Shown: positions 1 to 35,939 of the stretch, piece by piece
Layout of the letters: each line of letters starts with the position of its first letter
Position numbering within the stretch: the first letter of the stretch is position 1
From: Chloroflexota bacterium
GTDB lineage: Bacteria; Chloroflexota; Limnocylindria; Limnocylindrales; CSP1-4
Direction of reading: 5' to 3'
Assembly (NCBI GenBank): GCA_029778235.1
Contig: JAKOQS010000061.1
Coordinates: 1 to 35,939, forward strand
DNA: 35,939 bases
Notes under the pieces: generated by a model
What the model was told of the DNA's origin: nothing
Database searches by the model: none
Seen by the model: only the letters and a program-made list of their open reading frames with translations
Translations under genes and position numbers: made by a program

Positions 1-1
1 C

Positions 2-313
2 CTCCTCGGCTTCGCGGTGGGTCTCGGGGCGGTCTCGATGGCCGCCAACGCGAACTCCACGATCCAGCTCGCGGTCCCCGATGGGCTGCGCGGCCGCGTC
101 ATCGGGGTGTACACGACCGTCTTCGTTGGGTCCACGCCCATCGGCGGCCTGCTCACCGGGGCGGTCGCGTCGTCGGTGGGGGTGGCCGCGGCGATCGGGA
201 TCGGCGGCGCCATCTCGGCGGTGGCCGGCGTGTGCGGCGCCGTCTGGCTGCGATCGATCCGCGGTCGGGAGCGGGCGCGGGCGGAGGCGGCAGCGGGCGC
301 TGGCGGCGCCTGA
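2..313 (+). CDS. MFS transporter, C-terminal fragment (cut by window start)
   Basis: The reading frame is open from base 2 to the TGA at 311-313, so only the last ~103 residues are visible. They form hydrophobic Gly/Ala-rich helices around a charged loop with the run PDGLRGRVIGVY, the kind of cytoplasmic loop seen in MFS_3/EntS-like drug and siderophore exporters, followed by two more transmembrane stretches and a basic/Ala tail. The substrate cannot be told from this fragment. The tetR promoter begins at its stop codon, so the two genes are probably transcribed separately. Confidence 0.75.
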   Translation, partial: LLGFAVGLGAVSMAANANSTIQLAVPDGLRGRVIGVYTTVFVGSTPIGGLLTGAVASSVGVAAAIGIGGAISAVAGVCGAVWLRSIRGRERARAEAAAGAGGA

Positions 314-336
314 CGCGCGCGGGTCGGGTGTATAAT
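310..336 (+). promoter_or_regulatory. Promoter of the TetR regulator gene
   Basis: A perfect TATAAT -10 box lies at 331-336, striking in such GC-rich DNA. The best -35 candidate is CTGACG at 310-315, with a shorter than usual 15-bp spacer. Transcription would start near 343, inside the operator palindrome at 338-354. Confidence 0.65.
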
Positions 337-337
337 C

Positions 338-354
338 AGACCGACAGTCGGTCT
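338..354. promoter_or_regulatory. TetR-type operator (perfect palindrome)
   Basis: AGACCGAC-A-GTCGGTCT is a perfect 8-bp inverted repeat around one central base. It begins one base after the -10 box and covers the expected transcription start, so a bound protein would block initiation. Size, symmetry and the ACCGAC/GTCGGT core suit TetR-family operators, and the next gene encodes a TetR protein, so autorepression is the natural reading. Binding itself is inferred. Confidence 0.75.
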
Positions 355-370
355 ATTGTTCGAGGAGACC

Positions 371-1054
371 GTGGCGCGCACCCTGAACCCGACGGCCCAC
401 GCGGTCCGGCGCGATGCCTTCCTCGACGCCGCGGAAGTCCTGATCCGCACGAAGGGGTACGAGGAGACGAGCATCCAGGACATCCTGGACGCCACCGAAG
501 CCTCCCGCGGCGCCTTCTACCACTACTTCGACTCGAAGGCGGCCCTGCTGGAGGCCGTGGTGGACCGGATGACCGACGCGGTGCTCGCGGTCGTCGAGCC
601 GATCGCGGTCGACCCGGCGCTCGACGCTCCGGCCAGGCTGCGGGCGCTGCTGCTCACCGGCGGTGCGTGGAAGGCGGAGCGGAGCGATCTCCTCCTCGCG
701 TTCATGCGCTCCTGGTACGCCGCCGAGAACGACCTCGTCCGGCTGCGCGCGTCCCGCGCCGCGCTCGCGCGCCTGACCCCCCTCATCGCGGGGATCGTCC
801 GGGAGGGCAGGGACGAGGGCGCCTTCGACTGCACCTCGCCGGACGACGCCGCCAGCCTGCTCGGGGCGTTGTTCGCCGGCTCCGCCGACATCATGATCCC
901 GCTCTTCCTCGGCTGCCGCGACGGGCGCGTGCCCGTGGCGGACGTCGAGCGCTTCGTCACCGCCTACGAGGAGGCGATGGAGCGGATCCTGGGCATGGCG
1001 CCGGGCTCCCTCGTCCTCATCGATCGAACCGCCCTCCACATCTGGCTCGACTGA
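371..1054 (+). CDS. TetR/AcrR family transcriptional regulator
   Basis: A 227-residue repressor with an N-terminal TetR helix-turn-helix (about residues 12-58). The recognition-helix signature SRGAFYHYFDSKAALLEAV is plain, and a C-terminal helical ligand-binding domain follows. I chose GTG at 371 because GAGGAG lies just upstream (362-367) and the protein then begins MARTLNPTAHAV, normal for the family; a TTG at 356 would add five residues. The gene sits 19 bp before an ABC exporter pair and behind its own operator, so it probably controls efflux in response to a toxic or signalling small molecule. The ligand is unknown. Confidence 0.9.
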   Translation: MARTLNPTAHAVRRDAFLDAAEVLIRTKGYEETSIQDILDATEASRGAFYHYFDSKAALLEAVVDRMTDAVLAVVEPIAVDPALDAPARLRALLLTGGAWKAERSDLLLAFMRSWYAAENDLVRLRASRAALARLTPLIAGIVREGRDEGAFDCTSPDDAASLLGALFAGSADIMIPLFLGCRDGRVPVADVERFVTAYEEAMERILGMAPGSLVLIDRTALHIWLD

Positions 1055-1073
1055 GCCGCCCAGAGGAGCACCC

Positions 1074-1967
1074 ATGACCGCAGTCATCCAGCTCGAGAAG
1101 CTCACGAAGTGGTACGGGAAGAGCCGCGGGGTCATCGACGTCGACCTCGTCGTCGACCAGGGCGAGATCTTCGGGTTCCTCGGGCCGAATGGCGCGGGCA
1201 AGACGACGACCATCCGGACGATGCTGGACCTGATCCGCCCGACGAGCGGCCGGGCCCTGGTCTTCGGGATCGAGTCGAGCACCGACCCGGTCGCGATCCA
1301 CCGACGGGTCGGCTACATCCCGGGCGAGTTCGCCCTCTACGACCGGCTGACCGGCAGGCAGACGCTGGAGTACTTCGCGAACCTGCGGGGCGGCGTGGAT
1401 CCGGCCTACCAGGCGTCGCTCATCGAGCGCTTCGAGCTGGACCCGAGCCGGCGCTTCCGCGAGTACAGCAAGGGCAACAAGCAGAAGGTCGGCGTGATCA
1501 TCGCCCTTCAGCATCGGCCGGAGCTGCTCATCCTCGACGAGCCGACATCGGGCCTGGACCCGCTCGTCCAGCAGACGTTCTTCGTCACCCTCCGCGAGAC
1601 GGTGACCGACGGAGCGACCGTCTTCCTCTCGAGCCACATCCTGTCCGAGGTTGAGAAGACCTGCGACCGGGTGGCGATCATCCGCGAGGGGCGCCTGGCC
1701 AAGCTCGACACGGTCGAGGGGCTGCGGGACCTGGCGCATCACCAGGTGGAGCTGCGGTTCGCGGGCGAGGTGCCGGTCGACGCTTTCAGGTCGCTCCCCG
1801 GCGTGAGCGAGGTCGTCGCCGAGGACCATGTCCTCCGGATGCGGGTGGCCGGCGCGATCACGCCGGTCGTCCAGGCCGCGGCGCGCTACGAGCTGCTCGA
1901 CTTCGTCAGTCGCGAGCCGTCACTCGAGGAGACCTTCCTCGCCCAGTACGGCCGCGAGGCCCAGTGA
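1074..1967 (+). CDS. ABC-2 type exporter, ATP-binding protein
   Basis: A 297-residue ABC ATPase of the drug/polyketide exporter class. Walker A is GPNGAGKTT (about residues 37-45), the signature region reads YSKGNKQKVG, Walker B with the D-loop is LLILDEPTSGLDP, and the switch histidine lies in LSSHIL. The C-terminal ~80 residues form the extra domain usual in DrrA/CcmA-like subunits. AGAGGAG at 1062-1068 is the ribosome-binding site. The next gene is the permease, 10 bp downstream. Together with the TetR gene this forms a regulator-ATPase-permease operon. Confidence 0.93.
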   Translation: MTAVIQLEKLTKWYGKSRGVIDVDLVVDQGEIFGFLGPNGAGKTTTIRTMLDLIRPTSGRALVFGIESSTDPVAIHRRVGYIPGEFALYDRLTGRQTLEYFANLRGGVDPAYQASLIERFELDPSRRFREYSKGNKQKVGVIIALQHRPELLILDEPTSGLDPLVQQTFFVTLRETVTDGATVFLSSHILSEVEKTCDRVAIIREGRLAKLDTVEGLRDLAHHQVELRFAGEVPVDAFRSLPGVSEVVAEDHVLRMRVAGAITPVVQAAARYELLDFVSREPSLEETFLAQYGREAQ

Positions 1968-1977
1968 GGCGCATGAG

Positions 1978-3672
1978 ATGACCGCCAATGCGGGGACGCC
2001 GCCCCGGCCCGCGGCGACCACCTTCCCCCCGATCCCGCTCCGCCGCAGGCTGTACGGGTTCGGCTCCATCTACGGCAAGACGATCCGCGACTCGCGGCTG
2101 GCCTTCATCATCGCCGCCGGCATGCTCGGCGGCCTCGCGCTCGTCATGGGCATGGCAGTGTCGAACATCTTCCCGACGCCCGCCGCGCGGCTCGAGGTGA
2201 ACGCGCTCTTCGGAAGCGTCCCCGAGTCGATGATGCGGCTGTTCGGCAACGTGGACCTCATCGGCACGGATGTCGGGACGCTGGGCGGGTACGTCACCTT
2301 CAAGTACAGCGCGATCTTCGCCCTGGGCGTCGCGATCTGGTCGATCCTGGCCCTGTCGGGGACCCTGGCCGGCGAGGCGCGTCGCGGAAGCCTCGACATC
2401 GTCGCGGCGGCGCCGTTCGGCAAGCGGCGCATCGCCCTGGAGAAGCTGCTCGCCCACCTGACCCTGCTCTGGCTGGCGATGGTGGTCCTGACCATCGCCA
2501 CGACGTTCAGCTCGAACGCCTTCGGCGACGCCTCGCTCGGCGACAGCATCTCGCTGCTCTCCTCCAGCGGCTTCGCCCTCTGGATCGGCCTCCTGGCCAT
2601 GCTGTTCGGCGGCCTCGCGTTCGCCCTCTCGCCGCTCCTCGGCCGCGCGGGCTCCGCCGGGGTCGCCGGGCTGACGATGGCCGCCCTGTGGATCGCGAAC
2701 GGCATGAACGTCGGCGGCCCGCTCCTCCTGCTGAGCCCGTTCGACTGGACCTTCGACCACGTCCCGCTCGTCGGCGTCTACGACTGGCCGTCGCTCGCGC
2801 TCGTCGGGATCCTCGCTGTCCTCCTCCTGGCGCTCGGCGTCGAGCTGTTCGCGCGCCGCGATCTGGGCGTGACGGTCGGCCTCTCGCTCCCGTCGCTGCC
2901 CGCCGCCGTCCTCGGCGTCCGCGGGCCCACGTCGCGCGCGTTCGGCGACCAGCTCCCGCGCGCGCTCTCGTGGGGGATCGGCCTCGGGCTGGTCGGGATC
3001 CTCTACGCGTCGCTCGCCGGGTCGCTGGCGGACACGATCAAGGCCTCCTCCGGGCTCCTGGAGGCGTTCGCGCGGCTCTTCCCGAGCGCGGACTTCGCGT
3101 CGGTCGGCGGGTGGATGCAGTTCTACGCGGACCTGCTGTTCATCGCCGCAGGCTTCGCGGGCGCGACGCTCGTGTCGAAGTGGGCGTCCGACGAAGGTGA
3201 CGGCCGCCTGGAGCTCGCCCTCACCACCCCGCTGGCACGCGCACGCTGGGTCATCGCCGGCGGGGTGGCTGCACTCCTCGGCGTCGTCCTGACGACGGTG
3301 CTGTTCGCAGGCGGGGTCGGCGTCGGCGCCGCGATCGGTGGGCTCACCGCCGGCGACGCGATCCTCGGGTGCGCCTCGCTCGGCATCTACGCGGCGGCGA
3401 TCGTGGGGATCGGGTTCGCGGTGGGCGGCCTGTGGCGCACGTCGCTCGCCGCGGAGATCGCCGCGCTGGTGGTCGTGGCCACGTACCTGCTCGACCTCGT
3501 GGTCCCCGCCCTGGGCCTTCCCGACGCGATCCACCAGCTCGCCCTGACCGCGCACTTCGGCCAGCCGATGATGGGGCAATGGGACCCGGTCGGCGTGGTG
3601 GCGTGCCTCGCGATCGCGGCGGGCGGCATCCTGCTCGGCGCGTGGGGGATGACCCGGCGCGACATCGGCTGA
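1978..3672 (+). CDS. ABC-2 type exporter, large permease (polyketide antibiotic exporter-like)
   Basis: A 564-residue integral membrane protein with about twelve predicted transmembrane helices arranged as two related halves. It resembles the fused ABC-2 permeases annotated as exporters of polyketide antibiotics. The motif GEARRGSLDIV in the first half and DEGDGRLELALTTPLAR in the second are the repeated cytoplasmic coupling segments of this group. I chose ATG 1978, ten bases after the ATPase stop, because GAGG lies upstream and the protein begins MTANAG; the open frame extends further upstream only as overlap with the ATPase gene. It ends convergently with the EamA gene. Confidence 0.88.
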   Translation: MTANAGTPPRPAATTFPPIPLRRRLYGFGSIYGKTIRDSRLAFIIAAGMLGGLALVMGMAVSNIFPTPAARLEVNALFGSVPESMMRLFGNVDLIGTDVGTLGGYVTFKYSAIFALGVAIWSILALSGTLAGEARRGSLDIVAAAPFGKRRIALEKLLAHLTLLWLAMVVLTIATTFSSNAFGDASLGDSISLLSSSGFALWIGLLAMLFGGLAFALSPLLGRAGSAGVAGLTMAALWIANGMNVGGPLLLLSPFDWTFDHVPLVGVYDWPSLALVGILAVLLLALGVELFARRDLGVTVGLSLPSLPAAVLGVRGPTSRAFGDQLPRALSWGIGLGLVGILYASLAGSLADTIKASSGLLEAFARLFPSADFASVGGWMQFYADLLFIAAGFAGATLVSKWASDEGDGRLELALTTPLARARWVIAGGVAALLGVVLTTVLFAGGVGVGAAIGGLTAGDAILGCASLGIYAAAIVGIGFAVGGLWRTSLAAEIAALVVVATYLLDLVVPALGLPDAIHQLALTAHFGQPMMGQWDPVGVVACLAIAAGGILLGAWGMTRRDIG

Positions 3673-3688
3673 CGGGGGCTCGATCCCG

Positions 3689-3715
3689 GGGGGCCTGCGC
3701 GGGACGTGGGCCCCC
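3689..3715. terminator. Possible bidirectional hairpin between convergent genes
   Basis: GGGGGCC (3689-3695) and GGCCCCC (3709-3715) can pair as a 7-bp stem with a 13-nt loop in the 149-bp gap between the convergent permease and EamA genes. There is no T-tract on either strand, so it is at best an atypical terminator. Confidence 0.3.
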
Positions 3716-3821
3716 GGAGCCGGTGCCGCTCGCGCGGCGCATGGGTCCCGCGCTGCCGTGGCTCGCGCGGGCCGGTGCTCGCGGCTCGCGAGTGGCGTCC
3801 CGGCGCGACCACCCGCTGCGA

Positions 3822-4805
3822 CTACGGCTCCGGGACGCCGACCTCCGGCTCGGGGGTCGTCGCTGCGCCCGCGCCGGCGCCGCGCCGCCAGGGCACCGAA
3901 CGGACGTTGACCATCGCGATGCCCGCGACCACGAGGATCGCGCCGGCGACGAAGCCGAGGGTCAGCGGCTCGCCCAGGACCGCGACGCCGAGCGCGACGG
4001 CCACGACCTGCATGAGGTAGGTGACGAGTGTCACGCGCGTGGGCGCCCACACGGCGAGCAGGCGGAAGAAGAACAGGTACGCGAGGCCGGAGCCGACGAT
4101 GCCGAGCCACGCCACGGCGAACAGGGCTTCCGGGACCGCCGGGACGGTGATGCCGCCGTCCACCGCGAACCCGAGCGCGAGGACCATCGGGAGCGCCAGT
4201 CCCACCTGGCCGAGCGCGGCGGCCGTCGGGTCCACGCGGCCCCGGACCTGGCGAGCGAAGAAGATGTTCCCGGTGGCGTACGCGACCGAGGAGAGGACGA
4301 CCGCCCCGATCCCCGCGACCTCGCCGAGGGCCTCGGGCCCGCCGAGGCTGCCGCTCGAGATGACGACGACCCCCACGAAGCCGACGACGAGGCCCGCGAG
4401 GCGGATGCCGGTCATCCGGTCGTGGAGGACCAGCACCGAGAGCAGGAGCGTGAAGAACGGCGTCGTCGCGTTCAGGATCGAGGCCAGCCCCGAGTCGATC
4501 GACTGCTCCGCCCACGTGATCAGCGCGAACGGGACGACGATGTTGACGACCGAGAGCACCGCCAGGCGTCCGACCAGGCGCGGATCCCGCGGGAGCGGGA
4601 CTCGCATCGCGAGGATGGCGAGGACGAGGAACGCCGTCCCGAAGACGAGCCGCCACGCGACGAGCGAGAAGACGGGCAGCGTCGCCACGCCGATCTTGAT
4701 GAACAGGTAGCTGCTGCCCCAGGCGCATGCGAGCAGGACGAACAGGAGGGGCTCGACGCCCGTCTCCCGCCGCTCGTGGGGCAGGGGGGTGGCGGGCTGG
4801 CGCAT
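3822..4805 (-). CDS. EamA/DMT family transporter
   Basis: A 327-residue protein with ten hydrophobic helices in two EamA repeats. The first begins with the family hallmark ACAWGSSYLFIKIG and contains ILNATTPFFTLLLS; the second contains WLGIVGSGLAYLFFFRLL and a helix ending near VLGEPLTLG. Such proteins are inner-membrane metabolite or drug exporters; the substrate is not predictable. I chose ATG 4805 (MRQPATPLPHER) since upstream codons read as low-complexity Arg/Pro. No Shine-Dalgarno is visible, but CACACT lies 6 nt before the start on this strand (4812-4817), so a leaderless message is possible. It is divergent from the MFS gene, with a 113-bp shared upstream region. Confidence 0.9.
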   Translation of the reverse strand: MRQPATPLPHERRETGVEPLLFVLLACAWGSSYLFIKIGVATLPVFSLVAWRLVFGTAFLVLAILAMRVPLPRDPRLVGRLAVLSVVNIVVPFALITWAEQSIDSGLASILNATTPFFTLLLSVLVLHDRMTGIRLAGLVVGFVGVVVISSGSLGGPEALGEVAGIGAVVLSSVAYATGNIFFARQVRGRVDPTAAALGQVGLALPMVLALGFAVDGGITVPAVPEALFAVAWLGIVGSGLAYLFFFRLLAVWAPTRVTLVTYLMQVVAVALGVAVLGEPLTLGFVAGAILVVAGIAMVNVRSVPWRRGAGAGAATTPEPEVGVPEP

Positions 4806-4905
4806 CGTGCGAGTGTGGCATGCCGGCGGGGCGCGGGCCACCCCGTCGGTCAGCGGTCGGCGACGCGCCCGACGTCCGCGGGTCCTCGCGACCGCCGCCG
4901 GGCCG

Positions 4906-4911
4906 TAGACT
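4906..4911 (+). promoter_or_regulatory. -10 box placing transcription start at the MFS start codon
   Basis: TAGACT lies exactly 7 nt before the GTG at 4919. A start site 7-8 nt downstream of the -10 coincides with the start codon, predicting a leaderless mRNA. No convincing -35 is visible. Confidence 0.55.
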
Positions 4912-4918
4912 CCGGGAC

Positions 4919-6178
4919 GTGCGCTGGCTCCGCTCCCTGTACCTCGCGGTCGGCGCGGCGATGGGGAGCTTCTTCCCGTTCCTGGTGGTGATCCTCGCCG
5001 GTCGCGGGTTCGATCCGGCGCAGATCGGCATCGCCACCGCGGCCGGCTCCGTCGCCTACACGAGCGCGGTGCCCGCATGGGGGCACGTGGGCGACGTCAC
5101 GCTCGGCCGGGCCCGCGCGCTCCAGGTGGGCGCGATCGGCGCGGCCGCCGCGGTCTGCCTGTTCGCGCTCCCGCTGCCCATGGTGGTCGCCGTCGTCCTG
5201 GTGGTCGTCTTCAACGCGTTCCAGAGCTCCATGCAGCCGCTCGCGGACGCGCTCGCACTCGCGCACGTCCCCGACCGCGGCCGCGACTACGGGCGCGTCC
5301 GGCTGCTTGCGTCCCTCGCCTTCGCCGTCACCTCGATCGCGTGCGGCGTGCTCTACGAGCGCGTCGGCTTCTGGGCGACGGCGCCCGTCTTCGCCGCCGC
5401 GGCCGCCTGGATGTGCGTCAGCGTGGTCGGGCTGCACGACCGGCCGATCCCCGACCCCGGCCGCCCTCGCGACCCAGGCCCTGCCCGCGGCGAAGCCACG
5501 GAACGGCCCCGCGCCCGCCGCCTGCTCGGGACGGCCGGCGAGGCGATGGGCCTCCAGCCCCGGCTCCCGGTCGTGCTCTTCGCGATCGGCCTGATCCAGG
5601 TGGGCGTCCTCGCGAGCTTCACGTACCTGCCGCTGCGGATCACCGACCTGGGTGGCGGTCCCGAGCTCGTGGCGCTCGCCGCCGGGGTCAGCGCCCTGGC
5701 GGAGGTGCCGGGGATCCTGCTCGCCGGGGTCGTCTCCGCGCGGATCGGCCTCCGCGGGCTGTTCGCCGCGGGCTCCGTCGTGTACGCCGCGTGCATCGCG
5801 AGCTGGCTCGTGATCGACGCCCCCCTGGCGATCGTCGCGACGCGTGCCGTCACCGGGGTCGCGTTCGGGGGCATCCTCGTGGCCTCGGCCCTGACGATCG
5901 GCTCGCTCCTGCCCCCGCGCCTCCAGGCCACCGGGCAGGCCCTCTACCAGACCGTCGCGTTCGGGCTGGCCGCGATCGTGGCGAACCTGGGCGGCGGCCT
6001 CATCTACGGGTCGGTGGGCCCGTGGCTCCTGTTCGTGCTCACGGCGCTCTCGGCCCTCGGTGCGGCCGCCGTCGGCGCCGCGGTCTTCCCCGTTCGTGGT
6101 GCCGGCACGGCGCCCGCCGACGGATCGGCGCTTGGCGTCGCGCTCTCGCCGGAGCACGAGGTGCCACTGGGGATGTGA
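4919..6178 (+). CDS. MFS transporter
   Basis: A 419-residue protein with about twelve transmembrane helices and a long charged central loop (about residues 175-210, Pro/Arg-rich) between the two six-helix halves, the usual MFS plan. It starts GTG CGC TGG CTC (MRWLRSLYLAVGAAMG), entering helix 1 almost at once. An upstream ATG at 4727 would add 64 residues of low-complexity Arg/Pro sequence and run through the -10 box, so I rejected it. The substrate is unknown; the fold resembles the MFS_1-like sugar/nucleoside or multidrug groups. The argH promoter lies about 10 bp after its stop. Confidence 0.88.
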   Translation: MRWLRSLYLAVGAAMGSFFPFLVVILAGRGFDPAQIGIATAAGSVAYTSAVPAWGHVGDVTLGRARALQVGAIGAAAAVCLFALPLPMVVAVVLVVVFNAFQSSMQPLADALALAHVPDRGRDYGRVRLLASLAFAVTSIACGVLYERVGFWATAPVFAAAAAWMCVSVVGLHDRPIPDPGRPRDPGPARGEATERPRARRLLGTAGEAMGLQPRLPVVLFAIGLIQVGVLASFTYLPLRITDLGGGPELVALAAGVSALAEVPGILLAGVVSARIGLRGLFAAGSVVYAACIASWLVIDAPLAIVATRAVTGVAFGGILVASALTIGSLLPPRLQATGQALYQTVAFGLAAIVANLGGGLIYGSVGPWLLFVLTALSALGAAAVGAAVFPVRGAGTAPADGSALGVALSPEHEVPLGM

Positions 6179-6188
6179 CGGCGCCCGG

Positions 6189-6194
6189 TACCAT
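6189..6194 (+). promoter_or_regulatory. Probable -10 box of argH
   Basis: TACCAT preceded by GG (GGTACCAT) lies between the MFS stop and argH. The same octamer appears before two minus-strand F420-cluster genes (cofC and the PPOX gene), which supports its use as a -10 element here. It would give an untranslated leader of roughly 90 nt. Confidence 0.45.
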
Positions 6195-6221
6195 GGGCGG
6201 GAGCGGCACGCCGTCGGCGGC

Positions 6222-6251
6222 CGCGGACGGACGGGCGCAGGGCCGTCCGCG
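6222..6251 (+). other. Hairpin in the argH leader
   Basis: CGCGGACGG (6222-6230) and CCGTCCGCG (6243-6251) pair perfectly over 9 bp around a 12-nt loop. It lies after the proposed argH promoter and before the ribosome-binding site, so it would fold in the 5' leader. It could also be a terminator of the MFS gene lacking a U-tract. Confidence 0.4.
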
Positions 6252-6294
6252 AGTGACGGCGGGCATGCGTTCCCGGGTCGAGCGAGGAGGCCGG

Positions 6295-7734
6295 ATGCGG
6301 CTCTGGGGCGGGCGGTTCGCGGGCGAGAGCGACGAGCGCATGGCGGCGTTCACGCGGTCGGTCGACGTCGATTCCGAGATCGCACTCGACGACATCGACG
6401 GCTCCGTCGCCCATGTCCGGGGCCTCCGCCGCGCCGGCCTGGTCTCGGCCGACGACGAGGCGCGCCTGCTTGCGGGCCTGCAGGAGCTGCGGGCTGAGGT
6501 CGAGGCGGGGACGCTCACGTGGGACCCGGCCCTGGAGGACGTCCACCTCAACCTGGAGGCGGCCCTTGCCGAGCGGATCGGCCCGGTCGCGGGCCGGCTG
6601 CACACCGGTCGCTCGCGCAACGACCAGGTCGCGACCGACCTGCGGCTCTGGCTGCGGCGCTCGACCCGTGCGATCGACACGGCGCTCCTGGCGATGGAGG
6701 ACGCCCTCGTCGGCCTCGCGGAGCGCCATCCCCGCGCCGCGCTGCCCGGGACGACGCACATCCAGCCCGCCCAGCCGGTGCTGCTGGCCCACCATCTGCT
6801 GGCGTACGTCGAGATGCTCGAGCGCGACCGGGGCCGGTTCGCCGACGCCGCGTCACGGGCGGACCGGTCGCCGCTGGGCTCGGGGGCGATCGCCGGCGCG
6901 GGCTACCCGCTCGATCGCGACGCGACCGCGCAGGACCTCGGGTTCGCGGGCCCCACGGCGAATTCGATGGACGCCACGAGCGACCGCGACTTCGTGGTCG
7001 AATCGATCGCGGCCGCCGCGCTGGCGATGGTCCACCTCTCCCGCCTGGCGGAGGAGGTGACCTGGTGGTCGAACCCGCGGTTCGGGTTCGTCCGTCTCGC
7101 CGACGCCTTCTCCACGGGCTCCTCGATGATGCCGAACAAGAAGAACCCCGACCCCGCGGAGCTCGTCCGGGGGCGGACCGGGCGCGTGATCGGGGAGCTT
7201 GCCGCGACCCTCACGGTCCTCAAGGGCCTCCCGCTCGCCTACCAGCGCGACCTGCAGGAGGACAAGCCGGCGCTCTTCGACGCCCTCGCGACCCTGCGGG
7301 CGTCGCTGGGCGTGATGGCCGGCCTGGTCGCCTCCCTCGACGTGGACGAGCAGCGGATGCGCGCCGCGGCCGGCGAGGGCCACACGACGGCCACGGCGGT
7401 GGCGGACGCGATCGTCCGCCGGGGCGTCCCGTTCCGCACGGCGCACCACGTCGTGGGGAGGCTCGTCGCCGAGGCGGAGCGCCGGGCGACGTCGCTCGAC
7501 GCCCTGCCCGACGCGGCGTTCGTGGGTGCCCTCGGTGCCGACCCCGACCCCGCCGCCACCGCGCTGGCGCTCGAGCCCGGCATCGGCGCCGAGCTGCGGG
7601 TCGCCGCCGGGATCGACGCGGCGCTGGCGAGCTGCGACGTGGTCGGGGGGACGGCGCCCGGACGTGTCGCGATCGCGCTCGCCGCGGCGCGGGAGCGGAT
7701 CGACCGGGAGCTCGCCACCGCACTCGACGGGTAG
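6295..7734 (+). CDS. argH: Argininosuccinate lyase
   Basis: A 479-residue protein starting MRLWGGRFAG, the typical ArgH opening, behind a strong GAGGAGG at 6284-6290. It splits argininosuccinate into arginine and fumarate, the last step of arginine synthesis, in the cytoplasm as a homotetramer. The substrate-binding segment HTGRSRNDQVATD and the fumarase/aspartase superfamily signature GSSMMPNKKNPD (about residues 274-285) are intact. Length is normal. It is separate from, and on the opposite strand to, the argCJBR operon at 9202-15183, and no argG, argD or argF is in view, so the pathway is dispersed. Confidence 0.97.
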   Translation: MRLWGGRFAGESDERMAAFTRSVDVDSEIALDDIDGSVAHVRGLRRAGLVSADDEARLLAGLQELRAEVEAGTLTWDPALEDVHLNLEAALAERIGPVAGRLHTGRSRNDQVATDLRLWLRRSTRAIDTALLAMEDALVGLAERHPRAALPGTTHIQPAQPVLLAHHLLAYVEMLERDRGRFADAASRADRSPLGSGAIAGAGYPLDRDATAQDLGFAGPTANSMDATSDRDFVVESIAAAALAMVHLSRLAEEVTWWSNPRFGFVRLADAFSTGSSMMPNKKNPDPAELVRGRTGRVIGELAATLTVLKGLPLAYQRDLQEDKPALFDALATLRASLGVMAGLVASLDVDEQRMRAAAGEGHTTATAVADAIVRRGVPFRTAHHVVGRLVAEAERRATSLDALPDAAFVGALGADPDPAATALALEPGIGAELRVAAGIDAALASCDVVGGTAPGRVAIALAAARERIDRELATALDG

Positions 7735-7851
7735 GCGACGGGCGCCGAGAGGCCAGGGGCCCGCGCCCGCGAACGGCGCGGCGAGCCGCCGGCGTCCCGA
7801 TCCGTCACCGGAGCGCCACCCGAACGTCCCCGCGTCGCCACGCGCCGGGCA

Positions 7852-7880
7852 TGGACGCGGACGGCCCGCCCTCGTAGCGT
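7852..7880 (+). promoter_or_regulatory. Promoter of the ammonium transporter gene
   Basis: TGGACG (7852-7857) and TAGCGT (7875-7880) are separated by exactly 17 bp within the 216-bp gap after argH. The start codon is 70 bp further on. The rest of the gap shows nothing recognisable. Confidence 0.45.
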
Positions 7881-7950
7881 CCAGCCACGGTCGGCCGCGT
7901 CCCGTCGCACCCCCTGCCCCGGGATCCCGGCCGTCGGGAGGAGGACGACG

Positions 7951-9189
7951 ATGATCGACACCGGCGACACCGCGTGGGTGCTCATGTCGACGGCCCTGGT
8001 CATGCTGATGACGCCCGGGCTCGCGCTCTTCTACGGTGGGCTCGTCCGCCAGAAGAACGTGCTGAGCACGATCATGCACAGCTTCTTCCTGCTGGCCCTC
8101 GTGACGGTGCTCTGGGTGGTCGTCGGCTACTCGCTCGCGTTCGCCCCGAGCGCAGGCGGGCTCGGGCTGATCGGCGGTCTCGACCACGCGTTCCTCGAGG
8201 GTGTCGGCCAGGCTCCCGACGCCGCGTACGCCCCGACGGTCCCGGCGCTCGTCTTCATGGCGTTCCAGATGATGTTCGCGATCATCACGCCCGCGCTCAT
8301 CTCCGGCGCGTTCGCAGAGCGCAAGCGCTTCGCGTCGTTCGTCGTCTTCGCCGTCCTCTGGTCGGTGTTCGTCTACTCGCCTCTCGCCCACTGGGTGTGG
8401 GGGGTCGGCGGCTGGATGCGCGAGATGGGCGCGCTCGACTTCGCCGGCGGGACCGTCGTCCACATCAGCTCGGGCGTCGCGGCGCTGGTGGCGGCTCTCG
8501 TCCTCGGCAAGCGGATCCGGAGCGAGTCCGAGCGCTTCGAGCCTCACGACGTGACGATGACCGTGCTCGGCGCGGGACTCCTTTGGTTCGGCTGGTTCGG
8601 CTTCAACGGCGGGAGCGCGCTCGGCGCGAACGGCCTCGCCGCGCAGGCCTTCGTCGTGACCACGGTGGCCGCCGCGATGGCCTGCCTCACGTGGGTGACC
8701 GTCGCCTGGTTCCACAAGGGCCACGCGTCCGTCATCGGGGCGGCATCCGGCGCGGTCGCCGGCCTCGTGGCGATCACCCCGGCGTCCGGCTTCGTCACGG
8801 TCTCCGCCGCTCTCGCGATCGGTCTCGGCGCGGGCGTGGTCTGCTATGGGGCGATCCTGCTGCGCGAGCGGCTCCAGGTGGACGACGCGCTGGATGTCTG
8901 GGCCGTCCACGGGGTGGGCGGGACGTGGGGCGCGATCGCGACCGGCCTGTTCGCCACGACGGCGGTCAACGCCGCGGGCCGGAACGGCCTCCTCTACGGG
9001 AACCCGCAGCAGGTCGTGATCCAGCTCGTCGCCGTCGCGGCGACGTGGGCCTTCAGTGCCGGCGCGACGTTCCTGATCCTCAAGGCGATCGACGTCGTCA
9101 TCGGGCTGCGGGTCCGCCACGAGGACGAGGTGCTCGGCCTGGACCTGACGCAGCACGGCGAGGTCGCGTACCAGCAGGGCAGGGCGTAG
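7951..9189 (+). CDS. amtB: Ammonium transporter (Amt/Rh family)
   Basis: A 412-residue membrane protein with eleven hydrophobic segments that moves ammonium/ammonia across the cytoplasmic membrane as a trimer. The opening MIDTGDTAWVLMSTALVMLM and FYGGLVRQKN are Amt hallmarks. The twin pore histidines are present at about residue 171 (VVHISSG) and residue 320 (VWAVHGVGGTWG), with DFAGGTVVH carrying the ammonium-recruiting aspartate. GGGAGGAGG at 7936-7944 precedes the ATG. Most bacterial amtB genes are followed by a PII gene, glnK; here the next gene is a convergent response regulator 12 bp away and no PII gene is visible. Confidence 0.96.
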   Translation: MIDTGDTAWVLMSTALVMLMTPGLALFYGGLVRQKNVLSTIMHSFFLLALVTVLWVVVGYSLAFAPSAGGLGLIGGLDHAFLEGVGQAPDAAYAPTVPALVFMAFQMMFAIITPALISGAFAERKRFASFVVFAVLWSVFVYSPLAHWVWGVGGWMREMGALDFAGGTVVHISSGVAALVAALVLGKRIRSESERFEPHDVTMTVLGAGLLWFGWFGFNGGSALGANGLAAQAFVVTTVAAAMACLTWVTVAWFHKGHASVIGAASGAVAGLVAITPASGFVTVSAALAIGLGAGVVCYGAILLRERLQVDDALDVWAVHGVGGTWGAIATGLFATTAVNAAGRNGLLYGNPQQVVIQLVAVAATWAFSAGATFLILKAIDVVIGLRVRHEDEVLGLDLTQHGEVAYQQGRA

Positions 9190-9201
9190 GCCCCATGGCC
9201 G

Positions 9202-9951
9202 TCAGTCCGCGACGATCGCGTCCTCGGCCAGCCGGTAGCCGACCCCGCGCACGGAGACCGGCGCGGGGCCGCCGGCCTCGACGAGCTTGGCCCGGAGCCG
9301 CGCGAGATGCGGCTTGAGCCACTGCGGGTCCGGGTCGGGGACGCCCGGCCAGCCGGTCGCGAGGAGCCGTGCATGCGGCACGACCCGTCCGCCGGCGGCC
9401 ACGAGGGTGGCGAGCAGCAGGAACTCGGTCTTGGTGAGGACGACGGGCCTCCCGTCCACGGTGGCCTCGTGGAGCCCGGGGTCGAGCGCCAGCGTCCCCA
9501 CGCGGATCGGCGCCTCGGGGAGCCCCCGGGCGGCGCCCTCGCCGCGGCGCATCACCGCCCGGATGCGCGCGAGGAGCTCCTGCCGGCCGAAGGGCTTGGT
9601 GACGTAGTCGTCCGCCCCGATGTCCAGCGCCTCGACCTTGGCGAGCTCGTCCGTCTCGCCGGTGAGGACGATCACCGGGACACGACTGCTGCGCCGGATC
9701 CGGCGCAGCACCTCGACGCCGTCGATCCCCGGCATCGCGAGGTCGAGCAGCACGAGATCGGGCCCCTCCGCCGTGAAGCGTTCGAGGGCGGCCTCCCCGT
9801 CGTACGCCGTGATCACCCGGTGCCCCGCGCTGCCCACGAGCGCCGTGATCGCCCCGACCATGGCGGGCTCGTCGTCCACGACCAGGATCCGCAGCGGCGC
9901 GGGCGCCGCACCGTCGCCCGCGTCCGGCGGGAGCGGCGGACGGCCCGTCAC
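9202..9951 (-). CDS. OmpR/KdpE-type response regulator
   Basis: A 249-residue two-component regulator. The receiver domain (about residues 20-135) has the acidic pair in LVVDDEP, phospho-acceptor D70 in LVLLDLAMPG, T97 and K119 in VTKPFG. A winged-helix DNA-binding domain follows (about 145-245; LTKTEFLLLATLV and VRGVGYRL). The receiver is closest in style to KdpE. The GTG start at 9951 overlaps the kinase stop (GTGA), so the pair is translationally coupled and is the end of the arginine operon. Its targets are unknown; proximity suggests arg or nitrogen genes, but nothing in the sequence proves that. Confidence 0.92.
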   Translation of the reverse strand: MTGRPPLPPDAGDGAAPAPLRILVVDDEPAMVGAITALVGSAGHRVITAYDGEAALERFTAEGPDLVLLDLAMPGIDGVEVLRRIRRSSRVPVIVLTGETDELAKVEALDIGADDYVTKPFGRQELLARIRAVMRRGEGAARGLPEAPIRVGTLALDPGLHEATVDGRPVVLTKTEFLLLATLVAAGGRVVPHARLLATGWPGVPDPDPQWLKPHLARLRAKLVEAGGPAPVSVRGVGYRLAEDAIVAD

Positions 9952-11312
9952 CGCGCGCTCTCCGCCGCAGGCAGGGCCACGATGAACCGGCTGCCGCCGT
10001 ACCCGTTGGCCTCGATCCAGACGCGACCGCCCATCGCGTCCATCAGCCGGCGGGCGGCGTAGAGCCCGATGCCCGACCCGGGACGGCCACCTGCGCGCAC
10101 CCGGACGTAGGCGTCGAAGACGTGCTCCCACTCCTCCGCGGGGATGCCCGGCCCGTCGTCGGTCACGTACACCTGCACCTCACCTCCCAGGCGCCATGCT
10201 CCCACGCTGACGCCCCATCCCGCAGGAGCGTACTTCGCCTCGTTCTCGAGGAGGTGCTCGAGCACCTGCCGGAAGCGCGCCTCGTCGCCGACCGCCGCGA
10301 GCGGCGCGTCGCCGTGTTCCCAGCGGAGCCGATGGGCCCGCAGGAGGGGCGCCAGGAGGTCGATCGTCTCGGTCGCCGCACGCGCGACGTCGAACGGCGC
10401 TCGCTCCAGGCCGACGAGGCCCTCGCCGCGCACCGACGCGAGGATCGAGTCCACCAGGCGGTCCAGCCGGGTGACCTGCTCGATCGCGGCGGCGTGCCAC
10501 TCCTCGATCGTCGCGCGAGGCGAGACGTCGCCGGCGCCCGTGCCCGCCTCGGCCAGCAGGTCGAGATACGCGCGCACCACCGAGAGCGGCGTCCGGAGCT
10601 CATGGGTCACCACGCCAAGCAGCTCCGCACGTGCAGCGTCGAGGGCCGTCAGCGTCTCGAGCTGGGTCTCGGCCTCGCGCTGCAGTCGGCCCTTCTCCAC
10701 GATTCCCGCGAGGAGGGCGGCGATCGTGGTCACCAGCTCCACGTCGTGCTCGTCGAAGCGCCGCGTCTCGCGCGTCTGGAGGTTGAGCACGCCCACCACG
10801 CGGTCGTTCCACGTGAGGGGGACCGACAGCATGGAGGTGAGGCCCTGGAGGTCGTATCCGCGGACCCACTTGAACCGCGGCTCCAGGCGGACGTCGGGGA
10901 CCTCGATCGGGCGGCGCGCCATGGCCGCGGCGCCCGTGACGCCCTCGCCGAGCGCGAGGCTCACCCTGCCCACGTGGAACGGGTCCATCCCGTTGGTCGC
11001 CGCCAGGGTCAGCCGCCCCGTGGTCGGGTCGAGGAGGTAGAACGAGACGCCTTCGACCGCGAGTGCGACGGCGGTGCGCTCGATGATCGTGTTCATCAGC
11101 TCGTCCCAGTCCCGCGCGAGGGTCGCGAGCCGCGCGAGGTCGTGCACGAGCTCGAGATCGCGGACCCGGCGGGCCGCGTCGGCCGAGGAGGCCCTCGCGC
11201 GCCCGGCACGGCGCGTGTCGCCCGACGCGGACGCCCTTGCCCGGCCAGTGCGAGCGCGTCCCGAGCCGCGTGCGCCCGCGTCCCCGGGCCCGGGTCCCCG
11301 ATCGTCGGTCAT
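9948..11312 (-). CDS. Soluble GAF-domain sensor histidine kinase
   Basis: A 454-residue kinase without transmembrane helices. After a ~45-residue Arg/Ala-rich N-terminus comes a GAF domain (about 55-205) that should bind a small molecule or sense redox state. The HisKA H-box VTHELRTPLS follows, with phospho-acceptor H237, then a HATPase domain with N-box LENEAKYAP, G1 DDGPGIP and G2 GSGIGLYAARR. It partners with the regulator that overlaps its stop codon. It starts 21 bp after argR behind GAGAGAGG, on the same strand and without an intervening promoter that I can see. The cytosolic sensor architecture fits detection of an internal metabolite; the ligand is not predictable. Confidence 0.92.
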   Translation of the reverse strand: MTDDRGPGPGDAGARGSGRARTGRARASASGDTRRAGRARASSADAARRVRDLELVHDLARLATLARDWDELMNTIIERTAVALAVEGVSFYLLDPTTGRLTLAATNGMDPFHVGRVSLALGEGVTGAAAMARRPIEVPDVRLEPRFKWVRGYDLQGLTSMLSVPLTWNDRVVGVLNLQTRETRRFDEHDVELVTTIAALLAGIVEKGRLQREAETQLETLTALDAARAELLGVVTHELRTPLSVVRAYLDLLAEAGTGAGDVSPRATIEEWHAAAIEQVTRLDRLVDSILASVRGEGLVGLERAPFDVARAATETIDLLAPLLRAHRLRWEHGDAPLAAVGDEARFRQVLEHLLENEAKYAPAGWGVSVGAWRLGGEVQVYVTDDGPGIPAEEWEHVFDAYVRVRAGGRPGSGIGLYAARRLMDAMGGRVWIEANGYGGSRFIVALPAAESAR

Positions 11313-11333
11313 CGGCCTCTCTCGCGGGCCCCG

Positions 11334-11861
11334 TCAGGCCCGGTCGGGGACGGCAGCGTCGGGCCCGTCCGGCTCGACGACGCCCTGCAGCGTCCGGAAC
11401 CGCCCGAGCCATCGTTCGAGGCGCGCCTCGTCGCGGAAGAGCACGAGGAGCGTGTTGTCGCCCGCGAGCGTCCCCTCCTGCTCGTCGAGGTCGGACTGGT
11501 CGATCGCCTGCGCGATCACCGCCGCCGTGCCGGGCAGCGCCGTGAGCACGAGCGTGAGGCCGCTGCGGCCGATGCGGATGGGGATGTCCGCGAGGATCCG
11601 CCGCAGGCGGTCGTCGCGGGGCGTGGCCGGGAGGCCCGCTGTCGTGACGTAGACGTGGCGCCCATCGCGGGCGACCTTGGCGAGTCCGAGCTCGGAGATG
11701 TCGCGGCTGACGGTCGCCTGCGTCGCGACGATGCCGCGCCCACGCAGCAGCTCGACCAGCTCGTCCTGACTGCCGATCGGGTTCGCCGCGACGAGCTCGA
11801 GGATCGCGCGCTGGCGAGCCTGCTTGGACGCCGGCGGCCGTGCCGCGAGGTCGGTCGCCAT
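11334..11861 (-). CDS. argR: Arginine repressor
   Basis: A 175-residue ArgR/AhrC protein that binds ARG boxes when loaded with arginine. The N-terminal winged helix (about residues 15-75) includes GSQDELVELLRGRG and the recognition motif QATVSRDISELGL. The C-terminal arginine-binding and hexamerisation domain carries the family signature GTLAGDNTLLVLFRD. Length is slightly above the usual ~150 because of short tails at both ends. It starts one base after the argB stop, placing the repressor in the operon it should control. A tandem ARG-box operator lies at the head of that operon (15256-15290), so negative autoregulation is very likely. Confidence 0.96.
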   Translation of the reverse strand: MATDLAARPPASKQARQRAILELVAANPIGSQDELVELLRGRGIVATQATVSRDISELGLAKVARDGRHVYVTTAGLPATPRDDRLRRILADIPIRIGRSGLTLVLTALPGTAAVIAQAIDQSDLDEQEGTLAGDNTLLVLFRDEARLERWLGRFRTLQGVVEPDGPDAAVPDRA

Positions 11862-11862
11862 C

Positions 11863-12636
11863 TCAGCCGACCGCCCCGCGGCGCACGTGCGTGCCGAACG
11901 ACGGGTCCGCGATCGCCCGGGAGACGGCTCCGTCCGCAGCGCCGTCCGCGATGACCGCCTCCGTCCCGTGCACCGTCAGGGCCGCGAGCGCCGCCCGGAC
12001 CTTGGGGATCATCCCGCCGGAGATCACGCCGCGGGCGATGAGCCCCTCGGCCTCCGCGGCCGTGATCTCGCGGATCCGCGTCCCGTCCGCGCCGCGGATG
12101 CCGTCCACGTCCGTCATGAAGACCGTCTGCCGGGCGCCGAGCCCCGCCGCGATCCCCGCGGTCGCGTCGTCGGCGTTGACGTTGCACACGACGCCCCGCT
12201 CGTCGCGCGCGAGCGGCGCGACCACCGGGACCCGGCCCGCGACGAGGAGCGAGTCGAGCAGGTCCCGCTGCAGGCCGACGACCCGCGCCACCAGGCCCAT
12301 CCCCGCGACCCGCTCGGCCACGAGCATCCCGCCGTCCACCCCAGACAGCCCGACGGCATCCACGCCGAGGTCCTGCAGGCCGGCGACGAGCTCGCTGTTC
12401 ACGACGCCGCGGAGGACGGCCGTCGCAACCTCGATCGCGGCGGGATCGGTGACGCGGAGCCCGCCCTCGAACCTGGTGGGGACCCCGAGCCGGTCCAGCC
12501 ATTCCGTGATCCGCCTGCCGCCGCCGTGCACGAGCACGACCGGGCGCCGGCGGGAGACGTCCGCGACGTCGCCGAGGACACTGCGCTGCTCGGCGATGGT
12601 CGTGCCGCCCAGCTTGACGACGACGACCTCGCTCAT
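11863..12636 (-). CDS. argB: Acetylglutamate kinase
   Basis: A 257-residue amino-acid kinase that phosphorylates N-acetylglutamate, the second step of arginine synthesis. It opens directly on the first strand (VVVVKLGGTTI), contains the nucleotide/substrate loop LVHGGGRRITEWL, and has the family's NVNADDATAGIAAGL segment. There is no N-terminal extension like the helix that makes hexameric kinases arginine-sensitive; the length matches the dimeric, arginine-insensitive E. coli type. GAGGGG precedes the ATG, 7 nt after the argJ stop. Control by arginine may therefore rest mainly on transcription. Confidence 0.95.
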   Translation of the reverse strand: MSEVVVVKLGGTTIAEQRSVLGDVADVSRRRPVVLVHGGGRRITEWLDRLGVPTRFEGGLRVTDPAAIEVATAVLRGVVNSELVAGLQDLGVDAVGLSGVDGGMLVAERVAGMGLVARVVGLQRDLLDSLLVAGRVPVVAPLARDERGVVCNVNADDATAGIAAGLGARQTVFMTDVDGIRGADGTRIREITAAEAEGLIARGVISGGMIPKVRAALAALTVHGTEAVIADGAADGAVSRAIADPSFGTHVRRGAVG

Positions 12637-12643
12637 CGCCCCC

Positions 12644-14050
12644 TCACGTGGAGTACGCGCTGTTCTCGACCACGTACGTCTCCGTGAGGTCGCACCCGAA
12701 CGCCTCGCCGTGCCCCGTGTTCAGGCCGAGGTCCACCCGGATCAGGACCTCGGGGGCATCCATCGCGGCCCGGAGCGCCTCTGCGGCGAACGCCAGGGGG
12801 ACGCCCGCGAACACGTCGGTCCCCGCGATCGCGATCCGCACCCGCTCTGGCACGATCCGCACCGGGGCACCGGCACGGTCGCGCGCGACAGCCGACTCCA
12901 CCCCCGCGGCCTCGAGCACGGCAGCGTCGGTGAGCCTCGCGGCACCGAGCGCCGCGGCGATCCGGCCCCAGTTGGGATCCCGGCCGTGCACCGCCGCCTT
13001 CACGAGGCTGCTCGCGACCACCGCCCGTGCCGCGGCACGGGCATCCGCGTCGTCGGCGGCGCCGGTCACCTGGCACACGAGGAGCGTGGTGGCACCCTCG
13101 CCGTCCGCCGCCTGCTGCCGCGCCAGGTCGCGCGCGACCGCCTCGATCGCCGCCTCCAGCAGGCGCTCCTGTGGAGAGCCCGACTCCGGATCGGCTGCGC
13201 CCGATGCCCCCGACGCGAGGAGGAACACCGTGTCGTTCGTGCTCGTGTCGCCGTCCACCGTGAGCTGGTCCCACGTGCGCGCGGCCACGCGTCGGAGGAT
13301 GGCGTGGAGCGCCGCCGGCTCGGCGGCGGCGTCGGTGAGGATCACCGCGAGCATGGTCGCCATGCGCGGGTGGATCATCCCGACGCCCTTCGCGATCCCC
13401 GCCACCGTGACATCCGCCGGTGCGCCGTCGGCCCGCGGAAGGGAGATCCGCGCGGCCGCCCACTTCGGCCGCAGGTCGGTCGTCATCAGCGCCCGTGCCG
13501 CGTCCTGCATCCCCACGGGTCCGGCCTCGACACGGTCGGCGAGGCCGGAGACGCCGGCGATCACCACCGGGACGGGCAGCCGCGTGCCGATCAGGCCCGT
13601 CGAGAGCGCCAGGACGTGCGCGGGTTCGCACCCGACCGTGCGCGCGACCGCCTCACAGATCGCCGCCTGGTCCACGTCGCCCGACGGCCCGGTGGCCGCA
13701 TTGGCAGAGCCGGAGGTCGAGACGATGGCGCGCGCCACGCCGTACCCGCCTCCGCCAGAGGGCATCGAGGCGGCGAGGTTCGCGCGCGAGCGCCGCACGG
13801 GCGCTGCCGCGAACGCATTCGTCGTGAAGACCGCCGCCGCGGCCGCCGGCCGCCCGGTGGCGAGGACGAGGGCGAGGTCCGGCTTGCCCGAACGCTTGAT
13901 GCCCACGGCGGCGCCGCCCGCACGGAAGCCTCCCGGCATCGCCGGCTCGCGGACGACGGCCGGCAGGCTGGACGGCACCGGGCCCAGCGGGTCCAGGGGG
14001 AGCGGCTGGGCCGCTGTGGCCGCAGCCGCGGCCAGGAGGTCGTCGCTCAC
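12644..14050 (-). CDS. argJ: Bifunctional ornithine acetyltransferase / N-acetylglutamate synthase
   Basis: A 468-residue ArgJ that recycles the acetyl group from acetylornithine to glutamate. The self-cleavage motif, KGVGMIHPRMATML with the Ala-Thr cut site, is intact, so the protein should mature into alpha and beta chains with Thr as nucleophile. The C-terminus VENSAYST and HGRDPNWGRI are family hallmarks. A ~35-residue Ala/Pro-rich N-terminal extension makes it longer than the usual ~400. The start is GTG 14050, overlapping the argC stop by GTGA. Its presence indicates the cyclic acetyl pathway; whether it also makes acetylglutamate from acetyl-CoA cannot be read from sequence. Confidence 0.95.
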   Translation of the reverse strand: MSDDLLAAAAATAAQPLPLDPLGPVPSSLPAVVREPAMPGGFRAGGAAVGIKRSGKPDLALVLATGRPAAAAAVFTTNAFAAAPVRRSRANLAASMPSGGGGYGVARAIVSTSGSANAATGPSGDVDQAAICEAVARTVGCEPAHVLALSTGLIGTRLPVPVVIAGVSGLADRVEAGPVGMQDAARALMTTDLRPKWAAARISLPRADGAPADVTVAGIAKGVGMIHPRMATMLAVILTDAAAEPAALHAILRRVAARTWDQLTVDGDTSTNDTVFLLASGASGAADPESGSPQERLLEAAIEAVARDLARQQAADGEGATTLLVCQVTGAADDADARAAARAVVASSLVKAAVHGRDPNWGRIAAALGAARLTDAAVLEAAGVESAVARDRAGAPVRIVPERVRIAIAGTDVFAGVPLAFAAEALRAAMDAPEVLIRVDLGLNTGHGEAFGCDLTETYVVENSAYST

Positions 14051-15183
14051 GGGACGAGCGGCAGGCGTCCGAGGCCGGCCGTCTCCGGCAGCCCGAACAG
14101 CACGTTGAACGCCTGCACGGCCTGTCCCGCGGCGCCCTTGACAAGGTTGTCGATCACCCCGATCGCGAGGACCCGGCCGGTCCGGTCGTCCACCCGGGCG
14201 AAGACGCGGCAGGTGTTGCTGCCCAGGACGTGCTTCGTCGCCGGGGCGGTGGGGACGACCTGCACGAACGGCTCGTCCACGTAGGCTGCCGCATAGAGCG
14301 CGTCCACCTCGGCCTGCGTCACCGGGCGGGTGGGCCGGACGTGGCAGGCGGATAGGATGCCGCGCGTCATCGGGATGAGATGGGGAAGGAAGTCGACGCC
14401 GACGGCGCCCGGGTTCGACGGCCCGTCGGTCCCGGTCGCGCCCGCGAGCGCCTGAAGCTCCTGCTCGATCTCGGCCGTGTGGCGATGCCCGGCGATCCCG
14501 TAGGCGCGCACGCTCTCGTTGACCTCGCCGAACATGAGCTCCGCCTTCGTCTCGCGGCCGGCGCCGGAGACGCCGCTCTTGGCGTCCACCACGAGGTCTC
14601 CGACGAGGCCGGCCCGCGCCAGCGGCGCGAGCGCGAGGATCGTCGCCGTCGGATAGCAGCCCGGGGCGCCGACGATCGCGGGGGAGGTCCCACGGAGCGC
14701 GACGATCTCGTCGCGATGGAGCTCCGGCAGCCCGTACACCGCGCCCGAGAGGAGCTCCGGGTGCGGGTGCTCGAAGCCGTACCAGCGGGGGTAGTCGGCC
14801 GCGTCCCGCAGGCGGAAGTCGGGGCCCAGGTCCACGACCGCGCGGCCGCCGTCGAGCAGGTCGGGGACGATCTCCGCGGCGGCCGAGTGGGGGAGCGCGA
14901 GGAAGACCGCGTCCGACGCGGGGACATCGGCGTCCACGACGTAGTCGGTCGTGTCCAGGTGGACGTGTGTGACCCCGACCGGCTCCTGCGCGCGCCCGCG
15001 TGCCGTCAGCCCGACGATCTCCACGTCTGGGTGGTCGTGCAGGATCCGCACGAGCTCGGCGCCGACGTAGCCGGTGGCGCCGACGATCGCGACGCGGACC
15101 GGGCGGGAGCCGCGCGCGACGGCGCGGGAAGGAGCGACGGTGCGGCGATCCGGCCCGCCCGCCCCGCTCCCTGCTGCGCTCAC
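14047..15183 (-). CDS. argC: N-acetyl-gamma-glutamyl-phosphate reductase
   Basis: A 378-residue NADPH-dependent reductase, the third step of arginine synthesis. The Rossmann motif VAIVGATGYVGAELVRIL and the catalytic cysteine in VGAPGCYPTATILAL are intact. The frame is open up to 15315, but the promoter and operator at 15256-15291 lie inside that stretch. GTG 15183 is the only ATG or GTG between the predicted transcript start and the Rossmann fold, giving a ~27-residue N-terminal extension. There is no good Shine-Dalgarno. Instead the GTG overlaps the TGA of a 23-codon upstream ORF (15180-15251), so argC translation may depend on ribosomes finishing that ORF. Confidence 0.93.
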   Translation of the reverse strand: MSAAGSGAGGPDRRTVAPSRAVARGSRPVRVAIVGATGYVGAELVRILHDHPDVEIVGLTARGRAQEPVGVTHVHLDTTDYVVDADVPASDAVFLALPHSAAAEIVPDLLDGGRAVVDLGPDFRLRDAADYPRWYGFEHPHPELLSGAVYGLPELHRDEIVALRGTSPAIVGAPGCYPTATILALAPLARAGLVGDLVVDAKSGVSGAGRETKAELMFGEVNESVRAYGIAGHRHTAEIEQELQALAGATGTDGPSNPGAVGVDFLPHLIPMTRGILSACHVRPTRPVTQAEVDALYAAAYVDEPFVQVVPTAPATKHVLGSNTCRVFARVDDRTGRVLAIGVIDNLVKGAAGQAVQAFNVLFGLPETAGLGRLPLVP

Positions 15184-15251
15184 CGGCGCCTGGGGCCCCT
15201 CGCCGGGGGCCGCAGGGAGGTTCGGGTCGGATCGTGCTGGGTCGCCGCCAT
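15180..15251 (-). CDS. Candidate Arg-rich leader peptide upstream of argC
   Basis: A 23-codon ORF starting ATG (MAATQHDPTRTS) only about 4-5 nt after the predicted transcript start and ending TGA inside the argC start (GTGA overlap). Six of 23 codons are Arg, the last three in a row (CGC and CGG after AGG) directly before the stop. The position suggests it is translated first and hands ribosomes to argC. Arg-rich chance ORFs are common at this GC, so peptide function is unproven. A GGCCCC/GGGGCC hairpin (15194-15211) could form within it. No family is recognisable. Confidence 0.5.
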   Translation of the reverse strand: MAATQHDPTRTSLRPPARGPRRR

Positions 15252-15255
15252 CGCT

Positions 15256-15290
15256 CGCATGACTATACACGATTGATGAATAGTCATGCA
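15256..15290 (-). promoter_or_regulatory. Tandem ARG-box operator of the argCJBR operon
   Basis: Two 14-bp boxes read on the minus strand: TGCATGACTATTCA (15290-15277) and TGTATAGTCATGCG (15269-15256). They match the ArgR core TGAAT-N4-ATTCA and are separated by 7 bp, so their centres are 21 bp apart, the spacing at which an ArgR hexamer binds two boxes. The outer halves also form a perfect 10-bp inverted repeat (15257-15266 with 15280-15289). The boxes cover both promoter hexamers of argC, and argR is in the operon. Confidence 0.85.
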
Positions 15291-15291
15291 A
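15262..15291 (-). promoter_or_regulatory. argC operon promoter
   Basis: On the minus strand TTGCAT (15291-15286) and TATAGT (15267-15262) are 18 bp apart, one of the most AT-rich spots in the window. Transcription would begin near 15255. Each hexamer lies within an ARG box, so ArgR binding would exclude RNA polymerase. Confidence 0.7.
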
Positions 15292-15339
15292 GCCCCTTCT
15301 GCTGCCGTCGTCCACGCCATGGTGGCGCGCCCCGCATCA

Positions 15340-17505
15340 TCAGGCGTCGGCCGAGAGGAACTGCTCCCGGTACAGCTGCGCGTACAGCCCGTCGAGGGCG
15401 AGGAGCTCGTCGTGCGTCCCGCGCTCGACGATGCGGCCCCGCTCGTAGACGAGGATCCGGTCGGCCTTGAGGATCGTCGAGAGCCGGTGGGCGATGGCCA
15501 CGGTCGTCCGGCCCGCGGTGAGCGATTCGAGCGCCGCCTGGATCAGTCGCTCGCTCACGGTGTCCAGCGCGCTCGTCGCCTCGTCGAGGATGAGGATCCG
15601 TGGGTCCTTGAGGAGGACGCGCGCGATCGCGATGCGCTGCTTCTCGCCCCCGGAGAGCTTGTAGCCGCGCTCGCCGACCATCGTGTCGTACGCCTCGGGC
15701 AGCTCGAGGATGCGGTCGTGGATCGCCGCGGCGCGTGCGGCCGTCTCGAGGTCGGCCTGGGACGCGTCCGGGCGCGCGTACAGGAGGTTCTCCCGCACCG
15801 TCGCGTGGAACAGGTACGTCTCCTGCGTCACGAACCCGATGGTCCGGCCGAGCGACTCCAGGGTGATCCCGCGGATGTCGACGCCGTCGATCTCGACCGC
15901 CCCGTCGCTCACGTCGTACAGGCGCGGGATCAGGTAGGTGGTGGTGGTCTTGCCCGAGCCGGACGGTCCCACCAGGGCGACGAGCTCGCCCGGCGCCGCC
16001 TCGAAGTCGATGCCGCGGAGCGCGAATCGCTCGGCCGGCACGCCCGGGGCGCTCGCGCCGTCGTCTGCCGATCCCTCGCGCGCGGCGTCGGTCGCGGCAG
16101 AAGGCGCGTCGCCCGGTGCAGCCGGGCCGACGCCGGCACCCTCCGGCCCGAGTCCCGCCTCTGCCTGCACCTCGAGCGCGGTCCCGATCAGGGCTGCCGC
16201 CTCTGACGGGGCGCCCTCGACCGCCTGACCGTCGCCGACCATCGCGGTCCCGACGGCCTCCTCCTCCGCGCGGGCCTCCTCCACGGCCGCGAGCGCTGCG
16301 TCCTCGACGCCGGCGCCGCCTGGTCCGGTGCCCCGGCCGTCGGGCTCCGGCGACGGCGCCGACGGGACGGGCGTCGCCGGGTAGCTGAACGAGACGTCCC
16401 GGAAGCGAAGGCTGCCCCGCACCCCTCGAGGGTCGAGCGAGACGGCATCGGGCGCGTCCACGATCTCCGGGTCGAGGTCCAGGTACTCGAAGATCCGGTC
16501 GAAGAGCGCCAGCGCGCCGGCGAACTCGACCTGGACGGAGAGCAGCTGGCCGAGGGGGAAGAACAGGCGGCTCTGGAGCGTCGTGAACGCGACGATGTCG
16601 CCGATGGTCGGCGCGTTGGCCGGGTCGTTGATCGCGAGATAGCCGGCCAGCCAGTAGACGAGTGCCGGGGTGATCGAGAAGACCGTCCCGATGATCATGA
16701 AGAACCAGCGGCCGACCATGGCCTGGCGGATCTGGAGGCCCGCGAGGTTCCGGTTGAGGGCGCGGAACCGCTCGGTGGAGGCACCCTGCTGGCCGAACGT
16801 CTTCGCGAGGAGGATCCCGCTCACGCTGAGCGTCTCCTCCGTCACCGCGGAGATGTCGGCGAGCGAGCGCTGCGTCTCGGCACTGACCGCCCGGCGGATC
16901 TTCCCGACGCGGTACGTGAGGTACAGGAAGAACGGCGTGATACCCAGGGACAGCAGCGTCAACCGCCAGTCCACGAGGATCATGGCGATGACGGTGCTGA
17001 CCGAGACGGCGATGTTGCTGGTGATGCTCGCTGCCGTGTCCGTCACCACGGCCTGCACGCCGCCGACGTCGTTGGCGAGGCGGCTCTGGATCTCGCCCGT
17101 GCGGGTCTCCGTGAAGAACCGGAGTGGCATGCGCTGCAGGTGCGCGTAGAGCGCGTTGCGCAGGTCCTGCATCACGTTCTGGCCGATGACGTTGTTCACG
17201 TACGCCTGGCCGACGCCGATGAGGCCGCTGATGATCGGAACGACGATCATCAGCCCCACGAACAGGTTGAGCAGGAACCAGTCCTGCTCCGGGATGGCGA
17301 TGTCGATGAGCGCCTTGAGCAGGAGCGGGTTGATGAGGCCCAGGAGGCTCGTGACGAGGATCGCCACGAGGACGACGAGCACCTCTCGCCGGTACGGCCG
17401 GAAGAACCCGACGATCCGCCGGGCGGTCGCCCAGCGACGCTCACGCGGCACGGGCGGGGCCGATGCGTCCGGGCCCGCGAGCCGGGCGACCCTGCGCCCC
17501 GTCAC
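15340..17505 (-). CDS. ABC exporter (fused membrane and ATPase domains) with a long insert in the ATPase domain
   Basis: A 721-residue MsbA/LmrA-like half-transporter. Six transmembrane helices lie at about residues 40-340, followed by a nucleotide-binding domain with Walker A GPSGSGKTT (about 512-520), Q-loop TQETYLF, signature LSGGEKQRIAIA, Walker B ILILDEATSALD and switch AIAHRLST, all intact. Such proteins flip lipids or drugs outward as dimers. Unusually, about 115 Ala/Gly/Glu-rich residues (about 377-492) separate the A-loop tyrosine Y375 (VSFSYP) from the next strand (FALRGIDF). GTG 17505 overlaps the methyltransferase stop (GTGA), which fixes the start. The substrate is unknown. Confidence 0.93.
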   Translation of the reverse strand: MTGRRVARLAGPDASAPPVPRERRWATARRIVGFFRPYRREVLVVLVAILVTSLLGLINPLLLKALIDIAIPEQDWFLLNLFVGLMIVVPIISGLIGVGQAYVNNVIGQNVMQDLRNALYAHLQRMPLRFFTETRTGEIQSRLANDVGGVQAVVTDTAASITSNIAVSVSTVIAMILVDWRLTLLSLGITPFFLYLTYRVGKIRRAVSAETQRSLADISAVTEETLSVSGILLAKTFGQQGASTERFRALNRNLAGLQIRQAMVGRWFFMIIGTVFSITPALVYWLAGYLAINDPANAPTIGDIVAFTTLQSRLFFPLGQLLSVQVEFAGALALFDRIFEYLDLDPEIVDAPDAVSLDPRGVRGSLRFRDVSFSYPATPVPSAPSPEPDGRGTGPGGAGVEDAALAAVEEARAEEEAVGTAMVGDGQAVEGAPSEAAALIGTALEVQAEAGLGPEGAGVGPAAPGDAPSAATDAAREGSADDGASAPGVPAERFALRGIDFEAAPGELVALVGPSGSGKTTTTYLIPRLYDVSDGAVEIDGVDIRGITLESLGRTIGFVTQETYLFHATVRENLLYARPDASQADLETAARAAAIHDRILELPEAYDTMVGERGYKLSGGEKQRIAIARVLLKDPRILILDEATSALDTVSERLIQAALESLTAGRTTVAIAHRLSTILKADRILVYERGRIVERGTHDELLALDGLYAQLYREQFLSADA

Positions 17506-18281
17506 CGGGTGCCGGGCACGTCCGGGCGTCGTGCCGAGGCGATGAGCGTGGACCGCCGCGAGGGCAGCCCGCGGGTGAGCGCGTCGCCCGTGACGCCGAG
17601 GGCGAAGGTGGGCCACGTGCGCGCCCACGCGCGCGCCAGATGGCCGACCGAGCTGACCCGTACGTCGACCCACCCGGCGTCGCGCAGCCCCGCCGTGAGC
17701 GCACGTCGCGTGTTGCAGGCCCCCACGAGCGGGTGAGCGTCCTCCGGCCGCTCCTTCACCACGCCCTGCAGGCGGGCACGCAGATCGAGCGGGAGGTCCA
17801 GGTAGGCCGCGACGAAGGGGTGGCGGCGGTTGACGGTCGTCGCGACGAGCGCCCCGCCCGGCCGCGTCCAGGTCCGCAGGTTCGCGAAGGCCCGCGCCGG
17901 CTCGGTCAGGTGCTCCACCGTGAAGCTCATGAGCACCACGTCGAACGTCTCTGGGGCGAACGTGTCCGGGTCGGTGCACAGGTCGGCGATGACGAAGCGA
18001 TCGAGGTGGCCGACGCTGCCGGGGGGCTGGCCGTGGATGTCCATGCCCACGATCTCGCCGATCCGGGACCGGAACTGCCGGAGTGCCGAGACACGTCCGC
18101 ACCCGGCGTCCAGCACCGTCGTCCTGCGACCCTCCGCGAGGGCGCGCACGGACGCGTCGCCGACGGCCGCCTCCAGGAGCAGGTTCACGACCTCGCCGGC
18201 GGACGGGCGGATCCCGAGACGCGGCAGCAGGTCGAGCCGCGCCGCCCGCGTGGTGCCTCCCGATCGCGCTGCCGCGGCCAT
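17502..18281 (-). CDS. Class I SAM-dependent methyltransferase
   Basis: A 259-residue protein with the SAM-binding motif VLDAGCGRVSALRQF, an acidic end of strand two in MDIHGQ, motif DVVLMSFTVEHLTEPARAF and a post-Rossmann TRPGGALVATTVNR, the order of Methyltransf_11/25 domains. I chose ATG 18281, 11 nt after the trxB stop; a longer open frame upstream only repeats the trxB tail in another frame. The substrate is unknown; its coupling to the ABC exporter through a GTGA overlap suggests that it modifies, or is co-expressed with, the exported compound. Confidence 0.88.
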   Translation of the reverse strand: MAAAARSGGTTRAARLDLLPRLGIRPSAGEVVNLLLEAAVGDASVRALAEGRRTTVLDAGCGRVSALRQFRSRIGEIVGMDIHGQPPGSVGHLDRFVIADLCTDPDTFAPETFDVVLMSFTVEHLTEPARAFANLRTWTRPGGALVATTVNRRHPFVAAYLDLPLDLRARLQGVVKERPEDAHPLVGACNTRRALTAGLRDAGWVDVRVSSVGHLARAWARTWPTFALGVTGDALTRGLPSRRSTLIASARRPDVPGTR

Positions 18282-18292
18282 CGGTCGCGCCC

Positions 18293-19411
18293 TCAGCCCG
18301 CGGCCGCCGGGGCGCTGGGAGCAAGGGGGGCGGGACCCGCTGCCGTCGTCGTGGCCTCGACGGGCTCCGCGTCGCCCTGGGCCTCGAGCCACCGCTCGGC
18401 GTCGATGGCGGCCCGGGCGCCCTCGCCCGCGGCCGTCACCGCCTGCCGGTAGTGCGGGTCGTCGACGTCGCCCGCCACGAAGACCCCGGGGATCCCCGCG
18501 CCAGAGTGCTCGTGGGCCCTGAGGTAGCCCTTCTCGTCCACGTCCAGCCAGCCGCGGAAGACCTCCGTGTTGGGACGATGGCCGATCGCGACGAAGACGC
18601 CGTCGACGGCGACGTCACGCTCCTCGCCGCTCCGCGAGTCGCGGAGCCGGATGCCCTCGACCTTCTCGCCGCCGAGGACGGCGGCGACCTGCGAGTTCCA
18701 CTCGACCGTGATCTTCGGGTCCCGGAGAGCCCGGTCCTGCATGATCCGGCTCCCCCGGAACTCGTCGCGCCGGACGATCATCCGGACGGTCCGGGCGAAC
18801 CGGGTGAGGTAGAGCGCCTCCTCGAGAGCCGTGTCACCGCCGCCGATCACGGCGATGTCCTGGTCGCGGAAGAAGAAGCCGTCGCAGGTGGCGCAGGCGG
18901 AGACCCCGCGGCCGCGAAGGCGCGTCTCGCTCTCCAGGCCCAGCCAGAGGGCGGATGCGCCCGTCGCCACGATGACCGCCCGCGCGCGGTACTCGACCCC
19001 GTCGGCCCAGAGGCGGAAGGGCCTGTCGGTGAGGTCCACGCGGTCCACGGCGACGTCGAGCACGCGGCTGCCGAAGCGCTCGGCCTGGGCGCGGAACCGC
19101 GCCATCAGCTCCGGGCCCTGGATCCCGTCGGGGAACCCGGGGTAGTTCTCCACGTCGCTGGTCAGCATCAGCTGGCCGCCCGGCTCGTGTCCCGCGAGCA
19201 CGATCGGCTCCAGGCCGGCGCGCGCGGCGTAGATGGCGGCCGTCAGTCCCGCCGGGCCGGAGCCGACGATCACGAGCGTCGCATCGACGCTCGCACCGGC
19301 GCCTGCCGTCCGCACCACGGCCGACTCGGCCGCCTGGGCCGTCATCCCGCTGAAGTCGATCGCGAAGCCGCCGAACCCGCCGAGGCCGCCGCCCATCTTC
19401 TCTTCCGTCAT
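18293..19411 (-). CDS. trxB: Thioredoxin-disulfide reductase
   Basis: A 372-residue flavoprotein that passes NADPH electrons to thioredoxin. FAD-binding GSGPAGL (about residues 50-56), the redox pair CATC (C173 and C176), NADPH-binding GGGDTALEEA and the C-terminal FAD motif GVFVAGDVDDPHYRQ are all present. It is ~55 residues longer than usual because of an N-terminal Gly/Phe-rich stretch (GGGLGGFGGFAIDF) and an Ala/Pro-rich C-terminal tail. The ATG follows GGAGG. It heads a trxB-methyltransferase-exporter operon with its own promoter and a nearby palindrome. No thioredoxin gene is in view, so an alternative partner is possible. Confidence 0.93.
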   Translation of the reverse strand: MTEEKMGGGLGGFGGFAIDFSGMTAQAAESAVVRTAGAGASVDATLVIVGSGPAGLTAAIYAARAGLEPIVLAGHEPGGQLMLTSDVENYPGFPDGIQGPELMARFRAQAERFGSRVLDVAVDRVDLTDRPFRLWADGVEYRARAVIVATGASALWLGLESETRLRGRGVSACATCDGFFFRDQDIAVIGGGDTALEEALYLTRFARTVRMIVRRDEFRGSRIMQDRALRDPKITVEWNSQVAAVLGGEKVEGIRLRDSRSGEERDVAVDGVFVAIGHRPNTEVFRGWLDVDEKGYLRAHEHSGAGIPGVFVAGDVDDPHYRQAVTAAGEGARAAIDAERWLEAQGDAEPVEATTTAAGPAPLAPSAPAAAG

Positions 19412-19460
19412 CCGCCTCCGCCTCTGCTCCGGCCCGCTGGCCCTCCGCGACCGTCCCCCG

Positions 19461-19466
19461 ACTGTA
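19461..19466 (-). promoter_or_regulatory. Probable -10 box of trxB
   Basis: TACAGT preceded by TGG on the minus strand, 49 nt before the trxB ATG. No -35 match is visible; the expected -35 position falls in the palindrome at 19479-19495. Confidence 0.45.
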
Positions 19467-19478
19467 CCACGGGCGTGG

Positions 19479-19495
19479 ATACTCCCCTGGAGTAT
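19479..19495. promoter_or_regulatory. Palindromic operator candidate upstream of trxB
   Basis: ATACTCC-CCT-GGAGTAT is a perfect 7-bp inverted repeat with a 3-bp centre. It ends 12 bp before the trxB -10, so it straddles the -35 position, where a repressor would compete with polymerase or an activator could contact it. The AT-rich arms stand out from the surrounding DNA. The binding protein is unknown. Confidence 0.6.
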
Positions 19496-19544
19496 GGGAC
19501 CGTGCCCGGCGCGGGGCTCGGAGCACCCGCGCCCGGCGCCCGGT

Positions 19545-20441
19545 TCAGAGCGCCCGTGCGGCGGGGATGATCCGCGTCCCGACGAGGTCGATCCACTGCT
19601 CCACGCCCCGCGAGGGGACGCCCAGGATCACGTGCTGCACGCCCGACTCCGCGAGCGCCGCGAGGTCGGCGACGAAGGCGTCGGGCTCGCGCTGGCCGTC
19701 GAGGACCTCCTGGCTCAGCCTGCCTGACTGGAGGTTGGTCCGTTCGATCTCGGCATAGGGCCGCCCCACGGCGTCGCAGTGCTCGCGCAGCACCGCGTAC
19801 TTGTGCGCGACCTGCGCCGGTCCGCCGAAGACGTTGCACGCATCGGCGTACTTCGCGACCAGCAGGAGCGTCTTCCGCTCGCCGCCGCCGCCCACCATGA
19901 TCGGGGGTCGGGGCCGGCTGATCGCCTGGGGGACGTTGAGCAGTCGCCCGGCCCGGACGTGGACTCCCTCGAAGGACGCCTCGGTCCCGCGCGGCCCGGA
20001 CCACATCCCGTGCGCGATCCGCAGCGTCTCCTCGAGCATATCGAAGCGCTCCGCGAGCGGCGGGAAATCGAACCCCAGGGCGAGCGACTCCTCCTCGTTC
20101 CACGCGGCGCCGATCCCCAGCGAGCCCCGACCGCCCGAGAGCACGTCGAGCGTGGTCGCCGCCTTCACCCACAGCCCCGGGGCGCGGTAGTGGACCCCGC
20201 CGACGAGCAGGCCCAGCCGGGCGCGCCGGGTCGCCGCGGCCAGGAACCCGAGGGTCGTCCACCCCTCGAGCATCGGGTCCTCGGCCGGACCCAGGCCGCG
20301 GATCTGGAAGAAGTGGTCCATCACCCAGATCGAGTCGAAGCCCGCGTCGTCCGCGAGGCGCGCGTACCGCGCCAGCGCCGGCCCGATCCCGTCGGTCGCA
20401 TCGGGCCAGTCGAACCTGTTGATCTGGAGGCCGATCCTCAC
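19545..20441 (-). CDS. LLM-class oxidoreductase, probably F420-dependent
   Basis: A 298-residue luciferase-like TIM barrel. Features are MRIGLQINRFDW at strand one, the substrate/cofactor segment IWVMDHFF, RARLGLLVGGVHYRAPGLWVK, SLGIGAAWNEEE and IMVGGGGERKTL, typical of F420-linked members. The start is GTG 20441 with GAGGG upstream. It lies 55 bp after cofE at the end of the F420 cluster, which supports F420 rather than FMN as cofactor. The same GGGGExKTL loop occurs in the LLM enzyme at 23961-24926, so the two may share ancestry. The substrate is unknown. Confidence 0.88.
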   Translation of the reverse strand: MRIGLQINRFDWPDATDGIGPALARYARLADDAGFDSIWVMDHFFQIRGLGPAEDPMLEGWTTLGFLAAATRRARLGLLVGGVHYRAPGLWVKAATTLDVLSGGRGSLGIGAAWNEEESLALGFDFPPLAERFDMLEETLRIAHGMWSGPRGTEASFEGVHVRAGRLLNVPQAISRPRPPIMVGGGGERKTLLLVAKYADACNVFGGPAQVAHKYAVLREHCDAVGRPYAEIERTNLQSGRLSQEVLDGQREPDAFVADLAALAESGVQHVILGVPSRGVEQWIDLVGTRIIPAARAL

Positions 20442-20496
20442 GGTGGTCCCTCGCGGTCTCTCGCCGCCGGCGGCGATCCGGCGATGCCAGGGCGGG

Positions 20497-21471
20497 TCAC
20501 GGGAACAGGTCGAAGCGGGCCGGCATGACGACGTCTGCGATCGAGGCCTCGGCTCGCACGGGCCGAGCTCCCCGGACGATCGCCGCCGGCCGGCCGGCGG
20601 ACTTGCCGAGGGCGAGCTCGGCCGCCGACGCGATCTCGTCGGCGACGGCGCGGCTCGTCGATCGCATCACGCGGCCGTCGGCGTCGGGGACGCCGCGCAG
20701 GTCCTCGACCGGCGACAGCCCGCTCACCCCGATCGCGACGTCCACGATCCCCCAGCGCCACGGGCGCCCGAAGCTGTCGGAGACGATGACCGGCACGTCC
20801 AGGCCGTGTGCGTCCCGGACGGCCGCGCGGATGCGAGCGGCCGACGCGTCGGGGTCACGCGGCAGGAGGGTGACCAGGTCGCCGCTCCGCGGGCCCACGT
20901 TCGACGCGTCCACGCCGCTGTTGGCGAGGACGAACCCATGGTGCGTCTCCGTGACGATCACCCCGCGCTCCATGCGGACCACGCGGACCGCCTCGCGAAG
21001 GACGACCTCGACCTGGCGGGGATCGCGGTCCCAGCGCTCCCCGAACGCCACCGCCTCCGGGCGCGGCTCGACCGTCCGCAGGTCCACCACGGCGCCCTCT
21101 GCCTTGGAGACGACCTTCTGGGTCACCACCAGGACGTCGTCGGTTCGGAGCGGCAGGACGCCGGGCGTCGCCGCGATGGCTCGCACGACGAGCATGCCGA
21201 GGTCGACGCCCGGGACGACCTCACCGATCCCGCGGAGGGCCGTGATCTCGACGCGCCCGCCACCCGCCTCGGCCTCCCCCGGGGCATCCGAGCCCGGGGC
21301 AGGGTGGGGGAGCGTCCCGGCTGGCATCCCGGCCGGCTCCGATCCCGCGCCCTCGGCGCGGCCGCGTGCGTCGGCCGATCCCGCGCCCTCGGCGCGGCCG
21401 CGTGCGTCGGCCGATCCTGCGCCCGGCGCGCCCGCCCGGCGCCCGGCCCCGTCCAGGTCGTCGCGGCTCAT
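20497..21471 (-). CDS. cofE: Coenzyme F420-0:L-glutamate ligase
   Basis: A 324-residue protein whose residues ~73-324 are a complete CofE domain, seen in IGEVVPGVDLG, DVLVVTQKVVSKAEGAVVDL, ETHHGFVLANSGVDASNV and VSDSFGRPWRWGIVDVAIG. It adds glutamates to F420-0 using GTP. The ATG overlaps the cofC stop (ATGA), fixing the start. The first ~72 residues are a Gly/Ala low-complexity extension containing an exact 12-residue tandem repeat. Unlike mycobacterial FbiB there is no C-terminal nitroreductase domain, so dehydro-F420 reduction, if needed, must be done elsewhere. Confidence 0.94.
   Translation of the reverse strand: MSRDDLDGAGRRAGAPGAGSADARGRAEGAGSADARGRAEGAGSEPAGMPAGTLPHPAPGSDAPGEAEAGGGRVEITALRGIGEVVPGVDLGMLVVRAIAATPGVLPLRTDDVLVVTQKVVSKAEGAVVDLRTVEPRPEAVAFGERWDRDPRQVEVVLREAVRVVRMERGVIVTETHHGFVLANSGVDASNVGPRSGDLVTLLPRDPDASAARIRAAVRDAHGLDVPVIVSDSFGRPWRWGIVDVAIGVSGLSPVEDLRGVPDADGRVMRSTSRAVADEIASAAELALGKSAGRPAAIVRGARPVRAEASIADVVMPARFDLFP
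21341..21412 (-). repeat. 36-bp exact tandem duplication inside cofE
   Basis: Two identical 36-bp units (21341-21376 and 21377-21412), followed by a diverging start of a third. The unit is 12 codons, so copy changes keep the frame; it encodes Ala/Gly/Arg-rich sequence in the N-terminal extension of CofE. Confidence 0.9.
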
Positions 21472-22169
21472 GCGTCGGCCGCTCCGCCGGCGCGCGCGCC
21501 GGCCGCGTCCGCGACTGCCTCGATCTCGGGCGCGGCCGCGAGATCCTCCGGCGTGTCGAGGTCAAGCGCGAGCGCCGATTCCACGTCGACGCACGCGGCC
21601 CCGGCGGTCCGGGCTGCTGCCGCATGGCGGCCGTGGCTGCCGGGCCCGAACGCGAACTCGATGGCGCGCGGCGGCGACACGAGGAGCGCGTTGGTCCCCT
21701 CGCCGGCGCGGTCCGGCACGATCGCCACGAGCGCCCGGCCCGGCTCGCACGCAGCGCGCGCGGCGGCCACGACCTCCGCGACCGCCGCCGCGGAGATCCG
21801 CGCCAGGTCGGTCGGGACGACCAGGACGGCCGTTGCGCCCTCCACGATCGCCCGTTCACGCGCCGTCCGCAGGTCCGCGATCAGGTCGTGTCCGCCAGCC
21901 GGCAGGGGCAGCGCGCCCGCGGCGACGGCCGCTGCGAGCGCGGCGGGGTCGTCGCTCGCCACGACGATCTCCGTGACGGCGCCGGCTGCCCGAGCCTCGA
22001 CGAGCGCCCGCAGCGTGCGCTCGGTGAGCCCGGCCGCGAGCGCGGCGCGCTCCTCCGGGTCGAGCGCCAGCGCGAGGCGCGTCTTCGCGCGCTCCAGGGT
22101 GCGCACGGGCACGAGCGCGACGATGCGCGAGAGGTCGGCCGCGGGGAGCGGCGGAGGTGCGGTCTCCAT
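21468..22169 (-). CDS. cofC: CofC/FbiD guanylyltransferase of F420 synthesis
   Basis: A 233-residue nucleotidyltransferase that activates 2-phospholactate or phosphoenolpyruvate with GTP for transfer to Fo. PVRTLERAKTRLA near the N-terminus carries the nucleotide-binding lysine, VPTDLARIS the metal-binding aspartate, and GTNALLVSPP plus FGPGSHGRH are the C-terminal family motifs. The substrate (phospholactate in archaea, phosphoenolpyruvate in mycobacteria) cannot be settled by eye. ATG 22169 has no Shine-Dalgarno but lies 7 nt after a TACCAT -10, so it may also be read from a leaderless message internal to the operon. Confidence 0.92.
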   Translation of the reverse strand: METAPPPLPAADLSRIVALVPVRTLERAKTRLALALDPEERAALAAGLTERTLRALVEARAAGAVTEIVVASDDPAALAAAVAAGALPLPAGGHDLIADLRTARERAIVEGATAVLVVPTDLARISAAAVAEVVAAARAACEPGRALVAIVPDRAGEGTNALLVSPPRAIEFAFGPGSHGRHAAAARTAGAACVDVESALALDLDTPEDLAAAPEIEAVADAAGARAGGAADA

Positions 22170-22176
22170 CGGCGCG

Positions 22177-22182
22177 ATGGTA
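22177..22182 (-). promoter_or_regulatory. -10 box for a possible leaderless cofC-cofE transcript
   Basis: TACCAT, preceded by GG, sits on the minus strand exactly 7 nt before the cofC ATG in the 37-bp cofD-cofC gap. A 6-bp GGCGGC/GCCGCC hairpin (22187-22201) lies just upstream of it and could separate the two transcripts. Confidence 0.5.
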
Positions 22183-22206
22183 CCGGGGCGGCGCGGCCGC
22201 CGGCCG

Positions 22207-23148
22207 TCAGCCCCCGTCGAGGGCGGCGAGCGTCTCGCGCGCCACGCGGGCGCGCGCGGCCGCGTCGCCCATGATCGTGTCGGTCACGAGCGCGCGCATC
22301 CCGAGCGACGCCACCTTGCCGGCGAGGTCCGCGTCCACCGCGTCGAGGACGAAGACGTCCACGAGGCCGGCGTACAGCCGTGCGACGCCCACCGCGCTCA
22401 CCTCGTGACCCAGGCTCGCGAGCATCCGGTCCGCGGGGCCCTTGAGGGCCTTGCCGCCCACGATGGGCGAGACCGCGGCCACCGGTACGCCTCGTGCGCG
22501 TGCCGCGCGCAGCGCGTCGCGGAGCGGCCGCACGGCCAGGATCGGCCCGATGCTGACGATCGGGTTCGAGGGGCAGATGACGACCATGCTCGCCGCCTCG
22601 AGCGCCAGCAGGACCTCCGGGGTCGGCTCTGCGGTGTCCGCGCCGTCGAAGCTCACGGCCCGCACGTCGGGTGCCTGGCGCAGCCGGACGAAGTAGTCCT
22701 GGAAGTCGAGCCAGCCATCGTCCGACAGCACGCGCGTCCGGACCGGGCTGTCCGCCATCGGCAGGATGCGCGTGGGCACCCCGAGCGCCCGCTGGATCTC
22801 CAGCGACACCTCCGTGAGCCGCGCACCGGCACGCAGGCGGGCGGTCCGCGCGATGTGCGTGGCCATGTCCCGGTCGCCCAGCCGGAACCAGGTCTCCTCC
22901 CCGAGGACCGCGAGGCGTTCCATCACGGCGAATGTCTCGCCGGCGATCCCCCAGCCCTGCGCCGGATCGGCGATCCCCGCGAGGGTGTACAGGACCGTGT
23001 CATGGTCCGGGCACACCAGCAGGCCGTGCCGCTCGGTGTCGTCAGCGGTGTTGACGACCACGACGAGGTCCCCGGCCGGGAGCGCGGCCTGGAGGCCCTC
23101 CGCCAGCCGGGCACCGCCGACGCCGCCCGCGAGCGCGACGACCGTCAT
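22207..23148 (-). CDS. cofD: CofD/FbiA 2-phospho-L-lactate transferase
   Basis: A 313-residue enzyme that joins the activated phospholactyl (or phosphoenolpyruvyl) group to Fo, giving F420-0 or dehydro-F420-0. The opening VALAGGVGGARLAEGL, the segment VVNTADDTERHGL and CPSNPIVSIGPILAV are family hallmarks, and length is normal. The ATG overlaps the stop of the preceding Ddn-type gene (ATGA). It is the first of the biosynthetic trio cofD-cofC-cofE. The Fo synthase (fbiC, or cofG and cofH) is not in the window. Confidence 0.95.
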   Translation of the reverse strand: MTVVALAGGVGGARLAEGLQAALPAGDLVVVVNTADDTERHGLLVCPDHDTVLYTLAGIADPAQGWGIAGETFAVMERLAVLGEETWFRLGDRDMATHIARTARLRAGARLTEVSLEIQRALGVPTRILPMADSPVRTRVLSDDGWLDFQDYFVRLRQAPDVRAVSFDGADTAEPTPEVLLALEAASMVVICPSNPIVSIGPILAVRPLRDALRAARARGVPVAAVSPIVGGKALKGPADRMLASLGHEVSAVGVARLYAGLVDVFVLDAVDADLAGKVASLGMRALVTDTIMGDAAARARVARETLAALDGG

Positions 23149-23582
23149 CGGACGGGCTCGCGCGGCGTGGCGTCCGGCCCCGCGGCCGCTTCCGCAGGGA
23201 CACCGCCGTCCTGCGTCTCCGTGGGCCGGAGCACGAAGACGTCAGTCCAGCTCGCGTCGCGGAAGTTGCGCGGCATCGACGCCACGAGCTCGGCGAGCGC
23301 CGTGTCGCGGTCAGCTCCGCTCTGGGCGGCCGCCACGTACGCGTGCCGGCGGCCCCGGATCGTGAGGGTGCACGCCGGATGAGCACGCAGGTTCGCGGCC
23401 CACGCGCGACCGGTCCCGCCGGCGGCGATGAGGACAGAACCGTCCGCACGCTGAAGGAAGCCCACCGCAGCAGTCCGCGGGAGGCCGCTCCGGGCCCCGG
23501 TCGTGCCGAGGCTCGCGACCCAGCCCATGCGGACCATGAACGCACCGCCGACCGCGTTGAAGGCCCGGCCGATCCGGTTCAT
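23145..23582 (-). CDS. Deazaflavin-dependent nitroreductase (Ddn) family protein, second of a pair
   Basis: A 145-residue protein of the F420H2-dependent split-barrel (FDOR-A/Ddn) group. It opens MNRIGRAFNAVGGAFM, then shows the family's TTGARSGLPRTAAVGFLQRADG, AWAANLRAHPACTL and a C-terminal FVLRPTE. Such enzymes reduce nitroimidazoles, quinones or similar compounds. The ATG overlaps the stop of the related upstream gene and its stop overlaps the cofD start, so three genes are tightly coupled. A ~25-residue Ala/Pro-rich tail is added. The physiological substrate is unknown. Confidence 0.88.
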   Translation of the reverse strand: MNRIGRAFNAVGGAFMVRMGWVASLGTTGARSGLPRTAAVGFLQRADGSVLIAAGGTGRAWAANLRAHPACTLTIRGRRHAYVAAAQSGADRDTALAELVASMPRNFRDASWTDVFVLRPTETQDGGVPAEAAAGPDATPREPVR

Positions 23583-23941
23583 CCGACGGACCGCGCGGGT
23601 TCGAGCACGAAGGTCCGGCCGCCCTTCGGCGTGTTCGCCCCGTAGACCATCTCGAGCGCCTCGAGCGCCTCGTCGCGCTCGGCCCCGGTCACCTCGCGCG
23701 CGACGTAGGCGCGCTCGACGCCACGGATCTCGTAGCGACATGCGGGATCGGCGACGAGGTTGTACGGCCACTGCGTGGACCGATGGGCAGCCCCAATCAC
23801 GAGGCTGCCGTCGGCGCGCGAGGCGAACCCCGTGTGCGTGCGGCGTGTCTCGCCGGTCCGGGCTCCCGTCGTCTCGAGGATCCCGAGGTCGCCTCGCTCC
23901 AGCGCGGAGCCGACCCACGGGTCGTGGAAGTCGTCCGACAT
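23579..23941 (-). CDS. Deazaflavin-dependent nitroreductase (Ddn) family protein, first of a pair
   Basis: A 120-residue split-barrel protein with ETTGARTGETRRTHTGFASRADG, PYNLVADPACRYEI and a short C-terminal strand ending FVLEPARS, the same pattern as the following gene, so the pair probably arose by duplication. Lacking the N-terminal helix of canonical Ddn, it may be cytoplasmic and soluble. It overlaps the next gene by ATGA and follows the LLM gene by 19 bp. F420 use is inferred from family and neighbourhood. Confidence 0.88.
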   Translation of the reverse strand: MSDDFHDPWVGSALERGDLGILETTGARTGETRRTHTGFASRADGSLVIGAAHRSTQWPYNLVADPACRYEIRGVERAYVAREVTGAERDEALEALEMVYGANTPKGGRTFVLEPARSVG

Positions 23942-23960
23942 CGTCCTCCCTCCGCCCGGC

Positions 23961-24926
23961 TCAGGCGCCGGCGACCAGGCGGCGCAGCTCCGGCAGTCGC
24001 TCGATCGTCTCGCGGTCGAACGGACCGGCGAGATCGGGGATCAGGTGGGTGAACCCCAGCTCCAGGTACGGCCGCCACACCTCGGCCGCGACCTCCTCCG
24101 GCCCGAGCATGTCGAAGCCCGGGTTCTCCGCGGACGTCTCCCCGTGGCGGGCGAGCGATGCGGCGAGGACGCGCCGTGCCTCCGCCTGGTCGTCGCGGAT
24201 GACGCAATAGGGGAAGAGCGTGAACTCGATCTCCCCGGGCTCGCGGCCGATCTCGCCGCAGTATCCGGCGAGCACGTCCACCTTCCGCCGCAGCGTCTCC
24301 AGGGAGCCACCCACGTTCCACCCGTCCGCGTACCGTGCGACGGTCCGCAGCGTCTTCTTCTCGCCTCCACCCCCGATCATGATCGGCAGGCGACCTGGCC
24401 CACGCACCGGGAGCGGCGCGTGGCGCAGCGCGTCGAACCGGTACGCCCCGTCCTCGGGCGACGTGACGGCCTCGCCCCGGAAGAGCGCCCGCTGAGCGGC
24501 CACGGCCTCGTCGAGCCGGTCGAGTCGCTCCCCGAATCCCGACCCGAAGTCGATCCCGTGGCGTGCGTGCTCGTGGGCGAACCAGGCGCCGCCGATGCCC
24601 AGCCACGCGCGGCCGGCCGTGATGTGGTCGACCGTCACGGCCATCTTGGCGGTCAGCCCCGGGTTCCGGAAGGTGTTGGCGCCGACCATCAGCCCCACCG
24701 TGGCGCGGGTCGTCAGGGCCCCCCACGCGGCGATCGTCGTCCAGCCCTCGTAGATCGGCTGGCCTGGGTCGCCCACGATCGCGTGGAGGTGGTCCCACGT
24801 CCAGAGCGAGTCGAGCCCCACCGAGTCGGCGAGGACGGCCGCATCGCGCAGGTCCGCCCAGTCGACGCCCTGCGGCCAGAGGAGCACGCCGACGCGGACG
24901 GGATGTCGACGCACGGAGGCGCTCAC
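23961..24926 (-). CDS. LLM-class F420-dependent oxidoreductase
   Basis: A 321-residue TIM-barrel enzyme. It opens VRVGVLLWPQGVDWADL, then WTWDHLHAIVG, TVGLMVGANTFRNPGLTAKMA, WLGIGGAWFAHEH and IMIGGGGEKKTLRTVARYAD, typical of F420-linked LLM proteins. The GTG start overlaps the stop of the FGD-like gene (GTGA). The loop IGGGGEKKTL is shared with the LLM enzyme at 19545-20441. The substrate is unknown; its place between an FGD-like enzyme and Ddn proteins suggests that one supplies F420H2 to the others. Confidence 0.88.
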   Translation of the reverse strand: MSASVRRHPVRVGVLLWPQGVDWADLRDAAVLADSVGLDSLWTWDHLHAIVGDPGQPIYEGWTTIAAWGALTTRATVGLMVGANTFRNPGLTAKMAVTVDHITAGRAWLGIGGAWFAHEHARHGIDFGSGFGERLDRLDEAVAAQRALFRGEAVTSPEDGAYRFDALRHAPLPVRGPGRLPIMIGGGGEKKTLRTVARYADGWNVGGSLETLRRKVDVLAGYCGEIGREPGEIEFTLFPYCVIRDDQAEARRVLAASLARHGETSAENPGFDMLGPEEVAAEVWRPYLELGFTHLIPDLAGPFDRETIERLPELRRLVAGA

Positions 24927-25912
24927 CGGGTGAGCTTCGGGAGCACGTCCCGCCCGAAGACCTCGATCCACTCGCGCTGGTTCCGACCCACGTTGTGCAG
25001 GTAGACCTGGTCGAACCCGAGGTCGAGCAGCTTCTGGATGTACGCGCGGTGGACCTCGGGGTCTTCGCTGATGACCATCCGCCCCTCGAAGTCCTCGGGC
25101 CGGACGAGCTTCGCCATGGCCGCGAAGTCGAACGGCGAGCGGATGTCCTGCTTGGGGAACTTCATCCCGCCGTTGGGCCACTCGACCATCGCGTCGCGGA
25201 GGGCCTCCTCGTACGTGGGCGCCCACGCGAGGTGCAGCTGGAGGATGCGCGGCATGGTCGTCGGGTCCTTGCCCGCGGACCGCGCGCCCTCCTCGAAGCT
25301 GCGGAAGACCGTGTCGATCTTCTCCTCGACCGCCCCGACGGTGATGATCCCGTCGCACAGCTCGCCGGTCTTCTTCGCCGTGTACGGGCCCGCTGTGGCC
25401 ACGTAGATGGGCGGCGGCACGTCGGGAAGCGTCCAGAGCCGGGTCGTCTCGAGCCGATGCCACCGACCGTCGTGCTTGACGTCCTTGCCGGTGAACAGCT
25501 TCCGGATGATATCGATCGACTCGAGCATCCGGGCGATGCGCTCGGGGGTCTCTGGCCAGTAGCCGCCGACGACGTGCTCGTTGAGGGCCTCGCCGGATCC
25601 GAGGCCCAGCCAGAAGCGATCCGGGTAGGCGGCCGCGAGCGATGCGGAGGCCTGCGCCACGGTGGCGGGATGCATCCGGTAGCCGGGGCACGTGACGCCC
25701 GGGCCGAAGTCACCCGTGGTGCGCTCGCCGATCGCGGCCATCACCGTCCACACGAACGGGGCCTGGCCCTGCTGCGGGACCCAGGGCTGGAAGTGGTCGG
25801 CCGCCATGACGCCGTCGAAGCCGGCGGCCTCCGCCGCGACGCAGTAGTCCACGACCTCGCGCGGCCCGAACTGCTCGAGCATCGCCGCGTACCCGACCTT
25901 CGCCCTGCTCAT
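24923..25912 (-). CDS. F420-dependent glucose-6-phosphate dehydrogenase-like LLM enzyme
   Basis: A 329-residue enzyme that aligns well by eye with mycobacterial FGD1 (336 residues). KVGYAAMLEQFGPRE, the catalytic-region motif DHFQPW (His and Trp conserved), GSGEALNEHVVG (with the catalytic-region Glu) and a conserved Lys in GPYTAKKTG are present. Divergence is greater in the part that binds the sugar phosphate, so it may use another alcohol (as in hydroxymycolate or secondary-alcohol F420 dehydrogenases). GGGAGG precedes ATG 25912, which I preferred to a start 15 codons earlier. Likely role: recharging F420 to F420H2 for the cluster. Confidence 0.88.
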   Translation of the reverse strand: MSRAKVGYAAMLEQFGPREVVDYCVAAEAAGFDGVMAADHFQPWVPQQGQAPFVWTVMAAIGERTTGDFGPGVTCPGYRMHPATVAQASASLAAAYPDRFWLGLGSGEALNEHVVGGYWPETPERIARMLESIDIIRKLFTGKDVKHDGRWHRLETTRLWTLPDVPPPIYVATAGPYTAKKTGELCDGIITVGAVEEKIDTVFRSFEEGARSAGKDPTTMPRILQLHLAWAPTYEEALRDAMVEWPNGGMKFPKQDIRSPFDFAAMAKLVRPEDFEGRMVISEDPEVHRAYIQKLLDLGFDQVYLHNVGRNQREWIEVFGRDVLPKLTR

Positions 25913-25982
25913 GCCGCCTCCCGCGCGGGCCGTCGGCCGCACCGGCCGCCCCGCCATCGCTCTCGCCCGCCCCCGCGGGCCT

Positions 25983-26405
25983 TCACAGGTCCTGCTGCAC
26001 GGCGTCGGGCAGCAGCCGGAAGCTGACCCGGTGCTGCCGCCGGAACCGGTCGCGGATCAGGCTCTCCGCATGCTCCGGCTCCCCCGCGTGGTAGCGACGC
26101 GCCATCGCCGCGATGTCCGCCTGCGCCCGCTCCTGGTCGTCGTCGACCTCCACGGTCCCCGAGACGCCCACGTATCGGTAGCCGTCCTCGACCATCACGG
26201 AGACGCGCGGATCGCGCCGGAGGTCCGCGGGCCACCGCCGGCCGTCCGCGCTGTTGAGCACGACGACGTCGCCCTCGAGCGCGTACCACGCGACCGCCTG
26301 GTGCGGCATCCCGTCCGCGCCGACGGTGGCGACCACGGCGAACCGCTCCGCCGCGAGGAACGCGCGGGCCTCGGGCGAGAGAGCGGCGGGTGATCGATCC
26401 GGCAT
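25983..26405 (-). CDS. PPOX-class split-barrel protein, probably F420-dependent
   Basis: A 140-residue FDOR-B/pyridoxamine-oxidase-like protein. Features are FAVVATVGADGMPHQAVAWY, DVVVLNSADGRRWPADLRRDPRVSVMVEDG, a strand GTVEVDDDQ and the C-terminal HRVSFRLLPD. Members bind F420, FMN or haem and act as reductases; the neighbours favour F420. GGAGGG precedes ATG 26405. It is the first gene of the F420 cluster, 70 bp before the FGD-like gene, behind a GGTACCAT promoter element. Confidence 0.85.
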   Translation of the reverse strand: MPDRSPAALSPEARAFLAAERFAVVATVGADGMPHQAVAWYALEGDVVVLNSADGRRWPADLRRDPRVSVMVEDGYRYVGVSGTVEVDDDQERAQADIAAMARRYHAGEPEHAESLIRDRFRRQHRVSFRLLPDAVQQDL

Positions 26406-26471
26406 GGTCCCTCCGGGTGGTCGCCGCAGCGGGCCGGGCGGCTCTCGTGGCCGCCCGCGGCCCCGGCGGGA

Positions 26472-26510
26472 GCGCACGGGCGGTGCGCGCACGGGCGGTG
26501 CGCGCACGGG
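26472..26510. repeat. 15-bp direct repeats upstream of the F420 cluster
   Basis: Two identical 15-bp units (26472-26486 and 26487-26501) and nine bases of a third (26502-26510). Each unit contains GCAC-GGGCG-GTGC, a short inverted repeat. They lie between the -10 box and start codon of the PPOX gene, so they would be in its leader RNA or act as protein-binding sites. Confidence 0.75.
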
Positions 26511-26522
26511 GCTCCTTCCCTC

Positions 26523-26528
26523 ATGGTA
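26523..26528 (-). promoter_or_regulatory. Probable -10 box of the F420 cluster
   Basis: TACCAT preceded by GG on the minus strand, the same GGTACCAT octamer as before cofC and argH. The transcript would begin near 26516, about 110 nt before the PPOX start. No -35 is evident. Confidence 0.45.
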
Positions 26529-26558
26529 CCGGCCGCGGCGCCGTGCGCGGTCCCCGTC

Positions 26559-26564
26559 TACACT
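26559..26564 (+). promoter_or_regulatory. Probable -10 box of the DoxX-Rieske gene
   Basis: TACACT in the 253-bp divergent region, 94 nt before the ATG and only 30 bp from the opposing -10 of the F420 cluster. The two promoters must overlap, so one regulator could control both directions. Confidence 0.45.
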
Positions 26565-26658
26565 GCCGCCGTCGGGGAGGGGTCGCCGCCGGGCCGCGCC
26601 GGCGTGCGGGCGGCGCCTCTGGCGCCGTGGCCGAGCGCGCCGCGACCGCCAGGGGATC

Positions 26659-27888
26659 ATGAGCCGTCGACGTTCCACCGATCAGGGCCGGGGCAGGGGG
26701 ACCTCCCACCGGCCGGACCCCAGCGCGACCGGCACCGCCGGGACGTCATCGCCCCCGCAGGCCTCGCCCGGGACCCGGGGCGTGCAGGCCCCCTCGAGGC
26801 CGGCGACGGACCCGCGACGCGCTCCGGCCAGCGGCCCACGGCGCGGCCCCATCGGCATGGGGCCCGATCCCGTCTACCGGGCGCTCCTGCCGCTGCGCTT
26901 CTTCCTGGGCGGGATGTTCCTCTACGCCGGGCTCGACAAGCTCGTGGACCCCGCGTTCCTGGCGGCCACCGGGCCGGGATCGGTCGGCGAGCAGCTCGCC
27001 GCGTTCACGCACGTCTCACCCCTCACCCCGTTCATCGAGGTCTTCGCCCAGCCCTGGCCGGTCGCGGTCGGCCTCGGGATGGCGCTCCTCGAGATCGCGG
27101 TGGGCCTCGGCGCCCTCACGGGCATCCTCTACCGCGCGAGCGCCGCGGTCGGTGCCGGACTGTCGCTGCTGTTCCTCCTCACCGCATCGTGGGACACGCG
27201 CCCGATCTACTACGGCCCGGACCTGCCGTACATGGTCGGCTGGATCACGCTCGCGCTGGCGGGGAGCGGCGGCCTGTACGTGCTGGAGGACCGGCTCGTG
27301 GACCGCCTGCGGCGCGCGCCGCTGCCGGCGACTCTCGCGGACGACGGGACTCCCGCGTCGGCGGGACGACGCGCGGTGCTCGAGGTCGGGGTCCTCGGCG
27401 CGGCGACCCTTGCGGCTGCGGTCGTGGCGCGGGCCTTCGGGCGGGTCCTGGGCCCCGTCTTCACGCAGGAGGTCGCCGCCGCCCCGACAGCGTCGCCCAC
27501 GGCCGCGCCGGGCGCTTCGGACGAAGCGGGCGCCTCCGGGGCTCCGGTCGCCTCGGGCGTGGCGCCCTCTCTCGCGGCGGGCGAGATCGCCAACGCGCAG
27601 TCGATGCCGGCCCGCTCCGCCGCCGACTTCGTGCTCGCGAGCGGCGACCCGGGGATCGTCGTCAAGCTGTCCGACGGGAAGGTCGTCGCGTACGACGCGA
27701 CGTGCACGCACGAGGGGTGCCCGGTGGGGTACGACGGGCCGTCCGGGCTCCTGCTCTGTCCGTGCCACGGCGCCGCGTTCGATCCGTCGGCCGAAGCGGT
27801 GGTGGTCAACGGACCCGCCCGGCGTCCGCTCGCGGCCGTCCCGATCTCGATCGACCCGGCGACGGGCGCGGTCACGGTCTCCGGCTGA
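26659..27888 (+). CDS. DoxX-like membrane protein fused to a Rieske iron-sulfur domain
   Basis: A 409-residue fusion. Residues ~1-66 are Arg/Pro/Ser-rich and look disordered. A DoxX-like domain with four membrane helices (about 70-210; LRFFLGGMFLYAGLDKLVDP) follows, then a further hydrophobic helix after GRRAVLEVG, an Ala/Pro/Ser linker, and a Rieske domain. Cluster ligands are C349, H351, C367 and H370 (CTHEGC ... CPCHG), with the disulfide pair C354/C369. It should be a membrane-bound electron carrier, perhaps between quinol and an outer partner. I chose ATG 26659 for its AGGGG; ATG 26857 would skip the disordered region and has no ribosome-binding site. Confidence 0.87.
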   Translation: MSRRRSTDQGRGRGTSHRPDPSATGTAGTSSPPQASPGTRGVQAPSRPATDPRRAPASGPRRGPIGMGPDPVYRALLPLRFFLGGMFLYAGLDKLVDPAFLAATGPGSVGEQLAAFTHVSPLTPFIEVFAQPWPVAVGLGMALLEIAVGLGALTGILYRASAAVGAGLSLLFLLTASWDTRPIYYGPDLPYMVGWITLALAGSGGLYVLEDRLVDRLRRAPLPATLADDGTPASAGRRAVLEVGVLGAATLAAAVVARAFGRVLGPVFTQEVAAAPTASPTAAPGASDEAGASGAPVASGVAPSLAAGEIANAQSMPARSAADFVLASGDPGIVVKLSDGKVVAYDATCTHEGCPVGYDGPSGLLLCPCHGAAFDPSAEAVVVNGPARRPLAAVPISIDPATGAVTVSG

Positions 27889-27913
27889 CCGCCGGGGCTG
27901 CGACGGGTAGACT
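27885..27913 (+). promoter_or_regulatory. Promoter of the nucleoside phosphorylase gene
   Basis: CTGACC (27885-27890) and TAGACT (27908-27913) are exactly 17 bp apart. The -35 overlaps the stop of the DoxX-Rieske gene. The start codon is 39 bp downstream of the -10. Confidence 0.55.
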
Positions 27914-27952
27914 CCCGGTGGCACGCCGTGCGCGCGCCGGACGGAGGGCACC

Positions 27953-28705
27953 ATGCCGCAGATCCATCTCCGGGCAGAGCCGGGCGACTACGCGCCCACG
28001 GTCCTGCTGCCCGGCGACCCCAACCGCGCCACCGCGATCGCGCGCCGCTTCGATGGCGGGCTCGAGGCATGCCGCCAGGTGAACGCACACCGGGCCCTCC
28101 ACGGCTACACCGGGACGTACCGCGGGATCCCCATCAGCGTCCAGACGACGGGGATGGGCGCGCCGTCGGCGGCCATCGTCGTGGAGGAGCTCCTTCGCCT
28201 CGGCGTGCGGCGCCTCATCCGCGTGGGGACGTGCGGAGGGATCGGCCGGGGCATCCGGACGGGCGACGTCGTCGTGGCCTCCTCGGCGGTCGCGATGGAC
28301 GGGGCGACGCAGACGTACCTCCACGGCGAGCCGTACGCCCCGACCGCGGACCACGGCCTGGTCACGCTCCTCGCCGCCGCGGCCGAGGCCCGCGGGCTGC
28401 GCCGCCACGTGGGCCCCGTGGCGACCGTGGACGTCTTCTACAACCCGGATCCCGACTACGCGACGAAGTGGCGCGACCGGGGCGTCCTCGCCTTCGAGAT
28501 GGAGTCGTCCGTCCTGTTCTACCTCGCTGCACGCGCCGCCGCGGCGGGCGAGGAGGTCGTCGCCGCGACGATCCTCACGGTGAGCGACGTCCTGACCGAG
28601 GACGTGGGGCCGGAGCAGACGTACCTGCCCCTCGGCCAGCTGGAGCAGGCGGTCGACGCGATGATCGACACCACCCTCGGCGCGCTCACGCGGCCGTCCG
28701 CCTGA
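27953..28705 (+). CDS. Purine-nucleoside / uridine phosphorylase family protein
   Basis: A 250-residue hexameric-type (DeoD/Udp) nucleoside phosphorylase that splits nucleosides with phosphate to base and ribose-1-phosphate. It begins MPQIHLRAEPGDYAPTVLLP with GDPNRA, contains TTGMGAPSAAIVVEEL, the phosphate-site RVGTCGGIG and the ribose-binding LAFEMESSVLFYLA. The active-site base motif near VSDVLTE is present. Purine or pyrimidine specificity is not clear by eye. GGAGGG (27943-27948) precedes the ATG. It opens a three-gene run with the zinc-ribbon protein and an inositol-phosphatase relative. Confidence 0.92.
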   Translation: MPQIHLRAEPGDYAPTVLLPGDPNRATAIARRFDGGLEACRQVNAHRALHGYTGTYRGIPISVQTTGMGAPSAAIVVEELLRLGVRRLIRVGTCGGIGRGIRTGDVVVASSAVAMDGATQTYLHGEPYAPTADHGLVTLLAAAAEARGLRRHVGPVATVDVFYNPDPDYATKWRDRGVLAFEMESSVLFYLAARAAAAGEEVVAATILTVSDVLTEDVGPEQTYLPLGQLEQAVDAMIDTTLGALTRPSA

Positions 28706-28713
28706 CCGGCGCC

Positions 28714-29211
28714 ATGGCCGCCGAGCCCGCCGCCACCCCCACGGCGCCCTCGCCGGCGCCCCGCGACCTCGGGCCGCTGCATGCCTGCGTCCGGTGCGGT
28801 GCGCCGATCCCGCTCGACCTCTCGATGTGCGAGCGATGCAACCCGCTGGGGCTCGAGCAGCCGGCCACCTCCCAGGCGCACGGCACGATCGCCCTCGGCC
28901 TGTTCGTCGGCGTCGTCGTCCTCGCGATCGTGGCGAAGCTGGCGGTCTCGGGCGTGGGGCCGTTCACGGGCCGCGTGACCGACGTGCAGGCCGCCGCCGG
29001 CGGGCTGACCGTCACCCTCGCGGTGGAGAACACGGGGTCGAAGGAGGGGACAACGCGCTGCCGCGTGTTCGACCCGCTGGCGCCGGGCCTGAGCGACGCG
29101 CCGGCGATCGTCTACAGCCCCCGGATCGCGGCGGGCCAGACGGCGACGTTCGCTTCGCTCGTCACCGCCCTGGGCACGGAGGTCCGCCCGCTTCAGACCG
29201 AGTGCCGATGA
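28714..29211 (+). CDS. Zinc-ribbon single-pass membrane protein of unknown function
   Basis: A 165-residue protein I do not recognise as a named family. An N-terminal Ala/Pro tail leads to a compact zinc ribbon, CVRCG ... CERC (about residues 25-43), then one transmembrane helix (about 57-77), then a ~85-residue domain with beta-strand character (LTVTLAVENTGSKEG, then an FASLVTAL strand) resembling FxLYD-type extracellular domains. The ribbon would be cytoplasmic and the beta domain outside. It starts 8 bp after the phosphorylase and overlaps the next start by ATGA, so it belongs to this operon. Confidence 0.72.
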   Translation: MAAEPAATPTAPSPAPRDLGPLHACVRCGAPIPLDLSMCERCNPLGLEQPATSQAHGTIALGLFVGVVVLAIVAKLAVSGVGPFTGRVTDVQAAAGGLTVTLAVENTGSKEGTTRCRVFDPLAPGLSDAPAIVYSPRIAAGQTATFASLVTALGTEVRPLQTECR

Positions 29212-30059
29212 CGGGCTCGCCCGTCCGGGCCATCGCCGGCGATGGGTCCGGTGCTCCGTATGCGGGCTCCCGCTGGGGCGACGAGATCGAGTTCGCGCTC
29301 GACCTGGCCGATCGAGCCGGGAGCCTGCTGGTGGACCTCCAGGACCGGCTCGTGGCGATCGAGCACAAGTCCGAGACCGACGTGGTCACCGAGGCGGACC
29401 ATCGCAGCGAGGCGCTCGTCGTGGAGGCCGTCAGGTCCGCGTACCCCGGGGATTCGGTCCTCTCGGAGGAGATCGGCCTCGTCGGTCCCGCTGCCGATGC
29501 CGTGCCGACGGGCCGCACGTGGGTGGTGGACCCGCTCGACGGCACGGTCAACTACGCGAACGGGATCCCGTTCTTCTGCTTCTCGCTGGCGCTCGTCGTC
29601 GATGGCCGCCCCGTCGTCGGCGTCGTGCGTGACCCGGTCCGCGGCGAGTCGTACGCGGCCACGGAGGACGGACCGGCGACGCTCGACGGCCGCCCGGTCG
29701 CGGTGCGACCAAAGGGGCGGCTCCGCGACTGCCTGATCTCGATGGGCCTCTCCGGCGAGCGTTCCGCCGAACGCTGGGCGAAGCTGCGCGACGCCGTCCG
29801 CGTCCCGCGTGGCTTCGGCGCAGCCGCGCTGGCGCTCGCGTATGTGGCGAACGGCCGGTTCGACGCCTTCATCCAGGAGCAGAACCTGTCGGCGTGGGAC
29901 GTCGCCGCGGCCGGACTGATCGCGGAGCGCGCCGGCGCCGTCGTGACCGACCCGACCGGGGGTCCGTGGTTCCGGCTGGACGCGCCGACGCGGACGATGA
30001 GCCTCGTCGCCGCCGCGGCCCCCCATCACGGCGCGCTGCTCGACCTGCTGCGCGCGTAG
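29208..30059 (+). CDS. Inositol monophosphatase family protein
   Basis: A 283-residue member of the lithium-sensitive phosphatase family. Metal-site motifs are in order: the helix ending KSETDVVTEADHRSE, SEEIG, VVDPLDGTVNYANGIPFF and SAWDVAAAGLIAERAGA. It could hydrolyse inositol phosphates, histidinol phosphate or 3'-phosphoadenosine phosphate; the sequence fits the inositol/histidinol group but does not decide. ATG 29208 overlaps the stop of the zinc-ribbon gene, which fixes the start; the open frame continues upstream only as a shadow. Confidence 0.93.
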   Translation: MTGSPVRAIAGDGSGAPYAGSRWGDEIEFALDLADRAGSLLVDLQDRLVAIEHKSETDVVTEADHRSEALVVEAVRSAYPGDSVLSEEIGLVGPAADAVPTGRTWVVDPLDGTVNYANGIPFFCFSLALVVDGRPVVGVVRDPVRGESYAATEDGPATLDGRPVAVRPKGRLRDCLISMGLSGERSAERWAKLRDAVRVPRGFGAAALALAYVANGRFDAFIQEQNLSAWDVAAAGLIAERAGAVVTDPTGGPWFRLDAPTRTMSLVAAAAPHHGALLDLLRA

Positions 30060-30125
30060 CCGCGAGCGCGCGCCCCGGCGTGCCCCGCGAGAGCACGGAC
30101 CCGAGGTCGCGGCGGCCCGGCTCGG

Positions 30126-31010
30126 TCAGCCGGGCGCCCAGCGATGCGGGCGCGTCTCCATTCGCCGGAGCCCCGTCCGCGCGCAGAAGGCGGTCCAGGC
30201 CTCGCGCGGCGCCCCGTGCCACGCGAGGTCCCCGGGTGACGACTGCGGCAGGGGCGCGTCGGTCCGCAGCGTCGCGAGGGTCCGGAACAGGAGGGCGTCC
30301 TCCCATCGCTCGCGCAGGGTCGCCGCGAGCGCGGGGGCGCCCCGCACGGAGACGTCCCACGCCGCCGCATCGCGCGGGATCGACTCGAGGTGGCCGTACC
30401 GCGCGAGGACCGTCTCCGCGGACCGGGCTCCCCAGCCGGGAAGCCCGGGGAAGCCGTCGGCCGCGTCCCCCACGAGCGCGAGGCGGTCCGCGACCGATGC
30501 CGGCGGGACGCCCCACTTCTCCCGGACCGCGTCCGCGTCGTACGTGATCCTCCGGCGCCGGTCATGCAGCACGACCTGCCCGTCGCGCACGCACTGGGCG
30601 AGGTCCTTGTCGGGCGTGCAGATGAGGACCCGCTCCACGTCCGGGCTGCCACCCCAGCGCGCGGCGGCGGTCGCGAGCGCGTCGTCGGCCTCCAGCTCGA
30701 CCATCGGCCACACGACGATCCCGAGGGACGTCATCGCGTCCTCCGCGATCGGGAACTGCGCGAGCAGCTCCGGCGGCACGCCCGCATCGGTCTTGTACCC
30801 CGCGTACAGGTCGTTGCGGAAGGACCGGATGACGTGGTCGGTGGCGCAGCCCACGTGCGTCGCTCTCTCGTCGCGCAGGAGCGCGAGCAGGGTGTCCACG
30901 AGCCCCGTGACCGCCGTCAGGTCGGCCCCGTCCCGGCCCCGGACCCGCGGGCGCGGCGAGAAGTGCGCCCGGAAGAGCTCGTAGGTCGCGTCGACGAGGT
31001 GGATCTCCAT
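30126..31010 (-). CDS. Stand-alone 5'-3' exonuclease (FEN/Pol I N-terminal domain family)
   Basis: A 294-residue nuclease equivalent to the 5'-3' exonuclease domain of DNA polymerase I, without a polymerase. MEIHLVDATYELFRAHF opens the domain, ELEADDALATAAA and CTPDKDLAQCV carry metal-binding acidic residues, and GDAADGFPGLPGWGARSAETVL is the helix-3-turn-helix DNA clamp. It should cut 5' flaps or RNA primers. It is the last gene after nicotinamidase and the SRPBCC protein, 37 bp downstream. No good ribosome-binding site is visible. It converges with the inositol-phosphatase gene across 66 bp with no clear terminator. Confidence 0.9.
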   Translation of the reverse strand: MEIHLVDATYELFRAHFSPRPRVRGRDGADLTAVTGLVDTLLALLRDERATHVGCATDHVIRSFRNDLYAGYKTDAGVPPELLAQFPIAEDAMTSLGIVVWPMVELEADDALATAAARWGGSPDVERVLICTPDKDLAQCVRDGQVVLHDRRRRITYDADAVREKWGVPPASVADRLALVGDAADGFPGLPGWGARSAETVLARYGHLESIPRDAAAWDVSVRGAPALAATLRERWEDALLFRTLATLRTDAPLPQSSPGDLAWHGAPREAWTAFCARTGLRRMETRPHRWAPG

Positions 31011-31047
31011 GGACGGCGCTCGTGCTCCGGGCCGTGTCCGACGGCTG

Positions 31048-31605
31048 TCAGTCGCCGCCGGCGCGCCGGGACGCCACCATCGTGGCGAGGCGCGCCAGGT
31101 CGGCCTGGAAGATGCGCCGCAGGACGGGGCGCATCACGGCCGCCCCGACGTACGGGAAGACCGGCGGGAAGAGGCGCTCCTCCCACGCGACGATCGTGGG
31201 ACCGCCGGGGGCGCGCGACGCGAGCGCGATGAGCCCGTCGCCGTGGATCCTCCCCTCGTGGACGATCCCGAAGCGACGCGGCGGCTCGAAGACGGAGATC
31301 GTGACGGGGTCCGTCGTCGAGATCCCCGCGACCGTCACGGTCGCCTCACCCCGCGAGCCGACGCCGAGCGGCGGGTCGGTGAGCATCCGCAGGTCGGACA
31401 TCTCGGTCATCCACTCGGGCTGGCGGTCGACGTCGGCCACGACCTCCCAGACCGCGTCGATGGGTGCGTCGATCTCCGTGGCGACGCGGATGGATGGGTC
31501 GTGCAGCCCGGCACGCGCCAGGCGTGCGAGGACGAGATCGGCCAGCCCCGTCATGCCCACGACGAACCCGGCGAGCGCGAGCGCCTCCCGGACGAGGCGC
31601 TTCAC
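31048..31605 (-). CDS. SRPBCC (START-like) domain protein
   Basis: A 185-residue protein with a hydrophobic N-terminal segment (about residues 8-28), possibly a membrane anchor, and one SRPBCC/polyketide-cyclase-like lipid-binding fold. The fold shows TEIDAPIDAVWEVVADVDRQPEWMTEM, GVGSRGEATV and a C-terminal helix RRIFQADLARLATMV. These proteins bind hydrophobic ligands; catalysis is not evident. The start GTG 31605 overlaps the nicotinamidase stop (GTGA), so the two are coupled. No functional link with nicotinamide metabolism is known to me. Confidence 0.85.
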   Translation of the reverse strand: MKRLVREALALAGFVVGMTGLADLVLARLARAGLHDPSIRVATEIDAPIDAVWEVVADVDRQPEWMTEMSDLRMLTDPPLGVGSRGEATVTVAGISTTDPVTISVFEPPRRFGIVHEGRIHGDGLIALASRAPGGPTIVAWEERLFPPVFPYVGAAVMRPVLRRIFQADLARLATMVASRRAGGD

Positions 31606-32303
31606 GATCCCGCCTCCCCGGTCTCGTCCGCCGCAAGCTCGGCGCTGGACCCGGCACCGGCGCCCGGCGAGCGCGCGGCCGCCTCGTCCCCCGCGCCCGC
31701 GAGCCTCTCGACGATCACCGCGCCGGCAGCCCGCATCCGTTCGATGGCCCGGTCGCCGTCGCCCGGCTCCAGGTCCACCGCCCGGATGCCGTCCCGCAGG
31801 AGGATCGTCGCGTACCCCAGCCGCAGTGCGTCGATGGCCGTCTCGGCGACGCAGTAGTCGGTCGCGAGGCCGCCCACCACCACCCGGTCCACGTCGCGAC
31901 GGCGCAGGAGGTCGTGCAGCTCGGTCTCGATGGTCTCGCCCGTCAGCGGGTCGCGCATCGTGAACGCCGAGTAGCCGTCCTCGCCGTTGCTGCCCTTGCG
32001 GACGACATGCCCCGTGACCGGCAGATCCGGGTGCAACTCTGCGCCCCACGTCTGCATCACGCAGTGCGCCGGCCAGACGCCGCCGTTCTTCGCGAAGTGC
32101 GGGGTCACCGCCGGATGCCAGTCCTGCGAGTACGCCACGAGGGCGCCCGCAGCCAGGGCGGCCGCGATCTCCGCGGCGAGGACCGGGATGACCGCGGCCC
32201 CATCGCGGACCGAGAGCGACCCCGCCGGGTCGGCGAAGTCGTTCTGGACGTCCACGACCAGCAGCGCCGTGGCCGGGTCGTAGGGAGGACGCGTCTCGGG
32301 CAT
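31602..32303 (-). CDS. pncA: Nicotinamidase / isochorismatase-family hydrolase
   Basis: A 233-residue cysteine hydrolase. The catalytic triad is visible as D18 (VDVQNDF), K103 (VVRKG) and C151 (GLATDYCV), with metal ligands D61, H63 and H80 (SQDWHP, WPAHC), which favours true nicotinamidase converting nicotinamide to nicotinate for NAD salvage. I chose ATG 32303 because a TACGCT -10 lies 6 nt upstream (32310-32315); earlier ATGs would lie upstream of the transcript. A ~25-residue Ala/Gly-rich tail overlaps the next gene's start. Confidence 0.93.
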   Translation of the reverse strand: MPETRPPYDPATALLVVDVQNDFADPAGSLSVRDGAAVIPVLAAEIAAALAAGALVAYSQDWHPAVTPHFAKNGGVWPAHCVMQTWGAELHPDLPVTGHVVRKGSNGEDGYSAFTMRDPLTGETIETELHDLLRRRDVDRVVVGGLATDYCVAETAIDALRLGYATILLRDGIRAVDLEPGDGDRAIERMRAAGAVIVERLAGAGDEAAARSPGAGAGSSAELAADETGEAGS

Positions 32304-32309
32304 GCAGCG

Positions 32310-32315
32310 AGCGTA
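32310..32315 (-). promoter_or_regulatory. -10 box for a leaderless nicotinamidase transcript
   Basis: TACGCT preceded by GGG on the minus strand, 6 nt before the ATG. It faces away from the aceE promoter in a 203-bp divergent region. No Shine-Dalgarno precedes the ATG. Confidence 0.5.
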
Positions 32316-32492
32316 CCCCATCGGGTCGAGGCGCCCGGGACGAGCCCCTGCGCCCACGGATCGCGCGCCCGGGGCGCACTCACCAGCCGGACCGTGCGCC
32401 ATCGACGCGGACCGGCCCGTCGTCCGCGGGCCGGACTCCCCGGCCGGGCCGCGCTCGAGGACGCGCCGCCCCCGCCCTCAGCCGTGATGGGA

Positions 32493-32498
32493 TACCCT
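32493..32498 (+). promoter_or_regulatory. -10 box close to the aceE start codon
   Basis: TACCCT (within GGATACCCT) lies 8 nt before the ATG of the E1 gene, predicting a message with no or almost no leader. No Shine-Dalgarno is present between them. No -35 is evident. Confidence 0.5.
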
Positions 32499-32506
32499 CG
32501 GGCCCT

Positions 32507-35185
32507 ATGTACTTCGACGAGTTCAAGGCCCAGCTTCCCGACACCGACCCCACCGAGACCGCCGAGTGGCTCGAGTCGCTCGACGACGTCGTCGCCTCCG
32601 AGGGGATCGCCCGCGCGCGGTTCCTCATGTTCAAGCTGCTCAAGCGCTCGCGACAGCTCCACGTGGGCCTCCCGGCGCTCACGCAGACGCGCTACATCAA
32701 CACGATCAGCCCGGAGCAGGAGCCCGACTTCCCGGGCGACGAGCAGCTCGAGCGGCGGATCCGGCGCCTGATCCGGTGGAACGCGGTCGCGATGGTGCTC
32801 CGCGCGAACACCCGCTACCCGGGGATCGGCGGCCACCTCTCGACGTATGCGAGCTCGGCCAGCCTCTACGAGGTCGGCTTCAACTGGTTCTTCCGGGGCA
32901 AGGACGACGCGCCCGGCGACCGGATCTTCTACCAGGGCCACGCGGCCCCGGGGATGTACGCCCGCGCCTTCCTCGAGGGGAGGCTCACCGAGGACCAGCT
33001 CGACCACTTCCGCCGCGAGGTGGTCCGCGGCCATGGGCTCTCGTCCTACCCGCACCCGCGCCTCATGCCGGACTTCTGGGAGTACCCCACGGTCTCGATG
33101 GGCCTCGGCCCGCTCTCGGCGGTCTACCAGGCGCGGTTCGACCGGTACCTGCAGAACCGCGGCCTCGCCGACACGAGCGGCACCCGCGTCTGGGCGTTCC
33201 TCGGCGACGGCGAGATGGACGAGCCGGAGGCTCTCGCCGGGCTCTCGCTGGCCGCCCGCGAGGGGCTCGACAACCTCACCTTCGTCGTCAACTGCAACCT
33301 GCAGCGCCTCGATGGCCCCGTCCGCGGCAACGGGAAGATCATCCAGGAGCTCGAGGGTCTCTTCCGCGGCGCCGGCTGGAACGTGATCAAGGTCATCTGG
33401 TCGCGCGACTGGGACCCGCTCCTCGCCCGCGACACCGAGGGCGTCCTCGTCAACAAGATGAACGAGACGCTCGACGGCGAGTACCAGAAGCTCTCGGTCA
33501 GCGGCGGCGCCCACATCCGCGAGCGCTTCTTCGGCCCGGACCCCCGCCTCCGACGGATCGTCGAGGACTACGACGACGACGACCTCGCCCGGCTGCGTCG
33601 CGGGGGTCACGACTACCGCAAGCTCTACGCAGCGTACAAGGCCGCGACCGAGTACACGGGCGCGCCGACCGTGATCCTCGCCCACACGATCAAGGGCTGG
33701 ACGCTCGGCGCGGCGGCCGAGGGGCGCAACGTCACCCACCAGGTGAAGAAGCTCTCGGAGGCCGAGCTCCGCGTCTTCCGCGACCGCCTGGAGCTGCCGA
33801 TCCCCGACGCCGCCCTGAAGGAGGCGCCGTACTTCCACCCGGGCCCCGATTCGGAGGAGGTCCGCTACATGCTCGAGCGGCGGCGGGCGCTCGGCGGCTC
33901 GCTGCCGAAGCGGATCGTCCGCCACCGGTCGCTCCCCGACCCTGCGCCCAGGGTGGACGCCGAGTTCGACGCCGGCAGCGCGACCCCGGTCTCCACGACG
34001 ATGGCGTTCGCCAAGCTCCTGCGCAACCTCATCCGCGACGAGGGCGTGGGGGCGCGCGTGGTCCCGATCATCCCCGACGAGGCGCGCACCTTCGGCATGG
34101 ACCCCCTGTTCAAGGAGGTGGGGATCTACGCCGCCCTCGGGCAGCGGTACGAGCCCGTGGACTCGGACCTGGTCCTCTCCTACCGCGAGGCGACCAACGG
34201 CCAGGTGCTGGAGGAGGGGATCAACGAGGCCGGGTCCATGGCCTCGCTGCAGGCGGCCGGCACGGCATACGCCACCCAGGGCGTCGCCATGGTGCCCTTC
34301 TACATCTTCTACTCGATGTTCGGCTTCCAGCGGACGGGCGACCAGGCATGGGCGTTCGGGGATGCACGCGGCCGCGGCTTCCTCATGGGTGCGACGGCGG
34401 GCCGGACGACCCTCCACGGCGAGGGCCTCCAGCACGACGACGGCCACTCCCACCTGCTCGCGTCCACGATCCCGTGCATCCGTGCATACGACCCCGCGTA
34501 CGCGTACGAGCTCGCGGCGATCGTGCGCGACGGCATCCACCGGATGTTCGTCGACGACCAGGACGTCTTCTACTACGTCACGATCCACAACGAGAACCAG
34601 CCGATGCCGCCGAAGCCCGACGGGGTGGAGGAGGGGATCCTCCGCGGCATCTACCGGCTGCATGCGGCGCCGGATCTGCCCGCCGGGGCGCCGCAGGTGC
34701 GGCTGGTCGGCAGCGGGTCGATCCTCGCCCAGGTCGTCGCCGCGCGCGATCTCCTGTCCGAGCGGTTCGGCGTGGCTGCCGAGGTCTACAGCGCCCCCTC
34801 GTTCCAGCTGCTCCGACGGGATGCCCTGGAGGCCGAGCGATGGAGCCGGCTGCACCCGGGCGAGGCCGCGCGCGTCCCGTACGTGACCCGCGTGCTCGGC
34901 GCCGACGGCGGCCCGGTGATCGCCGCGACCGACTGGCTCAAGGCGATCCCGGACCAGGTCGCGCGCTGGATCCCGGCGCCGTTCGTGCCACTGGGGACCG
35001 ACGGGTACGGCCGCAGCGACACGCGCGAGGCGCTGCGGGCGTTCTTCGAGGTGGACGCGCCGTCGATCGCGTACGCCGCGGTCCGCGCCCTGGAAGACGC
35101 GCGGACCGTGCCGGCGGGCTCTGCCGCGAAGGCGCTGGCGGACCTGGGGATCGACCCGGAGAAGGAGGACCCGCTCGCCCTGTAG
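32507..35185 (+). CDS. aceE: Pyruvate dehydrogenase E1 component, homodimeric type
   Basis: An 892-residue thiamine-diphosphate enzyme matching the single-chain E1 of E. coli and actinobacteria in length and order. It decarboxylates pyruvate and passes the acetyl group to lipoyl-E2. The N-terminal segment LTQTRYINTI, the YPGIGGHLSTYASSASLYEVG stretch, the cofactor motif GDGEMDEPEALAG ... NCNLQRLDGPVRGN (about residues 233-280) and the second-domain segment MVPFYIFYSMFGFQRTGDQ are intact. The E2 and E3 genes are not in view; the next gene is an iron permease. The start is supported by the -10 box 8 nt upstream. Confidence 0.97.
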   Translation: MYFDEFKAQLPDTDPTETAEWLESLDDVVASEGIARARFLMFKLLKRSRQLHVGLPALTQTRYINTISPEQEPDFPGDEQLERRIRRLIRWNAVAMVLRANTRYPGIGGHLSTYASSASLYEVGFNWFFRGKDDAPGDRIFYQGHAAPGMYARAFLEGRLTEDQLDHFRREVVRGHGLSSYPHPRLMPDFWEYPTVSMGLGPLSAVYQARFDRYLQNRGLADTSGTRVWAFLGDGEMDEPEALAGLSLAAREGLDNLTFVVNCNLQRLDGPVRGNGKIIQELEGLFRGAGWNVIKVIWSRDWDPLLARDTEGVLVNKMNETLDGEYQKLSVSGGAHIRERFFGPDPRLRRIVEDYDDDDLARLRRGGHDYRKLYAAYKAATEYTGAPTVILAHTIKGWTLGAAAEGRNVTHQVKKLSEAELRVFRDRLELPIPDAALKEAPYFHPGPDSEEVRYMLERRRALGGSLPKRIVRHRSLPDPAPRVDAEFDAGSATPVSTTMAFAKLLRNLIRDEGVGARVVPIIPDEARTFGMDPLFKEVGIYAALGQRYEPVDSDLVLSYREATNGQVLEEGINEAGSMASLQAAGTAYATQGVAMVPFYIFYSMFGFQRTGDQAWAFGDARGRGFLMGATAGRTTLHGEGLQHDDGHSHLLASTIPCIRAYDPAYAYELAAIVRDGIHRMFVDDQDVFYYVTIHNENQPMPPKPDGVEEGILRGIYRLHAAPDLPAGAPQVRLVGSGSILAQVVAARDLLSERFGVAAEVYSAPSFQLLRRDALEAERWSRLHPGEAARVPYVTRVLGADGGPVIAATDWLKAIPDQVARWIPAPFVPLGTDGYGRSDTREALRAFFEVDAPSIAYAAVRALEDARTVPAGSAAKALADLGIDPEKEDPLAL

Positions 35186-35220
35186 GCACGGGCTACCCCG
35201 GGGGTCGCTCGACTGCTCCG

Positions 35221-35251
35221 CGTGGCGCTGGGGCACGGGTGGCACGCCACG
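35221..35251 (+). terminator. Possible hairpin after aceE
   Basis: CGTGGCG (35221-35227) and CGCCACG (35245-35251) form a 7-bp stem with a 17-nt loop, 36 bp after the aceE stop. No T-tract follows, so terminator function is uncertain. Confidence 0.3.
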
Positions 35252-35323
35252 GGCGGCCCATGTCCGGGCGACCGCCCTCACGCCCCGGTGATCCCGCACG
35301 CCAGGCGGCCTCACACCCGATGG

Positions 35324-35335
35324 AAGGCACGCCTT
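35324..35335. promoter_or_regulatory. Small palindrome upstream of the iron permease promoter
   Basis: AAGGC-AC-GCCTT is a 5-bp inverted repeat 20 bp before the -35 box. The AGG-N4-CCT core is loosely like DtxR/IdeR sites, but the match is short and could be chance. Confidence 0.25.
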
Positions 35336-35355
35336 ATACCTCACATCAGGACCGG

Positions 35356-35384
35356 TTGACCCGCGGGTCGCGAGCGGGTAGCAT
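35356..35384 (+). promoter_or_regulatory. Promoter of the FTR1-family permease gene
   Basis: TTGACC (35356-35361) and TAGCAT (35379-35384) are exactly 17 bp apart, the best -35/-10 pair in the window. The start codon follows 33 bp later. Confidence 0.75.
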
Positions 35385-35417
35385 CGGCGCGTCGTCCCAT
35401 CCCACGAGAGGCGTCCC

Positions 35418-35939
35418 GTGCTCGACCCTGGAGCGTTCTTCGGCGGCTTCGTCACCGGCCTGCGGGAAGGGGTCGAGGCGGCCCTGATCGTCGCGATCAT
35501 CGCCGGCTACCTGGCGCGCACCGGGGAGGCGCGCCGCATCCCGACCGTCCTTCTCGGGGTCGCGGCCGCGGTCGGCGTGAGCATCGCGCTGGGCGCCGGG
35601 ATCTTCGTCTTCGTCGGCGAGCTCGACGAGCCGTACGAGCAGATCCTCGAGGCCGCGACGATGCTCCTGGCGGCCGGGATCGTCACCTGGATGCTCTTCT
35701 GGATGAAGCGGCAGTCGCGGGGCCTGGCCGGCGAGCTCCACGCGCGCGTGGACCGGGCGCTCGACCACGGCGGCATGTGGGGGTTGACGCTCCTCGCCTT
35801 CACGGCCGTGATCCGCGAGGGGATCGAGACGGCGGTCTTCCTCATCGGCCAGGCCGCCGCGGTCCGCGACACGGGCGGGGCCGGCGGTGTCGTCCTCGGG
35901 GCGGTGCTCGGGCTCGTCGCCGCCGTCGGCATCGGGTAC
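35418..35939 (+). CDS. FTR1/EfeU-family iron permease, N-terminal part (cut by window end)
   Basis: The first 174 codons of a membrane protein, open to the last base. Two copies of the iron-binding motif REGxE are visible, one in GLREGVEAALIVAIIAG in helix 1 and one in AVIREGIETAVFL in a later helix, the diagnostic FTR1 pattern for ferric-iron uptake coupled to oxidation. GTG 35418 has GAGAGG 7 nt upstream and gives VLDPGAFFGGFVTG. Partner genes (EfeO, EfeB or a multicopper oxidase) would lie beyond the window. Confidence 0.92.
   Translation, partial: MLDPGAFFGGFVTGLREGVEAALIVAIIAGYLARTGEARRIPTVLLGVAAAVGVSIALGAGIFVFVGELDEPYEQILEAATMLLAAGIVTWMLFWMKRQSRGLAGELHARVDRALDHGGMWGLTLLAFTAVIREGIETAVFLIGQAAAVRDTGGAGGVVLGAVLGLVAAVGIGY

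Follow-up and report, generated by a model that had tools for sequence, protein, structure and literature searches.

Profile searches of a Chloroflexota MAG identified a gene run whose products would finish and use F420, returned no match in the same genome for the known FO synthase proteins CofG and CofH, and placed no FbiB-C-type reductase domain in the gene cluster. Neither the FO-synthase gap nor the reductase gap is peculiar to this MAG. On balance we favour, as rather probable, a reading in which FO is salvaged and CofC, CofD and CofE finish F420 without a reductase of the FbiB or FbiE type. The genes lie in a stretch of 35,939 nucleotides, here called the window, in the following order (profile bit scores, with cut-offs in parentheses):

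25983..26405, minus strand: PPOX-class F420-dependent oxidoreductase; TIGR03618 88.7 (79.05)
24923..25912, minus strand: FGD-like LLM-class F420 dehydrogenase; TIGR03557 293.1 (210.4)
23961..24920, minus strand: LLM2, an LLM-class oxidoreductase with an uncertain start codon; PF00296 149.2; best TIGR03856, 197.5, below its cut-off of 243.7
23579..23941, minus strand: Ddn-type protein 1; TIGR00026 59.5 (46.35); PF04075 59.8
23145..23582, minus strand: Ddn-type protein 2, with its start assigned from the reading frame; TIGR00026 61.2 (46.35); PF04075 51.5
22207..23148, minus strand: cofD, phospholactate/enolpyruvyl transferase to FO; TIGR01819 315.7 (257.45)
21468..22169, minus strand: cofC guanylyltransferase; TIGR03552 123.9 (105)
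20497..21471, minus strand: cofE, single-domain F420-0:glutamate ligase; TIGR01916 229.8 (180.65); F420_ligase the only Pfam domain
19545..20441, minus strand: LLM1, an F420-dependent LLM oxidoreductase of the TIGR03560 family; 271.5 (231.4)
18293..19411, minus strand: thioredoxin-disulfide reductase, a neighbour in the conserved block; TIGR01292 378.2 (343.45)

CofC, CofD and CofE each scored above an NCBIfam equivalog cut-off (TIGR03552, TIGR01819 and TIGR01916), and their genes are packed in one run with the PPOX, Ddn-type and LLM genes, the start of cofE overlapping the stop of cofC. The FGD-like protein belongs to the wider TIGR03557 family and failed the true FGD model (TIGR03554, 225.4 against a cut-off of 420). 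Profile scores recovered every gene named in the original prediction at its place on the minus strand; of the three LLM-type enzymes that it counted, the FGD-like protein and LLM2 lie within 20497-26405 and the third, LLM1, lies just outside (19545-20441), as the next gene after cofE.

By homology, CofC would activate a three-carbon phosphate with GTP, CofD would join the activated phosphate to FO and CofE would add the glutamate tail, after which the FGD-like enzyme may load hydride onto F420 for the PPOX, LLM and Ddn proteins to spend. The deazaflavin ring would not be made here by known enzymes, FO presumably being taken up from the environment, and no FbiB-C or FbiE family member would take part in any reduction of dehydro-F420. 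The catalytic aspartates equivalent to FbiD D116, D188 and D190 and FbiA D45 and D57 are present in the window and its class, those of FbiA being the metal ligands kept in the window CofD; the window CofC also keeps the equivalents of FbiD T148, G163 and S166 and has arginine for K17.

Searches with CofH (TIGR03551) and CofG (TIGR03550) gave no match in the MAG at E <= 0.001, extending to the whole genome the absence of FO synthase that the original prediction had claimed. Among the 61 genomes of our relatives set (own genome included), CofD scored above cut-off in 44, and CofG and CofH occurred in the same five. The phylum searches scored the best five first-look candidates per genome (seven for FbiE), and on this basis CofH above cut-off was absent from 216 of the 275 CofD-bearing genomes among 399 sampled Chloroflexota. 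CofD was counted at our own threshold of E <= 1e-30 with fragments included, and the proxy for its cut-off gave 263 genomes against 265 by the profile tool. CofG was unmatched in 16 of 17 genomes without CofH over cut-off, all 90-100% complete and nine of them single-contig, and reached 21.6 bits in the other; it was found in all three CofH-positive control genomes. One genome (G111) had a partial 337.6-bit CofH match adjoining a CofG-like match; it is probably CofH-positive and was left out of the CofH-positive count.

Both gaps to which the original prediction drew attention are real in the cluster; in our searches the FO-synthase gap, which it had treated as secondary, extends more widely than the reductase gap. 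Because the same gap recurs in most sampled relatives, our data suggest that the bacterium and most of these relatives take the FO ring from their surroundings; FO is described, in a published account of culture supernatants of F420 producers, as typically present there (PMC11917521). Several observations weigh against the favoured reading: fbiC is present in 5 of 61 genomes, the MAG is 91% complete, genomes of the small-genome sister family f2 are 59-92% complete, and the contig C130, described below, could belong to the organism.

The absence of CofG and CofH was read from profile searches, which an unrelated FO-making enzyme would escape. CofD might act on another flavin (for example riboflavin), giving an F420-like product with FO never needed, or an FO synthase outside the known families might exist. 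That CofD without CofH over cut-off is the commoner state, including in single-contig genomes without CofG, would suit such a scheme, but the CofD rows do not separate: between 20 CofH-positive and 62 CofH-less rows, no column was fixed differently at 75% and one was at 60%, and the two metal-ligand aspartates were invariant across both groups. The CofH-less group leaves out L197, which is CofH-positive, as well as named records of unsearched FbiC status. From this conservation, the CofD acceptor in CofH-less genomes is probably still FO, and the LLM, Ddn and PPOX partners also belong to F420-type families; we consider the other-flavin or other-synthase explanation very unlikely. A similarly small chance attaches to a broader version, in which most CofD-bearing Chloroflexota do not make F420 from FO (a tail on another flavin would be an undescribed cofactor; otherwise an FO-forming enzyme would be unrelated to CofG/CofH) and the window's class also finishes the side chain without the nitroreductase family. 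At CofD position 58, histidine occupies 44 of 70 class rows and leucine 23 of 33 FbiE-bearing rows. Mean CofD identity to archaeal and mycobacterial references gave no useful difference between groups (L048 counted in the class).

Dehydro-F420 is reduced by FbiB-C in mycobacteria and by FbiE in Thermomicrobia. The window CofE has no nitroreductase domain, as had been proposed: F420_ligase is its only Pfam domain, and the fused-FbiB model NF009810 scored 210.7, below the cut-off of 304. Across the relatives set, the FbiB-C profile exceeded its cut-off in 1 of 61 genomes, namely the window's own, on a 4-kb contig of the bin (C130) that scored 251.9 bits in the own-genome search and 249.3, just below the cut-off of 249.55, when the same protein was rescored. 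The lack of the domain therefore holds for the cluster and is broken in the genome by this one strong match, which falls away again if C130 is a contaminant. Besides a fused FbiB (NF009810, 570.4 bits), C130 carries a truncated FbiA and a fragment of an Rv-type mannose-1-phosphate guanylyltransferase; the bin is 91% complete and 7.8% contaminated. In tetranucleotide composition C130 correlates with the window at 0.704, below the 0.822-0.922 of 16 window pieces of equal length; composition is weak evidence here, because three other, shorter bin stretches also fall below the window range (0.675, 0.801 and 0.812).

Ordinary F420 synthesis would account for both gaps if the genome encoded the unlinked fused FbiB of C130 for the reduction and fbiC had been lost in an assembly gap. 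The presence of C130 in the same bin, the high score of its fused FbiB, its base composition near that of other short bin stretches and the room that 91% completeness leaves for a missing fbiC all fit this account. It is opposed by the confinement of FbiB-C over cut-off to this single genome and by the gene content of C130, when the window already includes a different cofD and cofE of its own (~40% identical); nor can an assembly gap account for the lack of CofH and CofG in 56 of the 61 genomes. We give this explanation a slighter chance than those on the nature of the flavin, do not accept C130 as a reductase locus of the organism itself (composition alone not being decisive) and judge the contig to be an actinobacterial contaminant.

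An unlinked FbiB-C-like nitroreductase had also been put forward. A strong FbiE match (E <= 1e-40, our own threshold, with the C130 protein itself in the query alignment) occurred in 1 of 56 class genomes, again C130, among the best seven first-look candidates per genome, a search in which strong FbiE matches were common elsewhere in Chloroflexota. The nitroreductase family PF00881 was found in 0 of 19 f2 genomes (59-92% complete), 14 of which have CofD, against 14 of 14 controls. We also rejected the class's weak nitroreductases as FbiE, as they reach at most 44.6 bits with the FbiB-C profile (set without C130), against 168.5 for a Thermomicrobium-type FbiE.

Gene presence near cofD was scored as a tblastn match above our own bit thresholds within 8 kb, counting only loci in which the side concerned spans 3.5 kb or more; class membership of named loci followed CofD identity and gene order, and class counts (32 or 38 loci, 64 or 70 rows) exclude duplicate rows and L048, a Thermomicrobiales locus with FbiE. 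In class genomes without CofH, cofD, cofC and cofE remain clustered; LLM1 is present in 37 of 38 comparable class loci and the thioredoxin-disulfide reductase in 32 of 38. Of the five genes scored upstream of cofD, PPOX is the one most often kept (27 of 32 loci), and each Ddn gene occurs in 1 of 32. Of the split-barrel proteins suggested to have taken over the reduction, the Ddn pair is thus too rare to be a general replacement and was rejected. Ddn genes also occur in L012 and L040, both left out of the 32-locus denominator for their short flanks.

PPOX, an Rv1155-type split-barrel protein, stays a candidate for the dehydro-F420 reductase that replaced FbiE, being the most frequent of those five genes in the class and present in 12 of 12 f2 loci, the family in which PF00881 was not found in 19 genomes. 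It also stands beside cofD in the FbiE-bearing loci L048, L179 and L182, however, and among the 20 largest clusters of genes near cofD, the PPOX cluster contains nothing from the FbiE-less families f39, f64, f42 and f50; we consider the replacement unlikely. Within those 20 clusters, taken from 4.5 kb each way, the FbiE-less families share cofD, cofC/cofE and antisense shadow frames, and nothing else.

Within the favoured reading, FO salvage with completion independent of FbiB and FbiE, three routes to the side chain may be considered. Our first choice, tentatively and at a little less than an even chance, is that CofC and CofD begin from 2-phospholactate, which would make a reduction unnecessary. 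The choice between phosphoenolpyruvate and 2-phospholactate has no residue marker; according to PMC8764529 it is not set by CofC by itself, and the cognate enzyme pair is needed to read it. It is possible, if doubtful, that an enzyme of another family performs the reduction, a member of the conserved block, for example PPOX, being the most plausible candidate, and distinctly unlikely that dehydro-F420 is used unreduced. A further alternative is that CofC and CofD use 3-phosphoglycerate, making 3PG-F420. Its synthesis is reductase-free, and 3-phosphoglycerate CofC evolved from 2-phospholactate/phosphoenolpyruvate CofC (PMC8764529), but at FbiD position 163, where serine would be diagnostic, the window has glycine and none of 64 distinct class CofC rows has serine (60 glycine, 3 gaps, 1 glutamate), with threonine at the T148 position in 61 of 64 (2 gaps, 1 serine). 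We rejected this specificity and rate the alternative the least probable of all.

The arrangement resembles several known systems in part. Like the Thermomicrobia F420 pathway, which uses a stand-alone FbiE (Braga et al. 2020, as given in PMC8498797), it is a Chloroflexota system with cofD-cofC genes and no reductase fused to CofE; unlike it, the window's class has no strong counterpart besides C130 to the FbiE that lies within 9 kb of cofD in loci of the Thermomicrobia type (L083, L070, L078, L086 and L048). Two loci from genomes without CofH over cut-off, L179 and L180, cluster cofE, FbiE, cofD, cofC and an FGD-like gene. With mycobacterial FbiABCD the window shares FbiA, FbiD and FbiB-N homologues and F420-dependent LLM, Ddn and PPOX families, but, with C130 set aside, it differs in that the cluster lacks the C-terminal reductase domain of FbiB and FbiC was not found in the genome. 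The single-domain CofE without a nitroreductase domain recalls the archaeal CofC-CofD-CofE pathway from 2-phospholactate, whose hosts are described as having CofG/CofH (PMC8498797), neither of which was matched here. The Mycetohabitans 3PG-F420 pathway (PMC8764529) would be alike in requiring no reductase, if the side chain were so made, and differs in the CofC serine that the window lacks. Chloroflexota without FO synthase genes have been published before, in three cultured species of Chloroflexus and Roseiflexus (PMC9178010); where that account describes the absence, it concerns the photolyase antenna and draws no tie to cofCDE or the window's class.

CofD without CofH is the commoner state in our Chloroflexota sample, as scored over the best five first-look candidates per genome. 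If FO is salvaged, it would be a shared vitamin, and reliance on F420 would be a property of communities no less than of single genomes. The window's class, through small genomes that carry cof genes and in which no PF00881 was found (0 of 19 in f2), offers a test bed for the ways in which dehydro-F420 might be avoided, or be reduced by something other than FbiB or FbiE.

The assembly (3,698,339 bases in 366 contigs; completeness 90.98%, contamination 7.8%) encodes its F420 assembly enzymes in one cluster of the window, which comprises a complete contig (C187).

26405 to 19545, minus strand: PPOX, FGD-like LLM, LLM2, two Ddn-type proteins, cofD, cofC, cofE and LLM1, in that order
19411 to 18293, minus strand: thioredoxin reductase, next after LLM1

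From the first Ddn gene through cofE, each gene either overlaps the next by a few bases or is separated from it by at most 40, as in a single operon. Every cluster assignment except LLM2 passed its curated NCBIfam cut-off, with the FGD-like protein scoring over that of the broad family TIGR03557 and under that of the FGD equivalog. CofE begins with a low-complexity extension of ~70 residues containing a repeated stretch (window 21262–21471, minus strand), and has a start that overlaps the stop of cofC. Among named records, Chloroflexi MAGs come closest; they include the source of the nearest named CofD (JALOOH010000190.1, 84% identity) and a locus labelled Candidatus Limnocylindrales (L028); from these labels we infer the class name Limnocylindria.

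The original prediction described this F420 cluster correctly, and the pattern is not confined to this assembly. Among 48 named loci of the class, restricted for each gene to loci whose flank on the relevant side reaches 3.5 kb, cofC and cofE were present in 38/38, LLM1 in 37/38 and thioredoxin reductase in 32/38; PPOX lay near cofD in 27/32, LLM2 in 16/32, the FGD-like gene in 14/32 and each Ddn gene in 1/32. Families of the class are labelled f1 (that of the window), f2 (genomes of 0.8–1.2 Mb, belonging to the same order as f1) and f3–f5. The order PPOX, FGD-like, cofD is kept in all 12 f2 loci (12 genomes), cofC and cofE follow in 11/12 (the remaining contig ends) and thioredoxin reductase lies downstream in 9/12 (three other contigs stop earlier). 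A thioredoxin reductase gene (window 18293–19411) adjoins the cof block even in these small genomes (L257–L261, L263, L264, L267, L194). Nine of the 12 f2 loci (L257–L260, L262, L263, L265–L267) also have an extra LLM-type gene on the opposite strand, upstream of PPOX.

A genome-wide profile search found no CofH match in the window's own genome. Across 61 related genomes, this one included, CofD exceeded its cut-off in 44, and CofH was found in five, with CofG in exactly those five. When the best five candidates per genome were scored in 399 Chloroflexota genomes, CofD passed in 265 and CofH in 60; counting CofD fragments, 275 genomes had CofD, with CofH over cut-off in 59 and not in 216, and one genome (G285) had CofH and no CofD at that threshold. 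CofG was likewise unmatched in 16 of 17 CofH-less genomes searched (nine of the 17 single-contig) and reached 21.6 bits in the other, with 3/3 positive controls recovered. Two CofH-less single-contig genomes (G106 and G201; L179 and L180) kept whole clusters of cofE, FbiE, cofD, cofC and FGD-like genes. FO genes and F420 genes are described as co-occurring in the majority of organisms (PMC8498797), Roseiflexus castenholzii, Chloroflexus aurantiacus and C. aggregans are reported to lack FO synthase genes (PMC9178010), and the supernatant of producers is stated to typically contain FO (PMC11917521). In the literature collection searched, no listed paper dealt, by its title or the opening of its abstract, with Chloroflexota that assemble F420 while being auxotrophic for FO or salvaging it, and no paper contained both ‘F420’ and ‘Limnocylindr’.

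The CofD sequences argue that the acceptor would still be FO, because the metal-ligand aspartates are invariant in 20 CofH-positive and 62 CofH-less rows and no column differs between the two groups at 75% fixation (one at 60%). Position 58 (FbiA numbering), between two conserved aspartates, is His in 44 and Leu in 11 of 70 distinct class rows.

In a tree of 25 sequences, which mostly cluster by family (exceptions f7, f50 and f53), the five fbiC genes from the window's family fall into a single clade (support 1.0); the four fbiC bearers included in a CofD tree of 30 related genomes need four changes. Such a pattern would fit an ancestor with fbiC and several later losses, or else transfer inside the family. 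None of the five fbiC-bearing genomes matches FbiE or FbiB-C strongly, so the FO-synthase gap and the reductase gap are separate. Strong FbiE was also missing from 30 of 59 CofD genomes with CofH in the phylum sample (best seven candidates per genome).

The genome-wide check for an FbiB-C homologue did return one, but on a probable contaminant. The single strong match in the bin (251.9 bits) lies on C130 (L164:1-4061), a contig of 4,061 bases that holds a fused FbiB (NF009810, 570.4 bits), a truncated FbiA and a fragment of an Rv-type mannose-1-phosphate guanylyltransferase. Its tetranucleotide correlation with the window (0.704) is below all 16 equal-length window pieces (0.822–0.922), and two other bin stretches of 11.8 and 3.8 kb (0.948 and 0.903) fall within or above that range; the test is weak, because three shorter stretches also fall below it (0.675, 0.801 and 0.812). 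The profile passed its cut-off in no other genome of the 61, and we judge C130 to be probably actinobacterial. A nitroreductase on another contig, C342, has N- and C-terminal parts matching opposite strands (L165:868-1056 minus, 649-798 plus), from inversion or misassembly.

FbiE is credited to Thermomicrobium roseum (PMC8498797), and six Thermomicrobia-type loci (L083, L070, L086, L078, L048 and L090) served as positive control: in each, a stand-alone nitroreductase is encoded no more than 9 kb from cofD and scores 104–123 bits against the C130 domain. Their alignment with C130 was searched against the 399 Chloroflexota genomes (completeness at least 90%), scoring the best seven candidates per genome and calling FbiE at E ≤ 1e-40. 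On these terms, and counting CofD-bearing genomes, FbiE occurred in 25/25 for family f14, 21/21 for f19, 10/10 for f44 and 29/30 for f8, and in 0/21 for f20, 0/12 for f39, 0/7 for f42 and 0/5 for f64. Among 56 class members C130 was the sole strong match, and 12 others had weak ones (7.5e-13 to 1.2e-18). The wider nitroreductase family PF00881 (E ≤ 0.001) was detected in 40 of the 61 relatives, in 14/14 control genomes and in none of 19 f2 genomes (59–92% complete), 14 of which have CofD (10 over cut-off, two slightly below, two in pieces); therefore the side-chain reduction step in f2, if it exists, is probably not carried out by a PF00881-family nitroreductase.

In 64 distinct class CofC rows (FbiD numbering), the PEP- and magnesium-binding residues of FbiD are kept: D116 in 62 (two gaps), T148 in 61 (two gaps, one Ser), G163 in 60 (three gaps, one Glu), S166 in 61 (three gaps) and D188 and D190 in 60 each (four gaps). 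The PEP-binding lysine K17 is Arg in 53, and the serine that marks 3-phosphoglycerate enzymes (PMC8764529) was seen in none of the 64. CofD is argued to filter the product of a promiscuous CofC, leaving only cognate pairs informative (PMC8764529), so PEP and 2-phospholactate cannot be told apart as precursors from sequence. A reductase termed ‘CofX’, itself unknown, has been predicted in archaea and some bacteria (PMC6450877). We infer both FO uptake and the side-chain route; most probably, this is an F420-finishing operon that would run on scavenged FO and complete the side chain without an FbiB- or FbiE-type enzyme.
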